The position numbers were made by a program, and so were the translations under genes. A stretch of 64,000 nucleotides of DNA, taken from Malaciobacter molluscorum LMG 25693 (GTDB lineage Bacteria; Campylobacterota; Campylobacteria; Campylobacterales; Arcobacteraceae). Each line of letters begins with the position of its first letter. Position 1 is the stretch's first letter. The notes under the pieces are model-generated. The model ran no database searches. It saw only the letters and a program-made list of their open reading frames with translations, and was not told the origin of the DNA. The stretch lies in the NCBI RefSeq assembly GCF_003544935.1, contig NZ_CP032098.1:2418001-2482000 (forward strand), written 5' to 3'. Positions 1-64,000 of this stretch are shown here, in pieces.

Positions 1-1216
1 CAACTTTTTGTTTAATATCTTCTTTTGAAACTTCTTGTATTTTTATCTCTTCTTTTTCTATTTGACTATATATATTATTTGTATCTTCTTTTGCATCTTC
101 TAAAACTTTTTGAGTAGATATAACTTCTTTTACTGCTGGTTGAACTTCCACTTGTTCAACTTGATTTATAATATCTTGAATTGATTTTAAATTTGTAGCT
201 TCTTGCATTTTTAATAAACTTAATATTAAAACAAAACTAGAATCAGAATTTAAAGCTAAAAGATGTTTAGCATCACCTAAAATTCTAAAAAATCTATCAA
301 ATAATAATAAATCAAATTTTGCATCTTTATCTATCATTTTTTGTTTTAGATAAATTGTCATCTCATCACAAACTTGTGATACTTCATAATTCTCAAGTTT
401 TTTTATTAAAGGAGTAATATCTTTTTTATTTAAAACAATATCAAATATTTCATCCATTACTTTTGGTTCAATTAAACCTAACATCTCAACTACAGCTATA
501 GTATTTACTTTACCTTTTGAATAGATAATTGCTTGATCAAGTAATGTTAATGTATCTCTTAAACTTCCTTGCCCACTTCTTGCTAAAATTTCTAATGCTT
601 CTGTTTCATACTCAACATCTTCTTCTATTAATATATGTGCTAAATGATGAACAACATCAGAATTTGAAATTTTATTAAATCTAAAATGTTGAGTTCTACT
701 TAATATTGTTGCAGGTAATTTTAAAGGGTCAGTTGTTGCTAGAATAAATTTTACAAAACTTGGCGGTTCTTCTAATGTTTTTAACAAAGCATTAAAAGCT
801 TGAGTTGTAAGCATATGAACTTCATCAATTATAAATACTTTAAATCTTGCACTACTTGGCTTATATTTTGTATGTTCAATTAAATCTTTAATATCATCAA
901 TCCCTCTATTACTAGCAGCATCCATTTCTATAATATCTAGGTGTCTATTTGAATTTGCACTTTGACAATTTTCACAAACTTCACAAGGTTTTGATGTTGG
1001 ACCATTTGAACATAAAAGAGCTTTTGCCATAATTCTAGCTGTACTTGTTTTTCCACTTCCTCTTAATCCACTAAAAAGATATGCATGTGATAATCTATTT
1101 GAATCCAAAGCTAAAGATAATGTTTGAGAAATTGTGCTTTGACCTACTAAATCTTCAAATCTCTTTGGTCTATATTTTAATGCTAAAACTTTTTTATCTG
1201 TTAGTGTTTCACTCAT
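1..1216 (-). CDS. dnaX: DNA polymerase III gamma/tau subunit (partial, C-terminus off window)
   Basis: This is the clamp-loader ATPase of the replicative polymerase. About 405 codons are visible, starting at an ATG at 1216; the C-terminal end is cut by the window edge. The translation shows Walker A GLRGSGKT (residues 50-57), a four-cysteine zinc module (C69, C78, C81, C84), Walker B DEVH (131-134) and the SRTQ sensor/arginine-finger segment (173-176). After about residue 340 the sequence becomes Glu/Lys/Val-rich and low in complexity, like a tau linker. The start overlaps the murI stop as ATGA, so the two are probably co-transcribed and translationally coupled. A tau/gamma frameshift site cannot be judged because the tail is missing. 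Confidence 0.96.
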   Translation of the reverse strand, partial: MSETLTDKKVLALKYRPKRFEDLVGQSTISQTLSLALDSNRLSHAYLFSGLRGSGKTSTARIMAKALLCSNGPTSKPCEVCENCQSANSNRHLDIIEMDAASNRGIDDIKDLIEHTKYKPSSARFKVFIIDEVHMLTTQAFNALLKTLEEPPSFVKFILATTDPLKLPATILSRTQHFRFNKISNSDVVHHLAHILIEEDVEYETEALEILARSGQGSLRDTLTLLDQAIIYSKGKVNTIAVVEMLGLIEPKVMDEIFDIVLNKKDITPLIKKLENYEVSQVCDEMTIYLKQKMIDKDAKFDLLLFDRFFRILGDAKHLLALNSDSSFVLILSLLKMQEATNLKSIQDIINQVEQVEVQPAVKEVISTQKVLEDAKEDTNNIYSQIEKEEIKIQEVSKEDIKQKV

Positions 1217-2004
1217 ATCTTACAATTCCTTACTTCAATCTTATTATTATAATCTTTAAAAATTTTATTTATCATACTTCTATTAATTTTTCCTGTATAT
1301 CCAATTGATATATTTAAAGGTTTATCCTCATTATGCCCTCGTAAAGAACTCAAATAAATTAATCTATTTGCAATTGCTTCACCTGTTTCAATTAAATTTA
1401 TTTTATTTCCCATAATATCTCTTATTACTTCACTAACTAAAGGATAATGAGTACAACCTAAAACAATTGTATCTACATTTTTTTCTTTCATAGGTAAAAG
1501 CCAATTTTTTAACATATTATAAGTTACAGATGAATTAATTTCACCTTTTTCTATTTGTTCTACTAATCCAACACAAGCTTGTTCATATAATGTTATATCT
1601 TTGTCTTTAGACAAATTCTCAACTAACTGTTGATACTTTTCACCTCTTAAAGTAGCCTTTGTTGCTAAAACTGCAACTTTTGATGATTTTGTTAAATTAA
1701 TTGCTGGTTTAATTCCAGGTTCTGTTCCTATTACAATCAAATCTTTATACACATCTCTTAAATATTTAATTGCAGCAGATGTTGCTGTATTACAAGCAAC
1801 AATTATGGCTTCTATATTAAAAGAATAAATCAAAAATTCAGTAATTTGAATACACCTATTTTTTATCTCTTCTTGAGTTTTATCACCATATGGAGCATAT
1901 GCTGTATCAGCTATATAAAAAATATCTGCACCTTTAAAGCGTTCACTAATTGCTTTTACAACAGTTAATCCTCCAAGCCCAGAATCAAATACACCTATTT
2001 TCAA
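1213..2004 (-). CDS. murI: Glutamate racemase
   Basis: It makes D-glutamate for peptidoglycan in the cytoplasm. The 263-residue length is normal. The N-terminal DSGLGGLTV motif, the first catalytic cysteine in CNTATSAA (C71) and the second in GCTHYPL (C184) are all present. The start is a TTG at 2004 with an AAGG Shine-Dalgarno six bases upstream; no ATG lies nearby in frame. The stop overlaps the dnaX start by four bases. The upstream region (2005-2108) is shared with a divergent gene. Confidence 0.95.
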   Translation of the reverse strand: MKIGVFDSGLGGLTVVKAISERFKGADIFYIADTAYAPYGDKTQEEIKNRCIQITEFLIYSFNIEAIIVACNTATSAAIKYLRDVYKDLIVIGTEPGIKPAINLTKSSKVAVLATKATLRGEKYQQLVENLSKDKDITLYEQACVGLVEQIEKGEINSSVTYNMLKNWLLPMKEKNVDTIVLGCTHYPLVSEVIRDIMGNKINLIETGEAIANRLIYLSSLRGHNEDKPLNISIGYTGKINRSMINKIFKDYNNKIEVRNCKI

Positions 2005-2108
2005 CTTTTACCTTATTTCAATTTTGCCGATTATAACAAAAAATTGATAACTACTTTGTTAAAATTATTAATATTAAAATAAATTTATAAAATAAGAAAA
2101 GGTATCAA

Positions 2109-2762
2109 TTGTTTTATCATTTTCATCCATATAAACCCTTTATTTTTGAAGATACAAATACACTTATTATTGGAACATTACCTCCTCCAAGATTTTGTGA
2201 AAAAGATTTTAAAGATGGTGATGTTGATTTTTGTTATGGTTCCAAGAACAATCAATTATGGCCAGCCATAGATAAAATCTTTAATTTAAATTTATTATAT
2301 GATAATAGCAATAAAGCAATAAATCAAAGAAAAAGTTTTCTAAAAAAGAATTATATAGGAATATGTGATATTGTAGAATCTTGCCATAGAGAAAAATTTG
2401 ATGCAAGTGATTTAGGAATGCAAAATGTAAAATTAAGAAATATAATTGAAATATTAGAAAATTATAAAAATATAAATAAAATCATTTTTACCGGAAAAAA
2501 TAGTAAAAATTCACCTGAATATTTTTTCCGAAAACAAATATCAAATACATATACAATGAAATTAAAAGAAAATGAATTTATTAGAGAACATACAATTAAT
2601 ATATCAAATAGAAAAATAACAATTTTTAGTTTAACATCACCATCAAATGCAGCAAATAGATCTATAGGTTCAAGTAATTTATACAAATTAAGAAAAAAAC
2701 AAAATCCTAATTATTCTACTTTTTTATTTAGAATTGATGAATATAAATTTGCTTTTTTTTAA
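2109..2762 (+). CDS. Uracil-DNA glycosylase-like family protein
   Basis: Probable member of the uracil-DNA glycosylase superfamily. The N-terminal GTLPPPRFC segment (residues 22-30) sits where motif 1 lies, and the C-terminal LTSPSNAANRS segment fits the position of motif 2. Between them is a FCYGSKNNQLWP stretch typical of the nucleotide-pocket region of this group. The start is TTG at 2109, preceded by AAAAGG; no ATG start is available near it. No partner gene is evident. A DNA-repair role is inferred from the fold signature only. Substrate specificity is unknown. Confidence 0.7.
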   Translation: MFYHFHPYKPFIFEDTNTLIIGTLPPPRFCEKDFKDGDVDFCYGSKNNQLWPAIDKIFNLNLLYDNSNKAINQRKSFLKKNYIGICDIVESCHREKFDASDLGMQNVKLRNIIEILENYKNINKIIFTGKNSKNSPEYFFRKQISNTYTMKLKENEFIREHTINISNRKITIFSLTSPSNAANRSIGSSNLYKLRKKQNPNYSTFLFRIDEYKFAFF

Positions 2763-2813
2763 TTATTTAATTTTATTCTAATTTAAAATGCCCTAAAATT
2801 CATTATTATGTTT

Positions 2814-2829
2814 ATGAATGATTATTCAT
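2814..2829. promoter_or_regulatory. Palindromic operator in a promoter spacer
   Basis: The site is a perfect inverted repeat, ATGAAT-GATT-ATTCAT, placed immediately 5' of a TATAAT box. A third half-site (ATTCAT, 2798-2803) lies just upstream. The TGAA-N6-TTCA core has the spacing of ArsR/SmtB-family operators, and alternating hexamers are also seen in Fur boxes. Which family binds is inference; no such regulator gene is in the window. Confidence 0.55.
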
Positions 2830-2830
2830 T

Positions 2831-2836
2831 TATAAT
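2831..2836 (+). promoter_or_regulatory. -10 box for the 31-codon membrane peptide
   Basis: A perfect TATAAT lies 18 bases upstream of the ATG at 2855, and the palindromic operator abuts its 5' side. There is no clear -35. The purine-rich SD (GGAAAGGGG) follows almost directly, implying a very short leader. Confidence 0.6.
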
Positions 2837-2854
2837 ATAAGGAAAGGGGACATT

Positions 2855-2950
2855 ATGTTTATCACAGAGATACTAATTTTTATAGTTTCAGGACTACTAG
2901 CATTTGCAGGTTTTAGCTGGATTGTTGGTCTTTTTGTAAAAGAAAAGTAA
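2855..2950 (+). CDS. Small single-span membrane peptide, 31 aa
   Basis: A 31-codon ORF starts at ATG 2855 behind a strong SD (GGAAAGGGG, 2841-2849) and ends in TAA at 2950. The peptide has one hydrophobic helix (about residues 4-27: Ile/Leu/Val/Gly/Ala/Phe with one Trp) followed by a short basic tail (VKEK), as in single-span small proteins that modulate membrane complexes. It has its own promoter, operator-like palindrome and downstream hairpin, so it looks like an independent gene. I do not recognise the family. CydX- or CcoS-like small oxidase subunits are shape analogies, not matches. Confidence 0.7.
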   Translation: MFITEILIFIVSGLLAFAGFSWIVGLFVKEK

Positions 2951-2967
2951 CTTTGTATCTACATATG

Positions 2968-2993
2968 AAAGAGGTATTCGTACCTCTTTTTAT
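2968..2993 (+). terminator. Intrinsic terminator after the small peptide gene
   Basis: A perfect nine-base stem (AAAGAGGTA / TACCTCTTT) with a TTCG tetraloop is followed by a T-rich run. It begins 17 bases after the stop of the 31-aa ORF. Confidence 0.85.
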
Positions 2994-3053
2994 CTAACTC
3001 TAACAATTATATAATTTTTTAATATCAAGTCTTATTAGATTATTTGAATATGA

Positions 3054-3078
3054 CAAAATCCTGTTTTACAGAATTTTG
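3054..3078 (-). terminator. Weak hairpin after rho
   Basis: An inverted repeat with ten-base arms and one mismatch abuts the rho stop codon (3080-3082). The following minus-strand sequence is only modestly T-rich, so it is a weak terminator candidate. Confidence 0.4.
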
Positions 3079-3079
3079 C

Positions 3080-4423
3080 CTATTCATTCATTGAGTTAAA
3101 GAATTCTTCGTTATCTTTTGTTTTTTGCATTTTTGAATATAAGAATTTTAAAGCTTCCACTTCATCCATAGATGAGATTGCATTTCTTAAAATCCATGTT
3201 TTTTGTAGAACCTCAGGAGTAAGAAGTAACTCTTCTTTTCTTGTACCAGATTTAATAATATCAAGAGCTGGGTAAACTCTTCTATTTGCTGCATTTCTAC
3301 TTAACACAACTTCACTATTACCAGTTCCTTTGAACTCTTCAAAAATAACTTCATCCATTTTTGAACCAGTTTCAATAAGTGCAGTTGAAATAATTGTTAA
3401 GGAACCACCCTCTTCAATATTTCTAGCAGCACCAAAAAATCTTTTTGGTTTATGTAAAGCATTTGCATCAACCCCACCAGAAAGAACTTTTCCAGAACTT
3501 GGAGTAACAGTATTATATGCACGTGCTAATCTTGTAATAGAATCAAGTAATATTACAACATCCTTTTTCATTTCTACAAGTCTTTTTGCTTTTTCAATAA
3601 CAATTTCAGCAACTCGAACATGATTATGTGCTGGTAAATCAAAAGTAGAAGAATAAACTTCTCCTTTTACACATCTTTGCATATCAGTAACTTCTTCAGG
3701 TCTTTCATCAATTAATAATACCATTAAATGTGTTTCTGGATGATTTCTAGTAATACCATAAGCTAACTCTTTTAATAATTCAGTTTTACCAGTTTTAGGA
3801 GGTGCAACAATTAATCCTCTTTGACCTTTACCCATTGGAGCAAAAAGATCAAGTATTCTACCTGTCATTTTATTTGAGTTATATTCAAATTTAAATCTAT
3901 CAGTAGAGTATAATGGAGTTAAATTATCAAAAAGTGGTCTATTTTTAGATTCATTTACAGGTAAGTAATTAATAGCTTCAATTTTTAATAAAGCATAATA
4001 TTTTTCACTCTCTTTGTTAGGAGGTCTAACTTGACCAGTAACAATATCACCTGTTCTTAAAGCGAATTTTCTAATTTGAGTTGCAGATACATAAGAATCA
4101 CTTGAAGTATCTGAAAAATTACCATCTATTGCTCTTAAAAAACCAAATCCACCCTCTTTTATTTCTAAAATACCAGTAAATAGTACAAATCCACCTGCAT
4201 CAATTTGATTTTTTAGAATTGAAAACATTAAATCTTGTCTTTTAAGTTCTTGGGGGTTTTCTACATTTAGTTCTTTAGCAATTTTTAACAAATCTTCAAG
4301 AGGATATTCTCTTAGTTTTTCTATCGTATGCCCTTCAACTGGAATATGAGTTCTAGTTTTTCTACCAGAATTCCCGTTACATTTGGGACTTTTTGTTTTA
4401 GATTGAGTTTTAGACTCTTCCAT
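3080..4423 (-). CDS. rho: Transcription termination factor Rho
   Basis: This is the hexameric RNA helicase that ends transcription in the cytoplasm. It has 447 residues. The order is an N-terminal Rho-N helical region (about 30-80), a cold-shock-like RNA-binding domain (about 80-155), and a RecA-like ATPase with Walker A APPKTGKT, followed by the [10 protein letters not shown] and [11 protein letters not shown] motifs and the C-terminal [31 protein letters not shown] region (split here for description). The N-terminus carries a Ser/Lys/Thr-rich tail. The leader (4424-4539) is about 110 bases and contains an inverted repeat at 4451-4465. Confidence 0.97.
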
Positions 4424-4450
4424 AAGTTTATTTAACCTTTTATTTCGATA

Positions 4451-4465
4451 TACATAAAGTATGTA
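4451..4465. promoter_or_regulatory. Inverted repeat upstream of rho
   Basis: TACATA-AAG-TATGTA lies 28 bases upstream of the rho ATG. It may be an operator or the start of an RNA hairpin. Autoregulation of rho is known in other bacteria, but nothing here shows the mechanism. Confidence 0.35.
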
Positions 4466-4539
4466 GTTTTTGAAGTTTTTTAGTTTAAAATTTAAGTTTT
4501 GTAATTGTAGTGTTTATTTAAAAAAAAGTCAATTAAACG

Positions 4540-4568
4540 AAGAAGACACCATTTTTAGGTATCTTCTT
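4540..4568 (-). terminator. Terminator for the peroxiredoxin gene
   Basis: Eleven-base arms (AAGAAGACACC / GGTATCTTCTT, one mismatch) lie 22 bases past the peroxiredoxin stop, followed on the minus strand by T-rich sequence. It separates that gene from rho. Confidence 0.7.
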
Positions 4569-4589
4569 GTTATCAAAGGTAATTAAATA

Positions 4590-5186
4590 TTATAATTTAT
4601 TCTCATTTTTAGCAAGATAAGAAGCAACACCATCTTTGTCAGCTTTCATACCTTCGTCACCTTTGTTCCAACCAGCAGGACAAACTTCACCATGCTCATT
4701 TGTAAATATCATAGTATCTACCATTCTTACCATTTCATCTATATTTCTTCCTAATGGTAAGTCATTTATTACTGCATGTCTTACTGTTCCATCTTTATCT
4801 ATTAAGAATGATCCTCTTAATGCAACAGACTCTTCAAATAATACATCAAAATCTTTTGAAATTTGTTTTGTAATATCTGCAACTAGAGGGAATCTTACTC
4901 TTCCAATTCCACCTTGTTCAACTGGTGTTTCTCTCCATGCAAAGTGTGAAAATTGTGAATCTACTGATACTCCAATTACATTAATTCCTCTTTCTTTGAA
5001 CTCATCAACTCTTTTAGAGAAAGCAATGATTTCAGATGGACAAACAAAAGTAAAATCCATTGGATAGAAAAATACAACAGCACCTTTTTCTCCAATATTA
5101 TCATATAAATTAAAATCCTCAACAATTTGACCATCTTCTAATACAGCTGCTGCTGTGAAATCTGGAGCTTTTTTTGTAACTAACAT
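4590..5186 (-). CDS. ahpC: Peroxiredoxin, typical 2-Cys (AhpC/TSA type)
   Basis: It reduces hydrogen peroxide and organic peroxides in the cytoplasm. From the ATG at 5186 the protein has 198 residues. It carries the peroxidatic cysteine in FTFVCPSE (C49), the resolving cysteine in HGEVCPAGW (C169), and the GG(I)G and C-terminal features of sensitive 2-Cys enzymes. A longer reading from a TTG at 5201 is possible, but that stretch (TTGAAAGGAAAG) contains the SD AAGGAAAG for the ATG, so I choose 5186. Electron donors (AhpF or thioredoxin) are not in the window. Expression is probably from the TATAAT at 5230-5235. Confidence 0.96.
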   Translation of the reverse strand: MLVTKKAPDFTAAAVLEDGQIVEDFNLYDNIGEKGAVVFFYPMDFTFVCPSEIIAFSKRVDEFKERGINVIGVSVDSQFSHFAWRETPVEQGGIGRVRFPLVADITKQISKDFDVLFEESVALRGSFLIDKDGTVRHAVINDLPLGRNIDEMVRMVDTMIFTNEHGEVCPAGWNKGDEGMKADKDGVASYLAKNENKL

Positions 5187-5229
5187 TTTCTTTCCTTTCA
5201 AAGTTAAATTAATTAAATTAAGTGGTGTA

Positions 5230-5235
5230 ATTATA
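5230..5235 (-). promoter_or_regulatory. -10 box for the peroxiredoxin gene
   Basis: A TATAAT on the minus strand lies about 45 bases upstream of the ATG. The surrounding sequence is AT-only, and I cannot distinguish a PerR box from background. Confidence 0.5.
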
Positions 5236-5276
5236 TAATAATATTCTAAAAGAAAACATTATATTTTAGTTAGATT

Positions 5277-5282
5277 TATAAT
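5277..5282 (+). promoter_or_regulatory. -10 box for metK
   Basis: A perfect TATAAT lies 50 bases before the metK ATG, with an AAGG SD at about 5320. Confidence 0.5.
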
Positions 5283-5332
5283 TTAAGAAAAATCTTACTT
5301 TTTAATAATATTTTTCCATAAGGTAATATTTT

Positions 5333-6484
5333 ATGACTAATAACTATTTATTTACAAGTGAATCAGTAACAGAAGGACATCCGGATAAAATTGCAGATCA
5401 AATATCAGATGCGGTATTAGATTATATAATCCAAAAAGATAAAAATGCAAGAGTTGCTTGTGAAACAGTTTTAACAAATGGATTATGTCTAGTAGCAGGT
5501 GAATTAAAAACAGAAGTTTATGCACCTATTCAAGATATTGTAAGAGATGTAATAAGAGAGATAGGTTACACAAACTCTGCATATGGACTTGATTATAGAA
5601 GTGCTGGAGTGTTAAATGCAATTGCAGAACAAAGTATTGACATTTCAAGTGCTGTTGATAAAGAAAATGGGGAAATTGGTGCAGGTGACCAAGGAATGAT
5701 GTTTGGTTATGCTTGTGATGAAACAAAAGAACTTATGCCTTTACCTATAAATCTTGCACATAAATTAACTAAAAGATTAAGTGATGTTAGAAAAAAAGGT
5801 ATTCTTCCTTATTTAAGACCTGATGGGAAAGCTCAAGTTACAGTTGAATACATAGATAATAAACCCACAAAAGTGAAAACAGTTGTAATTTCTGCACAAC
5901 ATTCAGATACTATCAAATTAGATATATTAAAAGAAGATATTATCGAAGAAGTAATAAATGAAGTAATACCTAAAGAGCTAATAAATGAAGATACTATTTA
6001 TCATATAAATCCAACAGGTAGATTTGTAATTGGTGGTCCACAAGCTGATGCAGGACTAACAGGAAGAAAAATAATTGTAGATAGCTATGGTGGTAGTTGT
6101 CCACATGGAGGTGGAGCATTTTCTGGTAAAGATCCTACAAAAGTAGATAGAAGTGCTACCTATATGGCTAGATATATTGCAAAAAATCTTGTAGCATCAA
6201 AATTATGTAATAAAATAGTAATACAACTATCTTATGCAATTGGAATTAGTGAACCAACATCTATTATGATTGATACATTTAAAACAAATACTATTGAAGA
6301 AAAAAAGATATTATCTATAATAGAAGAAGTATTTGATTTGACACCTTCTGGTATAATAAAACAACTTGATTTATTAAGACCAATATATAAACAAACTGCT
6401 TCTTATGGACACTTTGGAAGAGAAGATATTGATTTACCATGGGAAAAATTAGATAAAGTCAATACTATCAAATCATTAATTTAG
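5333..6484 (+). CDS. metK: S-adenosylmethionine synthetase
   Basis: It makes S-adenosylmethionine from ATP and methionine. Its 383 residues match the family length. The N-terminal [12 protein letters not shown] motif (ATP/metal site, H16, D18), the central [12 protein letters not shown] motif and the [16 protein letters not shown] loop that carries the catalytic lysine are intact. It is monocistronic, divergent from the peroxiredoxin gene and followed by a 110-base gap before the ferredoxin. SAM use in this window is high (MiaB, RimO, MqnE, MidA-type methyltransferase). Confidence 0.98.
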
Positions 6485-6594
6485 GTTATAATAGTGCATA
6501 TTTTTATTACTTTTACTTATTGATTATAAGCAATATTTAATTATAAATTTATATACACTATGTTAAAGTTTCTAAAATTTTCCAAGGAGATAAT

Positions 6595-6870
6595 ATGGCA
6601 GTTAAAATTACTGACATCTGTATTAGTTGTGACGCTTGTCTTGACGAGTGTCCTGTTGAAGCTATCGTTGATAATGATGAAAACCCAACAGGAGAAGACA
6701 TCTATTTCGTACATTCTGACAAATGCGTAGAATGTGTAGGTCATCATGATTCTCCAGCATGTGCAGATGCATGTCCAACAGAGGGATGTATAGTATGGGA
6801 TGAACCAGGTGTTGGTTCAGTTGAAAGTCCTGAAAGAGGTCAAGCTGGAACTCCTGTCGTAGAAGACTAA
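6595..6870 (+). CDS. 2[4Fe-4S] ferredoxin, Alvin type
   Basis: This is a small soluble electron carrier of 91 residues. The first cluster motif is C9-x2-C12-x2-C15-x3-C19-P. The second is CVEC followed by an insertion and CADACP, the long-spaced arrangement of Allochromatium-type (YfhL-like) ferredoxins. The C-terminal third is acidic and Gly/Pro-rich. A strong AAGGAG SD precedes the ATG. It stands alone between metK and ndk and ends in a good terminator. Low-potential donors such as pyruvate oxidoreductase are plausible partners but are not visible here. Confidence 0.93.
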   Translation: MAVKITDICISCDACLDECPVEAIVDNDENPTGEDIYFVHSDKCVECVGHHDSPACADACPTEGCIVWDEPGVGSVESPERGQAGTPVVED

Positions 6871-6895
6871 TATCAAAATTTTATACAATTTTTGT

Positions 6896-6937
6896 AAAAA
6901 AAGGTAAGTAGATTTAAATTCTACTTGCCTTTTTTTT
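6896..6937 (+). terminator. Intrinsic terminator after ferredoxin
   Basis: The stem AAGGTAAGTAG / CTACTTGCCTT (one mismatch) is extended by an A-run and a T-run of seven or more. Confidence 0.85.
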
Positions 6938-6947
6938 ATTTTTAAGG

Positions 6948-6953
6948 TATAAT
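6948..6953 (+). promoter_or_regulatory. -10 box for ndk
   Basis: GGTATAATCC lies about 37 bases upstream of the ndk ATG, directly after the ferredoxin terminator. Confidence 0.65.
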
Positions 6954-6989
6954 CCGCGACTTAATAAAATTAGTAGAGGAATATACTTA

Positions 6990-7403
6990 ATGGAACAAAC
7001 ATTATCAATCATCAAACCTGATGCAGTGAAAAAAAACGTTGTAGGTAAAATTCTAGACAGATTTGAATCTGCTGGATTAAGAATTGCAGCAACTAAAAAA
7101 ATTCAATTATCACAAGCTGATGCTGAAGCATTTTATGCTGTACACGCAGAGAGACCTTTTTTCAACGATTTAGTTGAATTTATGATTTCTGGACCAGTTG
7201 TTGTTTCTGTTTTAGAAGGTCAAAATGCAATGGCTAAAAATAGAGAATTAATGGGTGCAACAAACCCTAAAGAAGCAGCTGCTGGAACAATTAGAGCTGA
7301 TTTTGCTGATTCAATTGATGCAAATGCAGTACATGGTTCTGACTCATTAGAAAATGCAGCAAATGAAATTAAATTCTTCTTTTCAGATAGAGAAATTTGT
7401 TAA
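6990..7403 (+). CDS. ndk: Nucleoside diphosphate kinase
   Basis: It transfers the gamma phosphate among nucleotides. The 137 residues match the bacterial family. The N-terminal [10 protein letters not shown] motif and the catalytic histidine in NAVHGSDS (H115) are present. It has its own -10 box. Only 11 bases separate it from the next gene, so it probably heads the run ndk-yceD-rpmF-plsX-fabH. The first is nucleotide metabolism and the rest ribosome and lipid synthesis. Confidence 0.98.
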
Positions 7404-7414
7404 GAATTTTATAA

Positions 7415-7792
7415 ATGAAAATTGAATTTAGAAAAGTATCTACAACTCCAAAAGAGTTTATTAATGATTTTGCTTCAGTAAAATTAGAGGGTACTTTTTG
7501 TAAAATGTCGCCAACTCTAATCAAAATAGATGCATTATTAACAGGAAAAACTCCTGTAACATGTATAAGATGTGGTGAAGAAGAGAACATCAACTTAAAT
7601 GAAAAGCTTAACTTTTTAATAAGTGATGGGATATTTAAAGGTAATGAATCAGAAGATTTAATTATCGAAATAGAAAATGGTATAATTGATTTTGATGAAA
7701 TTTGTGAAAGTGAACTTTCATCACTTGAAAGTGATTATCATATCTGTAAAAATTGTCTAGAAGACAACATAGAAATAGAAAAAGAATTTTAA
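7415..7792 (+). CDS. YceD/DUF177 family protein (23S rRNA accumulation)
   Basis: The family is linked to 23S rRNA levels and is almost always found next to rpmF, as here. The 125-residue protein has two CxxC pairs (C50/C53 in CIRC and C111/C114 in CKNC) that could bind zinc, and an acidic middle region. It ends ten bases before rpmF. The molecular function remains poorly defined; the call rests on gene order plus the CxxC-acidic-CxxC pattern. Confidence 0.8.
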
Positions 7793-7802
7793 GGAGAAAA
7801 TT

Positions 7803-7955
7803 ATGGCAGTACCTAAGAGAAGAGTATCTCATACTAGAGCAGCTAAAAGAAGAACTCACTATAAGATAGCTTTAAAAAGACCAGTTAAAGATAGTGATGG
7901 AACTTGGAAAATGCCTCATACTGTTAACCCAAATACGGGTGAATACAAAAGCTAA
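7803..7955 (+). CDS. rpmF: 50S ribosomal protein L32
   Basis: This 50-codon gene runs from ATG 7803 to TAA 7955, behind an AAGGAGAA SD. The product begins [12 protein letters not shown] and contains the basic, Arg/Lys-rich core typical of L32. The family's zinc cysteines are absent, as in the non-zinc type. Its stop TAA shares its last A with the ATG of plsX, so it is translationally coupled. The yceD-rpmF-plsX-fabH order is a classic bacterial cluster. Confidence 0.97.
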
Positions 7956-8947
7956 TGATTAAAATAGCTATTGATGCGATGGGAGGGGACTTTGGTCCTG
8001 AACCCATTGTTGATGGACTTGTTGCTGCACTAAGAAGTAACACAAACTTCAAAGCTATCGCTGTTGGAGATAAAGAAGAACTACTTAATCTTATACCTAG
8101 TAACTTTCTAAGTAGAATTGAAATTGTTGATACAAAAGATGTAATATCAATGAGTGATAGTGCAACTGATGCATTAAAAAGAAAAGATTCTACAATTTAT
8201 AGAGCAATTGAATTAGTAAAAGAAGGAACTGCGGATGCTGTTGTATCTGCTGGACACTCTGGTGCTACAATGTCTCTTGCCACACTTAGAATAGGAAGAA
8301 TTAAAGGTATTACAAGACCTGCTATTGCAACATTAATGCCTACTATTGAAAATCACAATACTCTTGTATTGGATGTTGGTGCAAATGTTGACTGTGATGC
8401 AAAAAACCTTTTTGAATTTGCTGTTATGGGACAAATTTATGCTCAAGATGTTTTAAAACAAGAAGAGCCTATTGTTGGACTATTAAGTAATGGTGAAGAA
8501 GCAAGTAAAGGGAATGAAGTTACAAAAGAAGCATTTAAATTAATTTCTAAAATTCCTAATTTTGCTGGAAATGTAGAAGGAAGTGATATTTTCAAAGGTT
8601 CAGTAGATGTTGTTGTTTGTGATGGTTTTATAGGTAATATTTTACTTAAAACAGCAGAAGGTGTAGCTGATACTATCGGAACAATTATAAAGAAAAGTCT
8701 TAAACGATCACTTATTTCTATTGCCGGTGCAGTTTTAATGAGAAAAGTATTTAAAAAACTAAAAGTAAGAGTTGATTATGCTGAATATGGTGGTGCTCCA
8801 CTATTAGGGATAAAAGCTCCTGTTATTATTGCGCATGGAAAATCCAATGCAAAAGCAGTAAAAAATGCAATTTTCCAAGCTATAACTGCGGCAAGTTCTA
8901 ACTTAAATATTAATATTGAAGATAGAATGAATGAGTATAAACAATAA
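7955..8947 (+). CDS. plsX: Phosphate acyltransferase PlsX
   Basis: It converts acyl-ACP to acyl-phosphate for phospholipid synthesis, as a soluble peripheral enzyme. The 330 residues are of normal length. The [14 protein letters not shown] start motif and the SAGHSGATM and DVGANVDC motifs are seen. It overlaps rpmF by one base and is followed by fabH after 16 bases. The cluster couples lipid precursor supply to ribosome growth. Confidence 0.97.
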
Positions 8948-8963
8948 TTAAGGATTTTATGTA

Positions 8964-9962
8964 ATGACTTACGCAGCCTTTAGGTCTATTGGTGCTTATA
9001 TTCCACCAAAGATTATGACAAACCAAGATTTTGAAAAAATCATTGATACAAGTGATGAATGGATCACAAAAAGAACAGGAATAAAAGAAAGAAGAGTTGC
9101 CGAAGAAAATGAAGCATCTTCTGATTTAGGTTATAAAGCAGCTGAAGTTGCAATTCAAAGAGCAGGTATTGCTAAAGAAGATATTGATTTAGTAATTTGT
9201 GCAACAGTAACACCTGATTATCTTTGTATGCCATCGACTGCTTGTTTAATTGCATCTAAACTTGGATTACCTCCTGTTATGGCTTATGATATTAGTGCAG
9301 CTTGTACTGGTTTTGTTTATGCTTTAAATGTTGCAAAAGCTTTTATTGAATCTGGAATGAAAAAAAACGTTTTAATTATTGGGGCAGAGAAATACTCTTC
9401 AATATTAGACTATACTGATAGAACAACTTGTTTCTTATTTGGAGATGGTGCAGGAGCAGCAATAATTTCTGCAACAAATAATAAAGAAGAAGCAATCGTT
9501 GATGTTCAATGTTCAAGTGATGGAAATCACAATGATGTAATTCAAACTCCAGGTGGAGGAAGTAAACATCCTTGCTCACAAGAAGTTTTAGATAATAAAA
9601 TGGCATGTATCAAAATGAAAGGTAATGAAACTTTCAAACTTGCAGTAAAAACATTAACTGCAGATGTTAAAGAACTTATGGAAAAACATAATATTACTAA
9701 TGAAGATATTGATCATTTTATTCCTCATCAAGCTAATTATAGAATTATTAAATCTGTTGGTGATTCATTAGGTTTACAAAAAGAACAAATTGTTCTTACT
9801 GTACATAAATATGGTAATACATCTGCAGCTTCAATTGCTATGGCAATGAATGATGCTTTTGAAGAGGGAAAAATAAAAAAAGGCGATACAATACTTTTTG
9901 ATGCCTTTGGTGCTGGTCTTACTTGGGGTAGCGCACTATTTAAATTCTCTCCAAATAACTAA
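8964..9962 (+). CDS. fabH: 3-oxoacyl-ACP synthase III
   Basis: It starts fatty-acid synthesis by condensing acetyl-CoA with malonyl-ACP. The Cys-His-Asn triad is complete: C114 in SAACTGF, H255 in PHQANYR and N285 in YGNTSAAS. The length of 332 residues is typical. It is the last gene of the ndk-to-fabH run and ends just before a compact GC-rich hairpin. Confidence 0.98.
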   Translation: MTYAAFRSIGAYIPPKIMTNQDFEKIIDTSDEWITKRTGIKERRVAEENEASSDLGYKAAEVAIQRAGIAKEDIDLVICATVTPDYLCMPSTACLIASKLGLPPVMAYDISAACTGFVYALNVAKAFIESGMKKNVLIIGAEKYSSILDYTDRTTCFLFGDGAGAAIISATNNKEEAIVDVQCSSDGNHNDVIQTPGGGSKHPCSQEVLDNKMACIKMKGNETFKLAVKTLTADVKELMEKHNITNEDIDHFIPHQANYRIIKSVGDSLGLQKEQIVLTVHKYGNTSAASIAMAMNDAFEEGKIKKGDTILFDAFGAGLTWGSALFKFSPNN

Positions 9963-9969
9963 AACTTTA

Positions 9970-9990
9970 CTTGGGCAATGCCCAAGTTTC
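9970..9990 (+). terminator. Terminator after fabH
   Basis: A perfect seven-base stem, CTTGGGC-AAT-GCCCAAG, is followed by a short T-rich stretch, eight bases after the stop. Confidence 0.75.
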
Positions 9991-10032
9991 TTACAAATTG
10001 TAATAAAATAAATCAATTTTTTAAAATTTCTA

Positions 10033-10038
10033 TATAAT
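10033..10038 (+). promoter_or_regulatory. -10 box for the zinc-ribbon gene
   Basis: A TATAAT lies 19 bases before the ATG at 10057, with an AAAGGAG SD between them. Confidence 0.55.
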
Positions 10039-10056
10039 CCTTTTAAAGGAGACAAA

Positions 10057-10416
10057 ATGATATTAGGGCAATGTCCATACTGCAAAAGTAATGTAATTTC
10101 AAAAAAAATAACAGCACAAGGCAAACAAATAAAACTATATACATGTGAAAATTCAAAAAAAGAGTATGATGAAACAGACTCATATGTTTTTACTTCTGAT
10201 TCCACATGTAGATTCAGAATATACTCAAATGCACTTTTTAGATGGAATAAAAGAAGCATCTCAGAATACGAAATAAAAAAGTTATTAAAAGATGAACAAA
10301 TAGTTGTAAGACTTCATGGTAAAAAAGGAGCTGGTGAATATTTTAAATATGCTATACCCCACGAAGAATATGGTATATCTATATTATGGGAGGAAGATGT
10401 GCAAGAAGAGTTATAA
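10057..10416 (+). CDS. Small protein resembling a topoisomerase C-terminal zinc-ribbon repeat
   Basis: I do not recognise a named gene. The 119-residue protein has cysteines C6/C9 (CPYC), C30 and C51 spaced like the C-terminal zinc-ribbon repeats of topoisomerase I/III. The ribbon is followed by the same kind of tail: an IS-x-x-E-I-K-x-L-L helix, a K-G-x-G stretch and a final YGISILW strand. In topoisomerases such units bind single-stranded DNA, so a stand-alone nucleic-acid-binding role is a reasonable inference. Its stop overlaps the convergent azlD end by six bases. Confidence 0.6.
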   Translation: MILGQCPYCKSNVISKKITAQGKQIKLYTCENSKKEYDETDSYVFTSDSTCRFRIYSNALFRWNKRSISEYEIKKLLKDEQIVVRLHGKKGAGEYFKYAIPHEEYGISILWEEDVQEEL

Positions 10417-10740
10417 GTATTGCACCAATGCCATATAAAATATTGTTCCGCCGAATATAGAAATTAAATAGTTTTTTATACTAATATGTAAAATTGCCGT
10501 AAAAAATACACCAAAAATCTCTTTTAATCCATAAGGATATAAAGAAAAATCTATCTCTCTTAAAGTATATACAATTAATATAACAATAATAATTGCAGGG
10601 AAAAATCTTTCGATAAATACAATATACTCTGGTGGTTCTTTTTTTATAAAAAATATAAAAGGGAATACTCTTGTAAAATAGTTAACCAAGACCATAATCA
10701 AAATTGCTATATAAATATCAATAGATACACTACCACTCAT
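10411..10740 (-). CDS. azlD: AzlD-type small subunit of a branched-chain amino acid exporter
   Basis: This is a 109-residue protein with four predicted membrane helices and the TRVFPF/FF pattern near the N-terminus typical of AzlD. It overlaps azlC by ATGA (10737-10740), so it is translationally coupled; AzlC and AzlD form a two-component exporter in the inner membrane. Its 3' end runs six bases into the convergent zinc-ribbon gene. Substrate specificity (branched-chain amino acids or analogues) is family knowledge. Confidence 0.88.
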   Translation of the reverse strand: MSGSVSIDIYIAILIMVLVNYFTRVFPFIFFIKKEPPEYIVFIERFFPAIIIVILIVYTLREIDFSLYPYGLKEIFGVFFTAILHISIKNYLISIFGGTIFYMALVQYL

Positions 10741-11420
10741 TTTTCTATACCTTTTTTAAAAAAGAACATCATAATTAAAGATATAAATATTGATACTATT
10801 AACATCTTATCACTTGGTATAAAAATTAAAGAAAATATAGAAGATACTAAACCTATCAAAAAAGGAAATATATTTTTTAAATTCTTATATTGTTCTATAC
10901 ATAAAACTACAAAAAGTGCAGTCAAAGAAAACTCTAATCCAGCAGTATTAAATTTTATATGTGAACCAACTAATGCACCAAAGGTAGATCCAAGTACCCA
11001 ATAGAATTGATTTAATAAGCCTAAAAAAAGATAAAAATATTTTCTATTTAAAGTATTGTCATCTTTTATGGTAGTTAAGAGTGCATATGTTTCATCTGTT
11101 AAACTAAAAATCAAATATGGTTTTAATTTTCCACTATTTTTAAATCTTTTTAATAATGATAAACCATAAAAAGATTGTCTTATATTTATAAACCAAGAAG
11201 CAATTGCTATATCAATAAAACCAACTTTAGCATTAAAAAAATTTATTGCTACAAACTGCAAAGCACCTGCATAAATAAATATAGACATTAATGGCGCTAA
11301 ATACCATGGATATTGAAAACTTGTAAGTAATAATCCAAAAGCAAAACCAAGTACAATATATCCCATTAAAACTGGAATTGATACAGTAAATGCTTTTTTT
11401 AATTCTAAACTATATATCAT
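10737..11420 (-). CDS. azlC: AzlC family large subunit of a branched-chain amino acid exporter
   Basis: The protein has 227 residues and six or seven hydrophobic helices. It contains the segments GYIVLGFAFG near the start, the FYGLSLL loop with RQSFYG, and the FSLTDETYAL motif characteristic of AzlC permeases. The stop overlaps the azlD start. The start codon directly abuts the stop of the upstream SspB-like gene, so the three genes form one transcription unit. Confidence 0.9.
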   Translation of the reverse strand: MIYSLELKKAFTVSIPVLMGYIVLGFAFGLLLTSFQYPWYLAPLMSIFIYAGALQFVAINFFNAKVGFIDIAIASWFINIRQSFYGLSLLKRFKNSGKLKPYLIFSLTDETYALLTTIKDDNTLNRKYFYLFLGLLNQFYWVLGSTFGALVGSHIKFNTAGLEFSLTALFVVLCIEQYKNLKNIFPFLIGLVSSIFSLIFIPSDKMLIVSIFISLIMMFFFKKGIEK

Positions 11421-11858
11421 TTACTTTATTAAGTCTTGATTTTTTGGATTATTTTTAAAGATATTCAATGATTTTGATTTAGGATCTTTGTTAAATTTAT
11501 CAACTGTTGCAATAGGATTTAAATATAAGATTGAATCGTCAATTATTATTTGAAAAATTGAATATAAAGGTACAGTAACTGTTGATCCAAAATTTTCACT
11601 TCCAAACCCTGCTTCAAAACTTAAAAAACCATTTTTTACTGTTATTGTAGTAAATGTATAATTTGCTAAAATGTATAATGAAAATTTTGCTAATTGTGAT
11701 TTTATACTTGTTGGCAACTCTGGACTAAACTTCAAAGCATCTAAATTAGCTGTAATTGAAAACTCTTTATTATTTTTTAATAAATATGAAATTACCTCTT
11801 CTATTTGCTTACTTACTAAATCCTTGTAACTATCTTGATGTATAATGTCATTTATCAT
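11421..11858 (-). CDS. Possible SspB-like ClpXP adaptor
   Basis: The gene is not named with certainty. Of its 145 residues, the middle (about 75-113) reads NGFLSFEAGFG, then a gap, then VTVPLYSIFQI. This parallels the SspB core, where a W/G-S-F-x-A-R-F-G-G strand pair is followed by VPxxAVLAIYA. An N-terminal helix and a Lys/Asn-rich flexible tail also fit. SspB delivers ssrA-tagged proteins to ClpXP. The call is pattern-based and would need a profile search. It sits directly upstream of azlC with no gap. Confidence 0.5.
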   Translation of the reverse strand: MINDIIHQDSYKDLVSKQIEEVISYLLKNNKEFSITANLDALKFSPELPTSIKSQLAKFSLYILANYTFTTITVKNGFLSFEAGFGSENFGSTVTVPLYSIFQIIIDDSILYLNPIATVDKFNKDPKSKSLNIFKNNPKNQDLIK

Positions 11859-11890
11859 TTAATTTATCCTTTTTTATAAATTAACTTGTT

Positions 11891-11896
11891 ATTATA
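11891..11896 (-). promoter_or_regulatory. -10 box for the SspB-like / azlCD unit
   Basis: A minus-strand TATAAT lies 33 bases upstream of the ATG at 11858, in the 42-base divergent region. Confidence 0.45.
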
Positions 11897-11900
11897 TCTT

Positions 11901-12542
11901 ATGAAACAAATAATTTTACTTATTTTTATTTTTATATCATTACTTGAAGCAAAAAAAATATCTTTGAGTCAAAAAGAATACAATGATATATTAAAAAGTC
12001 CAAATAGTAAACAAATATCTATTAGATTAGTAAAATATAATAGACTAATAAAAAAAGCAAAAGACTTTCCTATTATAAAAAAACTTGCATATACAAATAG
12101 TTTTTACAATAAAATTCTTCCTGTTGATGATGAAAATAAATATAATGTAGATGATTACTGGGCAACACCAAAAGAGTTTTTGATTGAAGGTAAAGGTGAT
12201 TGTGAAGATTATGCAATTGCAAAATATTTCACTTTATTGACTTTAGGTGTAGATAAGAAAAAACTTTTTTTATCAGTAGTAAAAGTTAAAGGTGAAACTT
12301 CTTATCACATGATTTTATTATATTTCCCTACAAAAAAATCAATTCCTTTAGTATTAGATAATTTAAGTCATAAAGTAATAACTTTTGATAAAAGAATAAA
12401 ACTCATACCTAAATATATCTTTAATGAGTTTGGAGCATATGTTTTAAAAGATAAAAAAATCTATAAAAAAGTTAAAATAAACTGGGGTAAAACAAACAAA
12501 TGGCAAGTTATATTAGATAGAGTTTATAAACTAAACGAATAA
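11901..12542 (+). CDS. Bacterial transglutaminase-like cysteine protease (LapG-like)
   Basis: This is an exported protein of 213 residues from ATG 11901. A TTG at 11886 would add five residues, but the ATG gives a clean signal peptide (MKQIILLIFIFISLLEA). The catalytic triad of the BTLCP/DUF920 family is visible: C101 in GKGDCEDYA, H136 in SYHMILL and D153 in VLDNL. LapG-type enzymes cleave large surface adhesins in the periplasm under control of LapD; neither LapD nor an adhesin is in the window. Its last 19 bases overlap pabC. Confidence 0.82.
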   Translation: MKQIILLIFIFISLLEAKKISLSQKEYNDILKSPNSKQISIRLVKYNRLIKKAKDFPIIKKLAYTNSFYNKILPVDDENKYNVDDYWATPKEFLIEGKGDCEDYAIAKYFTLLTLGVDKKKLFLSVVKVKGETSYHMILLYFPTKKSIPLVLDNLSHKVITFDKRIKLIPKYIFNEFGAYVLKDKKIYKKVKINWGKTNKWQVILDRVYKLNE

Positions 12543-13096
12543 TCTTCTAAAATATCAAAATCAATCATTGCATTTAATAGTGCAATTTTATTAGCTTTTT
12601 TTAACATTTCTAAAGTAATATCTTGTTGTTTTAAAAATCCTTGTTCTATATATCTTTGTCTTGTAGTACCAAACAAGAGTGGTTGTTTTGGAGTAAGCCA
12701 ACTATTTTCAAAATAAATAGCGATATTTGCAATTGAAGTATCAGTTAAAAGATTATTTTTAAATATCATAATCTCATCACAATTATCTCTTTGTTCAAAT
12801 ATATTATTTAAACTTTTTCTATTTAAATACTTTTTTGAATACTCTATTTTATTATTATATATTATTTTAAAACTTCTTATTTTTCTTTTTTTATATTCAA
12901 AATAGTTTATATCTATTATCTCATCTTCATTATATATAACTTTACATCGTAAAAGTTTTTCATTTATTGGATATATATATTCACTCAAATCAAAATTCTT
13001 TGCAATAGTATTTGCAACTCTTTTATTATGATAATTTAAATTAAAAATCTCATTATCTTCACATTTTATTGTTTCGAAATATTGTATATTATTCAT
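12524..13096 (-). CDS. pabC: Aminotransferase class IV (aminodeoxychorismate lyase-like)
   Basis: It is probably the lyase that releases 4-aminobenzoate from aminodeoxychorismate in folate synthesis. It has 190 residues, short for class IV. Visible features are the N-terminal YFETIK and HNKR segments, the central lysine-bearing strand (KYLNRKSLN) and the TDTSIANIAIY cofactor-phosphate loop. The C-terminus is truncated relative to longer PabC proteins. pabB lies about 2 kb away on the same strand. The call over other PLP fold-type IV enzymes depends on that pairing. Confidence 0.72.
   Translation of the reverse strand: MNNIQYFETIKCEDNEIFNLNYHNKRVANTIAKNFDLSEYIYPINEKLLRCKVIYNEDEIIDINYFEYKKRKIRSFKIIYNNKIEYSKKYLNRKSLNNIFEQRDNCDEIMIFKNNLLTDTSIANIAIYFENSWLTPKQPLLFGTTRQRYIEQGFLKQQDITLEMLKKANKIALLNAMIDFDILEDYSFSL
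12567..12586 (+). terminator. Weak hairpin past the LapG-like gene
   Basis: ATTGCA-N8-TGCAAT followed by TTTATT lies inside the pabC coding region, 24 bases beyond the stop of the plus-strand gene. It is a possible weak terminator. Confidence 0.35.
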
Positions 13097-13131
13097 AAAA
13101 GTTATGTAATCCTATTGTATTTTTTATTTAT

Positions 13132-13137
13132 TATAAT
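13132..13137 (+). promoter_or_regulatory. -10 box for the alpha/beta hydrolase
   Basis: A TATAAT lies 28 bases before the ATG at 13165, with a TTAGGAT SD. Confidence 0.5.
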
Positions 13138-13164
13138 AACTAAAAATATTTTAGGATATACCAA

Positions 13165-13929
13165 ATGAAGAAAATAAAAAAAACAATTAATAAATACGAT
13201 AACTTTGAAGATACATATAAAAAAGCTTATATTGGATTACCTAAAGATTTTAATGGTATAAAAAAACCACTATTTTTAACACTTGATAAATTTAAAAAAA
13301 ATCATTTAAATATAAAAACAAAGAAAAAATATCCAGTTCTATTTTTTATGCATGGCTCAGCAGGTCTTGCATATGGTAAAAAATATAAAGATGAAGTTTT
13401 AAAAGAAAATTTTATTTTTTTTGCACCAAATTCATTTAAAATTAAAAACCGTCCAACATATAAAACACCTACAAAACTTAAAAATTATGAACAAGTACAT
13501 AAACTTAGACTTGCAGAAATTTTTTATAATATTAAAAAACTTAAAGAGTTCGAATTTATTGATTTTAATAATATTTTTCTAATGGGAAGCAGTGAAGGAG
13601 CACATGCAGTTTCTAAATATAAAGGAAATGAATTTAAAGGAAGAATAATTGCAGCATATTCATGTGAAAAAAATTATTATAGTAACGATTTTAAAATTGG
13701 GGCAAAAAAGAAAGATCCAATCTTAAATATAATTGGAACACAAGATGAGTATTTTAGTTCTTATTCAAAATATGAAAATAAAGAAGTCACAGGAAACTGT
13801 GCCAGTGCATTATTAAAATATAAAAATGCAAAAGTAGTAATCCTACCTAAAACAAAACATAATGTAATAGAGAATCAATACACGATTCCTGAAGTTATTA
13901 ACTTCTTAAAATTTCATACAAAATATTAA
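13165..13929 (+). CDS. Alpha/beta hydrolase (dienelactone hydrolase-like)
   Basis: This is a cytoplasmic hydrolase of 254 residues with no signal peptide. It shows the oxyanion segment FFMHGSAG (61-67), the nucleophile elbow G-S-S-E-G with S143, an acid in GTQDEY (D194) and the histidine in KTKHNV (H232), a complete triad. The substrate is unknown. The sequence is very lysine-rich. It converges with the Cj0069-type gene, and their stop codons overlap within four bases inside a ten-base inverted repeat. Confidence 0.75.
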   Translation: MKKIKKTINKYDNFEDTYKKAYIGLPKDFNGIKKPLFLTLDKFKKNHLNIKTKKKYPVLFFMHGSAGLAYGKKYKDEVLKENFIFFAPNSFKIKNRPTYKTPTKLKNYEQVHKLRLAEIFYNIKKLKEFEFIDFNNIFLMGSSEGAHAVSKYKGNEFKGRIIAAYSCEKNYYSNDFKIGAKKKDPILNIIGTQDEYFSSYSKYENKEVTGNCASALLKYKNAKVVILPKTKHNVIENQYTIPEVINFLKFHTKY

Positions 13930-13947
13930 ACTATTGAGTATGAAATT
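13910..13947. terminator. Hairpin spanning two convergent stop codons
   Basis: Perfect ten-base arms (AATTTCATAC / GTATGAAATT) enclose the overlapping stops of the hydrolase and the Cj0069-type gene. The loop is 18 bases. Sequence after it is T-rich only on the minus strand. Confidence 0.45.
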
Positions 13948-14996
13948 AGACTATTTTCTATATTATTAATAATTAAATCTCTTCTAAAAACTTTAGCTAT
14001 ATCTTTTGCATATTCTAAGTGAGTAGTTATACCAACACAAGAACAGTTAATCTCACTTAACACATATTTATCATTTTTATTCTCATCATAATCTAAAATA
14101 TAATCCATCGTCCAAAGAATTGGAAAGTTTTTATTATTACAATGTTTTTTTAAATGCTTAAAACTTTTTTTAGTAAGTTGTATCAATTCTTTATATTTCA
14201 AACTTGATGCAGATTCATAATTATATTTTGCACCACTAAATAAAGTTGCAGAAAACTCACCTGCTTGTGGTTGTTTATGAACAATACAAATTGGATTATC
14301 TTTTACTAATAAAACTCTAATTTCACCTTCATTTATTCTTTTTAAATATTTACAAGATACAAAACCTTTTTTATTTTTAAAATAAGATGCATTTTCATCT
14401 TCTTCTTCAAATTTCCAGGCAAAATCAGTCATAAAGTCATTTATAGAACTAAACTTCTCTTTTTCATTATTTACAGCTTCTGTCGATGTTACAGTACCAT
14501 TATCATTTAATTTTACTAAATATACACCTTCACCTGTTGAGCCGTAGTTTGTCTTTAATACTCTTATTTTTTCAGCTTTTAATACTTGAGGAAAATCAGC
14601 ATTAAACTCTTCAACTTTTTGATAAAACTTTGTACTTTTTTCACCTATTTTTGTATCTTTTAATTTGTACAAAATATCTTTAAAATCTAAATTTATCATC
14701 ACATCAGGATGAGTATGTACTTCTATTTGATTTTGACTTAATTTATTTAGAAACTGAAAATATTCATCAATCTCTTTTAAATTTCCTGGATTAATTCTAC
14801 TTATAATGGCATAAGCATTTTTATTTAGATATTCAAAAAGTTCATCTTTTTTTGAAGGACTATAAAATACAACTTCAGTAGAAAAACCACTAATTTGTTC
14901 TATTTCATTTAGTATTGGTTTAGTATCAGCTCTAAAACCATCAAAACCTTTGTCACTCCCTACATTACACTCTATGATAAAGATTTTATTTTTCAT
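13926..14996 (-). CDS. Cj0069-type ATP-grasp family protein
   Basis: The 356-residue protein matches my memory of the Cj0069 family, typical of Campylobacterota; the function is unknown. The pattern of central basic/Gly segment (KTNYGSTGEGVY), an EGEIRVLLVKD strand, a WTMDYI segment and a final SEINCSCVG is like an ATP-grasp ligase. The ATG at 14996 has AGGAGA six bases upstream; a longer ATG reading from 15014 would read through that SD, so I choose 14996. There is no operon partner. Confidence 0.72.
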   Translation of the reverse strand: MKNKIFIIECNVGSDKGFDGFRADTKPILNEIEQISGFSTEVVFYSPSKKDELFEYLNKNAYAIISRINPGNLKEIDEYFQFLNKLSQNQIEVHTHPDVMINLDFKDILYKLKDTKIGEKSTKFYQKVEEFNADFPQVLKAEKIRVLKTNYGSTGEGVYLVKLNDNGTVTSTEAVNNEKEKFSSINDFMTDFAWKFEEEDENASYFKNKKGFVSCKYLKRINEGEIRVLLVKDNPICIVHKQPQAGEFSATLFSGAKYNYESASSLKYKELIQLTKKSFKHLKKHCNNKNFPILWTMDYILDYDENKNDKYVLSEINCSCVGITTHLEYAKDIAKVFRRDLIINNIENSLISYSIV

Positions 14997-15073
14997 GTCA
15001 TGTCTCCTAAGCATAATTTTAATCTCTGTTTAAAGATTTTATAAAAGCTAAGTTACATAACAATTACATCTAA

Positions 15074-16030
15074 TTATGTTGGTATATAAATTTTATCAAG
15101 TGCTTCTTTATATTCTAATATCGCATCAGAATCACAAGTAATTCCACCTCCACTTTTATAATAAAGTTCATTTTGTATTTTTTCTATAAATCTTATTAAT
15201 ACAAAACTATAAAGATTTTCTCCATCAAAAATTCCAGCAATTCCTGTATAATAATCTCTATCATATTTTTCTACATCTTTTAATATTTCAACTGTTTTTA
15301 TTTTAGGTGTTCCTGTTATTGAACCAGCAGGTAAAAGTGAAGTTAAAATATCTCCTATTTTACTTTTCCAATCACTATTTAGTTCCCCTTTGATTTTAGA
15401 ACTCACTTGAAGTAAATCTTTTTTTCCTGCACTAATCTTTTCACAATATCTAAACTTTTCAACTCTAACTTTTGAAGATACAATAGATAAGTCATTTCTT
15501 AATAAATCTACAACCATTGTATGTTCAGCCATCTCTTTTTTATTTGCTAATATCTTTTTTTGTGCATCTTCTATATTGGCATCAATTGTACCTTTCATAG
15601 GGTATGTGAATATTTTGTTATTTTCTATATCCACAAATTTTTCAGGAGAGAAACATACAAACTCATCTTTATACTTCAATTTAAATTTTGATTTTGCATA
15701 TTTATATATTTCATCTAAAGATAGTTTTATATCTATTTTTGTTTTAATAGTTAAATTGAGAAGATATGAGTTTCCTTCTTTTATATTTTTTTGAATTTTA
15801 TCAAAAGCAATTTTGTAACTTTTAAAATCAAGTGGGAATTTTTCTATACCTATTTTTTTTGAAGAGAATATAGATTTATCATCTGATAACTCAAAATTTA
15901 TATCTTTGGGAAGTTGGTTTAATTTTATAATTTCATATTTAGTTAAATCATAAGAGATCATAAAAAAAAATGGCTCAGATTCTGAGCCATTTTTATTTAA
16001 TAATTTTCTAATTTTTTCTTTTTTATTCAA
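15074..16030 (-). CDS. pabB: Aminodeoxychorismate synthase component I
   Basis: It makes aminodeoxychorismate from chorismate for folate synthesis. The chorismate-binding core is intact: the PMKGT motif with its lysine, LLRNDLS, LLPAGSITGTPK and YTGIAGIFDG. At 318 residues it is the short PabB form. The start is uncertain. TTG 16030 is the earliest in-frame start, with no SD and a TATAAT seven bases upstream. ATG 15961 is the next, immediately after a T9 run. A perfect terminator hairpin covers codons about 13-23 of the long form. No glutamine amidotransferase gene is adjacent. Confidence 0.85.
   Translation of the reverse strand: MNKKEKIRKLLNKNGSESEPFFFMISYDLTKYEIIKLNQLPKDINFELSDDKSIFSSKKIGIEKFPLDFKSYKIAFDKIQKNIKEGNSYLLNLTIKTKIDIKLSLDEIYKYAKSKFKLKYKDEFVCFSPEKFVDIENNKIFTYPMKGTIDANIEDAQKKILANKKEMAEHTMVVDLLRNDLSIVSSKVRVEKFRYCEKISAGKKDLLQVSSKIKGELNSDWKSKIGDILTSLLPAGSITGTPKIKTVEILKDVEKYDRDYYTGIAGIFDGENLYSFVLIRFIEKIQNELYYKSGGGITCDSDAILEYKEALDKIYIPT
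15962..15994 (-). terminator. Intrinsic terminator inside the pabB 5' coding region
   Basis: A perfect nine-base stem (TGGCTCAGA / TCTGAGCCA) separated by one base, extended by A/T pairs, is followed on the minus strand by nine T residues. It begins about 55 bases after the pyrB stop and ends right at the internal pabB ATG. Confidence 0.8.
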
Positions 16031-16036
16031 TTTTAA

Positions 16037-16042
16037 ATTATA
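16037..16042 (-). promoter_or_regulatory. Possible -10 box before pabB
   Basis: A minus-strand TATAAT ends seven bases before the TTG at 16030, inside the 18-base pyrB-pabB gap. If used, the pabB mRNA would be almost leaderless. Confidence 0.35.
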
Positions 16043-16048
16043 TACTTT

Positions 16049-16924
16049 TTATTTTATTAATTTTTTTAATACAGCCATTCTAACTGCAACACCATTTGAA
16101 ACTTGCTGTAAAACTTTACTTCTTGGGTCTAATAACATTTCATCATCTATATCAATATTTCTATTTACTGGTCCTGGATGAAGTAAAATAAGATCTCTAT
16201 CTTTAAATATCTCTTTTGTAATACAATAATCTTTTGCATACTCTTGCATAGATGTATAGTAAACTTGAGAATGTCTTTCAAGTTGAGTTCTCAAACTCAT
16301 AACAACATCAACTTCATCTATAACTTCACTTAATAATGTAACTTGTCTAATTGATTCATCTTCTGATTTAAAATGATCAGGTGCAACAAAAATAGGCTCA
16401 ATTCCAAATCTTGGTAAAAGTTTTGAATCAGATGATGCTACTCTTGAAGTTTTTACATCTCCAACAATTGCAACTTTTTTTCCCTCAACATTATTATTAA
16501 AATGATCTAAAATTGTAAATAGGTCCAATAATGCTTGTGTTGGATGAGCATTATAACCATCTCCTGCATTTAAGATAGGACAATTAACATGTTCTTTAAG
16601 ACTTTCAGGTAAACCACATTCACTATGTCTAATAACAATAGCATCTGGTTTCATTGCATTTATATTTGCAACAGTATCAAATATTGTTTCACCTTTACTT
16701 CTTGAACTACTTCCTACATCTAATGATACTACTTCCGCACCTAATCTCTTAGCTGCTATTTCAAAAGAACTTCTTGTTCTTGTTGAATTTTCAAAAAATA
16801 GTGTTACAATTAGTTTTCCTTTTAAACAATCACTAGATTGTAAATCTCTAAACATCTTTGCATCATCAAATAACTCAATAATTTCATCTTTTGTAAAATC
16901 AGAAGTTGTAATCAAGTGTTGCAT
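16049..16924 (-). CDS. pyrB: Aspartate carbamoyltransferase catalytic subunit
   Basis: This is the committed step of pyrimidine synthesis. The 291-residue product carries the carbamoyl-phosphate motif [13 protein letters not shown] (S47-R49), the [14 protein letters not shown] motif and the HPGPVNRN loop. No pyrI or pyrC follows. The promoter TATAAT is at 16950-16955. The downstream neighbour pabB begins after 18 bases, but the terminator at 15962-15994 probably ends the pyrB message. Confidence 0.97.
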
Positions 16925-16949
16925 TTTTTTCCTTTAATTTTAGTTTGGA

Positions 16950-16955
16950 ATTATA
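16950..16955 (-). promoter_or_regulatory. -10 box for pyrB
   Basis: A GGTATAATT sequence lies on the minus strand about 26 bases before the ATG. Confidence 0.55.
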
Positions 16956-17040
16956 CCTGAAAAGCCATTAAAAAACTCTACATAATATAGTGATTTAAAC
17001 TAGTTTCTTTTGAATTAACATTTTGTTCAAATAAATTAGA

Positions 17041-17046
17041 TATAAT
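17041..17046 (+). promoter_or_regulatory. -10 box for argD
   Basis: GATATAATC lies 34 bases before the argD ATG, with a TAGGAAAAG SD. Confidence 0.6.
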
Positions 17047-17079
17047 CTTGGAAATATATAAATTATACTAGGAAAAGAA

Positions 17080-18273
17080 ATGTCAAAAGAGTTAGAAAAT
17101 CTTGATAAAGAGTATGTTCTTCATACTTATGCAAGAAACTATGTAAACTTTAAAAAAGGTATAAATGCTACACTTTTTGATGAAAATGGAAAAGATTATA
17201 TTGATTTTACATCAGGTATTGGCGTAGTATCTGTAGGTCATGGTAACAAACAAGTTGCAGATGCAATTTATGATCAAATTAGTAATATTACACATATTTC
17301 AAATATTTATGCAATAGAACCTCAAGCAAAACTTGCACAAAGAATTGCACAATTAAGTGGTTATGATGTTGCTACTTTTTTTGCAAATAGTGGTGCTGAA
17401 GCTAATGAAGGTGCGATTAAAATAGCAAGAAAATATGGTGAAAAAAACTTTTCAAAAAAAAGATTTAAAGTAATCACATTGGAACATTCATTTCATGGAA
17501 GAACTATTACAACAGTAAAAGCAACAGGACAAGATAAATTTCATTCTACTAGCTTTGCTCCATATCCTGATGGATTCTCATATAATCATACTATTGATGA
17601 TATTTATAATTCAATAGATGATGAAACAGTTGCAGTAATGATTGAATTAGTTCAAGGAGAAGGTGGAGTTCAACCATTTCCAAAAAAAGCTATACAAGAA
17701 TTAGCAAAATTTCTAAAAGAGCATAAAATTCTTCTAATTGTTGATGAAGTTCAAACTGGTGTATTTAGAACTGGTGAATTTTTAGCTTCAAATCTATATG
17801 AAATTGAACCTGATATTGTTACACTTGCAAAAGGTCTAGCAGGAGGTGTTCCAATAGGTGCTATACTTACTAAACATAAGGATATATTCTCACCTGGTGA
17901 TCATGGTTCAACATTTGGAGGAAACTATTTAAGTACAAGAGCAGGATTAGAAGTTGTTGATATTTTAGATAATTATAAAAATAGTGGAAAATTAGATGAA
18001 ACTATTATATATTTTGAACAAAAATTAAAAGAAATTTATGAAAAATATCAAAACCTTTTTCTTGAGAGTTTAGGATTAGGATTGATGAGAGGATTAAGAG
18101 TAAAAGATGAACAAACTCTAGCTTCTATTATTGCAAATGGATTTGATGAGGGGATATTAGTTTTAAAATCAGGTAAAAATACTTTAAGACTTTTACCAGT
18201 TCTTACTATATCAAAAGAAGAAATAGATGAAGGCTTTAAGAGGCTATATAATGCACTTGGCAAAATCTCTTAA
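17080..18273 (+). CDS. argD: Acetylornithine aminotransferase
   Basis: This is a PLP-dependent class III aminotransferase of arginine synthesis; members often also act on succinyl-diaminopimelate precursors. It has 397 residues. The FFANSGAEANE segment, the VDEVQTG motif and the PLP lysine in TLAKGLAGG (K251) are present. Its last 23 bases overlap the TolC-like gene, suggesting co-transcription of two functionally unrelated genes. Confidence 0.94.
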   Translation: MSKELENLDKEYVLHTYARNYVNFKKGINATLFDENGKDYIDFTSGIGVVSVGHGNKQVADAIYDQISNITHISNIYAIEPQAKLAQRIAQLSGYDVATFFANSGAEANEGAIKIARKYGEKNFSKKRFKVITLEHSFHGRTITTVKATGQDKFHSTSFAPYPDGFSYNHTIDDIYNSIDDETVAVMIELVQGEGGVQPFPKKAIQELAKFLKEHKILLIVDEVQTGVFRTGEFLASNLYEIEPDIVTLAKGLAGGVPIGAILTKHKDIFSPGDHGSTFGGNYLSTRAGLEVVDILDNYKNSGKLDETIIYFEQKLKEIYEKYQNLFLESLGLGLMRGLRVKDEQTLASIIANGFDEGILVLKSGKNTLRLLPVLTISKEEIDEGFKRLYNALGKIS

Positions 18274-19429
18274 CTTTTTACTAATATCTATACTTTGTCC
18301 TTTTGCATTATTAAATGCAAAGGATGAAGATATTCTTTCAAAAGATAGATTAAAGCAATTTAAATTAAGTGAAGAAAAAGTAATTGAAGATAGTGCAAAA
18401 CTACAAAAAGATTGGATTAATCCAATTACAATTACATATAGTAAAATTGATGGAGAAATAACAGATACTGAAAAAACTGTTATTAGCGTAAATCAACCTA
18501 TTTTTAAAAGTGGTGGTATTTATTCAGCAATTTTATATGCAAAAGCAAACAAAATATACTCAAATTTGGATATAAATCTACAAAGAAAAGAGATGATAAG
18601 AAAAGCATATAATTTGCTTTTTAATATTCATAAAACTAATTTAGAAATCAAAAAAAGTGAACTTATTTTAAAAAATGCACAAATTGATATTGTTAGAAAA
18701 AAAGAACAAGTATTAAATGGTTTTTTAGATACTTCATATTTAGATAATGCAATTTTAGATGCAAATACAGCTAAAAAGAATCTGGCAGATTTAAAATATC
18801 AAAAAAAAGCTTTTATAAATAATTTTAATAATATTGCTAGTAATGATTATAAAATCTTTAAACTTCCAGAATTTAATATTGTTTCAAAAAAACAGTTCAT
18901 ATCTAATAACTTAGAGATTTTAAAATCACAAGCTGATATTGAAACAAAAAAACAATTAAAAACTATGACAATTTCTCAATATTTACCAACAATTAGTGCA
19001 ACTTATGATTTTACAAGAAATCACTCTAATTCAGCAAATATTGTTGAAAAGGAGGTTCAAAATGTTGGAATTTCTATATCTATGCCAATTGATGTAAGAA
19101 CTTTTAATGATATTGAATCTTCACAAATAAACTATTTAAAATCTAAATTATCTTTAAAAACACAAAAATTAGAAGAAGAGAACTTTTTTAGAACACAAAT
19201 GCAAAAGATTGAAACAATAGAAGAAAAAATAAAAATAACAAAAGATGATTATAAACTTTATAGCTCTTTATTAAATACTATTGTTGAAGAAAAAAATGCA
19301 GGATTAAAAACAAAAAGTGATGTGGATACACTACTTAATTCATCTAAAGTAAAAGAAGTTGAATTAAAAATATTTAAAATAGATAAACAACTTGAGTTGT
19401 TAGAGTTATATGCAAAGTTAAAGAAGTAA
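18251..19429 (+). CDS. TolC family outer membrane efflux protein
   Basis: This is an exported protein of 392 residues from ATG 18251, where an AGAGG SD precedes it; a longer ATG reading from 18227 lies further inside argD and spoils the signal peptide. The signal sequence ends near ALLNA. The rest is long amphipathic, Lys/Asn/Glu-rich helices arranged as two similar halves, as in TolC (repeats of the type S-x-A-x-I-x-x-x-K near residues 70 and 230). No periplasmic adaptor or inner-membrane pump is adjacent, so the partner pump is unknown. Confidence 0.8.
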   Translation: MHLAKSLNFLLISILCPFALLNAKDEDILSKDRLKQFKLSEEKVIEDSAKLQKDWINPITITYSKIDGEITDTEKTVISVNQPIFKSGGIYSAILYAKANKIYSNLDINLQRKEMIRKAYNLLFNIHKTNLEIKKSELILKNAQIDIVRKKEQVLNGFLDTSYLDNAILDANTAKKNLADLKYQKKAFINNFNNIASNDYKIFKLPEFNIVSKKQFISNNLEILKSQADIETKKQLKTMTISQYLPTISATYDFTRNHSNSANIVEKEVQNVGISISMPIDVRTFNDIESSQINYLKSKLSLKTQKLEEENFFRTQMQKIETIEEKIKITKDDYKLYSSLLNTIVEEKNAGLKTKSDVDTLLNSSKVKEVELKIFKIDKQLELLELYAKLKK

Positions 19430-19446
19430 GAAAATTCTTACTTCTT
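19421..19446. terminator. Hairpin spanning the tolC-like and pyk stop codons
   Basis: Perfect 12-base arms (AAGAAGTAAGAA / TTCTTACTTCTT) with a two-base gap include both convergent stop codons. No T-run follows on either side, so it may stabilise 3' ends or act with Rho rather than be a classic terminator. Confidence 0.5.
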
Positions 19447-20883
19447 AGTATCAAGATTTAAATAGTATTCAATCTCATTTTTAGTTAAAATTTTAATAGT
19501 ATTTGTACTACCTGGCATACCTACAGGATAACCTATAGTTGCAACATAAGGTCCTTCTTTATCAAGCATATCTCTTGCGTCTAATTCTTTTAACATTTTT
19601 TGGAACATTTTAGTTGTTTGAGACTCTTTTATTGTTCCTATTGGATAAATTCCCCAAACAGCAGTTAAAGAATTTAATACTTTTTTCTTATGAGTAAAAG
19701 TTAAAATTTTTGTATGAGGTCTATATCTTGACATTCTAATTGCAGATTGTCCTGAACTTGTTAAAGCTAGAATACCTTTTGCATTAATATCATCTGCAAG
19801 TTTTGTTACTGTTGATTGAATAACATCAAATTGGTCCAAATACTCAAATTTTTCATGTTTTGCAAAATTATAAATTTCTTCAGTCTTTTGAATAATATTA
19901 CTCATTGTATCAACAACATTTATTGGATCTTCTCCAACTGCACTCTCTTCACTTAACATTACTACATCTGTTCCATCTAAAACAGCATTTGCAACGTCTG
20001 AAATTTCTGCTCTTGTTGCTCTTTCATTTTGAGTCATAGATAAAAGCATTTGAGTTGCTGTAATAACTGGTTTACAAGCCATATTTGCTTTTTTAATTAA
20101 ACTTTTTTGAATAGTTGGTACTTCATAATAAGGAACTTCAATACCCAAATCTCCTCTTGCTACCATTAATCCATCACTAACTTCTAAAATTTCATCAATA
20201 TTTTCAACTGCATCAAATTTTTCAATTTTTGCAATTAATTTCCCTTTATAATCACCTAAAAGCTTTCTTGCATTTTGCATATCTTTTTTGTTTTGTACAA
20301 AAGAAATAGCAAAATAATCAACTTTATTTTCAACTCCCCATTTAATATCTTTTTCATCTTTTTTTGTAATTACATCAATATCAATGATTGTGTTAGGGAA
20401 ATTTACTCCTTTTCTTGAATTTAGAATTCCATGATTTTCAACTTTTGCTTTTATTTCAATTCCAGTCTCAATAACTTTTGCTCTAATTGTTCCATCATAT
20501 AAATAGATATACTCACCCTCTTTTACTTTATCTAGAAGTTCAGGGTAATTAATCGATACTACATAACTTTTATTACTCTCTTTATATCCTAAAATATCTT
20601 CTTTTAAAAAAGTTATTACATCTCCTCTATGAAGTTCAAAAGGTTCTTTAATATCACCAATTCTTACTTTTGGCCCAGAAATATCTTGCAAAATACCAAC
20701 TGTTGTATTTAAATTTTTCATAGCAGTTCTAATATTTTTTAGTGTTTGTGAATGATATTCATGATCACCGTGAGAAAAATTTAATCTAAACATATTTGCA
20801 CCAGCTTTAATAAGCCCTTCAATCATCTCAATACTATCACTAGCTGGCCCTACAGTTGCTAAAATCTTTGTTCTTTTTGTCAT
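19438..20883 (-). CDS. pyk: Pyruvate kinase
   Basis: It converts phosphoenolpyruvate and ADP to pyruvate and ATP. The 481 residues match the bacterial enzyme. The TKILATVGPAS start, the RLNFSHGDHE loop, the catalytic KIEKFDAVENIDEI region, MVARGDLGIE and the MLSEESAVGEDP motif are complete. It is monocistronic with a TATAAT at 20918-20923. Confidence 0.97.
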   Translation of the reverse strand: MTKRTKILATVGPASDSIEMIEGLIKAGANMFRLNFSHGDHEYHSQTLKNIRTAMKNLNTTVGILQDISGPKVRIGDIKEPFELHRGDVITFLKEDILGYKESNKSYVVSINYPELLDKVKEGEYIYLYDGTIRAKVIETGIEIKAKVENHGILNSRKGVNFPNTIIDIDVITKKDEKDIKWGVENKVDYFAISFVQNKKDMQNARKLLGDYKGKLIAKIEKFDAVENIDEILEVSDGLMVARGDLGIEVPYYEVPTIQKSLIKKANMACKPVITATQMLLSMTQNERATRAEISDVANAVLDGTDVVMLSEESAVGEDPINVVDTMSNIIQKTEEIYNFAKHEKFEYLDQFDVIQSTVTKLADDINAKGILALTSSGQSAIRMSRYRPHTKILTFTHKKKVLNSLTAVWGIYPIGTIKESQTTKMFQKMLKELDARDMLDKEGPYVATIGYPVGMPGSTNTIKILTKNEIEYYLNLDTKK

Positions 20884-20917
20884 GGGCTTCTCCTTTTAAA
20901 ATTTTTTCATTGTCGTA

Positions 20918-20923
20918 ATTATA
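20918..20923 (-). promoter_or_regulatory. -10 box for pyk
   Basis: A minus-strand TATAAT lies 35 bases upstream of the ATG, in a 124-base divergent region. Confidence 0.55.
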
Positions 20924-20976
20924 TCTAATTTCATCTACAATATAGTTACATTTACCATTCATTCATCTATAAATGA

Positions 20977-20982
20977 TATAAT
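20977..20982 (+). promoter_or_regulatory. -10 box for the OmpA-like lipoprotein
   Basis: GATATAATTT lies 26 bases before the GTG start, followed by an AAGGAT SD. Confidence 0.55.
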
Positions 20983-21007
20983 TTTTTATTTAAAATAAGG
21001 ATAAATT

Positions 21008-21748
21008 GTGGAAAATAGACAAATTAAATATATATCAATAATTTTAATAATAAGTTCACTTTTATTTAGTGGTTGTGCGCAAAAAAATCAAGATTTACCA
21101 GTAAAAGAAGATGAATATGCAAGCACAAAACAAGGTGCTGTTATGGGTGCTTTTATTGGTGCAATAATTGGTATGATGGCAAAAGGTAAACATAAAAATC
21201 AAAACGCAGCATTAGGGGCAGTATTAGGTGCTGGAATTGGTAGTGCAATTGGCTATTCAGTAGATAATCAAGCAAAACAAATAGCAAAAGAGTTAAATAC
21301 TAAAGTAGATAATAAACCTGAAGCTTTGACAAACCCTGATAATGATTTAGTTATTTCAAATACAGATAAATATGTAAAAATAATGCTAAGAGATAAAATG
21401 ATGTTTAAAACTAACTCTTCAATTCCAACACAAGAAGCCTCTTTAAAATTAGATAAAATCACAAATGTTTTAAGAAAATATCCTGACACAATTATCCAAG
21501 TAGTAGGATTCACAGATAGCAGAGGAACATATGAATATAATCAAAAGTTATCTGAACAAAGAGCTAAAAATATTGGGAATAGAATATACAATAGTGGAAT
21601 AGAAAATCTTATTTACTCAAAGGGGTGTTCATATAATAAACCTCTAATTGCTAATAAAACAAAAGAAGATATGGCAATAAATAGAAGAGTTGAAATTTAT
21701 TTATATCCAAATCAACAATCAATAGTCGATGCTTGTAAAGCGCAATAA
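21008..21748 (+). CDS. OmpA family lipoprotein with glycine-zipper region
   Basis: This is an outer-membrane-anchored lipoprotein of 246 residues. Visible in order are a signal peptide, the lipobox LFSGC (C23), a glycine zipper (about 41-85, MGAFIGAIIGMM and ALGAVLGAGIGSAIGY) and a peptidoglycan-binding OmpA domain (about 135-235) with VVGFTDSRGTYEYN and the NRRVEIYLYP end. The start is GTG with AAGGAT seven bases upstream. It probably tethers the outer membrane to the wall. Pal is unlikely because of the zipper. Confidence 0.87.
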   Translation: MENRQIKYISIILIISSLLFSGCAQKNQDLPVKEDEYASTKQGAVMGAFIGAIIGMMAKGKHKNQNAALGAVLGAGIGSAIGYSVDNQAKQIAKELNTKVDNKPEALTNPDNDLVISNTDKYVKIMLRDKMMFKTNSSIPTQEASLKLDKITNVLRKYPDTIIQVVGFTDSRGTYEYNQKLSEQRAKNIGNRIYNSGIENLIYSKGCSYNKPLIANKTKEDMAINRRVEIYLYPNQQSIVDACKAQ

Positions 21749-21777
21749 TTAAAAAAATTTTAGATAAAATAGTTTTT

Positions 21778-22788
21778 ATGAATAAAAAAACTACTTTTTC
21801 TAAATATATGAACTCTTGGCTATATTCAAATGATGGATATTATGCAAACTACAAACAAATAGGTAAACAGGGTGATTTTTTCACTTCTGTTTCTATTAGT
21901 AAATTTTTTGGTGGAGCAATTGCAAATAAAATTATCAAATTAATTGAGAAAAAAAAACTTCCTAAAAATTGTTCAATTATTGAAATTGGTGCTCATCATG
22001 GATATTTACTTGCAGATGTAATTCAATTTATTTATACACTTAATCCTCATCTTTTAAAAACTCTAAACTTTACAATAATCGAAAAGTTTGATTCTTTAAA
22101 AGAACAACAAGAGAGATATTTAAAAGAAAGTTTTGCAGATGCAATAAATTTAACTCACTATAAAGATATTAGTGAAATAAAATGTTCAAGTGCATTTATT
22201 TTTGCAAATGAAATATTTGATGCATTTGCTTGTGAACTAGTTTACAAAAAAAATGATAAACTTTTACAAGCTTTTGTAAAAGATAATACAATTTTATTTG
22301 AAGAGACAAAAGATTTAAATATTATAAAACACTGTAAAAAATATAATATAACAAAAGGCGAAATTTGTTTAGATTATAAAAACTTTATAAATAATCTTAC
22401 TTCAAGTATAAATAATTTCTATTTTTTAACTTTTGATTATGGAGATAAATATCCAAGAAATGATTTTTCATGTAGAATTTATAAAGAACATGAAACAATT
22501 CCTATTTTTGATGAAAATATAAACCTTGAAAAACTATATAAAAATAGTGATATTACATATGATGTTCATTTTAATTATTTAAAAGATTTATTTGAACAAA
22601 ATAATTGTGAAGTTGAATTCAATACTCAAGCAAATGCTTTAATAGAGTTTGGAATTATTGAATTACTTAATATTTTACGTAAAAATAGTGATGAAAATAC
22701 TTATTTTAAAGAAACACAAAAAATAAAAATGTTATTAGAACCAACAGGAATGGGAGATAGATTTAAGATACTACTTATTAAAAAGTAG
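21778..22788 (+). CDS. MidA/NDUFAF7 family SAM-dependent methyltransferase
   Basis: The protein has 336 residues and resembles the DUF185 methyltransferases whose mitochondrial member NDUFAF7 methylates an arginine of complex I. Seen are the KQGDFFTSVSIS segment (31-40), the SAM site IIEIGAHHGYLLAD (67-80), FANEIFDAFA and a late TFDYGD. The bacterial substrate is unknown. It follows the lipoprotein gene by 29 bases. Its stop lies in a hairpin shared with the convergent DUF779 gene. Confidence 0.82.
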   Translation: MNKKTTFSKYMNSWLYSNDGYYANYKQIGKQGDFFTSVSISKFFGGAIANKIIKLIEKKKLPKNCSIIEIGAHHGYLLADVIQFIYTLNPHLLKTLNFTIIEKFDSLKEQQERYLKESFADAINLTHYKDISEIKCSSAFIFANEIFDAFACELVYKKNDKLLQAFVKDNTILFEETKDLNIIKHCKKYNITKGEICLDYKNFINNLTSSINNFYFLTFDYGDKYPRNDFSCRIYKEHETIPIFDENINLEKLYKNSDITYDVHFNYLKDLFEQNNCEVEFNTQANALIEFGIIELLNILRKNSDENTYFKETQKIKMLLEPTGMGDRFKILLIKK

Positions 22789-22796
22789 TATTTTAA
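22763..22796. terminator. Bidirectional hairpin containing both convergent stop codons
   Basis: A 14-base stem (nine perfect pairs around ATACTACTT / AAGTAGTAT, one G-U, four more A-T pairs) with a six-base loop contains the methyltransferase stop (22786-22788) and the DUF779 stop (22793-22795). An eight-T run follows on the plus strand. Confidence 0.65.
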
Positions 22797-23170
22797 GATT
22801 CAATTTTTTTTAATTCTTCATACTCTTCATCTGTAAAAATTCTAGATTTAGTAATAAATTGATAACCATAATCTATTTCTAAAGAGAAAGAATTACCAAA
22901 TGCAGCACTCTCTTCTTTTACATCAATTGTAATCTCAGAATGCCTAAAATATTCAAATTGATCTTTATCTATAAAAAATTCACAACCACAAATTTCACCT
23001 AATTTTACATTTCTACTAGGTACATAAAAATCATCTTTTTCATAACACATTGGTGCTGTACCATCACAACAACCACCACTTTGATTAAAAACAAGTTCTC
23101 CATGTTTTTGTTTTATCATCTCTACAACTTCTTTTGCTTTTTGTGTTACTTTTACTCTTTGTACACTCAT
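22793..23170 (-). CDS. DUF779 family protein
   Basis: This is a 125-residue cytoplasmic protein of a family that typically sits beside NAD-dependent aldehyde dehydrogenases, as here. Cysteines are prominent: SGGCCDGTAPMCY (about 31-43) and an ICGCEF segment. The end, an SLEIDYGYQFITKSRIF stretch, is conserved-looking. The role is unknown; a metal-binding or folding-helper role for the dehydrogenase is speculation. The gene lies 63 bases after ald with a 12-base inverted repeat in between. Confidence 0.85.
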   Translation of the reverse strand: MSVQRVKVTQKAKEVVEMIKQKHGELVFNQSGGCCDGTAPMCYEKDDFYVPSRNVKLGEICGCEFFIDKDQFEYFRHSEITIDVKEESAAFGNSFSLEIDYGYQFITKSRIFTDEEYEELKKIES

Positions 23171-23187
23171 AATTTGTCCTTTACAAT

Positions 23188-23214
23188 AATCAAAGAAGAA
23201 GATCTTCTTTGATT
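23188..23214 (-). repeat. Perfect inverted repeat between ald and DUF779
   Basis: Arms AATCAAAGAAGA / TCTTCTTTGATT are 12 bases with a three-base loop. There is no T-run on the minus strand afterwards, so it is more likely an mRNA hairpin (stability or partial read-through) than a full terminator. Confidence 0.6.
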
Positions 23215-23233
23215 AGATATTATAGATTATCTA

Positions 23234-24730
23234 TTAAAAGAACCCTAAAGCTTTTGTATCATATGAAGTTAGAATATTTTTATTTTGTCTATAAGAGTTC
23301 AACATCATCATATGAGTTTCTCTACCGATACCTGATTTTTTGTACCCACCAAATGATGCATGTGAAGGATAAATATGGTAACAATTTACCCAAACTCTAC
23401 CAGCTTCAATTGCTCTACTTACTTTATGTAATTGGTGTGCATTTCTTGACCATAAACCAGAACCTAATCCATAAACTGTATCATTTGCAATAGCGATTGC
23501 TTCTTCTTCATCTTTAAAAGTAGTAACTGCAAGAACAGGTCCAAAAATCTCTTCTTGGAAAATTCTCATTTTATTATGCCCTTTAAAGATAGTTGGTTTA
23601 ATATAATTTCCTTTAGGGAAAGTTTTACTAGTGTACTCTTCTCCACCAATTAAACATTCAGCACCCTCTTCTTTACCAATTTTCATATATTCTAAAATTT
23701 TTTCTTTTTGATTAACTGAAGCTTGTGCTCCCATCATATTTGATTCATCAAGTGGATTATCTTGAGTGATTTTTGCTACTCTTTCTAATACTCTTTTCAT
23801 AAATGGTTCATAAATTGATTCTTGAATTAATGCTCTTGAAGGGCAAGTACAAACTTCACCAGAATTAAATGCAAATAAAACTAAACCTTCAATTGCTTTA
23901 TCAAAAAATTCATCATCTTCATCCATAATTGATTCAAAGAAAATATTTGGAGATTTACCACCAAGCTCAAGTGTTGAAGGAATAATATTTTCAGTTGCAT
24001 ATTTCATAATTAATTGACCAGTAGTTGTTTCACCTGTAAAAGCTACTTTTTTTACATCTGGATGAGTTGCTAATGCTTTACCAATTTTTCCTCCTGCACC
24101 ATTAATAATATTAATAGTTCCTTTTGGTAATACATCTTGAATAGTTTCCATTAAAAGTAAAATTGACATTGGAGTAGCACTTGCTGGTTTTAACACAATA
24201 CAATTTCCAGCTGCTAATGCAGGAGCTAATTTCCAAGCTGCCATTAATAAAGGAAAGTTCCATGGAATAATTTGTGCTACTACACCATATGGTTCTTTAA
24301 TTTCTTGAGAAACAGTATTTTCATCTAAATCAGCAATAGTCCCAGCTTCACCTCTAATAACAGAAGCAAAATATCTAAAATGATCAACTACTAAAGGTAA
24401 ATCTGCATTTAAAGTCTCTCTAACTGTTTTACCATTATCTAATGTTTCAGCAACTGCAAGAGCTTCTAAATTAGCTTCAATTGCATCTGCAACTTTATTT
24501 AACATTTTACTTCTTTCTATAACAGAAGCATGTTTATATGTTTCAAATGCTTTTTTAGCTGCTGTTACTGCTAAATCTACATCTTCTTCATTAGATCTTG
24601 GAATCATAGTTAATGGTTCTCCATCAACAGGCGAAAGATTTTCAAAGTATTCTCCACTTTTTGGAGCAATCCATTCTCCCCCAATAAAATTTTCATATTG
24701 TTTTTTAAATGTCGGTCTAGAATGTATCAT
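23234..24730 (-). CDS. NAD-dependent aldehyde dehydrogenase (acetaldehyde-type)
   Basis: It oxidises aldehydes to acids in the cytoplasm. The 498 residues match the ExaC/AldB group. Visible are the IIPWNFP segment, the GGKSPN motif with catalytic E255 and the nucleophile in GEVCTCPSR (C294, with a second C296), plus the acidic insertion DEDDEFF before it. The CxCPSR signature and linkage to DUF779 favour small aldehydes such as acetaldehyde. A minus-strand TAGAAT -10 at 24767-24772 lies 37 bases before the ATG; 11-bp spaced TAGC boxes replace its -35. Confidence 0.93.
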   Translation of the reverse strand: MIHSRPTFKKQYENFIGGEWIAPKSGEYFENLSPVDGEPLTMIPRSNEEDVDLAVTAAKKAFETYKHASVIERSKMLNKVADAIEANLEALAVAETLDNGKTVRETLNADLPLVVDHFRYFASVIRGEAGTIADLDENTVSQEIKEPYGVVAQIIPWNFPLLMAAWKLAPALAAGNCIVLKPASATPMSILLLMETIQDVLPKGTINIINGAGGKIGKALATHPDVKKVAFTGETTTGQLIMKYATENIIPSTLELGGKSPNIFFESIMDEDDEFFDKAIEGLVLFAFNSGEVCTCPSRALIQESIYEPFMKRVLERVAKITQDNPLDESNMMGAQASVNQKEKILEYMKIGKEEGAECLIGGEEYTSKTFPKGNYIKPTIFKGHNKMRIFQEEIFGPVLAVTTFKDEEEAIAIANDTVYGLGSGLWSRNAHQLHKVSRAIEAGRVWVNCYHIYPSHASFGGYKKSGIGRETHMMMLNSYRQNKNILTSYDTKALGFF

Positions 24731-24766
24731 TTTGTTTATCCTTTTTATTTTGATTTACATTTAAGA

Positions 24767-24772
24767 ATTCTA
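24767..24772 (-). promoter_or_regulatory. Candidate -10 box for ald
   Basis: TGTAGAAT on the minus strand (5/6 match to TATAAT with an extended TG). The predicted -35 position falls on the TAGC repeat array, as expected for an activator-dependent promoter. Confidence 0.45.
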
Positions 24773-24783
24773 CATGAGAAATA

Positions 24784-24820
24784 TAGCGTGAGTTTAGCAA
24801 TAAAATAGCATAAAAATAGC
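24784..24820. promoter_or_regulatory. Four TAGC boxes in exact 11-bp phase (regulator binding array)
   Basis: TAGC begins at 24784, 24795, 24806 and 24817, each 11 bp apart, so all face one side of the helix. The third and fourth boxes (24802-24820) match a copy at 28899-28917 in 18 of 19 bases. Direct repeats with 11-bp spacing are typical of PhoB/OmpR-family sites, and such a regulator is encoded at 26808. Confidence 0.65.
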
Positions 24821-24909
24821 GTAACTAAAAGTCCCATTTTATAGGTATTTGAGAAGCCAGTAATTAATATTTTTTTATATTTTTCTTTTTTTTATGATAA
24901 AATCTATCT

Positions 24910-26811
24910 ATGAAAACATACAATTATAGTATTGATAATCAAAATATCCAGCAAATAATAGATTTTAATAAATTTAAAAAAGAGAAGAATATTCTTATTC
25001 AAATTTTTTGTGGAGAATCACAAAACAAATTTGATTCAATTTTAAAAACTTTGACAACAAATCTTCCACAAGCAATTTGCATAGGTTCTACTACAGATGG
25101 AGAAATTCATGAATCTTATGTAACAACTTTTAATACAATTATTTCAATTTCTATTTTTAAAAATACAAAAATCAATCATACTTATGTTGAAGGAACTAAC
25201 TCTTTTGAAAATGGACAAAAAATTGCAAAAGAATTAATAAATGAAAAAACTAAACTTCTTATACTTTTTACAGATGGTATAAAAACTAATGGTGAAGAGT
25301 TTTTAAAAGGAGTAGAGAGTATAAATAAAGATACAATTATATGTGGAGGAATGGCTGGAGATAATAGTGAGTTTAAACAAACATATATTTCAAGCCAAGA
25401 TAAAATCATAAAATTTGGTGCAGTTGCAGTATCTCTTAATTCTGATATTTTAAAAATTTTTAATGATTATAGATTTAATTGGATTCCTATTGGAATTGAA
25501 CATACAATTAATGAAGTAAAAAACAATAGAATATATAGTATTTCAAATATGAATCCAACAAGATTTTATGCAAAATATTTAGGTGAAGATGTAGCAAAAC
25601 ATCTACCTTCTACAGGAATAGAGTTTCCCTTAATTATAAAAAATAAATCTTTATCAACAGCAAGAGCAGTAATAAAAAAGCATGAAGATGGAACACTTAG
25701 TTTTACAGGTAATTTTAAAAAAGGAGATATTGTAAAATTAGGATTTGGGAATGCTGAAACTATAATGCAAGATCCAATAAAACAGATAAAAAAAGCTCTT
25801 AATATTTTAAAACCTGAAACTTTCTTTTTATACTCTTGTATGGCAAGAAGAAGATATATGCAAAATTTTATAAAAGCAGAAATTGAGCCATTTAGTAATA
25901 TTGCACCAACAAGTGGTTTTTTTACATATGCTGAATTTTTTCATAATAATGGTTATAATGAACTTCTAAATCAATCTTTGACAATTGTTGCATTAAGTGA
26001 ACATGAAGAGATTCCCAAACATATTGAATTAGAACATATTAATACAGATGGTGAATATGCAAGAACAATAAAAGCATTAACACACTTAGTTGAACAATCA
26101 TCAATTGACTATGATTTACAAACTCAAAAATTAAATAAGCAAAAAAAATATTCAAATAGTTTATTAGCTTCACAAAAACAGTTTTTAAGGTATGTAGTTC
26201 ATGAAACAAATACACCATTATCTGTTATTATGAGTAATATTGAACTATATGAGATGCAATATGGTAAAAATAACTACATTTCAAATATTGAAGTAGCAAT
26301 GAAAAATATATCTTCTATATATGATGACTTAAGCTTTTTAATTAAAAAAGATCAATTAGTTTATAACAAAATCAAAATAGATTTAGTTGATTATATAAGA
26401 AGTAGAATAGATTTTTTCTCACAAGTTGCCTCACAAGTAAAATCAAACTTTATATTAACATCTAATTGCGATAATATGCCTATATTTTTCAATGAGACAA
26501 AACTTCAAAGAATTATAGATAATAATTTGACAAATGCCATAAAATATACTTTTGAAAAAGAGGATATTTATATAAATTTAATAAAAAAACAAAATGATTA
26601 TATATTTAGTATTTCAAGTCACTCAAGTATTATTCAAGATCCTAAAAAGATTTTTGAAGAGTATTATAGAGAAGAGAATACCCAAGAAGGCTTTGGATTG
26701 GGGTTAAATTTAGTAAAAAGAGTTTGTGAAGAAGAAAATGTACATATAGATGTAATCTCAAATGAAAACTCAACATGCTTTACTTATACTTTTAAAGGAG
26801 TTAAAAAGTGA
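24910..26811 (+). CDS. FIST-domain sensor histidine kinase
   Basis: This is a cytoplasmic kinase of 633 residues with no membrane helix. The FIST N and C sensor domains (about 25-215 and 220-365) show the CIGSTTDGEI, CGGMAGDN and LYSCMARR motifs. A short coiled link leads to HisKA with the phospho-acceptor H431 (VVHETNTPL) and a HATPase domain with N538/N539/N542 and a GFGLGL box (594-599). FIST domains are thought to bind small molecules. It overlaps the regulator gene by ATGA. No SD precedes the ATG, which is unusual here. Confidence 0.92.
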   Translation: MKTYNYSIDNQNIQQIIDFNKFKKEKNILIQIFCGESQNKFDSILKTLTTNLPQAICIGSTTDGEIHESYVTTFNTIISISIFKNTKINHTYVEGTNSFENGQKIAKELINEKTKLLILFTDGIKTNGEEFLKGVESINKDTIICGGMAGDNSEFKQTYISSQDKIIKFGAVAVSLNSDILKIFNDYRFNWIPIGIEHTINEVKNNRIYSISNMNPTRFYAKYLGEDVAKHLPSTGIEFPLIIKNKSLSTARAVIKKHEDGTLSFTGNFKKGDIVKLGFGNAETIMQDPIKQIKKALNILKPETFFLYSCMARRRYMQNFIKAEIEPFSNIAPTSGFFTYAEFFHNNGYNELLNQSLTIVALSEHEEIPKHIELEHINTDGEYARTIKALTHLVEQSSIDYDLQTQKLNKQKKYSNSLLASQKQFLRYVVHETNTPLSVIMSNIELYEMQYGKNNYISNIEVAMKNISSIYDDLSFLIKKDQLVYNKIKIDLVDYIRSRIDFFSQVASQVKSNFILTSNCDNMPIFFNETKLQRIIDNNLTNAIKYTFEKEDIYINLIKKQNDYIFSISSHSSIIQDPKKIFEEYYREENTQEGFGLGLNLVKRVCEEENVHIDVISNENSTCFTYTFKGVKK

Positions 26812-27467
26812 AAATACTGCTTCTTGAAGATGACATTATGTTAAATAATGCTATCAAACAATATTTGGAATCATTAGGTCATGCAATGATTTCTACAAGA
26901 GATGGAAAAACGTGTTTAGATATTTTAGAAGATAATAAATTTGATTTATTAATATTAGATATAAATGTTCCACATGTAAATGGATTAACAATTTTAGAAG
27001 AATTAAATAAAAAGAAAAAAGTAATACCTACTATATTTATATCTGCATTAATTGATATAGAAGATATATCAAAAGCTTTTGATATGGGTTGCTATGATTA
27101 TTTAAAAAAACCTTTTCATTTAAAAGAGTTGCATTTAAGAATAAATAGACTTCTACAAAATAAAATAGTACCTTTACAACATAAAAGATTATCTAAAAAT
27201 TATAGTTTTGATTTGGAAACAACGACACTATATTTTAATAATGAACCGCATATTTTACCTAAAAGACAACTTTTAATTATCTCATTATTAGCAAAAAATA
27301 GAAGTTTAGTTGTTAATTATGATATGTTTAGGACTTATGCATATGAAGATGATGAAATTGATATAGCAACAATTAGAGCAGAAGTAAATAGAGTAAAAAA
27401 AGTTTTAAAAGAAGATTTCATTATAAATGTAAGAGGTGTAGGATATATGGTTGAAAGACCAAATTAA
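26808..27467 (+). CDS. OmpR/PhoB-family response regulator
   Basis: This 219-residue regulator has a receiver domain with D8/D9, phospho-acceptor D51, S79 and K101, then a winged-helix DNA-binding domain (about 125-216) ending in VRGVGYMVE. Its start overlaps the FIST kinase stop, so the pair is one operon. OmpR-type winged helices bind direct repeats with 10-11 bp spacing, which matches the TAGC arrays at 24784 and 28903. That link is inference. Confidence 0.95.
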   Translation: MKILLLEDDIMLNNAIKQYLESLGHAMISTRDGKTCLDILEDNKFDLLILDINVPHVNGLTILEELNKKKKVIPTIFISALIDIEDISKAFDMGCYDYLKKPFHLKELHLRINRLLQNKIVPLQHKRLSKNYSFDLETTTLYFNNEPHILPKRQLLIISLLAKNRSLVVNYDMFRTYAYEDDEIDIATIRAEVNRVKKVLKEDFIINVRGVGYMVERPN

Positions 27468-27546
27468 ACAATTTATTACAAATATAATTTGATTTATAAT
27501 AAAGAATAATTTGATAAAATTTAAAAACTTTAAAAAAAGGTTTTCT

Positions 27547-27747
27547 ATGCAATTAATAATAAATGGTGAAACAAAAGAATTTTCTGAAAATATGTCTTTA
27601 AAGCAAATTATGCAATCTTTAAAAATAGAAGAAAAAGTAATGGCGGCGGCTGTTAATATGGAAATTATAAAAAAAGATGATTGGGATAGATTTACACCAA
27701 ATGATAAAGATAAATTAGAGTTACTACAATTTGTAGGTGGTGGTTGA
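27547..27747 (+). CDS. thiS: Sulfur carrier protein ThiS
   Basis: This ubiquitin-like protein carries sulfur for thiazole (thiamine) synthesis. From ATG 27547, with an AAAGG SD, it has 66 residues and ends in FVGGG, giving the di-glycine tail that is adenylated and thiocarboxylated. An ATG at 27511 would add 12 unlikely residues. No thiG, thiH or thiF lies next to it. Confidence 0.92.
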   Translation: MQLIINGETKEFSENMSLKQIMQSLKIEEKVMAAAVNMEIIKKDDWDRFTPNDKDKLELLQFVGGG

Positions 27748-27763
27748 TTTAAAGGCTACTATT

Positions 27764-28096
27764 TTGAGTAAACAAAAAGGTGACTTTGCTGAGAATAAAG
27801 CAGTTTTATTTTTAGAAGAGAGAAATTATAAAATTGTACAAAGAAACTTTTATGCTAAAAAACTAGGTGAAATTGATATTATTTGTAAAAAAGACAATAC
27901 ATATCATTTTATAGAAGTTAAATCTGCAAATGATTATGATACAGCTATTAATAACATTACAAAAAGTAAATTGTCTAAATTAAAAAGAAGTATTAATTAC
28001 TATTTACAACTTAATAATTTAGATGTTGCTTTTTGTATAGATGCGATTATTGTAATTGATGAAGATATTGAACATCTAGAGAATATTACTTTTTAA
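27764..28096 (+). CDS. YraN/UPF0102 family endonuclease-like protein
   Basis: This is a small protein with a restriction-endonuclease-like core: an N-terminal GDFAE segment, then LGEIDIIC and FIEVKSA, the usual acidic and E-x-K metal-site strands. A GTG at 27737 overlapping thiS is possible, but the TTG at 27764 has an AAAGG SD eight bases upstream and gives the usual MSKQKGD-type start (110 residues), so I choose it. The function is unknown. Its stop overlaps the convergent DUF502 gene by 11 bases. Confidence 0.85.
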   Translation: MSKQKGDFAENKAVLFLEERNYKIVQRNFYAKKLGEIDIICKKDNTYHFIEVKSANDYDTAINNITKSKLSKLKRSINYYLQLNNLDVAFCIDAIIVIDEDIEHLENITF

Positions 28097-28754
28097 GATA
28101 CTCTTCTAAAGAAGGAAACTCTTCAATACTTTTTGGCTCTACATTTAAAATATCTGCTAAAGATTTTACTCCCATTGAAAGTAAATATTGTAAATTAGTA
28201 TCAAACGTTGCCTCTTCAATAATAAATATTTTATCTTTTGGTACTTCAAACATAAATCCACCATTTGGAATTGGAGTCATAGATAAAGTTACAGTATAAT
28301 GATCTTTTACTATACTTTCTTTAGTTGAATACATAAGACCTATGTTAAAACCTTCATTTGTAAATCCTTTAATTAATACAACTAAAACTTTTTTCTCACC
28401 CGATTTAGAAGTATTAAAAATATTTACTAATTCTTTTATTGTTTGATATCCTGGAATTTTAGAATATAACTTTTGAATAAAATCACCTAAACTTGTTTCA
28501 ACAAATATTCCCACAATATATGCAATAAGTGCTAAAATCACTATTCCAAATAGTGTCCATAAAAATGGATGATGTAAAGGATTAATTCCTATAAGTTCAA
28601 ACATATTTTTTGTAAGTGTATTTATATTATCATATATCCAAACAATTATTAATGTAATTGCAATAATTGGAGCCAACCAAAACAATCCTTTTAAAATAAC
28701 AGTAAAAGTATGATCTTTCCCATGAGCAAAATAATTTTTTATATTTTCAAGCAT
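28086..28754 (-). CDS. DUF502 family membrane protein
   Basis: The 222-residue protein has two N-terminal membrane helices (about 17-37 and 48-72) and a soluble remainder with the PIPNGGFMFEVPKD motif typical of DUF502. The function is unknown. ATG 28754 follows AAGGA at good distance; the upstream ATG at 28772 reads straight through that SD, so I take 28754. It is the only gene on this strand here. The gap to the divergent bioF-like gene holds a hairpin and a regulator-like repeat. Confidence 0.85.
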   Translation of the reverse strand: MLENIKNYFAHGKDHTFTVILKGLFWLAPIIAITLIIVWIYDNINTLTKNMFELIGINPLHHPFLWTLFGIVILALIAYIVGIFVETSLGDFIQKLYSKIPGYQTIKELVNIFNTSKSGEKKVLVVLIKGFTNEGFNIGLMYSTKESIVKDHYTVTLSMTPIPNGGFMFEVPKDKIFIIEEATFDTNLQYLLSMGVKSLADILNVEPKSIEEFPSLEEYLKK

Positions 28755-28818
28755 TCCTCTTCCTTTATTCATTTATTATAACAAATAAAAGTGAAGAGTG
28801 AATAAAAAAGATTTGTAA

Positions 28819-28849
28819 AAGAAGTCGTTAGAAAATCTAACGACTTCTT
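28819..28849. repeat. Orphan perfect hairpin in the DUF502/bioF divergent region
   Basis: Arms AAGAAGTCGTTAGA / TCTAACGACTTCTT (14 bases) with a three-base loop form one of the strongest stems in the window, yet no annotated gene ends here. T-rich sequence follows on the minus strand (to about 28800), so it could terminate an unseen minus-strand transcript. Confidence 0.6.
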
Positions 28850-28898
28850 ATTAAGTGAAGGAGTACTGATTTTAAGTACAATAAAATTATATCTTCAA

Positions 28899-28917
28899 AA
28901 AATAGCATAACAATAGC
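28899..28917 (+). promoter_or_regulatory. Two-box TAGC site upstream of the bioF-like operon
   Basis: TAGC at 28903 and 28914, 11 bp apart, in a 19-base segment that differs from 24802-24820 at only one base. It lies 37 bases upstream of the TATAAT at 28955, the usual position for an OmpR-type activator. Confidence 0.6.
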
Positions 28918-28954
28918 ACTAAAAAAATTTACCATTTTTTTATATTTTTTTATA

Positions 28955-28960
28955 TATAAT
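28955..28960 (+). promoter_or_regulatory. -10 box for the bioF-like operon
   Basis: A TATAAT lies 22 bases before the TTG start, with an AGGAG SD after it. Confidence 0.6.
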
Positions 28961-28981
28961 ATTAAAATTTTAGGAGATATT

Positions 28982-30076
28982 TTGTACTCTAAAGAATTAA
29001 ATTCTATAAAAAAATCAAATAGATTAAGAACACGAGAAATCTTTGATAATTCTCTTGTAGACTTAGCTTCCAATGACTACTTAGGACTTACTACAAATAA
29101 ACAACTTTTTGAAGATGCTTACAAAAGAGTATTACAAGAAAATTATACAGGCCCTAAATCTTCACAACTTGTAAATGGTTATAACTCTATACATAAAGAA
29201 TTTGAAAAACTTTTATGTAAAGCCAATAAATTTGAAGATGCAATAACTGTTGGTTCTGGTTTTTTAGCAAATATTTCAATGATTGAAGCATTAGTTAGAA
29301 AAGGTGATAGATTATTTATTGATGAAGATTATCATGCAAGTGGAATATTGGCTACTAAACTTCTTGAAAAAAATCAAGTTATTTTATTTGATCATAATAA
29401 TATTGAAGATTTAAAAAATAAATACAAAAAGTTTAGTAGTAAAAAAAGAAATATTATTGCTATTGAAGGTGTTTATTCAATGCAAGGAGATTTAGCAAAT
29501 AAACAAATATTTAACTTTGCTGATGATACTAACTCACTTTTGATTGTTGATGAAGCACATTCAAGTGGAGTTTTAGGTGATAACTTACTTGGAATATTTG
29601 ATTTTTATAAAATAAAACCAAATCAAAACCATATAAAAATGGGTACTTTAGGTAAAGCATATGGGAGTTATGGCGCATATATTTTAGCAAGTTCTCATAT
29701 AATTGAATACTTACAAAATAGGGCTAAAGCAATTATTTATACAACTGCACCTTCACTTTTTGATATATCTTTAGCTTTACAATCTTTAAAATATATTTTA
29801 GCAAATCAAGAACTTATAAAATCTAAGATTCTTAAAAACTTAAATATAGTAAAAGATATTTTGAATATTAAATCAAATAGTCTAATTATTCCAATAAATA
29901 TTGGTAATAATAAAAAAGTAATTGAAATTCAAACAAAATTAAAAGAAAAAGGCTTTTTAGTGGGTGCTATTAGACAACCAACAGTAAATAGTGCAATTAT
30001 TAGATTAATTGCAAAAATTGATATTAAAGAAGATGATTTAATAGAAGTTTGCCAATTTTTAAAGGAAAATAGATGA
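28982..30076 (+). CDS. bioF: BioF-like alpha-oxoamine synthase (8-amino-7-oxononanoate synthase)
   Basis: This is a PLP enzyme of 364 residues in the family that condenses an acyl-CoA or acyl-ACP with an amino acid; BioF makes the biotin precursor. Seen are ASNDYLGL, the VNGYNSIHKEFE and VGSGFLANISM regions, IVDEAHSSGVLG and the PLP lysine in TLGKAYGSYGAY. The start is TTG with AGGAG seven bases upstream. No other bio gene is adjacent, so another family member cannot be excluded. It leads a five-gene run ending with mqnE. Confidence 0.8.
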   Translation: MYSKELNSIKKSNRLRTREIFDNSLVDLASNDYLGLTTNKQLFEDAYKRVLQENYTGPKSSQLVNGYNSIHKEFEKLLCKANKFEDAITVGSGFLANISMIEALVRKGDRLFIDEDYHASGILATKLLEKNQVILFDHNNIEDLKNKYKKFSSKKRNIIAIEGVYSMQGDLANKQIFNFADDTNSLLIVDEAHSSGVLGDNLLGIFDFYKIKPNQNHIKMGTLGKAYGSYGAYILASSHIIEYLQNRAKAIIYTTAPSLFDISLALQSLKYILANQELIKSKILKNLNIVKDILNIKSNSLIIPINIGNNKKVIEIQTKLKEKGFLVGAIRQPTVNSAIIRLIAKIDIKEDDLIEVCQFLKENR

Positions 30077-30306
30077 ATAAAATATTTTTATTAGTTACAT
30101 TAGCACTTACATCTTATGCAAATGATACTATCATTCAACCAAAAAAATGTGAAATTATAAAACTTTCAAATTTCACAACATTGGTTTCTTGTAATAAACT
30201 TGATTATATTGTACAAACAAAAGAATCAAGAAGAGATGATGAAGATAATATGAAAAAAATCACTGTATTATCTGAAAAAGATAATAAAATCATTATAAAT
30301 AAGTGA
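30073..30306 (+). CDS. Small periplasmic protein, unknown
   Basis: I do not recognise it. The 77-residue product has a signal peptide ending at SYA (about residue 16), then two cysteines (C27 and C40) that could form a disulfide, and a charged tail. It overlaps the bioF-like stop as ATGA and is followed six bases later by the carbonic anhydrase gene. A periplasmic role is inferred from the signal peptide alone. Confidence 0.7.
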   Translation: MNKIFLLVTLALTSYANDTIIQPKKCEIIKLSNFTTLVSCNKLDYIVQTKESRRDDEDNMKKITVLSEKDNKIIINK

Positions 30307-30312
30307 GGATAG

Positions 30313-30963
30313 ATGAAAGAGTTAATAAAGGGTAATAAAAGATTCAGAGAAAAGAAATTTCCTCTTTTAAAAGAAAATGTCGAAAAATTAGTAAAAGAGG
30401 GACAAAAACCTGAAGTATTATTTATTGGTTGTTCTGATAGTAGAGTTACTCCTGACATAATGCTTGATATTAATCCTGGAGATATGTTTATTTTAAGAAA
30501 TGTTGGAAACTTTGTTCCTCCTTTTAAATGTGATGAAGATTATCATGGTAGTGCAGCTGCTATTGAATATGCAGTATCTGTTTTAAATGTAAAACATATC
30601 ATTGTTTGTGGACATTCTCATTGTGGTGCTTGTCAAAGTTTATATATTGATATTCCATTAGAAGAACAAAAAGTTGTTCATGTAAAAAAATGGCTAGAAT
30701 TAGGGTATGAAGCAAAGAAAAAAACACTAAGTATTATAAAAAATAAAGACGATAAAGAAAAACTATATAGATTGACAGAAAAAATTTCTGTAACTTATCA
30801 ACTTAAAAATCTATTAACTTATCCAGATGTTAAAAGAAGACTAGAAAATGGTAGTTTACAAATCCATGGATGGTATTATAAACTAGAAGATGGTACTATA
30901 GAGTGTTACGACCAAAAAGAAGAAAAATTTAAATTATTGGAAGAGTGTGAAGATGGAAAATGA
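30313..30963 (+). CDS. Beta-class carbonic anhydrase
   Basis: It interconverts CO2 and bicarbonate in the cytoplasm. The 216-residue protein has the zinc ligands C40 (in CSDSRVTP with D42/R44), H101 and C104 (in GHSHCGAC), all intact. Bicarbonate supply fits the capnophilic lifestyle of these bacteria and, next to a BioF-like enzyme, biotin-dependent carboxylation. It is part of the 28982-32343 run, overlapping the next gene. Confidence 0.95.
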   Translation: MKELIKGNKRFREKKFPLLKENVEKLVKEGQKPEVLFIGCSDSRVTPDIMLDINPGDMFILRNVGNFVPPFKCDEDYHGSAAAIEYAVSVLNVKHIIVCGHSHCGACQSLYIDIPLEEQKVVHVKKWLELGYEAKKKTLSIIKNKDDKEKLYRLTEKISVTYQLKNLLTYPDVKRRLENGSLQIHGWYYKLEDGTIECYDQKEEKFKLLEECEDGK

Positions 30964-31279
30964 GATAAGAATAATTCCCAAAAAAACAAAAATCTTAATA
31001 GCTGTCTTAGTAATCTTAATTTCAGTTATTTTTGCAATACTTACCTATTTAAAAGACCTAAGAATGGAAGAAATATTAAATTCATTAGGTTATAAAAATA
31101 TTACTAATATACAAGTAATAAATAAAATGAGTGTTGAAAATAAAGAAACTAGAAAAAATGGAACACTATATAAAGTTTTATTTGATAATAAAGATACTAA
31201 AGAAGAGTGTATTGGCTTTGTACATAAAGATTCAGAAGGTCAATACTATGATGATTTTGATTGTAAAAAAAGTGAGTAG
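30953..31279 (+). CDS. Single-span membrane protein, unknown
   Basis: The 108-residue protein starts from ATG 30953 inside the end of the carbonic anhydrase gene; a GTG at 30947 is an alternative. One membrane helix (about 13-35) is followed by a periplasmic domain of about 70 residues with two cysteines near the C-terminus (ECIGF and DCKKSE). The function is unknown. It is two bases from mqnE, so co-expression with menaquinone synthesis is likely, but a functional link is not shown. Confidence 0.7.
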   Translation: MENEIRIIPKKTKILIAVLVILISVIFAILTYLKDLRMEEILNSLGYKNITNIQVINKMSVENKETRKNGTLYKVLFDNKDTKEECIGFVHKDSEGQYYDDFDCKKSE

Positions 31280-31281
31280 AA

Positions 31282-32343
31282 ATGGACATAATAGAGAAAT
31301 TAAATAATAATGAAAGATTAGAATTTGAAGATGCAGTAAAACTATATGATTTAGAACTTTTTGAACTTGCAGAGTATGCAAATAAAATAAGAGAAGAAAA
31401 ACATGGTAAAAAAACATATTTTAATATCAATAGACATATAAATCCAACAAATGTATGTAAAGATGTATGCCAATTCTGTGCTTATAGTGCAAGCAGAAAA
31501 AATCCTAATCAATATACAATGACACATGAACAGATTTTAGATGTTGTTGAACACTCAAAACAAAATGAAATAAAAGAAGTACATATTGTATCAGCACATA
31601 ATCCAAATACAGGATTGCAATGGTATTTAGATATATTCAAAAAAATAAAAGAAAAATATCCTTCAATTCATGTAAAAGCATTAACAGCAGCAGAAGTACA
31701 TTTTCTAGCAACACAATATAATTTAACACATGAAGACATAATAAATAAAATGTTAGAGCATGGAGTTGATTCTATGCCAGGTGGAGGTGCTGAAATTTTT
31801 GATGAAAAAGTTAGAAAAAGAATCTGTGGTGGTAAAGTTACTTCAGATCAATGGCTTAATATTCATAGACTTTGGCATAAAAGTGGTAAAACAAGTAATG
31901 CAACTATGTTATTTGGACATATTGAATCAAGAGAAAATAGAATTGACCACATGTTAAGACTTAGAAAACTTCAAGATGAAACAGGTGGTTTTAATGCATT
32001 TATACCATTAGTTTATCAAACAAAAAACAATTATTTAAAAGTAAAAAAAGCTATTACTGGTCAAGAAATATTAAAAACTTATGCAATTGCTAGAATTTTA
32101 TTAGATAATATCTCTAATATAAAAGCTTATTGGGCAACTTCAACTGTTAAATTAGCTTTAGTAGCACAAGAGTTTGGAGCAAATGACCTTGATGGAACTA
32201 TTGAAAAAGAATCTATTCAAAGCGCAGCTGGTGCACAAAGTGCTCATGGAGTACAAGTTCAAGAGTTTGTAGATTATATTAAAAATACTGGATTTACACC
32301 AGTAGAAAGAGATTCTGTTTATAACGAATTAAAAACTTGGTAA
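31282..32343 (+). CDS. mqnE: Aminofutalosine synthase
   Basis: This radical-SAM enzyme of the futalosine menaquinone pathway joins a chorismate-derived enolpyruvyl benzoate to adenosine. The cluster motif C59-x3-C63-x2-C66 (CKDVCQFC) and the following YSAS segment are visible, as are GGGAEIF and a late SAAGAQSAHG. Its 353 residues fit. Other mqn genes are elsewhere. It ends the 28982-32343 transcription unit at a strong hairpin. Confidence 0.93.
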   Translation: MDIIEKLNNNERLEFEDAVKLYDLELFELAEYANKIREEKHGKKTYFNINRHINPTNVCKDVCQFCAYSASRKNPNQYTMTHEQILDVVEHSKQNEIKEVHIVSAHNPNTGLQWYLDIFKKIKEKYPSIHVKALTAAEVHFLATQYNLTHEDIINKMLEHGVDSMPGGGAEIFDEKVRKRICGGKVTSDQWLNIHRLWHKSGKTSNATMLFGHIESRENRIDHMLRLRKLQDETGGFNAFIPLVYQTKNNYLKVKKAITGQEILKTYAIARILLDNISNIKAYWATSTVKLALVAQEFGANDLDGTIEKESIQSAAGAQSAHGVQVQEFVDYIKNTGFTPVERDSVYNELKTW

Positions 32344-32379
32344 ATATAAAACTAGAAGTAATCTTCTAGTTTTATATTT
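32342..32379. terminator. Bidirectional terminator between mqnE and the GspL-like gene
   Basis: Perfect 17-base arms (AAATATAAAACTAGAAG and its complement) around TAAT, with A/T runs on both sides. It starts within the mqnE stop codon. Confidence 0.85.
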
Positions 32380-32384
32380 TATAA

Positions 32385-33950
32385 TTATTTTGGTTGATGA
32401 AACTGTAAAATAAAATCTATTTGAATTCCAGCTTCAGTATTTGTAAATGTTAAGGGATAAGATATATGAATTGAATATAATTCATTATTTAATCTATCAA
32501 TAATATCAAAGAAAACTTTTGGATCTTTTACTACAATACTAACAGCATAATTAAATGTTATTACATCTGATTTAAAACTAGATTTAAAATTTATTTTAGT
32601 ATCTTTAGGGAAAAGAGTTTCCAGTTGCTCTGTCACTCTAATTATTGGTATAAACTCGTCTGTAATATATGTTTCTTTATATATTTTCATTTTAGTTTCT
32701 ACCTGTTTTGCTCCACTATTTTCAATAACACCATGATATACTACATCTTTTTTTTCTTCAAAATCTACTTTTGAATCTTTATAAAGTTTAAGTAACTGAG
32801 GTTGCATTGTTTTTATATAAATATCATCACTTAAAAAATCTGCTGTTATTGTTGATGTATCTTTTGTAATCTCTAACTGTTTTAAAACCACATCAAATGG
32901 AATAATATCAAAAATATCTTTTACTTTATTTTTTATTATTAGATTTCTTTCTACATGATTAGGAAGAGAAAATTCTTTTTGAACAATTACTTCTTTTTTC
33001 TCATTTAAAGCTTTATTCTCTTGCATTAACTCTTTTAAAGGAATTGTCAAATATCCAACTAATACTACAATAATTATAGATAAAAAAGTTAATAAAATTT
33101 TTGTTCTATTTTTGCTTCTTTTTTTTCTTGGAATAATAAAACTTTTATGTTGTCTTTTATCTTTTACTAATTCAAATAATTCTTCTTCTATTGATATAGG
33201 ATGATAAAAAACATCTAGCATTAACTCATTTTTTATTTCATCAATTTGATTTTCATCTAACTGTTTTACTGTATATAAAAATCTAATTTCTTCTATAAAT
33301 ACATCGTTTGTTGTTTTATAAAATTCATTAATAACACTATTAATAGTATCTGTAACTTCAAAAAAATGTAATTCATCAAATAATTTTTGACCAATTACAT
33401 CATTATCATAAAATTTCGTATTTTTAACACTTTCAAAAGTAGTAAAATTTACAACCTTTGCATATTGTATTTGCCCTTTTGAATTTAAAATAACAATATA
33501 ACCTTTATTGTTAAAAAATAGCACTATTAATGAATTTGTATAAGGATTCTTTTCTATAAAAGAATTAAGAATATGAAAAGTAGAATAAATATAATCTATT
33601 CCAGTTGCTTCAAAGTAATGTCTTGTTTCAAATAGTTTATTTTTAGAAATTGCAATATCAAATTCATTATTTAAATTTGTAGTAGCATAATCTTTTAATC
33701 TTTTTGATAAATTTCTTTTTACAAGTTTTGTATCATCACTCATTAATAAAGTAGAAATATAAGTTTTATCAATCTCTTTTTGTGATGCATTAATTTTATG
33801 AACGGCATCTCTTGGTAAAATCTCATCTTTTGATATAAATATCGATTGACTCGATTCATTTATTTGTCCATTCTCTAATTTTTTATAATCTAATTTTAAA
33901 GAATTGTTATTTTTTATAGCACCAATATATAAAGAGTAATTACCAAACAT
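32385..33950 (-). CDS. Bitopic protein with GspL/PilM-PilN-like architecture
   Basis: I do not recognise the family. The 521-residue protein has an N-terminal cytoplasmic part (1-275), a basic stretch (KKRSKNR), one membrane helix (about 284-303), a short heptad-like segment and a periplasmic C-terminal part (about 325-521) ending in a strand-rich domain. This order matches GspL and fused PilM-PilN of type II secretion and type IV pili. The N-terminal part also has loose actin-like spacing. No secretion or pilus gene flanks it; the neighbours are an acyltransferase and mqnE. Confidence 0.6.
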   Translation of the reverse strand: MFGNYSLYIGAIKNNNSLKLDYKKLENGQINESSQSIFISKDEILPRDAVHKINASQKEIDKTYISTLLMSDDTKLVKRNLSKRLKDYATTNLNNEFDIAISKNKLFETRHYFEATGIDYIYSTFHILNSFIEKNPYTNSLIVLFFNNKGYIVILNSKGQIQYAKVVNFTTFESVKNTKFYDNDVIGQKLFDELHFFEVTDTINSVINEFYKTTNDVFIEEIRFLYTVKQLDENQIDEIKNELMLDVFYHPISIEEELFELVKDKRQHKSFIIPRKKRSKNRTKILLTFLSIIIVVLVGYLTIPLKELMQENKALNEKKEVIVQKEFSLPNHVERNLIIKNKVKDIFDIIPFDVVLKQLEITKDTSTITADFLSDDIYIKTMQPQLLKLYKDSKVDFEEKKDVVYHGVIENSGAKQVETKMKIYKETYITDEFIPIIRVTEQLETLFPKDTKINFKSSFKSDVITFNYAVSIVVKDPKVFFDIIDRLNNELYSIHISYPLTFTNTEAGIQIDFILQFHQPK

Positions 33951-33960
33951 TAATTTTTCC

Positions 33961-34587
33961 CTAATTTATAGCGTTAATTAGCATTTTTTCTCTAATTAAT
34001 GCTTTTGCTTCTTCCAATTCTAAGTCTTTTACATCAAATGGCTCTTGAATAAAAAACTCTAAAGTTCCAAAAGGCTTTGGTACAACAAATTTATCCCATG
34101 ATTTCATTTGCCAATATTTTGTTGGTTTACAATTAAATACTGCAATTTTACAATTGCTTTTTTTAGCAATTGCTACAATTCCATCTGCAACTGAAAATCT
34201 TGGACCTCTAGGACCATCTGGCGTAATAGCAACATCATTTTTTGCTTTCAACTCTTTAATTGTACTAATTAATGCTTTAGCACCACCTTTTGAAGATGAA
34301 CCTCTAATAGAACCTATACCTAAATATTCAACGGTCCTTGTAATTGCCTCTCCATCTTTATGTTGGCTAATTATTGCTTTTACCAAAGAATTTGGTCTTA
34401 GTTTTTGATAGTTAAAAGGTTGCATTAATAATTCACCATGCCAAAAAGCCACAATTATTGGCTCTTTGGGATCAATTTTTGCATGATGATAAACTTTTTT
34501 ATTTGTTAAATAAATAAATCTAACAATTAATTGCATAATAAAAGGAATTAATTTAATTGCAACAAAAGTTTTAATTCTTTTTTTCAT
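33961..34587 (-). CDS. Lysophospholipid acyltransferase family protein (DUF374)
   Basis: This is an inner-membrane-associated acyltransferase of 208 residues. An N-terminal hydrophobic helix is followed by the VAFWHGELL motif, a GSSSKGGAKAL segment and TPDGPRGPR, the DUF374 signature. The family is linked to lipid A or phospholipid acylation; the substrate here is unknown. It lies ten bases upstream of the GspL-like gene and two bases downstream of miaB, so all three are probably one transcript. Confidence 0.85.
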   Translation of the reverse strand: MKKRIKTFVAIKLIPFIMQLIVRFIYLTNKKVYHHAKIDPKEPIIVAFWHGELLMQPFNYQKLRPNSLVKAIISQHKDGEAITRTVEYLGIGSIRGSSSKGGAKALISTIKELKAKNDVAITPDGPRGPRFSVADGIVAIAKKSNCKIAVFNCKPTKYWQMKSWDKFVVPKPFGTLEFFIQEPFDVKDLELEEAKALIREKMLINAIN

Positions 34588-34589
34588 TG

Positions 34590-35906
34590 TTACTCTATTA
34601 TCTCACCTTTTAATGCAGTTCTAGTAACATCTGTAATTTTTACATTTACAAATTTTCCAAGAACATCATCACTTCCTTTTGCAAATACTTGTAAGTAGTT
34701 ATCAGTATAACCTGACACTTCTCCATTTGGTTTTAAACTTTCAACTAATATATTTACAGTGCTTCCTATTAATTCTGGCATACACTCTTCTAAATATCTT
34801 TTATGAAGTTCAATTAACTCTGTAAGTCTTGCACTTCCTATTTCATCGTCTATTTCTAAATCTTTTAAATTTAAAGCTTCAGTCTCTGGTCTTGGAGAAT
34901 ATTTAAAGTTAAAAATTTGATCAAACTTAACTTGATTTACAACATCTAATGTATCTTCAAAATCTTCTTGTGATTCACCAGGAAAAGCTACAATAATATC
35001 AGTAGTTATTCTTAAATTAGGTACTAAATCTCTTAATTTTTTAGCTCTATTTAAAAACCACTCTTTAGTATATCCTCTTTTCATGGCTCTTAAAATCTCA
35101 GTTGAACCACTTTGTAAGGGCATATGGATGCATTTTGAAATTTTAGGATTTTTAGCAAATTCTTCAATAAATTCATCATCCATATGTAAAGGATGAGGAG
35201 AAGTAAATCTAATTCTTTCTAATCCTTGGATTTTTGAAACATCTTGTAAAAGTTTAGTAAATGTATATTTTGGTCTTTTATCACTAAATCTTCTTCCATA
35301 AGAATTTACATTTTGTCCTAAAAGCATAACTTCAACCGCACCATCTTCAACTGCTTTTTTTACTTGTTCTACAATCATTTCAGGAGGAATAGAGATCTCT
35401 TCTCCTCTAGTATTTGGAACAATGCAGTATGTACATTTTTTATCACAACCAATAGAGATATTTACACTTGCTCTATATTTATTTGTTTTTGCTGGTGCAA
35501 ATTCATAAGTTGATTCATCATTATCAATTGATATTTCAACTGCACCTTTAATATCTACTACATCTTTTATTTTAGAGATATTTCTAGCCCCAACAACAAA
35601 ATCAACATAAGGAGCTCTTTTTATAATATCTTTTCCTAAATGACTTGCAGTACAACCACATACTCCAATTTTTGCGCCATCTTTTTTCTTAATATTAAAT
35701 TGCCCTATTTCTGAAAATAGTTTTTGAACAGGCTTTTCTCTTACAGAACATGTATTAATAATAATTAAATCTGCATCTTCCATATTATCAGTAGTATCAT
35801 AATCTTTGTATTTTTTTAGTTCTGCTGCTATATGTTGACTGTCAGTATCGTTCATCTGACAGCCAAGTGTTTGAATAAATAATTTTTTAGATTCTTCTTT
35901 ACTCAT
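34590..35906 (-). CDS. miaB: tRNA-2-methylthio-N6-dimethylallyladenosine synthase
   Basis: This radical-SAM methylthiotransferase acts on A37 of tRNAs. The 438-residue protein shows the N-terminal cluster cysteines C16, C53 and C83, the radical-SAM cluster C154-x3-C158-x2-C161 and a C-terminal TRAM domain (about 370-435). The window also holds its paralogue rimO. It is preceded by the HP0268-type gene on the same strand. Confidence 0.96.
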   Translation of the reverse strand: MSKEESKKLFIQTLGCQMNDTDSQHIAAELKKYKDYDTTDNMEDADLIIINTCSVREKPVQKLFSEIGQFNIKKKDGAKIGVCGCTASHLGKDIIKRAPYVDFVVGARNISKIKDVVDIKGAVEISIDNDESTYEFAPAKTNKYRASVNISIGCDKKCTYCIVPNTRGEEISIPPEMIVEQVKKAVEDGAVEVMLLGQNVNSYGRRFSDKRPKYTFTKLLQDVSKIQGLERIRFTSPHPLHMDDEFIEEFAKNPKISKCIHMPLQSGSTEILRAMKRGYTKEWFLNRAKKLRDLVPNLRITTDIIVAFPGESQEDFEDTLDVVNQVKFDQIFNFKYSPRPETEALNLKDLEIDDEIGSARLTELIELHKRYLEECMPELIGSTVNILVESLKPNGEVSGYTDNYLQVFAKGSDDVLGKFVNVKITDVTRTALKGEIIE

Positions 35907-35914
35907 ATATTTGC

Positions 35915-36166
35915 CTACTTAATTAAAAGTGCATGTACCTCATACATATACTCATCATCAGCTAAACCATATTTTACTTCTCTAAAATATACGTTAAATC
36001 CCTCTTCTTCTAATGCATCAACTAATGCCATCATATCTTTATGAGAATTATCTCTATCAAAATAGAAAATTTTTTCACCAGTTTTTAATAACTCTTCTTT
36101 AATTTTTTCTAATTGCACTTTTTTTGGTTTTTCATTTAACTCATTTCTTGCAAATAATAATTCCAT
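35915..36166 (-). CDS. HP0268-type nuclease family protein
   Basis: This 83-residue protein of a family typical of Campylobacterota is described in Helicobacter as a nicking endonuclease and RNase. The FYFDRDNSHKDMMALVD segment is characteristic. The ATG at 36166 is preceded by TTTAGG at good distance. An upstream ATG at 36187 has no SD and would add seven residues not expected in the family, so I use 36166. It is followed by miaB after eight bases. Confidence 0.85.
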   Translation of the reverse strand: MELLFARNELNEKPKKVQLEKIKEELLKTGEKIFYFDRDNSHKDMMALVDALEEEGFNVYFREVKYGLADDEYMYEVHALLIK

Positions 36167-36247
36167 ATACCTAAACCTTTTTATCATTTAAATTAGCTAT
36201 ATATTTTAGCTTAAAATGGCTTTAATTTGTATAAAAGAACTTTTAGA

Positions 36248-36253
36248 TATAAT
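36248..36253 (+). promoter_or_regulatory. -10 box for nusA-cysS
   Basis: GATATAATA lies 67 bases before the nusA ATG, leaving a leader of about 60 bases with no evident hairpin. Confidence 0.55.
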
Positions 36254-36319
36254 ATGAGTCTAACAATAACATTGGAAATCAGAAAAATACATTTCAATGT
36301 CAACAAATAAAGGGTTTTA

Positions 36320-37507
36320 ATGGATAAAATTATTGATATTTTAGACTCAATTGCTTATGAAAAAGGTCTAAAAATTGAAGACGTGGAGCAAGCGTTAAAA
36401 GAAGCATTAATAAAAACAGCTGAAAAAATGGTAGATCCAACATTAAATTTCGATGCACATATAGACAGAGAAAACAAAAAACTTGAGCTATTTCAAAAAT
36501 TAGAAGTAGTTGAAAATGATGATGAAAGATTATCAGGTAACTCTTTAGATGAGTATAATAATTTAATTAACCCTGAAAATTTTATCACAATTGATGAAGC
36601 AAAAGATATCGATTCAGATTTAGAAATAGGTGATAGTGTGAATTATGACTTAGAATTCGAAAATATGGGTAGAAATGCTGCAACTATATTACATAATAAT
36701 TTTGAATATAGAGTTCAAAGATTCATAGAAGAAAACCTTGTAGCGAAATATAAAAATAAAATTGGAAAAATTGTAAATGGTTCAGTAACTAGAATTGATA
36801 GAGCTGAAAATACTTTTATTGAAATTGGTGAAGTAAAAGCTATTTTACCTAGAAAAAACAGAATTAAAGGTGAAAACTTTAGAGTTGGTGATAATTTAAA
36901 AGCTGTTGTAAAAGCAGTAAAAATTGATAAGTCTTTGGGATTAATTATTGAGATATCAAGAACTTCTCCTAAATTCCTAGAAGCTTTATTAGCACTTGAA
37001 GTTCCTGAAATAAAAGATGAAAGAATCACAATTGAAGCAAGTGCAAGAATTCCTGGTAGTAGAGCTAAAATTGCACTTTCAACAATAGAACCAAATATTG
37101 ATCCAATTGGTTCAGTTGTTGGAGTTAAAGGTGTTAGAATTTCATCAGTTAGTAAAGAATTAAATGGTGAAAGTATAGATTGTGTTGAATATTCACCTGT
37201 TCCGGAAATGTTTTTATCAAGAGCATTATCTCCTGCAATTATAACTAGTGTTGTGATTGAAAGAGAAGGAGGATATGGAAGAAATGCGAAAGCAATTGTA
37301 ACTATTCCAAGTGACCAAAAATCTAAAGCAATTGGAAAAGCAGGACTTAATATTAGACTTGCCTCAATGTTAACTAAAACAGATATTGAGTTAAAAGAAA
37401 TTGAGCCTAAGAATACACTTGGTTCAACTTTTGCTTCAGATGATACTGATTTAGAAAACCAAGAGAAAACAACAGATACAAAAGATTTAGAGGCACTATT
37501 TAAATAA
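36320..37507 (+). CDS. nusA: Transcription elongation/termination factor NusA
   Basis: The 395-residue factor has an N-terminal RNA-polymerase-binding domain, an S1 domain (about 135-200), and two KH domains with VGVKGVRISSVSKEL and the second GKAGLNIRLASMLT. The C-terminal acidic repeats of E. coli are absent, as in this phylum. It shares one base with the cysS start, so translation is coupled. Confidence 0.97.
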   Translation: MDKIIDILDSIAYEKGLKIEDVEQALKEALIKTAEKMVDPTLNFDAHIDRENKKLELFQKLEVVENDDERLSGNSLDEYNNLINPENFITIDEAKDIDSDLEIGDSVNYDLEFENMGRNAATILHNNFEYRVQRFIEENLVAKYKNKIGKIVNGSVTRIDRAENTFIEIGEVKAILPRKNRIKGENFRVGDNLKAVVKAVKIDKSLGLIIEISRTSPKFLEALLALEVPEIKDERITIEASARIPGSRAKIALSTIEPNIDPIGSVVGVKGVRISSVSKELNGESIDCVEYSPVPEMFLSRALSPAIITSVVIEREGGYGRNAKAIVTIPSDQKSKAIGKAGLNIRLASMLTKTDIELKEIEPKNTLGSTFASDDTDLENQEKTTDTKDLEALFK

Positions 37508-38913
37508 TGAAAACTTTACATCTATTTGACTCTGTAAAAAAAGAAAAAATACCTTTTGAACCAATAAAAGACAATGATGTAAAGATATATGTTTGTGGAC
37601 CTACGGTGTATGATGATGCGCACCTAGGTCATGCAAGAAGTGCCATAGCATTTGATTTATTGCATAGAGTTTTAACTGCAAATAATTATAATGTTACAAT
37701 GACAAAAAACTTTACAGATATTGATGATAAAATCATCAAAAAAATGAATGAGACTAATCAATCTTTAGAAGATATTACAAACTATTATATTACTTCATAC
37801 AAAAATGACATGAATAAACTAAATATCCTAGAAAATACATTAGAACCAAAAGCTACACAAAACCTAGATGTTATGATTAATATGATAGAAAATTTAAAGA
37901 GTAAAGATATAGCTTATATTATTAGTGATGGGGTATATTTTGACACTTCAAAAGATTCTAAATATGGAGATATAAGTCATAGAGCAAGTGATGAAAACTC
38001 GCAAGCTAGAATTGAATCTAATAGTGAAAAAAGAAACCCTAAAGACTTTGCATTGTGGAAATTTCAAAAAGAGGATAATGAAGTTGCATATGATGCTTCT
38101 TTTGGAAAAGGAAGACCAGGTTGGCATATTGAGTGTTCTGCAATGATAGATAAACATTTAGCATATAAAGATAGTGAATATGCAATTGATATTCACGGAG
38201 GTGGAGCAGATTTATTATTTCCTCATCATGAAAATGAAGCAGCACAAACTAGATGTTCTTCAAACCAACATCTAGCTAAATATTGGATTCACAATGGATT
38301 TGTAAATATTAATGGTGAAAAAATGAGTAAATCTTTAGGTAATTCATTTTTCTTAAAAGACGTACTTAAATCATATAGTGGTGAAGTTATTAGATTTTAT
38401 CTATTAAGTGCACATTATAGAGCTAATTTTAACTTTAATGAAGAAGATCTTATATCAAGTAAAAGAAGACTTGATAAAATTTATAGAGTAAAAAAAAGAG
38501 TGTATGGTATAGGTAAATCTACTGTTAATAAAAGTTTTAAAGAAGAGTTATTAAATGCATTAAATGATGATTTAAATACATCAATTGCATTAGCTTTAAT
38601 AGATGATATGATAAATAAAGCTAATGAAGTATTAACATCTGAACCAAAAAATAAAAACCTAAAAAAAGAGCTTGTGGCAAATTTAGAATTTATCCAAGAT
38701 GTTCTAGGTATTGCAACAAAAGATGCTTATAAATATTTCCAATTTGGTATTTCAGATGAACAAATAAAAGAAATAGAGAAACTAATAGAACAAAGAGTTG
38801 AAGCTAAGAAAAATAAAGATTTTGAAAAAGCTGATTTAATTAGAGAAGAGTTAAGTAACAAAAAAATTTCTATTATGGATACACCAAATGGTGTTGTATG
38901 GGAAAAACTATAA
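37507..38913 (+). CDS. cysS: Cysteinyl-tRNA synthetase
   Basis: It charges tRNA-Cys. The 468-residue enzyme has the class I HLGH signature in DDAHLGHARS, the KMSKSLGN loop, and zinc ligands (CGPTVYD near residue 30 and a GWHIECSAM region). The ATG overlaps the nusA stop by one base. It ends at a strong bidirectional hairpin facing the rpsF-ssb-rpsR operon. Confidence 0.98.
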   Translation: MKTLHLFDSVKKEKIPFEPIKDNDVKIYVCGPTVYDDAHLGHARSAIAFDLLHRVLTANNYNVTMTKNFTDIDDKIIKKMNETNQSLEDITNYYITSYKNDMNKLNILENTLEPKATQNLDVMINMIENLKSKDIAYIISDGVYFDTSKDSKYGDISHRASDENSQARIESNSEKRNPKDFALWKFQKEDNEVAYDASFGKGRPGWHIECSAMIDKHLAYKDSEYAIDIHGGGADLLFPHHENEAAQTRCSSNQHLAKYWIHNGFVNINGEKMSKSLGNSFFLKDVLKSYSGEVIRFYLLSAHYRANFNFNEEDLISSKRRLDKIYRVKKRVYGIGKSTVNKSFKEELLNALNDDLNTSIALALIDDMINKANEVLTSEPKNKNLKKELVANLEFIQDVLGIATKDAYKYFQFGISDEQIKEIEKLIEQRVEAKKNKDFEKADLIREELSNKKISIMDTPNGVVWEKL

Positions 38914-38934
38914 TTTCAACTTTTAATTTGACAT

Positions 38935-38970
38935 AAAAAAAGGGAAGAAGCGAAACTTCTTCCCTTTTTT
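38935..38970. terminator. Bidirectional terminator between cysS and rpsR
   Basis: GGGAAGAAG-CGAAA-CTTCTTCCC with A6 on one side and T6 on the other is a classic two-way terminator for the convergent genes. Confidence 0.9.
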
Positions 38971-38985
38971 ATTAACTAATACAAA

Positions 38986-39243
38986 TTATTTAATGTGTGC
39001 TGGATCTGTTACATTTTTTGTATCAACAATATATGGAACTAATGCCATATGTCTAGCTCTTTTGATTGCTTTTTCAACCATTTCTTGAGCATTTTTAGAG
39101 TTACCTGTAAGTCTTCTAGGCATAATTTTACCTCTTTCACTCATTGATAACTTTAATAAATCAGTATTTTTATAATCAATGAAATCAATTTTCATCTCAG
39201 TATATTTACAATATTTTTTTCCGTATTTTCTTTTTTCTGCCAT
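38986..39243 (-). CDS. rpsR: 30S ribosomal protein S18
   Basis: This 85-residue basic protein has the start [12 protein letters not shown] and the [16 protein letters not shown] region of S18. It is the last gene of the rpsF-ssb-rpsR operon (S6, SSB, S18), a widespread arrangement; the gap to ssb is 16 bases. It ends 15 bases before the shared terminator. Confidence 0.97.
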
Positions 39244-39259
39244 TTTTTATCCTTATTTT

Positions 39260-39793
39260 CTAGAAAGGTATTTCGTCTTCATCAATATCTATTTCAGGTA
39301 TTTTATGCTCAGCTGCTTGTGCTTGAGAATTCATACCACCATAATTATTCTTTTGACCATAATCATTTTGAGGATTTGAAGGTGCATTATATTGGTTTTG
39401 TTGTGGTTGAGAATAGTTATTGTTATAGCCATTATCCATACCATTACTTTGCATAGATTGAGCATCTGATTTAGTATCTAACATTTTCATAGTATCAACT
39501 CTTAAAGAGTGCTTACTTCTGTTAGTTCCATCTTGTGCTGTCCATTGTTCTAATACAAGCCTACCTTCTAATAAAACTTTAGAACCTTTTCTTAAATATT
39601 GGTTAGCAACTTCTGCAGATCTTCCAAAAATATTAAAATCTAAAAAACATACCTCTTCTTTTTGCTCTCCAGTTGATGTTTTATATCTATAACTAGTAGC
39701 AATTGCAGATTTAGCTATTGCTGCTCCACTTGGTAAATATCTAAGTTCTATATCTCTTGTAAGATTTCCAACCATTACTATTTTATTGTACAT
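39260..39793 (-). CDS. ssb: Single-stranded DNA-binding protein
   Basis: It binds ssDNA in replication and repair. The 177-residue protein has an OB-fold (1-105: MVGNLTRDIELRYL start, WTAQDGTNRSKH), a Gln/Asn/Gly-rich flexible linker (about 115-165) and the acidic tip DIDEDEIPF that binds partner proteins. It sits between rpsF and rpsR, so it is co-regulated with ribosomal proteins. Confidence 0.97.
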   Translation of the reverse strand: MYNKIVMVGNLTRDIELRYLPSGAAIAKSAIATSYRYKTSTGEQKEEVCFLDFNIFGRSAEVANQYLRKGSKVLLEGRLVLEQWTAQDGTNRSKHSLRVDTMKMLDTKSDAQSMQSNGMDNGYNNNYSQPQQNQYNAPSNPQNDYGQKNNYGGMNSQAQAAEHKIPEIDIDEDEIPF

Positions 39794-39819
39794 TCTAAAG
39801 GTCCTTATTCAAACTATTA

Positions 39820-40173
39820 TTAGTTAGCTTTTTTAGCTGCCTCATCACTCATTTTTGTCCAAGCTGTAATCTCTTTTTTACTTTCATATTTAATGAATAT
39901 AAATCTTAAGATTTGCTCATTGATTCTGTAATTTCTTTCTAATTCTAAGATAGCATTAGCAGGAGCTTTAAAATAAATTACGAAGTAATAACCTCTTTTA
40001 TTTTTCTCAATTTCATAAGCTAATTGTCTAGTTCCCATATCATCAAATGATACAATTTCACCACCATTTTTTTCGATGTTAGATTTAACTATCTCGATTT
40101 GAGCCTTAGTCTCTTCTTCAGTTAAAGTAGGCTTTAAAATAAACATTGTTTCATAATGTTTTAATTTTGACAT
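39820..40173 (-). CDS. rpsF: 30S ribosomal protein S6
   Basis: The 117-residue protein starts [17 protein letters not shown] and has the [17 protein letters not shown] core of S6, with a short Ala/Lys tail. It heads the rpsF-ssb-rpsR operon after a 73-base gap from holA. The usual autoregulatory S6:S18 mRNA site cannot be confirmed by eye. Confidence 0.97.
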
Positions 40174-40246
40174 TAATTTCTCCTTATAGTGTATGCCGGT
40201 ATCTTTACATAAATATCAGCAAGGAATTTTTGTAAAGTTTGTGATT

Positions 40247-41227
40247 TTATCTAAATATAACTGTGAATTTTCTTAGACTTGCTTGTAAAAATAAATTTTG
40301 TTTATTTATTTTTGTAGATTTAATTTCTAGTTCTAAATTCAATAAAAATTCAAACATTTTTTGAAAAATCTCTGGTTTAATTGATATTGCTAATTTTGTT
40401 TTTTTCTCCCAAATATTTTTAGGAGGAACAAAACCTAGAATCTCTTTTGGATTTGGTGCGCCAAATGCTCTTGTATAAGCGCTTATCATAAATAGTTGTT
40501 GAACAAAAGATGTAATTTGATTTAATAAGTAAATTTCATTCATTCCTTCTTCTAATAATATTTGTAACTCTTCAGAAATATCATTTCCTTGTATTAAATC
40601 ATTTAAAAAATCTTCAAAAGATATATTTCCTATTCCAAAACAATGAGAATTTATTAATGAAGTAGTTATTCTTTTATCTAAAACAGCTAATTTTTTCAAA
40701 TCATTAAAACATAAACTTAAATCTTGTCTATGCATAAAAAATAGATGATTTAATGCAGATATATCAAATTCTAAACCTATTCTTTTTGATTCATTTTCTA
40801 AAAGTTTTATTGCTTCATTTGTAAAAGGTGAAAACATTCTAACACTAACAGAATTATTCTTTGTTGTAAAATAACTACCCATAGTTTTAAAATCACTATC
40901 ATTCATACATGAAAAAATAATTGTTGAATCAGGATTAATATTACAAGCATGTATTAATTCTGTAACTTCACTTTTTGGAACTTTTTTCTCTGTTTTTACA
41001 ATTATTAAATTAGTTGAAGAGAATAAAGAAGATTGTAACAATTGATCTTTGATATACTTAAAATTATAATCATCATAATATATTCTTTGAATATCCTCTT
41101 TTGCTGCAATACTACTTGCAACTAAATTGGTATAATAATCTATAAGAAAAGTTGATTGCCCATAAAACATGTATGCATCAAACTTTTTATTTTGGTTTAA
41201 TAAGTTATCAAATTCTTTTTTATACAT
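40247..41227 (-). CDS. holA: DNA polymerase III delta subunit
   Basis: This is the clamp-opening subunit of the loader. The 326-residue sequence begins with FDAYMFYGQST and keeps the three-domain length. The GNISFEDFLND segment in domain III and an ATPase-like first domain lacking a P-loop fit HolA, which is divergent in this phylum. The gap to rpsF is 73 bases. It is divergent from fliW. Confidence 0.85.
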   Translation of the reverse strand: MYKKEFDNLLNQNKKFDAYMFYGQSTFLIDYYTNLVASSIAAKEDIQRIYYDDYNFKYIKDQLLQSSLFSSTNLIIVKTEKKVPKSEVTELIHACNINPDSTIIFSCMNDSDFKTMGSYFTTKNNSVSVRMFSPFTNEAIKLLENESKRIGLEFDISALNHLFFMHRQDLSLCFNDLKKLAVLDKRITTSLINSHCFGIGNISFEDFLNDLIQGNDISEELQILLEEGMNEIYLLNQITSFVQQLFMISAYTRAFGAPNPKEILGFVPPKNIWEKKTKLAISIKPEIFQKMFEFLLNLELEIKSTKINKQNLFLQASLRKFTVIFR

Positions 41228-41305
41228 TTAGATATAATACTTAAAATTAAGTTATTTTTTTATAAAATTAATCAAAATTCATAATAATAAATTAAAGGTT
41301 AAGTC

Positions 41306-41674
41306 TTGTATGAAGTAAAAATACCTATATTAGGTTTTGACAATATAAATAAAATGGATATAAAACAATTAGATGATGATTTTTTTATACTTGAACTTGA
41401 TAAAAAAGAAGATACAAGTATGTACCTTCTATCTTCAAACTCTATAAAAAGCTTTGATATTAATATTAATGATGAATATTTAACTAAACTACAGATTAAT
41501 GATAAAACAAAAATTTCTATATATTATTCTGTTGTTGTAAATAATCCAATATCAAATTCAGTAATAAACTTAGGTGCCCCAATTATTGTAAATGAAGATA
41601 AACAAACAATAGGACAATGTATTATTAACTCAGGTTATTTATTTAGCACTTTTAAGGAACTTAATACTTTATAG
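41306..41674 (+). CDS. fliW: Flagellar assembly factor FliW
   Basis: FliW binds flagellin and releases CsrA in Campylobacterota. The 122-residue protein has FFILELDKKEDTSMYLLSS, the VVNNPISNSVINLGAPI core and a short tail. The start is TTG at 41306 with AAAGG seven bases upstream; the nearest ATG is out of frame. No csrA or flagellin gene is near. Its 3' end overlaps the convergent rnr gene by 14 bases. Confidence 0.88.
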   Translation: MYEVKIPILGFDNINKMDIKQLDDDFFILELDKKEDTSMYLLSSNSIKSFDININDEYLTKLQINDKTKISIYYSVVVNNPISNSVINLGAPIIVNEDKQTIGQCIINSGYLFSTFKELNTL

Positions 41675-43514
41675 TAGCAATAATTTGTTTTGTTACTATA
41701 TCTGAGGATTTTAAAATAACTTTCAACTTCGTATATAAAATTTGCCCTTTAAAGTTTTCTAAAACTACTTTCATTCCAGGAATTTTATGATAAACCTTTG
41801 CAATACCTCTTTGTTCATCAATGACCTCAGCTTTTAATTCAAGTCCAATATTATTTAAAGCCCATCTTGCATATTTTCTATCTTCAAAGTCCCAAACTAG
41901 TTGATCTATCTTTCTCTCTTGTACAGATATATATTCACAAATATCATCAATATTTTCTGGAGTTCTAGCTAATTTTAGCATTCTATGTAAAACCAAATCA
42001 GAATATCTTCTAATTGGACTTGTAAAATGTGAATATGAAGTAAAACCTAAACCAAAGTGACCTAAGTTTTTTGATGAATATTTTGCTTGAGTTTGAGAAT
42101 GAATAATAAGTTCATCAATCTCTTTTGCCAATGTACTTTGCTTTGCTTTTTCTTGAATATGCGTTATTGTATCATGCACATCTGATTGTAATTTTACTTT
42201 TACACCTAACATATTTACATCATCAACTAGTTTTGATATTGCTTTAAATGGTGGTTCTTCATGAATTCTGTAAATACCAACACTATTTACTTTTTTACTT
42301 GCTTCTATATTTGCTAATAACATGCACTCTTCAACTAATTGGTGAGATGCTGTTGATTGTTCTTCTTCTATTGTTTCTATTTCATTTCTGTGATTAAGTT
42401 TTAATCTTAATTCACTTGTTCTAAAATCATAACCTTTTTTTAATCTATTATTTCTATATTTTTTAGTTACTTCATATAGTTTTTCAATTGAGACAAACAT
42501 CTGTTTTTCTAAAGTTGTACAAGTATCATATTTATTTTCTAATACCCTATCAATTCTTCCATAAGAGAATTTTCTTTTTGATTCTATAATAGCTTCATAT
42601 AATTTAGATTTTTTAATATTATGATTTTCTATATCTAAATGCATTTCAAAAACATATGCATATCTTTTTTCATTTTCACGTAAAGAACACATATCTTCAC
42701 TTAATTTTCTAGGAAGCATAGGTAATACTTTTGAAGGCAGATATAAGGATGTTGATTTTAAATATGCTATTTTATCTAAATCAGAATTTTCTTTAACAAA
42801 ATAAGATACATCAGCAATTGCAACATACAAAACCTCTTCTTTATCATCATAATATATCGCATCATCATGATCTTTTGCACTTGCAGGATCAATTGTACAA
42901 AAATTTAGATGTGTTAAATCAACTCTTTTATTTGTATCATCCATTTTTGCGTCAACTTCAATTTCTTTTTCTAATCTTATAAGTTCTTTATATAAATATA
43001 AACTTATAAATTCATCTATATTTGCATCCTGCAAATTTCCAACTTTTTTTATCAACTCTAAACTATTTGAATCAATAATTAAAACATCATTATTTTCAAA
43101 ACTATCTTTTATTTTAAAATTTAATTCAATATTTTCTTTTACAGTAAATAATTTATTCTGTTTTGCATATACCAATAACTCTTTTTTTGCATCATTAAAT
43201 ACTTCAACTATTTTTGCTTTAATTTTACTTCTTGGATTAAAAACTCTTTTTGCAATAACAAAATCGCCATCATATGCTCCATTTAAATGTTCAAACTCTA
43301 ACTTTAAACTCTTATTCTCATTTGAAATATCAATTAATAGTGCATACTTTTTCTCAAAACTTAAAGTTCCTACTCTAAATTTCGAATTTATTTCATAATG
43401 ATTTTCTACTTTAAAAATAATCTCTTTTTTTAATAATTTGTTAATTAATTCAATTTGTTGTTTTGAAAATTTCTCTTGTTTTTTTATAATTTCTTCAAAT
43501 AATTTTTTATACAA
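41661..43514 (-). CDS. rnr: Ribonuclease R (RNase II/RNB family)
   Basis: This is a 3'-5' exoribonuclease of 617 residues, shorter than the 700-800 usual for RNase R. It has an RNB catalytic domain with CTIDPASAKDHDDAIYYD, the LPMLPRKLSEDMCSL motif and GLGFTSYSHFTSPIRRYSD region (in separate parts), and a C-terminal S1-like part. The N-terminal cold-shock region is reduced. Its stop lies within the end of fliW. Confidence 0.93.
   Translation of the reverse strand: MYKKLFEEIIKKQEKFSKQQIELINKLLKKEIIFKVENHYEINSKFRVGTLSFEKKYALLIDISNENKSLKLEFEHLNGAYDGDFVIAKRVFNPRSKIKAKIVEVFNDAKKELLVYAKQNKLFTVKENIELNFKIKDSFENNDVLIIDSNSLELIKKVGNLQDANIDEFISLYLYKELIRLEKEIEVDAKMDDTNKRVDLTHLNFCTIDPASAKDHDDAIYYDDKEEVLYVAIADVSYFVKENSDLDKIAYLKSTSLYLPSKVLPMLPRKLSEDMCSLRENEKRYAYVFEMHLDIENHNIKKSKLYEAIIESKRKFSYGRIDRVLENKYDTCTTLEKQMFVSIEKLYEVTKKYRNNRLKKGYDFRTSELRLKLNHRNEIETIEEEQSTASHQLVEECMLLANIEASKKVNSVGIYRIHEEPPFKAISKLVDDVNMLGVKVKLQSDVHDTITHIQEKAKQSTLAKEIDELIIHSQTQAKYSSKNLGHFGLGFTSYSHFTSPIRRYSDLVLHRMLKLARTPENIDDICEYISVQERKIDQLVWDFEDRKYARWALNNIGLELKAEVIDEQRGIAKVYHKIPGMKVVLENFKGQILYTKLKVILKSSDIVTKQIIATIKY
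41671..41699. terminator. Hairpin covering the fliW stop inside rnr
   Basis: ATAGTAGCAA-N9-TTGTTACTAT, ten pairs with one G-U plus one flanking A-T pair. It includes the fliW stop codon and lies in the rnr coding end. It is a possible fliW terminator; no long T-run follows. Confidence 0.4.
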
Positions 43515-43604
43515 AATAGTTCCTTGATATTCTTATTTTATAATAGTATCTAAATTCTATTTAAGTCTTTTAATCATATTAATAACAAAAAAGCTATTAC
43601 TTAA

Positions 43605-44680
<1,076 letters not shown>

Positions 44681-44681
<1 letters not shown>

Positions 44682-44705
44682 AAAACAAGGCCTAGCCTTG
44701 TTTTT
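44681..44705 (+). terminator. Terminator after ilvC
   Basis: AAAAACAAGGC-CTA-GCCTTGTTTTT, perfect 11-base arms starting at the last base of the stop codon, followed by T-rich sequence. Confidence 0.9.
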
Positions 44706-44719
44706 AATTGATTTAATAT

Positions 44720-45790
44720 ATGGCAAAAAGAAAAACTACAAATAACAGACCCAAAACTAAGACTCAAAAAAATAATAATCAAAAATTAAAAATAATAAAT
44801 CTTGTTTTAATTATTTTAATACTTACATTAATAATATCTATATTAAGTTACTTTTTTTTATTAGATGAACAAAAACAAAATATATCAACTAAAAAAACAC
44901 CTACTCACAAAAAAGAGAAAATTATAAAAAAAGATGTAGATTTAAATAACTATGCAAATGAAAAATTAAATAAATATTTTAAAAATGAGATAAAAGATGA
45001 TAATGTAAAATATGAGGAATATACAGAAGAGTTTGATAAAGAGTATATTCACAAAAATAAAGAAGAAAAGAAACAGACTAAAAAAACAAAACCAAAAGAA
45101 GAGATTGCTGTATTTCCTAAAAATGAAGATACAAAACCAAAACTAGCAATAATTATTGATGATGTCACACTTCAAAGACAAGTAAATACAATCCAAAATA
45201 TTGGATATAAAATTACTATGTCATTTTTACCTCCTACAAAACAACATCCAGATTCTGCAAAAATTGCACAAAACTTGCCATTTTATATGATACACTTTCC
45301 TATGCAAGCACAATCTTTTAAATTTGAAGAAAGAGGTACTTTACATGTGGGAGATTCTTATAAAAGAATTGAAGCTAAAGTAGCCAATTTAAGAAAACTT
45401 TATCCAAATGCAACTTTTACAAATAATCATACAGGAAGTAAATTTACTTCAAATGATAAAAGTATGGACTACTTATTTAAAGCACTTAAAGAGTATAACT
45501 TTTTATTTGTAGATAGTAGAACAACAGCTAAAACAGTAGCAAAAAAATATAGTAAAAAATATAATATGCCTTATATTTCTAGAAATATATTTTTAGATAA
45601 TAAACAAGAATTTAACTATATTCAAAATCAATTAAAAAAAGCTATTAATATTGCTAAAAAGAGTGGTTATGCTATTGCAATTGGTCACCCTCATAGTATG
45701 ACACTAAAAGTTTTAAAAGAATCAAAACCCCTATTAAAAGATTTAAACCTAGTTTATGTAAAAGAGCTTCCAATTTCAGTTAAACCTTGA
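44720..45790 (+). CDS. Divergent polysaccharide deacetylase family protein
   Basis: This is a membrane-anchored periplasmic protein of 356 residues. A Lys/Asn-rich N-terminus is followed by one membrane helix (about 25-49), a charged Lys/Glu linker (about 55-137) and a deacetylase-like domain (about 140-354). The domain starts at LAIIIDDV (acidic residues of the NodB-like site) and includes the FTNNHTGSKFTS and GHPH motifs. The YibQ-like group probably acts on wall or surface sugars; activity is not proven. Confidence 0.8.
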   Translation: MAKRKTTNNRPKTKTQKNNNQKLKIINLVLIILILTLIISILSYFFLLDEQKQNISTKKTPTHKKEKIIKKDVDLNNYANEKLNKYFKNEIKDDNVKYEEYTEEFDKEYIHKNKEEKKQTKKTKPKEEIAVFPKNEDTKPKLAIIIDDVTLQRQVNTIQNIGYKITMSFLPPTKQHPDSAKIAQNLPFYMIHFPMQAQSFKFEERGTLHVGDSYKRIEAKVANLRKLYPNATFTNNHTGSKFTSNDKSMDYLFKALKEYNFLFVDSRTTAKTVAKKYSKKYNMPYISRNIFLDNKQEFNYIQNQLKKAINIAKKSGYAIAIGHPHSMTLKVLKESKPLLKDLNLVYVKELPISVKP

Positions 45791-45796
45791 TATAAT
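45791..45796 (+). promoter_or_regulatory. -10 box for dprA
   Basis: A TATAAT directly follows the stop of the deacetylase-like gene, 34 bases before the ATG. Confidence 0.5.
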
Positions 45797-45824
45797 AATT
45801 TTAAAAATTATTTATCGAGGTTTT

Positions 45825-46601
45825 ATGACAAATAAAATAGAATTTAAAATCAATGAATTTAAAAATTTAAATAAATACCCAAAAGATCTATTTTATAGAG
45901 GAAATCTAGATTTATTAAAAAAACAAAAAGTTTCAATAGTTGGAACAAGAAAACCTATTTCATATACAAAAAATCTTACATATACTATTTCTTCACTACT
46001 TTCAACTAGAGATATATGCATCGTAAGTGGTGGGGCTATGGGAGTTGATGCAATTGCACATCAAGGAGCAAAATCCAATAATACAATTTGTATATTAGCA
46101 AATGGCTTAAATATAAAATATCCTAAAGTAAATAAAAACTTATTAACATCAATTGAAAATGAAGGTTTATTATTAAGTACATATAAAGATGATACTCTTG
46201 CAACTAAATACTCATTTGTACTAAGAAATGAATTAGTTGTTGCATTAAGTGATATATTAATTATTATGCAAGCAGATCAAAACTCAGGTAGTATAAGAAG
46301 TTTAGAATACGCATTAAAAATGAATAAAAAAGTATATACTATTGCACATAGAATAGAAGATAATAAAGGATTAATACCATACATAAAAAAAGGATTGGTT
46401 GAAGTTATATACGATATAAATGAATTTATAAATAGTATTAAAACTAATAAAAATGAAAATGATGATGATGAAATTTTAAATTATTTAAAAACAAACCCAT
46501 CATATGAAGAAGCCATATTCAAATATCAAGATAAAATATTTGAATATGAACTAAATTGTATTTTTAAAGTAGAAAATGGTATCTGCAAAGTTATTTATTA
46601 G
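45825..46601 (+). CDS. dprA: DNA-processing protein DprA
   Basis: DprA loads RecA on incoming single-stranded DNA in natural transformation. The 258-residue protein has the Rossmann-like core VSIVGTRKPIS, the VSGGAMGVDAIAHQGA motif, ANGLNIKYPK and the GSIRSLEYALK region. A short C-terminal winged-helix-like end is kept. It converges with nhaA: the two overlap by 11 bases. No ruvX or topA lies beside it, as they do in some relatives. Confidence 0.93.
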   Translation: MTNKIEFKINEFKNLNKYPKDLFYRGNLDLLKKQKVSIVGTRKPISYTKNLTYTISSLLSTRDICIVSGGAMGVDAIAHQGAKSNNTICILANGLNIKYPKVNKNLLTSIENEGLLLSTYKDDTLATKYSFVLRNELVVALSDILIIMQADQNSGSIRSLEYALKMNKKVYTIAHRIEDNKGLIPYIKKGLVEVIYDINEFINSIKTNKNENDDDEILNYLKTNPSYEEAIFKYQDKIFEYELNCIFKVENGICKVIY

Positions 46602-46611
46602 CTACCATTTT
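46573..46611. terminator. Hairpin around the dprA and nhaA stop codons
   Basis: Perfect nine-base arms (AAAATGGTA / TACCATTTT) enclose the overlapping 3' ends. On the plus strand TTTTTAAC follows. Confidence 0.5.
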
Positions 46612-47757
46612 TAACACTAAGAATCCAACAATACCAGATAAAAATGAACCTAAAAGTATTGCTAATTTATCAGTATAAGCAAACAAAGAATCATCAGTAA
46701 ATGCAAGAGAATCAACAAATAAACTCATAGTAAAACCTATACCAGTAAGAATAGCAATCCCATATAATTGTTTAAAATTTGTACCTTCAGGCAGACTTGC
46801 AAGCTTTAATTTTATAGCAATAAAGGAAAAACCAAAAACTCCAATTTGTTTACCTAAAAACAGTCCTAACATAATCCCTAATGGAACATTTGTAGCAAGT
46901 TGATTTAAAGATATACTTCTTAAATCAACTCCTGCATTTACGAATGCAAAAAGAGGTAAAATCAAAAATACAACCCAATAATGAAGTGAATGTTCCATAT
47001 CTTTTAACATAGAAAAAGCTCTTCCATCTTTTCTTTTTGAGTGCAAAGGTATAGTAAAAGCAAGTGCAACTCCTGCCAATGTTGCATGAACACCAGATTT
47101 TAATACACTAACCCACAAAATTACACCAAGAATAATATATGCTGCTGGTTTAATTACTTTAAATCTATTTAATAAAATAAGCCCAATTAAAGAAATTCCT
47201 GCAAAAACAATAGAAGTAATAGATAAATCATTTGTATAAAAAAGTGCAATTATAACAATTGCTCCTAAGTCATCAATAATAGCTAACGCCATTAAGAAGA
47301 TTTTTAAAGATACTGGTATTCTATTTCCAAGCAAAGATAAAATTCCTAAAGCAAATGCAATATCAGTTGCAGTTGGTATCGCCCAACCTTTCATTGCTAT
47401 TTCATTACCCATATTAAAATATACATATACTAATGCAGGAATTGCCATACCACCAACAGCAGCAATTGCAGGTAAAGTAATCTGTTTTACACTTGATAAG
47501 TGCCCTTCTAAAATTTCTCTTTTTACTTCTAATCCTATTAAAAAGAAAAATATTGCCATAAGTCCATCATTTATCCACAATAAAAGTGGCTTTGCTATAT
47601 TTAATGCTCCAAATCTAACTTCAACAGGTGTATGTAAAAAAGCATCATAAACTGTTGAAAAATCTGTATTTTTTAATATCAAAGCTACAATAGTTACAAA
47701 AATTAAAACTATACCTGCACTTGATTCTTTTTTAATAAAATCTTCTATTATGACCAT
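46591..47757 (-). CDS. nhaA: Na+/H+ antiporter NhaA, copy 1
   Basis: This inner-membrane antiporter of 388 residues has about twelve helices. The ion-site residues D132 (in TATDIAFALG) and D162/D163 (in AIIDDLGAI) match the NhaA signature. It lies 99 bases downstream of a second nhaA on the same strand, with which it shares most motifs. Tandem NhaA copies are common in this phylum and suit brackish or marine habitats. Confidence 0.96.
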   Translation of the reverse strand: MVIIEDFIKKESSAGIVLIFVTIVALILKNTDFSTVYDAFLHTPVEVRFGALNIAKPLLLWINDGLMAIFFFLIGLEVKREILEGHLSSVKQITLPAIAAVGGMAIPALVYVYFNMGNEIAMKGWAIPTATDIAFALGILSLLGNRIPVSLKIFLMALAIIDDLGAIVIIALFYTNDLSITSIVFAGISLIGLILLNRFKVIKPAAYIILGVILWVSVLKSGVHATLAGVALAFTIPLHSKRKDGRAFSMLKDMEHSLHYWVVFLILPLFAFVNAGVDLRSISLNQLATNVPLGIMLGLFLGKQIGVFGFSFIAIKLKLASLPEGTNFKQLYGIAILTGIGFTMSLFVDSLAFTDDSLFAYTDKLAILLGSFLSGIVGFLVLKMVANK

Positions 47758-47856
47758 CGCTACCCTCTTTTTTTGTTTAAGTTTATATTATTTTACTTAT
47801 ATTAAGATTAAAAAAATTAATATACATAAAATTATCCTTTCTAATTAAATCAAAGA

Positions 47857-49044
47857 TTATATATTGCAAGCTCTATTACTTTTTGTATATTTTAATATTA
47901 AATATCCTACAATCCCTGAAATAATTGAACCTAATAAAATAGCAAGTTTATCTGCATACAAATATACATCTGAATCTTTAAACGCAAGAGAATCAATAAA
48001 TAAACTCATTGTAAAACCTATTCCCGTTAATACAGAAACTCCATACATTTGTTTCCATGTTGTACACTTAGGTAACTTTGCAATATTTAATTTTACTGAA
48101 ATAAAGACAAAACTCATTACACCTAATTGTTTTCCTAAAAATAATCCTAGCATAATTCCTAAGGATACATCTGAAAATAACTGATCAAAAGATAATCCTT
48201 TTAAATTAACTCCGGCATTTACAAATGCAAAAACTGGTAAAATTAAATATGCTACCCAAAAATGTAAATTATTCTCCAAATTTCTTAAAGGAGAAACTAT
48301 TTTATTTTTTTCATCTTTAAATGCAATAGGAATTGTAAATGCTAATATTATTCCAGCTAATGTTGCGTGCACACCAGATTTCAATACACTAATCCATAAT
48401 ATTATACCAACTAATATATATGCAGTGGGTCTTACAATTTTTAATTTATTCATTATTATTAAAATAATTGTACATGCAAGTGCTGCTAATATTGATAATA
48501 AAGATAAATCATTAGTATAAAAAATTGCAATAATTAAAATTGCTCCCAAATCATCAAATATAGCTAATGCCATTAAAAATATTTTTAAACTTACTGGAAC
48601 TTTTTTTCCTAATAAAGATAGGATCCCCAAAGCAAATGCAATATCTGTTGCAGTTGGAATTGCCCAACCTTTCATTGAAAATTCATTATCAAAATTAAAT
48701 GCTGTGAAAATTAAAGCTGGAATGGCCATTCCACCAATTGCAGCAATTGCAGGAAGTGATATTTTAGATAAAGAAGATAAATGCCCAGCTAATAATTCTC
48801 TTTTTATTTCTAAACCAACAAGTAAAAAGAAAATAGTCATAAGCCCATCATTTATCCATAAAATAAGAGGTTTTTGAATTAAAAGTAAATCCCCAAAAGC
48901 AAATGTTATTTCTGTTTTTAATAAAGCATTATACTCTTGAGAAAAATAGCTATTCTGAAATAGTAATGCTATTGCTGTTACAAAGATTAAAATAATTCCA
49001 GAGGTTGATTCTTTTTTAATATATTCTTTAATTAATATTTTCAT
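47857..49044 (-). CDS. nhaA: Na+/H+ antiporter NhaA, copy 2
   Basis: The 395-residue paralogue of the neighbouring gene has the same architecture, with D134 and D164/D165 in TATDIAFALG and AIFDDLGAI. Divergence at the N-terminus and in the loops shows an old duplication. It is the upstream copy; a 99-base gap with AT-rich sequence and no clear terminator separates them, so co-transcription is possible. Confidence 0.96.
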   Translation of the reverse strand: MKILIKEYIKKESTSGIILIFVTAIALLFQNSYFSQEYNALLKTEITFAFGDLLLIQKPLILWINDGLMTIFFLLVGLEIKRELLAGHLSSLSKISLPAIAAIGGMAIPALIFTAFNFDNEFSMKGWAIPTATDIAFALGILSLLGKKVPVSLKIFLMALAIFDDLGAILIIAIFYTNDLSLLSILAALACTIILIIMNKLKIVRPTAYILVGIILWISVLKSGVHATLAGIILAFTIPIAFKDEKNKIVSPLRNLENNLHFWVAYLILPVFAFVNAGVNLKGLSFDQLFSDVSLGIMLGLFLGKQLGVMSFVFISVKLNIAKLPKCTTWKQMYGVSVLTGIGFTMSLFIDSLAFKDSDVYLYADKLAILLGSIISGIVGYLILKYTKSNRACNI

Positions 49045-49113
49045 ATGTAACCTACTTTCGCTAATAGAATAATTTTATACTATTTAACTTTAGTTTTACT
49101 TAGAATAATAAAA

Positions 49114-50421
49114 TTATTTACCTCTTAATTGATATGTTATATCTCCTGCACCAACTCCTAAAATAATCCCTTGATCATAAGTATGTATAATCTTATCATC
49201 TTTTATAATTTCAATTAAATCATTTTTAGCATTAATTCTATCTGCAAAAATAGGATTATATAAAGCAAACTCTTTTTCAAAATCTATATCAATTTTTTGT
49301 TCACCTGGTATTGTCCAAATAGGAAGAATAATTAATTCATCACATCTTCTAAAACATTTTTTAAAACCGTCTAAATTATCTTTTGTTCTTGAATATTTGT
49401 GTGGTTGCCAAATTACTATTCTTTTATCTATATTAGTAAGATTATCATATACTTCTACAGATTTAATTGTAGCTTCTATTTCAGTTGGATGATGAGCATA
49501 ATCATCAATTACAACAAAACCTTGTGATTTTTGAACTATATCAAATCTTTTTTTAATACCTTTATAACTTAATAAATTTTTTCTAATTGTTTCAATATCA
49601 AGCTCATTCTTTGCTGCTAAAATAGCCAAAGATGCATCAATTACCACATGATATCCAAATCCCCATACCTCAAAAGAACCTAAATTCTTTAAATCAAATT
49701 TAGTATATGGTTCACCATCTTTTAATAAAAATGATAAATTTTTAATATCTTTACTAGGATATAAGAAGTTTGGATTTTTAATATTTAATTTCTTAATATA
49801 TTTATCTTCACCATTTAATACATTCTTTTTAGATAAATTAATAAATTTTTCATATGCTTGAAAAAATTTATCATAATCATAATGATAATATTCCATATGT
49901 TCTGGCTCAGCATTTGTTACTATTGAACAGTATGGATTAGATAATAAAAAACTTGCATCTGATTCATCTGCTTCAAATGCAACTAAATCATTTACATATC
50001 TAAAATTTGAACCAAAATCTTTTGATATTGCACCTATTAAAGCTGAACTATTTAATATTGAAGCTAAGATTGCAGTTGTTGTACTTTTTCCATGCGCACC
50101 TGCGACACAATAGTTTTTTTTATCACCTAAAATTATTGGTAAAGCTTCTTTTCTTGAAAGAGTTCTTATTTGTCTTAATCTTGATTCAATTAATTCTGGA
50201 TTTTCATCTGTTACTGCTGCAGAATAGATTACTAAATCTAAATCATCACTAATATTTGAAGCTTTTTGAGAACAAAATACTTTTATTCCCTCATCTTCTA
50301 AAGCCATTGTAATTGGCGTACTTTTCATATCTGAACCACATACTTCATGTCCATCATTTTTCAAAAATCTTGCTAATGCTGAAAGCCCTATTCCACCAAT
50401 TCCTATAAAATATATTTTCAT
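49114..50421 (-). CDS. murC: UDP-N-acetylmuramate-L-alanine ligase
   Basis: It adds the first amino acid of the peptidoglycan stem. The 435-residue enzyme has the N-terminal FIGIGGIGLSALA motif, the P-loop GAHGKSTTTA, and the DDYAHHPTEIEA motif. It is the last gene of the run 53558 to 49114 (TrkA-C-domain protein, DapC-like, hypothetical, murC). The DapC-like enzyme supplies diaminopimelate for the same stem peptide. Confidence 0.97.
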   Translation of the reverse strand: MKIYFIGIGGIGLSALARFLKNDGHEVCGSDMKSTPITMALEDEGIKVFCSQKASNISDDLDLVIYSAAVTDENPELIESRLRQIRTLSRKEALPIILGDKKNYCVAGAHGKSTTTAILASILNSSALIGAISKDFGSNFRYVNDLVAFEADESDASFLLSNPYCSIVTNAEPEHMEYYHYDYDKFFQAYEKFINLSKKNVLNGEDKYIKKLNIKNPNFLYPSKDIKNLSFLLKDGEPYTKFDLKNLGSFEVWGFGYHVVIDASLAILAAKNELDIETIRKNLLSYKGIKKRFDIVQKSQGFVVIDDYAHHPTEIEATIKSVEVYDNLTNIDKRIVIWQPHKYSRTKDNLDGFKKCFRRCDELIILPIWTIPGEQKIDIDFEKEFALYNPIFADRINAKNDLIEIIKDDKIIHTYDQGIILGVGAGDITYQLRGK

Positions 50422-50425
50422 TTAC

Positions 50426-51001
50426 TTAGTCCAATAAATATTTTAAATTTTTATTTTCTTGCTCTAATATGAGCGCGTTATCTTTTAAATATTGTGCCAT
50501 TTCAAAATTAAAACTTACAATAAAATATCCATATTTTTCATCATTATCTAAACTTGATTCAACACTATTTTCATAAAAAGAGTCTAAATCAGAATTATTA
50601 TTTAGTGCAATTAAATGTACTTTTAAAGAATCTTGTAGTTTTTGATCTTCTAGTATATTAATAAGTATAAAAATCAACTGTTTTGCACCATCTATATCCC
50701 CATAACTCCACTTTTCAATTGCATGTTCATAAAAAGCTCTAATATAAAATAATTCTTCATCTTTTAATTTTAATTTCTTTCCACTATTTACAATATTATC
50801 TACATTAGAAAAAGAAGTTTTTAATATATTTTCATAAACTTCATTTATCTTTTTTTCATCTAAATCAAGTATTAACATTGAATCTAAAACTTCATACAAA
50901 GCAGCAATATTATTTTTATTTATTGCATCGATTCTTGTTTCTTCTAAATACTTTAAAAAATCAGGATTTGTTCTTGCTTCATTTAAATCATTTTTATCCA
51001 T
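50426..51001 (-). CDS. Conserved hypothetical protein, helical
   Basis: I do not recognise it. The 191-residue protein from ATG 51001 (a TTG codon one place upstream is the only longer choice) is acidic, rich in Leu/Asn/Asp/Glu and almost wholly helical, perhaps TPR-like. There is no signal peptide or membrane helix. Its start overlaps the DapC-like stop and its stop is four bases from murC, so it is co-expressed with wall-precursor genes. Confidence 0.75.
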   Translation of the reverse strand: MDKNDLNEARTNPDFLKYLEETRIDAINKNNIAALYEVLDSMLILDLDEKKINEVYENILKTSFSNVDNIVNSGKKLKLKDEELFYIRAFYEHAIEKWSYGDIDGAKQLIFILINILEDQKLQDSLKVHLIALNNNSDLDSFYENSVESSLDNDEKYGYFIVSFNFEMAQYLKDNALILEQENKNLKYLLD

Positions 51002-52124
51002 CAAGAAAATCCTTTAATCTTTGTAACACCTCTTTTGTTTTTTTAGCATTTTCTACAAGTGCAATTCTTACATAACCTTGTCCTGCATTTTCTCTTCCAA
51101 GAAAACTTCCAGGTAAAACTTTTATGCTTTTTTCTTTATATAAATCTTTTGTAAATTGAAGTTCATCATCAACTTTTAACCATATATAAAAAGTAGCCTT
51201 AGGAGGATTTATTCCTAATATCTCTTTTGCTATTTCAAAATTTTGTTTATATATTTGTCTAAAACCTTCAACATGTTTTTCATCATTCCACGCAACTGCT
51301 GCTGCTTTTTGTAAAGGAACTGGACTAGCACAACCAACATAAGTTCTATATTTCATATACTCTTTTAATATAGTTTCATCTCCAGCTATAAATCCACTTC
51401 TAAGACCAGGAGCACTACTTCTTTTTGAAATAGAGTTCATTACTAATACATTTTTAAACTCACTATTTCCAGCTTTTACACTAGCTTCAAGTAGTGACGG
51501 TGGTTTTATTGCTTCATCAAAAAATATTTCACTATAACATTCATCATTTATTAAAATAAAATCAAATTCTAAAGCTTTTTTTACCCAAATAGCTAATTCA
51601 TCTATTGACATAACAGCTGATGTTGGATTATTTGGATAGTTTAATACTACAAGATCACATTTTCTAAGTTCTTCATCACTTAAATTTGCTTTGAAATTAT
51701 TTGATTCATCTAAATTTATATGAATAACTTCTGCTCTACTTGCAATTGCAGCTCCTTCATATATTTGATAAAATGGATTTGTAAAAGCCATTATTGGATT
51801 TTTTTTATCAAATAATGCAAATTGAGGGAAGTTAAATAAAACTTCTCTTGTACCAAAAGTTGGAATAATTTGTTCATTATTTAAAGACACATTAAATCTT
51901 TTAAAAACAAAATTAATCATTGATTCTTTTAATTCAGGAATTCCTGCACTTGCAGGATATTTTTTTAATAATAATGTTGTTGCTTTTAATTCATCTTGAA
52001 TAAACTGAGGTGTTTCAAACTGTGGTTCTCCAATAGTTAAAGATGATAATTCATATTCATTATTTGGAGTTATTCCTTCTAATAATTCATTTAATTTCTC
52101 AAATGGATAAATCTCAAAATTCAT
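50994..52124 (-). CDS. dapC: N-succinyldiaminopimelate aminotransferase-like (class I)
   Basis: This is a PLP aminotransferase of 376 residues, probably the DapC step of lysine and diaminopimelate synthesis. Visible are YPASAGIPELKES, NYPNNPTSAVMS, NDECYSEIFF and the PLP lysine in NSISKRSSAPGLRSGF. The assignment over other class I enzymes rests on similarity to the DapC group and its place in a run with murC. ArgD can share this reaction in some bacteria. Confidence 0.8.
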   Translation of the reverse strand: MNFEIYPFEKLNELLEGITPNNEYELSSLTIGEPQFETPQFIQDELKATTLLLKKYPASAGIPELKESMINFVFKRFNVSLNNEQIIPTFGTREVLFNFPQFALFDKKNPIMAFTNPFYQIYEGAAIASRAEVIHINLDESNNFKANLSDEELRKCDLVVLNYPNNPTSAVMSIDELAIWVKKALEFDFILINDECYSEIFFDEAIKPPSLLEASVKAGNSEFKNVLVMNSISKRSSAPGLRSGFIAGDETILKEYMKYRTYVGCASPVPLQKAAAVAWNDEKHVEGFRQIYKQNFEIAKEILGINPPKATFYIWLKVDDELQFTKDLYKEKSIKVLPGSFLGRENAGQGYVRIALVENAKKTKEVLQRLKDFLDG

Positions 52125-52133
52125 TTATTTCCT

Positions 52134-53558
52134 TTAATCTTCAATAACAGGTATTAATAGTTGGTTATATTTTGCCATATCAAATGATATTAAATCAGAG
52201 TTTGTATATAAAAAACTCCATGAAAATCTTTTATTGAACATACTTTTTTTCAATGGTAATATTTGCAAAATATTTTCTTCTTTTTTTAATTCTCTAATTG
52301 GATTTTTATCACATGATACAACTTCAATCTTTTGACTAAATATTTTCGATAAATTTTCAAAATGATCTAATAATTTAGATTTATCTTCTTGTGCAATTGG
52401 ATCTATGTCAAAAATCTTTGTTTTTGTTTTTAATTGACTTGATACATCAAAAACAATAGGAGATATTTGTTCATAAGATTTTGTATCATTTAATAAAATA
52501 AGTGTATTTTTAGTTGCACCTACAGGTTCAAGTCCTAGTTTAAATAGTGGTACTTTTAACTCCATTAATTCAGTAGAAATCTCTTTTATTTTAAACATTT
52601 CACCTGTTAGCATAATCATACCAATATCAAACTTCTTAAAGTCCATTTTTCTAATTCGTCTAAATCCTAAATTATGATAATCTATCTCTATAATCACACT
52701 ATCATCATCTTTAAATTTACTTTTAATCATATCCATAATACCAACTGTTGTTGGTCTTGTAATTCGAATTACCAATTTTGTATTTTTTAATTTACTATTT
52801 AAATGTTTTGCTTCATATACAGCTTTTTCTATTCTTGCTTTTTTCATCAAAAATAGATCTAAATAAAGATATATATTATGTCCAAATGGCATAGGAAATT
52901 GACCTCTTGTTTTTCCCATTGCACTATATACTTGCATTAATACTTTAGGTTCACCAATAACTAAAATAATATCATTTGGTTTTAATATTGAAGATGGCTT
53001 TAAATCTTGAAGTTTTTCATTTCTATATAGAGCAAAGATTCTCCAATCTTTTTGTTCTATCGAGCCTATATATCTATACGCATATGAACTACCAAAAGGT
53101 ATTCTTATTTCCATGATTTCACCATGTTTTAAACCAATATTTTGTGCAATTACAGGAATATTTGGGAGTCTTTCAACCATTCCATTTGCCAAAACTTCAA
53201 TACCTTTATATACATTAACATAAGGATCTTCAAGTTCTAAATTCCAATAATCTAAAATATTCATTTGTAAATTATGTTTATGTGATTTTATATTACTAAT
53301 AACACTTAACATATCATCTTTTGAATTAAGTACAATCAATACTTCATAATGAATATTTTTATCTAAAACCATTGCAAGCTTAGATTTTGATGTTGGATCA
53401 AACTTATAAAATGTAAAATTTGATAATTTTTGCTCTGGAATTATTGCATCATTTACATATATAATGTCATAATAGTTTTCACCTGTATTAGTTTCAACTA
53501 TTCTTTGCATTAAATTCTTTGCAACAATACCATCTAATATAACTAGTATTTTTTTCAT
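52134..53558 (-). CDS. TrkA-C domain protein (COG3400-like)
   Basis: The 474-residue cytoplasmic protein starts with an NAD-binding-like strand (KKILVILDGIVAKNL) and has a TrkA-C/RCK-C segment (about 138-218, with the LKPNDIILVIGEP end). A second long region with no clear motif follows. It is probably a potassium-channel or transport regulator by domain type, but no channel gene is next to it. It precedes the DapC-like gene by nine bases. Confidence 0.75.
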   Translation of the reverse strand: MKKILVILDGIVAKNLMQRIVETNTGENYYDIIYVNDAIIPEQKLSNFTFYKFDPTSKSKLAMVLDKNIHYEVLIVLNSKDDMLSVISNIKSHKHNLQMNILDYWNLELEDPYVNVYKGIEVLANGMVERLPNIPVIAQNIGLKHGEIMEIRIPFGSSYAYRYIGSIEQKDWRIFALYRNEKLQDLKPSSILKPNDIILVIGEPKVLMQVYSAMGKTRGQFPMPFGHNIYLYLDLFLMKKARIEKAVYEAKHLNSKLKNTKLVIRITRPTTVGIMDMIKSKFKDDDSVIIEIDYHNLGFRRIRKMDFKKFDIGMIMLTGEMFKIKEISTELMELKVPLFKLGLEPVGATKNTLILLNDTKSYEQISPIVFDVSSQLKTKTKIFDIDPIAQEDKSKLLDHFENLSKIFSQKIEVVSCDKNPIRELKKEENILQILPLKKSMFNKRFSWSFLYTNSDLISFDMAKYNQLLIPVIED

Positions 53559-53698
53559 AACAAATATTATATCTAAATCTTCTAAATTTTAATTTTATTT
53601 ATTAATCTAATTAAAATAAGCATTAAGATTCCGCTAGATAATATAATTTTTTAAATCCAATCTAACTTTATAAAATATAAATCAAACTTGATTTTTGA

Positions 53699-54862
<1,164 letters not shown>

Positions 54863-54874
54863 ACTCATTTTAGA

Positions 54875-54880
54875 TATAAT
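54875..54880 (+). promoter_or_regulatory. -10 box for gatC
   Basis: GATATAATC lies 41 bases before the gatC ATG, just after the tgt stop. Confidence 0.5.
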
Positions 54881-54920
54881 CTTAGAAATTTTAAACCGAA
54901 ATAAACAAATAAGGGAAAAA

Positions 54921-55211
54921 ATGACAGTTGATGATAAATTAATAGAGAAACTATCAAAACTATCAAGTTTAGAAATAGATGAAGAGAGAAAAGAGAGTTT
55001 AAAAACTGAATTAGCAGATATTATTAATTTCGTTGAAAACTTAAATGAAATAGATGTAAGTAATATTGATGCAACATTTAATACAGTTGAAGGTGGAACT
55101 GCATTAAGAGAAGATATTTCAAAACAAGATTTAGATATGTCTAAACAAATATTAGAAAATGCTCCAAAATCAGAAAATGGATATTTTGTAGTACCAAAAA
55201 TCATTGAGTAG
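54921..55211 (+). CDS. gatC: Glu-tRNA(Gln) amidotransferase subunit C
   Basis: This small helper subunit of GatCAB makes Gln-tRNA(Gln) from misacylated Glu-tRNA(Gln), needed because many Campylobacterota lack a dedicated GlnRS. The 96-residue sequence has KLSSLEIDEERKE, ADIINFVENLNEIDVS and the LREDIS segment of GatC. gatA and gatB are not nearby. It is followed by the Spx/ArsC-like gene after three bases. Confidence 0.93.
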   Translation: MTVDDKLIEKLSKLSSLEIDEERKESLKTELADIINFVENLNEIDVSNIDATFNTVEGGTALREDISKQDLDMSKQILENAPKSENGYFVVPKIIE

Positions 55212-55214
55212 ATT

Positions 55215-55556
55215 ATGATAAAAGTATATGGTATAAAAAATTGTGATAGTGTAAAAAAAGCACTTAAATTTTTCAAAGAACATAATTTAGAAATTGATTT
55301 TTTTGATTTTAAAAAAGAAGAAGTTACTTCTACAATGATTGATTATTGGGTAAAAAACTCTTCTGTTGATAAACTATTTAATAATAGAGGAACAACATAT
55401 AGGACACTGAAATTAAAAGATTTAAACCTTGACGATGAAGGTAAAAAACAGTGGCTTTGTAAAGAGTCAATGTTAATAAAAAGACCTGTAGTTGAATATA
55501 ATGATAAAGTTATTGTAGGTTTTGATGAGAAAGAATATAAAAACACTTTTCTTTAA
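55215..55556 (+). CDS. Spx/MgsR/ArsC-like (YffB-type) protein
   Basis: This 113-residue thioredoxin-fold protein is related to arsenate reductase and Spx. It has only one cysteine in the usual place (YGIKNCDSV, C10), not CxxC, plus the NNRGTTYRTL and LIKRPVVEY motifs. YffB-type proteins use glutathione or have unknown function, and the single cysteine argues against Spx-like redox switching. It is co-transcribed with gatC. Confidence 0.82.
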   Translation: MIKVYGIKNCDSVKKALKFFKEHNLEIDFFDFKKEEVTSTMIDYWVKNSSVDKLFNNRGTTYRTLKLKDLNLDDEGKKQWLCKESMLIKRPVVEYNDKVIVGFDEKEYKNTFL

Positions 55557-55560
55557 TATA

Positions 55561-55587
55561 TAAAAAGAGGGTTTTACCTCTTTTTAT
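55561..55587. terminator. Bidirectional terminator between the Spx-like and DAHP synthase genes
   Basis: TAAAAAGAGG-GTTTTA-CCTCTTTTTA lies between convergent stops at 55556 and 55592; U-runs are present in both directions. Confidence 0.85.
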
Positions 55588-55591
55588 AATC

Positions 55592-56956
55592 TTATAATAC
55601 TATATCTTTTCTAGCTTCTTTTAATGTATCTGCTATCATAAATGATAATTCTAAAGCTTGGTCAGCATTTAATCTTGGATCACATTGTGTGTGATATCTA
55701 CTTGCTAAACCTTCTTGAGTAATTGCAGAAGAACAAGAACCTGTACACTCAGTTACATTTTGTCCTGTCATCTCTAAATGAATTCCACCTGCATATGTAC
55801 CTTCAGCTTTGTGAATTTGGAAAAATTGTTTAACTTCAGATAAAATAGCTTCAAAATCTCTTGTTTTAAAACCATTGTCTGCTTTAATTGTATTTCCATG
55901 CATTGGATCACTTGACCATAATACATTTTTACCTTCAGCTTTAACTTTAGCTAAAAGTTTTGGGAAATTATCTGCAATTTTTTCAGCTCCCATTCTTACA
56001 ATTAAGTTTAATCTTCCAGCTTCATTTTCTGGATTTAATTTATCAATTAATTTTATTAATTCATCTTCTTCCATAGATGGACCAACTTTACATCCAATAG
56101 GATTTTTGATACCTCTAAAATATTCAATATGTGCATCATCCAAACCTCTTGTTCTATCACCAATCCATAACATATGAGCACTACAATCATACCAATCACC
56201 AGTAAGTGAATCTTTTCTTGTTAATGCTTGTTCATAGTTTAATAACAACGCTTCATGAGAAGTATATAAAGTTGTCTCACTTAACTGGTTTGTATTTGCT
56301 GATGTAATTCCGCATGATTTCATAAAATTCAGTGTTTCAGAAATTTTATCTGCTAATTCTTCATATTTTGCACCTAAAGTATTACCTTTAACAAAATCTA
56401 AATTCCATGAATGTACCTTATTTAAATCTGCCATACCACCTCTTGCAAATGCTCTTAATAAGTTAAGCGTTGCTGCACTTTGATTGTATGCTTTTAAAAG
56501 TTTTTTAGGTTTTGGAATTCTTTGATTTTCATCAAATTCAATATCATTTACGATATCACCTCTATATGAAGGCAATGATATACCATTTATTTCTTCAAAG
56601 TCTGCACTTCTTGGTTTTGCAAATTGACCAGCAACTCTTCCAACTTTTACAACAGGACATCCTCCAGAGAAAGTTAAAACAATTGCCATTTGCATCATCA
56701 CTTTAAATAAATCTTTTATATTATTTGCATTAAATGCATTAAATGATTCAGCACAATCTCCACCTTGAAGTAAAAATGATTTACCATTTACTACATCCGC
56801 TAATTTACTTTTTAAACTTCTTGCTTCTCCTGCAAAAATAAGTGGAGGATATGAAGATAATTCTGCTTCAACCTTTGCTAAATTTTCTAAGTCTTTATAT
56901 TGTGGCTGTTGCTTTATAGGAAAATCTCTCCAGCTACTTGGACTCCAATTATTCAT
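55592..56956 (-). CDS. Class II (plant-type) DAHP synthase
   Basis: It is the first step of the shikimate pathway. The 454-residue protein begins [17 protein letters not shown] and keeps the [23 protein letters not shown] and [10 protein letters not shown] motifs and a late [14 protein letters not shown] metal-binding region. Class II enzymes are the only kind in Campylobacter and Helicobacter. It is followed by no aro gene. tal lies upstream on the same strand with its own terminator. Confidence 0.96.
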
Positions 56957-57014
56957 TATAAACCCTTTTTTTTCTTATTCTGATTGGCTAAAGTTTAGCA
57001 AAATTTATCTTAAT

Positions 57015-57038
57015 AAAATAGCCTTTATGGGCTATTTT
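57015..57038 (-). terminator. Terminator after tal
   Basis: AAAATAGCC-N6-GGCTATTTT overlaps the tal stop (57032-57034) and is followed on the minus strand by a T-rich run. Confidence 0.65.
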
Positions 57039-58024
57039 GCTAACTTATTTAATAAATCACTAAATGAAACTTTAAAAGCCTCTAATCCATCATTTAATAA
57101 TTTTTCTGAAATCTCTTCTATATTTACACCATTTTTAGATAATATTGCAAAATACTCATCACAATCATCTAAAGAAGGAATTTCTGAAGGTTCTTTTTGT
57201 CCATCATTAACCCAATCTTCAATTGTACTTAAAGGTGCAGTATTAACAGAATTTGGATATAAAAGATTATCTACATAATAACTTGGTAATAAATCATCAC
57301 CTTTAACCCCTGTGCTTGCAAATAATGTTCTAATATTTTCATTTTCAAATTTATTAATTTCATGATAACATTTAGTTGCATTCATTATTCCCAGCTTGGC
57401 TTTTTTTAACCCTTTTGATAAAAGTAAATCATCACACATTCTGTCAAATCTTGATACAAAAACAGAAATAACTGCTTTTACATCTTTGTTTGATTCTTCG
57501 ATTCCTTCATTTAAAGCCTTTGCACATTTAATTGCTTGATCAACAGAAAAAATCAATGTTGCATTTACATTAATCCCTTGACTAGTTAACTCTTTCATTG
57601 CAACATATCCATCTTTTGTTGCTGGAACTTTAATCATTACATTATCATAATTAATCAATGAATTAAGTCTAAGTCCCTCTTCTATTGTTCCTTTTGAATC
57701 ATCACACAATGTTGGATCAACTTCAATTGATACAAAACCATCATTATTATCTTCATCATATAAAGGTTTTAAAAGTTCAGCTGCTCTTTTTATATCTTTT
57801 ATTGCTAACTCTTCATATATAGTTTTTGAACTATTTGCTTTTAACATGTCTATTTGTTGCTTATAAGCTAATGAACTTGTAATAGATGATGCAAAAATTG
57901 CTGGATTTGAAGTTGCACCTTGGATTATTTTTTCATCAATAATTTCTTGAAATCTATTTTCTAAAAAATCTCTTTCTATAAAATCACACCATAACGAAAA
58001 ATTGATATTCTCTTTTAAACTCAT
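57032..58024 (-). CDS. tal: Transaldolase
   Basis: This is a pentose-phosphate enzyme of 330 residues, the longer Campylobacterota form. The GATSNPAIFASS start motif, EVDPTLCDD and the Schiff-base lysine in MIKVPATKDG (K132) are intact. It follows serB by 11 bases on the same strand and may share its promoter. In these bacteria, which often lack a full glycolysis, it mainly supplies erythrose 4-phosphate, which fits with the DAHP synthase next door. Confidence 0.96.
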   Translation of the reverse strand: MSLKENINFSLWCDFIERDFLENRFQEIIDEKIIQGATSNPAIFASSITSSLAYKQQIDMLKANSSKTIYEELAIKDIKRAAELLKPLYDEDNNDGFVSIEVDPTLCDDSKGTIEEGLRLNSLINYDNVMIKVPATKDGYVAMKELTSQGINVNATLIFSVDQAIKCAKALNEGIEESNKDVKAVISVFVSRFDRMCDDLLLSKGLKKAKLGIMNATKCYHEINKFENENIRTLFASTGVKGDDLLPSYYVDNLLYPNSVNTAPLSTIEDWVNDGQKEPSEIPSLDDCDEYFAILSKNGVNIEEISEKLLNDGLEAFKVSFSDLLNKLAK

Positions 58025-58035
58025 AATATATCCTT

Positions 58036-58656
58036 TTAAATATGCTCTAAGATTTGTGTTAAATCTTTTTTATCCACTATAATATTTGCTTGTTTTTTTA
58101 ATACTTCTTTAGCACAAAATGCAATTTTCTTTGAGGCATACGGGAACATACTTACATCATTTGCACCATCGCCTGCTACCAATGTATCTTCTATAGAAAC
58201 ACCAAGCATTGATTGTACTCTTTTAATCATATCACCTTTAGAAAATCCAAACATCATATCTCCACCAACAAGACCTGTTAATATTCCATTTTTTTCATGT
58301 AAAATATTTGAAAAATCTGCATCAAGTCCAAGTTTCTCTTTTGCAGGAGTTGTTCCTATTCGAAATCCTCCTGAAAAACATATTACTTTATATCCCATAT
58401 TTTTCAACTCTTTTACTGTTTCATACGCACCTGGCATTAAAGGTAAATCTTTACATATTTCTACTGCTTTTTGATATTCTAAACCCTTTAATAAAGAGAC
58501 TCTTTCCACTAAAGATTCAAAAAAATCTAATCTTCCTGCCATTGCCTCTTCAGTTATTTTTGCAACCTTTTGCTCTAAACCTAAAGGTTTTGCTAAAAAG
58601 TCTATTGTTTCTCCATCCATTAATGTAGAATCAAAATCAAAAACTGCTAATTTCAT
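58036..58656 (-). CDS. serB: Phosphoserine phosphatase
   Basis: It is the last step of serine synthesis. The 206-residue HAD phosphatase has the nucleophile motif FDFDSTLMDGE (D7/D9), the CFSGGFR motif and the GDGANDVSMF acidic motif. It is divergent from metF over an 83-base region with a palindromic promoter. Confidence 0.95.
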   Translation of the reverse strand: MKLAVFDFDSTLMDGETIDFLAKPLGLEQKVAKITEEAMAGRLDFFESLVERVSLLKGLEYQKAVEICKDLPLMPGAYETVKELKNMGYKVICFSGGFRIGTTPAKEKLGLDADFSNILHEKNGILTGLVGGDMMFGFSKGDMIKRVQSMLGVSIEDTLVAGDGANDVSMFPYASKKIAFCAKEVLKKQANIIVDKKDLTQILEHI

Positions 58657-58696
58657 TATATTTTCCCTGCTAAAATAAATAGTTTTAATCTTTAAA

Positions 58697-58712
58697 AGGT
58701 ATAATAATACCT
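58697..58712. promoter_or_regulatory. Palindromic promoter/operator between serB and metF
   Basis: AGGTAT-AATA-ATACCT is a perfect inverted repeat that contains a TATAAT (58700-58705) for metF, and reads as a TATTAT-like box on the other strand for serB. It may be a bidirectional promoter with operator; the regulator is unknown. Confidence 0.45.
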
Positions 58713-58739
58713 AAAATATACTAAAAGGATAGTTTTTTA

Positions 58740-59651
58740 ATGTTTAAAAACTTTATACAAAAACTTCAAGAAGATAAATATTTAACACTAGAAACAACAC
58801 CTCAACACGAACCAACAATGCACAATATAATTGAAAGAATAAAAAAGTTCGATTTACAACATAGAGTTGATGGCTTTTCAACAACAGATAATCCTCTTGC
58901 AAAATTAAAATATAATGCACTATTTGCAAGTATGAAATTACAACAAGAATTTAACAAACCTGTTATTGCAACTATGAGTATGAGAGATAGGAATAAAATA
59001 GCCCTTCAATCTGATTTATTAGGTGCAAATGAATTTGATGTAAGAACTATTTTAGCACTTACAGGAGATCCAGCTAAAATGAGTGATCAGCCTCACTCAA
59101 AAGGTGTATTTGAATCAAATTCATCAATGTTATTAAAAATTATAAAATCATTTAATTATGGTATGGATATTGCAGGGCATCCTTTTAAAATTGAGCCAAA
59201 ACAGATATATCCATTTGCAGTTACAAATGCATATGCAAGAAGTTTTTCTTCTTTACAAAAAAAGATGCATAATAAAATTCAAAATGGAGCAATAGGTATT
59301 ATTACTCAACCTATATTTGAAATTGATAATGCAAAAAAACTTTTAGAGATTTTTAATGAAGCGAAAGAAGATGTAATTGGAAATAAGAAAAAAGCTCAGC
59401 TAATATTTGGAATTTTTCCAATTACTAAGCTTAGAACTGCACTATTTTTATCTGCACAAGTTCCAGGAATTCATGTACCACAAGAGTGGATTGATAAATT
59501 AGAACTTGCAAATCAAATCTCTTCTGAAGAAGAGTACAAAGTTGGTATGCAACTAAGTAAAGATCTATTTACAAGTATAAAAAAACTTCATCCTAAAATT
59601 CATTTAATGACTGCAAATAAATTTGATTTAGCAGATGAGATATTATCTTGA
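58740..59651 (+). CDS. metF: Methylenetetrahydrofolate reductase
   Basis: It makes 5-methyl-tetrahydrofolate for methionine synthesis. The 303-residue protein has the YLTLETTPQHEP start (catalytic Glu), the LALTGDPAKMSDQ FAD/folate motif and GAIGIITQPIFEID. It overlaps ruvX as TTGA, so they are translated together. With metK in the window, the methyl cycle is partly covered. Confidence 0.92.
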   Translation: MFKNFIQKLQEDKYLTLETTPQHEPTMHNIIERIKKFDLQHRVDGFSTTDNPLAKLKYNALFASMKLQQEFNKPVIATMSMRDRNKIALQSDLLGANEFDVRTILALTGDPAKMSDQPHSKGVFESNSSMLLKIIKSFNYGMDIAGHPFKIEPKQIYPFAVTNAYARSFSSLQKKMHNKIQNGAIGIITQPIFEIDNAKKLLEIFNEAKEDVIGNKKKAQLIFGIFPITKLRTALFLSAQVPGIHVPQEWIDKLELANQISSEEEYKVGMQLSKDLFTSIKKLHPKIHLMTANKFDLADEILS

Positions 59652-60028
59652 AACTAGCTAGTATTGATATTGGTTTAAAAAGAATTGGTGTTGCTATTTG
59701 TTTAACTTCAAATATAGTAACACCCAAAAATGCAATTTTAAGAAAAAATAGAAATCAAGCTGCAAATGATATAAAGGCTTTTTTAAAAGAGTGGGAAATT
59801 GAAAAGTTAATAGTAGGTAAACCTAGTGCAAGTGAAGAGATGCAAAGAAGAATAGCACACTTTGTAAATCTTCTTGAACTTAATATTCCTTTTGAGTATT
59901 GTGAAGAGAATATGAGTTCTATTGAAGCAGAAGATATGATAAAAGGCGAAATAAAATATAAAAGAGATGGAAGAATTGACTCTCTTGCAGCTAAAATTAT
60001 TTTAGAAAGATACCTAAGTAAAAAATAG
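59648..60028 (+). CDS. ruvX: Putative pre-16S rRNA nuclease / RuvX (YqgF)
   Basis: This is an RNase-H-fold nuclease of 126 residues. It starts LASIDIGLKRIGVAI (first metal Asp), then has the IVGKPSA segment, YCEENMSS and the final RDGRIDSLAAKIILERY motif. The start is TTG, overlapping the metF stop. Its stop abuts that of the convergent acpS gene. YqgF processes pre-16S rRNA; resolvase activity is debated. Confidence 0.93.
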   Translation: MKLASIDIGLKRIGVAICLTSNIVTPKNAILRKNRNQAANDIKAFLKEWEIEKLIVGKPSASEEMQRRIAHFVNLLELNIPFEYCEENMSSIEAEDMIKGEIKYKRDGRIDSLAAKIILERYLSKK

Positions 60029-60056
60029 TTACTTTTTCTTTTTACTATTTTTTACT
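60017..60056. terminator. Hairpin spanning ruvX and acpS stop codons
   Basis: Perfect 13-base arms (AGTAAAAAATAGT / ACTATTTTTTACT) with a 14-base loop. Both stops (60026-60028 and 60029-60031) lie in or next to the left arm. It is A/T-rich, so folding is weak. Confidence 0.45.
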
Positions 60057-60385
60057 ACTGCAATTGCTAAGTTTGCATCATGCGTTATTGAAAGATGAGA
60101 TTTTTTTATATTAAATTTTTTTCTTATATGTTTTTTATATTTTAATTTTGGCGCACCTAACTCATCTTTTGATATTTTAATATCATGAAATCCACAATCT
60201 TTTCCAATACCTGTTCCAATAGCTTTACTAGCTGCTTCTTTAGCAGCCCAGAAACCAGCTGCAGTCTCTGCTCTTTTTACAAGTTTTATTTCATCTTCAC
60301 TTAAAAATCTTTGATAAGCTTTTATTCCAAATTTATCAAACATTCTTTTTATTCTATCTATTGAAGTTACATCTATTCCTATCAT
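60029..60385 (-). CDS. acpS: Holo-acyl-carrier-protein synthase
   Basis: It adds the phosphopantetheine arm to acyl carrier protein. The 118-residue enzyme has the IGIDVTSIDRI metal motif and the FWAAKEAASKA segment of AcpS. It is monocistronic; the 192-base region upstream (60386-60577) is shared with the divergent permease gene and shows only AT-rich sequence. Confidence 0.95.
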   Translation of the reverse strand: MIGIDVTSIDRIKRMFDKFGIKAYQRFLSEDEIKLVKRAETAAGFWAAKEAASKAIGTGIGKDCGFHDIKISKDELGAPKLKYKKHIRKKFNIKKSHLSITHDANLAIAVVKNSKKKK

Positions 60386-60577
60386 TATTGCAATCCATAT
60401 TTTTTGTTATTTTAATTATACAGAAGTTTTTATTTAAAAATTTGTATTAAATAATTCAATGACCTAAAAATAATTGAAAAGATGATAAAATACATTTTTA
60501 TATTAAAGTCCATAAAAAAGACTCTATATAAATTAATTTTAAAAATAATCCATTTAAACAAAAGGAATTAAAAAAGA

Positions 60578-61537
60578 ATGAAATTACTTTTTAAAAAGCT
60601 TTTTTATCTTATTATTATGCTTTTTATAATCAGTATAATCTCTTTTTTAGCTATAAATTTAGCTCCAAATTCATTTTTTGCAAGTGGAGAATTAAATCCA
60701 AATATTACAAAAGAATCAATAGAGCATCTAAAAGCAATATATGGTCTTGACAAACCACTTTACATGCAATATATCTCATGGCTTAAAGCAATATTACATT
60801 TAAATTTTGGGATATCTTTTTCTAGTGGAAGTTTAGTAAAAGATGAAATATTACAAAGATTACCAATTACATTGATATTAAATATCTCATCTATGATATT
60901 AATATTTGTTATCTCTTTATATCTTGGAATTAAAGCTGCTTTAAATAAAAGTAAAACTTCAGACAAAGTTACAACACAATTATCACTATTAAGTTTTTCT
61001 ATGCCATCTTTTTATTTGGCATTGATTTTAATACTTATATTTGCTGTAAATTTAAAGATATTTCCTATTGCAGGAGTTCATTCTGTAAAAGATGATGGAA
61101 GTTTAACTTACTATTTGGATTTTATATGGCATTTAATTTTGCCAATCTTTGTGATTGTTTTTGCAGGAATAGGAAGTCTTACTTTATATGTAAGGTCACT
61201 TGTAATAGAGATACTAAAAAGTGATTATATATTTTATGCAAAAGCAAGGGGACTTAGTAAAAAACAGATTTTAAGATATTATATTTTACCAAATTTATAT
61301 CCTCCTGTTATAACTTTACTTGGACTTTCATTACCAGGAGTTATTGGGGGAAGTGTTATTTTAGAATCTATTTTTTCTATTGATGGGATGGGATTACTTT
61401 TTTATAAAAGTGCATTAGCACATGATTATCCAGTTATTATGGGTATTCTTATTATTACAGCTTTTCTAACACTTCTTGGAAATATACTAGCTGATGTAAT
61501 TCTTTTAAAACTTAATCCTAATTATAATAATGCTTAA
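60578..61537 (+). CDS. Peptide/nickel-type ABC transporter permease (DppB/OppB family)
   Basis: This is an inner-membrane permease of 319 residues with six helices. The N-terminal APNSFF and [15 protein letters not shown] segments and the cytoplasmic EAA-like loop ([23 protein letters not shown] region) are typical of DppB. No second permease, binding protein or ATPase lies next to it, which is unusual. It overlaps or abuts panC. Confidence 0.9.
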
Positions 61538-61547
61538 GGGAACGGAA

Positions 61548-62369
61548 TTGAAAATATTAAAAACTATTGAAGAATTAAAAGAAGTAAGAAATAATATTAC
61601 AGAAGGTACTATTGGATTTGTACCAACAATGGGTGCATTACATGATGGACATATATCACTTATAAAACAAGCTAGAAATGAAAATGATACTGTTATTGTA
61701 TCTATATTTTTAAATCCAACACAATTTCTTCCTGGAGAAGATTTAGATAATTATCCAAAAAAAGATGAAGCAGATAAAAAAATCTGTGAAATGTGCAAAG
61801 TTGATTATCTTTTTATGCCTGATACTTCAACTATGTATGAAAAAGAAGAAGTTTTAATAAAAGCTCCAAATAAAAGTTATATTTTAGAAGGTGCTAGTAG
61901 ACCAGGACATTTTGATGGTGTTTTACAAGTAGTTTTAAAACTATTTAATTTAACTAGACCAACAAATGCATATTTTGGTAAAAAAGATGCACAACAACTA
62001 ACACTAATTCAACAAATGGTTAGAAATCTTTTTTTAAATATAAATATCATTCCTTGTGATATTGTAAGGGAAAAAGATGGTCTTGCACTAAGTAGTAGAA
62101 ATGTTTATTTAAATAATGAGCAAAGACAAGAAGCACTAAAAATATCAAAATCTCTTACAAAAGCTGGTCAACTTATTGGTAAAAAAGAGTTTGACGTAAA
62201 AACTATTAAAGCTACGATGAAAGAAGTAATGAACAGTTTAGATATTGAGTATATTGAAGTTGTTAATAAAGATTTTGAACCAATTGATACAATAGAATTA
62301 AAAAATACAATAATTTTAGTAGTTGCAAGATTTGGTAATACAAGATTACTTGATAACCTTTGGGTTTAA
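61548..62369 (+). CDS. panC: Pantothenate synthetase
   Basis: It joins pantoate and beta-alanine. The 273-residue enzyme starts [12 protein letters not shown] from TTG 61548, with AAGGGA six bases upstream. The ATG at 61530, inside the permease gene, is the alternative but lacks that SD. The [15 protein letters not shown] nucleotide motif and the LSSRNVYL loop are present. It sits just 10 bases after the permease stop. Confidence 0.95.
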
Positions 62370-62426
62370 ATATTTGTTGATTTTTACATTTTATGATAAA
62401 ATTGCGAAAAAAGTTATAGGAAGTAT

Positions 62427-63770
62427 ATGAAATTTTCCAAAGAAAAACCACAAAAAAGCCTACATTTAGTATCTTTAGGTTGTACAAAAAACCTAGTTGA
62501 TTCAGAAGTAATGCTTGGTAAATTAAGTGAATATAAACTTACAAATGATAATGAAAATGCTGATGTTATCATTGTAAATACATGTGGATTTATTGATAGT
62601 GCAAAAGAAGAGAGTATTAATACAATATTAAATTTACATGAGCAAAGAAAAAAAGATTCAGTATTAGTTATGGCTGGATGTTTAAGTGAAAGATATAAAG
62701 AAGACTTACAAAAAGAGTTACCTGAAATTGATGTTTTTACTGGGGTTGGAGATTATGATAGAATTGATGAGTTAGTTCAACAAAAACAATCAAATTTTAA
62801 AAATGAAGTATTTTTGGCAAATGATACAAATGAAAGAGTAATTACTGGATCAAACTATCACGCTTACGTAAAATTAAGTGAAGGATGTAATCAAGCATGT
62901 TCTTTCTGTGCAATTCCTAGTTTTAAAGGAAAACTTCATTCAAGAACTTTAGAATCACTTGTAAAAGAGGTTAAATCACTTGTATCTAAAGGTTATGTAG
63001 ATTTCTCTTTTGTTTCACAGGACTCTTCATCTTTTTTAAGAGATTTAGGTCATAAAGATGGTTTAATTGATTTAATTAATGAAATTGAAAATATAGAGGG
63101 AATAAAAACAGCTAGAATTTTATATCTATATCCATCTACTACTTCATTAGAGTTAATAGATAAAATTGCAGACTCAAAAGTTTTTGTAAATTATTTTGAT
63201 ATGCCTTTACAACATATAAGTGAATCAATGTTAAAAATTATGAAACGAGGAAAAGGTGTAGAAAAATTAAGAGAATTAATGTCTCACATGAAATCTAAAC
63301 CAAACTCTTTTGTAAGAACTACATTTATTGTAGGTCATCCAGGGGAAAAACAAGAAGATTTTGAAAAGCTATGCAAATATGTTGAAGAGTTTAAATTTGA
63401 TAGAGCAAATGTATTCTCTTATTCTGATGAAGAAGGAACAACTGCATACGAGAATGAAAATAAAATAGAACAAGAAACAATAGATAATAGAGCAGAAGCT
63501 TTAGGTGAAATTATTGCAGATACTACAATTTCATCATTAGAAGAAGAAATTGGAAAAACATTTGAAGTGTATGTAGATAATGAAAGTGATGAGCATGAAT
63601 ATCTATTAAGTGCGAGGAAAACTATTTGGGCTCCAGAAATTGATGGAGAAATTTATATAAATGATAATGAACTTGAAGAACAAATTGAGTTTGGTAAAAT
63701 GTATAAAGTAAAAGCAACAGAACTTGTTGGTGATAAAATATTAGCTACAATTATTGAAAAATGCAACTAA
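62427..63770 (+). CDS. rimO: Ribosomal protein S12 methylthiotransferase
   Basis: This radical-SAM enzyme adds a methylthio group to S12. The 447-residue protein has N-terminal cluster cysteines C19, C53 and C85, the radical-SAM cluster C154-x3-C158-x2-C161 and a C-terminal TRAM domain. The LGCTKNLVDSE start separates RimO from MiaB. Its stop overlaps tilS by ten bases. Confidence 0.96.
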   Translation: MKFSKEKPQKSLHLVSLGCTKNLVDSEVMLGKLSEYKLTNDNENADVIIVNTCGFIDSAKEESINTILNLHEQRKKDSVLVMAGCLSERYKEDLQKELPEIDVFTGVGDYDRIDELVQQKQSNFKNEVFLANDTNERVITGSNYHAYVKLSEGCNQACSFCAIPSFKGKLHSRTLESLVKEVKSLVSKGYVDFSFVSQDSSSFLRDLGHKDGLIDLINEIENIEGIKTARILYLYPSTTSLELIDKIADSKVFVNYFDMPLQHISESMLKIMKRGKGVEKLRELMSHMKSKPNSFVRTTFIVGHPGEKQEDFEKLCKYVEEFKFDRANVFSYSDEEGTTAYENENKIEQETIDNRAEALGEIIADTTISSLEEEIGKTFEVYVDNESDEHEYLLSARKTIWAPEIDGEIYINDNELEEQIEFGKMYKVKATELVGDKILATIIEKCN

Positions 63771-64000
63771 ACTTAGAAGAATTAACATCTAGCAAAAACT
63801 TACTAGCTTTTTCTGCTGGTGTTGATTCAACTGCACTATTTTTTCTACTTAAAGAAAATAACATCTCTTTTGATATTGCAATTGTAAACTATAATTTAAG
63901 AGAGCAATCAAAACAAGAAGTTGAATATGCTAAATATTTAGCGAATAAATTCAATAAAAAAATCTATTTAAAAGAAGTTAATCTATCTGGAAGTAATTTT
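63761..64000 (+). CDS. tilS: tRNA(Ile)-lysidine synthase (partial, cut by window end)
   Basis: It modifies C34 of tRNA(Ile). The first 80 codons from ATG 63761 are visible. They carry the PP-loop SAGVDSTALF (in place of SGGVDS) and a following VNYNLREQS segment, as in TilS. The ATG lies inside the end of rimO (ten-base overlap), so translation is coupled. The C-terminal domains are outside the window. Confidence 0.9.
   Translation, partial: MQLNLEELTSSKNLLAFSAGVDSTALFFLLKENNISFDIAIVNYNLREQSKQEVEYAKYLANKFNKKIYLKEVNLSGSNF

Follow-up and report, generated by a model that had tools for sequence, protein, structure and literature searches.

A phase-locked GCTA array at ald as a candidate operator of a FIST-kinase/OmpR system in Arcobacteraceae

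The aldehyde dehydrogenase gene (ald) of Malaciobacter molluscorum LMG 25693 is preceded by four GCTA boxes at an exact 11-bp period, and at least two boxes in this phase, at a fixed distance from the -10 element, are present in all 57 loci of related genomes in which ald is linked to the same divergent sensor kinase gene. Judged from comparison of these sequences, the array is functional DNA. We consider it likely that it serves as the operator of the ald-DUF779 operon, at which a phosphorylated OmpR/PhoB-family response regulator encoded nearby (RR1) would bind and activate from the -35 position, while the kinase system would sense an aldehyde-linked state. Positions refer to the window, i.e. 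the whole stretch of 64,000 nucleotides that was analysed, which contains the following features at this locus:

22793..23170, minus strand: DUF779 protein (PF05610, E=1.4e-36), second gene of the ald operon
23234..24730, minus strand: aldehyde dehydrogenase, ald (Aldedh, PF00171, E=1.3e-153), the presumed target gene
24767..24772, minus strand: TAGAAT, the ald promoter's -10 element; the proximal box is located exactly 11 nt upstream of it
24784..24820, minus strand: candidate operator array, four GCTA boxes on the ald strand (TAGC on the plus strand)
24910..26811, plus strand: FIST-HisKA-HATPase sensor histidine kinase (PF08495, PF10442, PF00512, PF02518), divergent from ald
26808..27467, plus strand: OmpR/PhoB-family response regulator RR1 (PF00072 + PF00486), predicted to bind the array

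The array at ald and the adjacent two-component system

Positions 24784-24820 read TAGCGTGAGTTTAGCAATAAAATAGCATAAAAATAGC. The preliminary description had reported TAGC starts at 24784, 24795, 24806 and 24817, had judged such a fourfold phasing unlikely to arise by chance, and had placed the array at the -35 position of a TAGAAT promoter for ald and about 90 bp upstream of the kinase gene. The positions proved exact and the other points held as well. Exactly 11 nt separate the proximal box from the -10 element (24772-24767, minus strand), so that the two proximal boxes span the -35 region, and the kinase ATG at 24910 follows the array at a distance of 90 bp. Read in the direction of ald, the layout follows the rule (GCTA-N7)n-GCTA-N11-TANNNT, which is a tandem operator arrangement of the PhoB type covering the -35 region. 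A scan of the 2,800,582-base genome showed three or more TAGC boxes at 11 bp nowhere else, and none of 300 dinucleotide-shuffled versions of the 64-kb window had four boxes in phase (one had three). Single pairs at this distance are common (31 in the genome, with 1.2 expected per window), so that a lone pair is weak evidence and the argument rests on the four-box run and its conservation.

Conservation was analysed in the 104 genomes of the family, with relatives collected through their kinase protein rather than through the motif; a spacing tally is circular for motif-picked loci, and only protein-picked loci were counted as unbiased. A kinase-like match was present in 98 of the 104 genomes and a full-length orthologue in about 60, and ald was located divergently upstream of the kinase in 57 loci, in one to a few of which the contig ends close to ald or its neighbour. 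At least two TAGC boxes 11 bp apart were present in all 57 ald-linked intergenic regions (mean of the shuffles 0.3, maximum 2), and 43 of these regions contained four in phase. Successive boxes were 11 bp apart in 154 cases, 22 bp in seven and 12 bp in four. The hexamer 11 nt from the ald-proximal box was ANNNTA in every locus (ATTCTA in 30), corresponding to TANNNT and TAGAAT on the ald strand, while the intergenic sequence other than the boxes and the -10 element had largely diverged. Conservation of the spacing across Arcobacter-group relatives, which had been proposed earlier as a check, was thus borne out, and the combination of 11-bp repeats in fixed register with a constant 11 nt to the -10 element over the -35 region (57/57 loci) is that of an OmpR/PhoB tandem operator.

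The array also belongs to ald, as it follows this gene when it is unlinked or moved. In two genomes in which ald is unlinked from the kinase (G041 and G042), it is still preceded by a GCTA pair (GCTATATTCAGGCTA-N11-TAGAAT or TACAAT), and in a locus from another family of the order (L296), where ald is located behind the regulator, the site lies between the two. One GCTA box remains at the right distance before ald in two genomes that encode ald-DUF779 and no FIST system (G003 and G013). The array was absent from FIST-kinase paralogues unlinked to ald. The DUF779 gene was present in 63 of the 104 genomes, mostly beside ald.

RR1, described earlier as an OmpR-family regulator, indeed carries both family domains, a receiver (PF00072, E=6.6e-25) and a C-terminal winged helix (Trans_reg_C, PF00486, E=2.4e-06), and matches solved OmpR-family regulators (1kgs, BasR) over its full length. 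The kinase contains the N- and C-terminal FIST domains together with HisKA and HATPase domains and is therefore a FIST-domain sensor histidine kinase. Its phospho-accepting histidine (H431 in HETNTP) was near-invariant among 88 relatives, and H198, W191 and C310 were near-invariant too. A conserved extended -10 element (TATGNTACAAT-like) was noted in many relatives at the kinase promoter (24885-24912 in the window). It lies so close to the start codon (about 5-12 nt) that the kinase transcript may be leaderless.

Operator rule, spacer classes and predicted regulon

The pattern GCTA-N7-GCTA-N11-TANNNT matched 717 sites in the 104 genomes, compared with about 160 when N14 replaced N11, and around one fifth of the N11 matches may be due to chance or lie in coding sequence (e.g. 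G000:C1:1064136, inside a gene). The N14 control was added because the pattern read backwards is not composition-matched, ATCG being rarer than GCTA. Two spacer classes emerged among the sites. Class 1 ([AG][ACG]GCTATA, consensus GCTATAAA), the class found at ald, was defined on genus g2, with 43 sites in nine kinase-positive genomes and none in 12 kinase-negative ones. Over all genomes it was present in 51 of 62 kinase-positive and 1 of 42 kinase-negative genomes, and in genera outside the definition set in 36 of 42 versus 0 of 25, a co-occurrence that is partly confounded since kinase-negative genomes often lack the target genes, and that comes from related genomes that are not phylogenetically independent. 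Of the six genomes in the window's genus, four are among the 11 kinase-positive ones that have no strict class-1 site. Class 2 (...TGCTA) was found upstream of pta, a DUF4212-acetate symporter and genes related to these, both where the FIST system is present and where it is absent. The longest arrays seen, with six GCTA boxes in 11-bp phase, are located upstream of a porin-like gene in genus g2 (L151 4742-4800, L152 and L155), and further rule sites of the window's own genome precede genes for a molybdopterin oxidoreductase and a Cache-domain chemoreceptor-like protein (C1:612786 and C1:1089057).

Class-1 sites precede most transcription units of a near-ald cluster in seven genomes (G036, G067, G083, G090, G061, G001 and G092), which encodes PQQ alcohol dehydrogenases (PF01011, domains confirmed), cytochrome c-like, solute-binding and ABC-transport proteins as well as genes read as PQQ biosynthesis from sequence and order. 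Other class-1 sites are located before eutBC (PF06751, PF05985), FIST-MCP and a gene interpreted as encoding type 2 NADH dehydrogenase (NDH-2; Pyr_redox_2). In these relatives the same system would govern the PQQ alcohol dehydrogenase operons, ethanolamine ammonia-lyase, NDH-2 and the FIST chemoreceptor, and throughout the group it probably induces the oxidation of aldehydes and alcohols. FIST-kinase orthologues with 50-60% identity were also detected in other families of the order. In one of these (f20, probably Sulfurospirillum-like), a GCTA pair with N11 precedes the divergent partner, here a molybdenum aldehyde oxidoreductase (MoCoBD, Ald_Xan_dh_C), one genome carries a tungsten-type AOR (AFOR_N/C) after the regulator and behind a GCTA-type site, and in f7 and f8 the partner is again ald. 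No such site was present in 4 of the 20 loci examined outside the family (L281, L282, L289 and L290).

That three non-homologous aldehyde-oxidising enzymes share the system and its operator is the best argument for an aldehyde-related signal, and with alcohol oxidation, ethanolamine ammonia-lyase, NDH-2 and a FIST chemoreceptor in the predicted regulon, the kinase most likely responds to an aldehyde or to an aldehyde-linked state. The operator and regulator could be as proposed here and the FIST domain could nevertheless sense nitric oxide via heme, as NosP proteins do (PMC12570481), and a NosP homologue is found beside the kinase PedS1 in the Pseudomonas ped alcohol cluster (PMC12997753), which keeps NO as a rival signal. 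We regard this as rather unlikely, as the predicted targets are aldehyde- and alcohol-oxidising enzymes, with three unrelated families of aldehyde oxidisers among them, and the regulon sites examined included no gene for NO detoxification. The Pseudomonas ped/exa circuit (AgmR/ErbR, PedS1/NahK, NosP) resembles the system proposed here in controlling PQQ alcohol dehydrogenases and an aldehyde dehydrogenase and in having a FIST protein and a kinase in the cluster; however, its regulator is of the LuxR and not the OmpR type, and its FIST protein is separate and not fused to the kinase (PMC12997753). The predicted regulon bears on the FIST ligand, since the NosP ligand is NO and yet the genes predicted here serve alcohol and aldehyde oxidation, as in the Pseudomonas cluster with its NosP homologue. 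No paper on FIST kinases and aldehydes was found in the literature searched.

For a widespread but so far uncharacterised FIST-kinase system, these comparisons provide a candidate operator, a set of predicted targets and a likely signal, and GCTA-N7-GCTA-N11-TANNNT offers a simple rule for regulon prediction in a group where few regulons are known. We put forward tentatively, as a possibility somewhat short of even, that the FIST-kinase/OmpR pair is an order-wide aldehyde sensor in Campylobacterota that would act through a single phase-locked GCTA operator on three unrelated families of aldehyde-oxidising enzymes (NAD-linked ALDH, molybdenum aldehyde oxidoreductase and tungsten AOR), on the oxidation of alcohols and ethanolamine, and on chemotaxis, with the FIST domain binding an aldehyde-related ligand and not NO, and with a duplicated sister system of diverged spacer running acetate metabolism.

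Regulators and promoters that the array may serve

Binding of RR1 to the array and activation of ald-DUF779, which the preliminary description had already inferred, fits all comparative evidence and is the most likely reading. The FIST-domain kinase (24910-26811) would phosphorylate RR1 (26808-27467), dimers of which would occupy the 11-bp GCTA repeats head-to-tail; the two proximal boxes, exactly 11 nt upstream of the -10 element, would substitute for a -35 element, RR1 would recruit RNA polymerase to ald, and the two distal boxes would extend cooperative binding. We infer the head-to-tail binding, the filling of the -35 position and the activation of ald from two known regulators. PhoB binds head-to-tail to 11-bp direct repeats and replaces the -35 contact (PMC4415409), as is proposed here, but the Pho box differs in repeat sequence, signal and targets, and four to six boxes are found in the present arrays. 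PceP, an OmpR-type regulator of Sulfurospirillum and thus of the same phylum, binds CTATW repeats over the -35 region according to gel-shift evidence, with CTATA at 6-nt gaps (an 11-bp period) overlapping the -35 region (PMC7755780). The PceS/PceP system differs in its tetrachloroethene respiration regulon, in that no FIST kinase is known for it, and in its consensus, given as CTATW-N17-CTATW (PMC7755780). The PceP pattern (CTATW at an 11- or 22-bp period) agrees with the proximal box of the window, GCTATA, and with the class-1 consensus, but one box reads GCTAAA, so that CTATW is not present in every box.

A different regulator might bind the array, alone or together with RR1. RR2, the closest RR1 paralogue in the genome (54% identical), is encoded with a Cache-domain kinase in an acetate locus (L167, C1:535000-554000) that also comprises pta-ackA, two sodium:solute symporters, DUF4212 and CBS/exonuclease genes. 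GCTA pairs are located upstream of pta, the DUF485-symporter and the DUF4212-symporter in this locus, and the core with the N11 rule recurs before pta and DUF4212-SSS. The recognition helices of the RR2 and RR1 groups are nearly identical (IDNPTIRAEISRLKK versus ID.ATIRAEVNRVKK; PhoB served in this alignment as a yardstick only), in line with a shared GCTA core, and the difference in spacers may reflect divergence elsewhere in the domain. Given the near-identical helix and the same core at its presumed acetate targets, RR2 could bind the ald array too, which would place ald in an acetate regulon. The RR2-like spacers (TTTTATT) of the distal boxes in the window's genus and the single box before ald in G003 and G013, which lack the FIST system, are compatible with this; nevertheless, we consider it unlikely, as the spacer class proximal to ald is almost absent without the FIST system while RR2-type sites occur in both groups of genomes, and as ald is syntenic with the FIST system in 57 loci. 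With RR1 as the predicted binder at ald, the two paralogues would be a clean case of regulators with a common core site separated by spacer sequence.

RR1 might also repress ald, since the boxes cover the -35 position and binding could block it. This is decidedly unlikely, considering that the 11-nt distance to the -10 element is constant, as it is in PhoB-type activation, that the -10 element is kept in 57/57 loci, and that PceP, whose boxes are arranged in the same way, is considered an activator (PMC7755780). Activation of ald by RR1 remains preferred, and the earlier suggestion that the regulator perhaps controls its own operon as well was not supported. The array is 90 bp upstream of the kinase and a second TAGC pair lies nearer the kinase in some relatives, but the boxes are oriented towards ald only, the kinase promoter has no GCTA-N7-GCTA-N11 site, and the array is absent from paralogous kinase operons. 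Divergent operons in the PQQ cluster, moreover, have one oppositely oriented site per direction, which indicates that orientation matters, whereas here only the ald-directed site exists; autoregulation through this array was consequently rejected as highly improbable. Chance repetition in AT-rich DNA, where single pairs are common, has a negligible probability in view of the 0/300 shuffles and the 57/57 conserved loci.

A second site in the window and a predicted small RNA

The rule matched twice in the window (0.02 expected), and the second site directly precedes a predicted small RNA:

28886..28917, minus strand: candidate second operator, GCTATTGTTATGCTA-N11-TATAAT, a rule match of class 2 (acetate/RR2 spacer type)
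28811-28885, minus strand: predicted small RNA of about 70 nt, containing CUCCUUC and a Rho-independent terminator hairpin, directly after the GCTA-N7-GCTA-N11-TATAAT operator

The operator was matched in all five congeners. Comparison of the predicted small RNA with Rfam gave no match, and compensated stem changes were observed at 5 of 20 pairs in the congeners and at 7 of 11 pairs in a second group. In a second genus, the small RNA has another hairpin and is located beside a bioF-like gene.

Follow-up and report, generated by a model that had tools for sequence, protein, structure and literature searches.

A soluble FIST-domain sensor and its response regulator facing an aldehyde dehydrogenase gene in Malaciobacter molluscorum, a predicted aldehyde-responsive two-component system

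The window, a stretch of 64,000 nucleotides from the single-contig, 2.80-Mb genome of Malaciobacter molluscorum LMG 25693, carries a gene for a FIST-domain sensor and, overlapping its stop codon by 4 nt, a gene for a response regulator. The two reading frames described in the earlier note were recovered, as was their divergent placement against an aldehyde dehydrogenase gene (ald) and a DUF779 gene. The closest named relative found is Arcobacter sp. CECT 8985, with a sensor 82% identical. The features of the locus are given below.

22793..23170, minus strand: DUF779 protein (Pfam)
23234..24730, minus strand: NAD-type aldehyde dehydrogenase, ald (best NCBIfam model ExaC)
24767..24772, minus strand: -10 element of ald, TAGAAT, 11 nt from the closest box
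24784..24820, strand not assigned: four TAGC-N7 direct repeats, recurring every 11 bp, proposed as the operator for the response regulator
24895..24903, plus strand: extended -10 element TGATAAAAT, with 6 nt between it and the kinase ATG; a leaderless start is predicted
24910..26811, plus strand: soluble FIST-FIST_C-HisKA-HATPase sensor, 633 residues (ORF call, Pfam, hydropathy)
25837-25839, 25933-25935 and 26200-26202: codons of the key sensor residues C310, E342 and H431, respectively
26808..27467, plus strand: OmpR-family response regulator, 219 residues, receiver Asp51, GTG start (ORF call, Pfam)

The sensor matches the Pfam models FIST (118.8 bits), FIST_C (72.0 bits), HisKA (32.6 bits) and HATPase_c (47.5 bits), all above the cut-off (the gathering scores of the two FIST models are 23.2 bits for PF08495 and 28.5 bits for PF10442). 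Its best 19-residue Kyte-Doolittle mean is 1.39, and the protein is thus, as described before, a kinase with FIST N/C domains and no membrane helix. The regulator falls into the OmpR/PhoB class, with scores of 87.9 bits for Response_reg and 28.0 bits for Trans_reg_C, both above the cut-off. For ald the top NCBIfam model is ExaC (NF050026), at 832 bits, which is below the cut-off of 900.

The HisKA/HATPase motifs had been called complete in the earlier note, and this holds for the H box (His431, followed by Glu432), the N box and the G2 box. It does not hold for the G1/D box (DxGxG), in place of which the window sensor reads SISSHSSIIQ. The G1/D box is missing from all 88 family sensors aligned (87 are readable at the site), and on this account the sensor lies outside the canonical HisKA kinases. 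Four distant FIST kinases, taken as an outgroup, have DNAGGI at the G1 position, and another kinase of the host genome (L205) has a G1 box as well, DYGCGI. Because the box is missing, signalling is possibly driven by a phosphatase activity. The BumSR system of C. jejuni resembles the window system in being a two-component system of the Campylobacterales with a cytoplasmic metabolite sensor, and BumS is reported as a sensor phosphatase without the residues for autophosphorylation (PMC11796366). BumS differs from the FIST sensor in having a PAS sensor and SCFA cues, and the likeness, drawn from the published description, makes a BumS-like phosphatase mode of the FIST sensor suggestive only.

The ald-sensor intergene is 179 bp long, and the phased boxes pointed out earlier are found in it as four TAGC motifs at an 11-bp spacing (positions 24784, 24795, 24806 and 24817). 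The three-box pattern TAGC-N7-TAGC-N7-TAGC has a single occurrence in the 2.80-Mb genome and is present in 60 of the 104 genomes of the host's family, with 0 of 104 for the reversed control. At least two exact phased boxes are found in every one of the 57 ald-linked loci of the family, and four boxes in 42 of them. At a constant distance from the first box that matches exactly, 50 ald-linked loci have a TANNNT hexamer (for example TAGAAT or TAAGAT); the remaining seven have their first exact match further along the array. Among the 13 unlinked loci, three of which (L049, L075 and L081) stop at contig edges, 12 have no box or one, and four boxes are found in L049, which ends at such an edge. 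Ten unlinked copies of the family sensor have no array.

Tandem dimers of OmpR-family regulators usually bind direct repeats with an 11-bp period that overlap the place of the -35 element. At the ald promoter no consensus -35 element was found by eye, and, as far as sequence can tell, the boxes are placed like an activator site on this promoter and are conserved. The idea that they serve the kinase gene is disfavoured: since the array ends ~90 bp before the kinase ATG and is absent at the unlinked copies, ald is the preferred target.

A genome-wide search with two boxes and mismatches was too loose (11 sites versus 3 controls). With the composite of box and -10 element, 46 sites were obtained in the host genome at no more than one mismatch, versus 9 controls; seven sites match exactly, including one within a thiolase-like gene. 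The composite promoter also precedes genes that we take, by recognition, to be pta, a symporter gene, an MCP-like gene and a SoxC-like gene. A separate element of the window, at 28790-28917 on the minus strand, consists of a second box promoter (GCTA-N7-GCTA-N11-TATAAT) and then a 90-nt stretch with a strong, terminator-like hairpin (z -7.3). It also has a conserved ACUCCUUCAC stretch, is kept in L076 and L034, and may encode a small RNA that carries an anti-Shine-Dalgarno motif; an Rfam search of positions 24600-29100 gave no match.

The lack of a Shine-Dalgarno (SD) sequence at the kinase ATG, noted earlier for the window, extends to the family, with an SD-like motif in 0 of 70 loci. The accompanying suggestion that it limits the level of the kinase is less well founded, as a leaderless start points elsewhere than simply to weak translation. 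In 69 of 69 loci (L075 was left out because its upstream stretch is too short) 4-7 nt separate a -10 element from the start codon of the sensor; the element is the extended form TGNTANNNT, ending 5-7 nt before the codon, in 64 loci and a plain TANNNT, ending 4-6 nt before it, in the remaining five. The shuffled-upstream control gives 1.9%. Because the -10 element hugs the start codon and no SD-like motif is present, the sensor mRNA is probably leaderless, and a simple loss of the SD sequence was rejected on the same grounds.

The earlier note had named two things that would together refute its reading, a synteny that does not recur and a kinase mutation without effect on ald expression; the reading withstood the check on synteny. 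In the family, ald was found beside the kinase gene in 57 of 70 loci (sensors of >50% identity, with the distant FIST kinases L105-L115 left out), and the orthologues of other families adjoin other aldehyde-oxidising enzymes. The sensor is present in 62 and DUF779 in 63 of the 104 family genomes: both in 61, the sensor only in one, DUF779 only in two and neither in 40 (Fisher 3e-25, phylogeny not corrected). Of the 104 genomes, 31 encode a PQQ methanol/ethanol dehydrogenase (TIGR03075), and all 31 have the sensor; the dehydrogenase lies on the same contig in 21, at a distance of 4.0-11.2 kb, and on other contigs in 10. The PQQ alcohol dehydrogenase is found in 0 of 6 genomes of the host's genus, yet the locus is kept. 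Genomes of genus g2 have a further array before a porin-like gene, beside genes for PedF cytochrome c550 and a quinoprotein relay hydrolase.

In ten loci of the family the sensor comes without ald, and six of these sensors lie between unrelated housekeeping genes. Two genomes whose sensor is unlinked keep two boxes at ald, and two that have ald and no FIST sensor keep one good and one degenerate box. In L067 a paralogous sensor is divergent from a gene for phenylpyruvate/indolepyruvate decarboxylase, a producer of aldehyde. At L191:4276-5244 and L192:4042-4950 an array precedes the gene of a ~300-residue protein, and that of L192 has no Pfam or NCBIfam match. The distant FIST kinases of L105 and L112-L115 are encoded directly downstream of a reading frame that, by recognition in the upstream DNA, is presumably transaldolase-like.

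Across the order, a FIST match is found in 174 of 348 genomes. Twenty loci outside the family (19 genomes) were picked from the best-scoring matches, not at random; four have ald-DUF779, ten a molybdenum (Mo) aldehyde oxidoreductase, two AOR and the last four none of the three. An aldehyde gene is absent from the outside locus L266, and two outside loci have only cofactor-maturation-like genes. The Mo enzyme has ~907 residues and is faced by the sensor; the one tested with an HMM scores 1594 bits against NF045668 (cut-off 1100), and the others are 86-95% identical to it. For the Mo enzyme, 10 of 10 promoters have the composite form GCTA-N7-GCTA-N11-TANNNT, for AOR 2 of 2, for ald 3 of 4 and for FIST-chemoreceptors 2 of 3; the 243 kb hold 19 such sites, versus 0 for the reversed controls. 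In the FastTree tree, which leaves out the near-identical L076, the loci with the Mo enzyme or AOR branch from within the ald loci, with weak support for some deep nodes, and this reads as a change of the enzyme with the sensor kept.

On plasmids, 10 of 25 FIST matches were opened, one of which has no annotation. Four of the nine annotated regions, on alphaproteobacterial plasmids, lie in PQQ-ADH, ald-DUF779 or glutathione-formaldehyde clusters; one is ambiguous and four have no such cluster. In Ruegeria sp. SCSIO 43209 the genes for PQQ-ADH, regulator, FIST, kinase, DUF779 and ald stand in one row. Aldehyde is the common denominator of the sensor neighbourhoods. FIST-FIST_C chemoreceptors were also seen, at L261:1973-3973 (Pfam) and, by similarity to L261 or by reading, at L256:2304-4304, at L259:8415-10400 and in the host genome at L002:1399-3375. 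In the Sulfurospirillum-like family they adjoin the FIST kinase, two of them with the same box promoter, and a function in aldehyde taxis is possible.

A comparable arrangement is the exa/ped locus of Pseudomonas, where the FIST sensor NosP and the kinase NahK/PedS1 are described beside PQQ alcohol dehydrogenases and ExaC/PedI, with a porin adjoining (PMC12997753); NosP is a FIST protein (PMC12570481). The Pseudomonas system has a separate FIST protein and a hybrid kinase, whereas in the window the FIST part is fused to the kinase and encoded with an OmpR-type regulator. No NO link was seen for the window sensor, and in NCBIfam its FIST part scores 69 bits with the NosP model (NF041558), short of the cut-off of 450.

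Regulation of ald by the FIST pair is likely. The earlier suggestion that a metabolite of aldehyde or alcohol use is the signal is well supported by the context; that the aldehyde itself is this metabolite is what we infer, a plausible step for which the chances appear about even. On balance, and by a modest measure, we favour a soluble two-component system that responds to aldehyde, is possibly driven by a phosphatase activity and has aldehyde oxidation under its control.

The FIST domain might instead sense another molecule of the pathway, such as an alcohol, a carboxylate, acyl-CoA or the redox state, with the aldehyde enzymes merely as the output. Box promoters do precede pta and the acetate-type symporter gene, and the cytoplasmic sensor BumS of C. 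jejuni is reported to detect short-chain carboxylates (PMC11796366). This reading nevertheless seems rather unlikely to us, as the neighbouring enzymes vary (NAD-ALDH, Mo-enzyme, AOR, keto-acid decarboxylase) while aldehyde is constant, and the locus persists in the genomes of the host's genus, which have no PQQ alcohol dehydrogenase.

The closest paralogue in the host genome (L203) is a dCache membrane kinase with its own OmpR-type regulator, beside an acetate-type symporter. The two pairs are alike in their kinase domains (44% identical), the missing G1 box, the regulator and the box, and differ in the membrane Cache sensor, the locus and the targets. The recognition helix, TIRAE-(V/I)-(N/S)-R-(V/L)-KK, is near-identical in both regulators, and with the helix and the box shared, ald could be a target of the dCache regulator as well. 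The box promoters of pta and of the symporter gene next to the dCache pair (L272 and L273, positions 539736 and 549868 of the host genome) are likely the acetate regulon of the paralogous regulator. It is therefore conceivable that ald is mainly under the dCache/acetate regulator through the common box, the FIST pair being a modulator or acting elsewhere, which would agree with the common recognition-helix residues, with the boxes at the pta and symporter promoters and with the weakened site retained at ald in two FIST-less genomes. The four-box array, however, goes together with an adjacent FIST pair and is diminished or gone in the pair's absence from the locus, and we consider this arrangement unlikely.

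A NosP-like haem or NO sensor fused to a kinase, with ald as one of several NO or stress outputs, is improbable. In its favour, haem or NO binding is reported for NosP and CdpA (PMC8846402), and at least 97% of the sensor family have His198. The FIST part matches the NosP model, but with a score far under the cut-off, while no NO or haem genes were seen by eye around the loci and the nosP gene of Pseudomonas itself lies in an ethanol-oxidation cluster (PMC12997753).

As to the aldehyde as the signal, Cys310, Arg313 and Glu342 are kept without exception across the 88 family sensors. Of 18 diverse FIST domains, 17 have the Cys and all 18 the Arg and the Glu, with a Cys-Glu spacing of 30-36. The cysteine is thus general to FIST and alone does not single out aldehyde. 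To our knowledge, few signals of FIST domains are known. Searches of the open-licence PMC literature gave no proposal of an aldehyde as a bacterial FIST ligand; the ligands described for bacterial FIST domains are NO and haem (PMC8846402). In the human FIST protein FBXO22, aldehydes are reported to form a hemithioacetal with Cys326, to bind the Cys-Glu pair covalently and reversibly and to outperform other electrophiles, and the E362A change abolishes the effect (PMC13316043, PMC11208438). FBXO22 and the sensor are both FIST proteins with a Cys-Glu pair, a likeness of residue type and spacing only (36 in FBXO22, from 326 to 362, and in the Azospirillum and Legionella FIST, 32 in the window sensor). 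PDB sequence searches gave no FIST structure to align with, whether started from the FIST part of the window sensor, from three profiles or from two distant FIST proteins; an AlphaFold model from three sequences had a pLDDT of 41.7 and was set aside. FBXO22 differs in being a substrate receptor of a ubiquitin ligase, studied with synthetic degraders, and the available parts of the reports describe no natural aldehyde role for it (PMC13316043, PMC11208438). The proposed cysteine chemistry is a bold guess, somewhat less likely than not.

In the mechanism that we propose, the FIST domain would respond to aldehyde from alcohol oxidation (in the species with PQQ-ADH) or from other sources, most simply through a reversible hemithioacetal at Cys310, assisted by Glu342. 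Another donor would phosphorylate the regulator, and with aldehyde bound the sensor would remove the phosphate less, comparable to BumS; acetyl phosphate would be a natural candidate donor in the pathway. Dimers of the phosphorylated regulator would bind the TAGC array in tandem, and from there recruit RNA polymerase to the ald promoter with its lack of a clear -35 element. The kinase gene would have its own promoter, and since this is box-free and leaderless, the level of the sensor is probably low and constant.

A wider and still more speculative view, which we hold only tentatively, is that FIST is an ancient aldehyde-sensing domain in which the signature Cys-Arg-Glu traps aldehydes in the form of hemithioacetals, and that bacteria couple it to kinases or chemoreceptors beside an aldehyde-burning enzyme. 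The reactivity of FBXO22 towards degraders would then be a relic or a present use, and the NO and haem effects of NosP would be secondary or derived. The model makes a specific prediction, the aldehyde at C310/E342, and comes with a defined regulator site, the TAGC-N7 repeats at N11 from the -10 element, and with a conserved promoter rule. If true, bacteria would have in the FIST pair a two-component system that detects a toxic intermediate in the cytoplasm, and this sensor would be tied to a human drug-discovery target.
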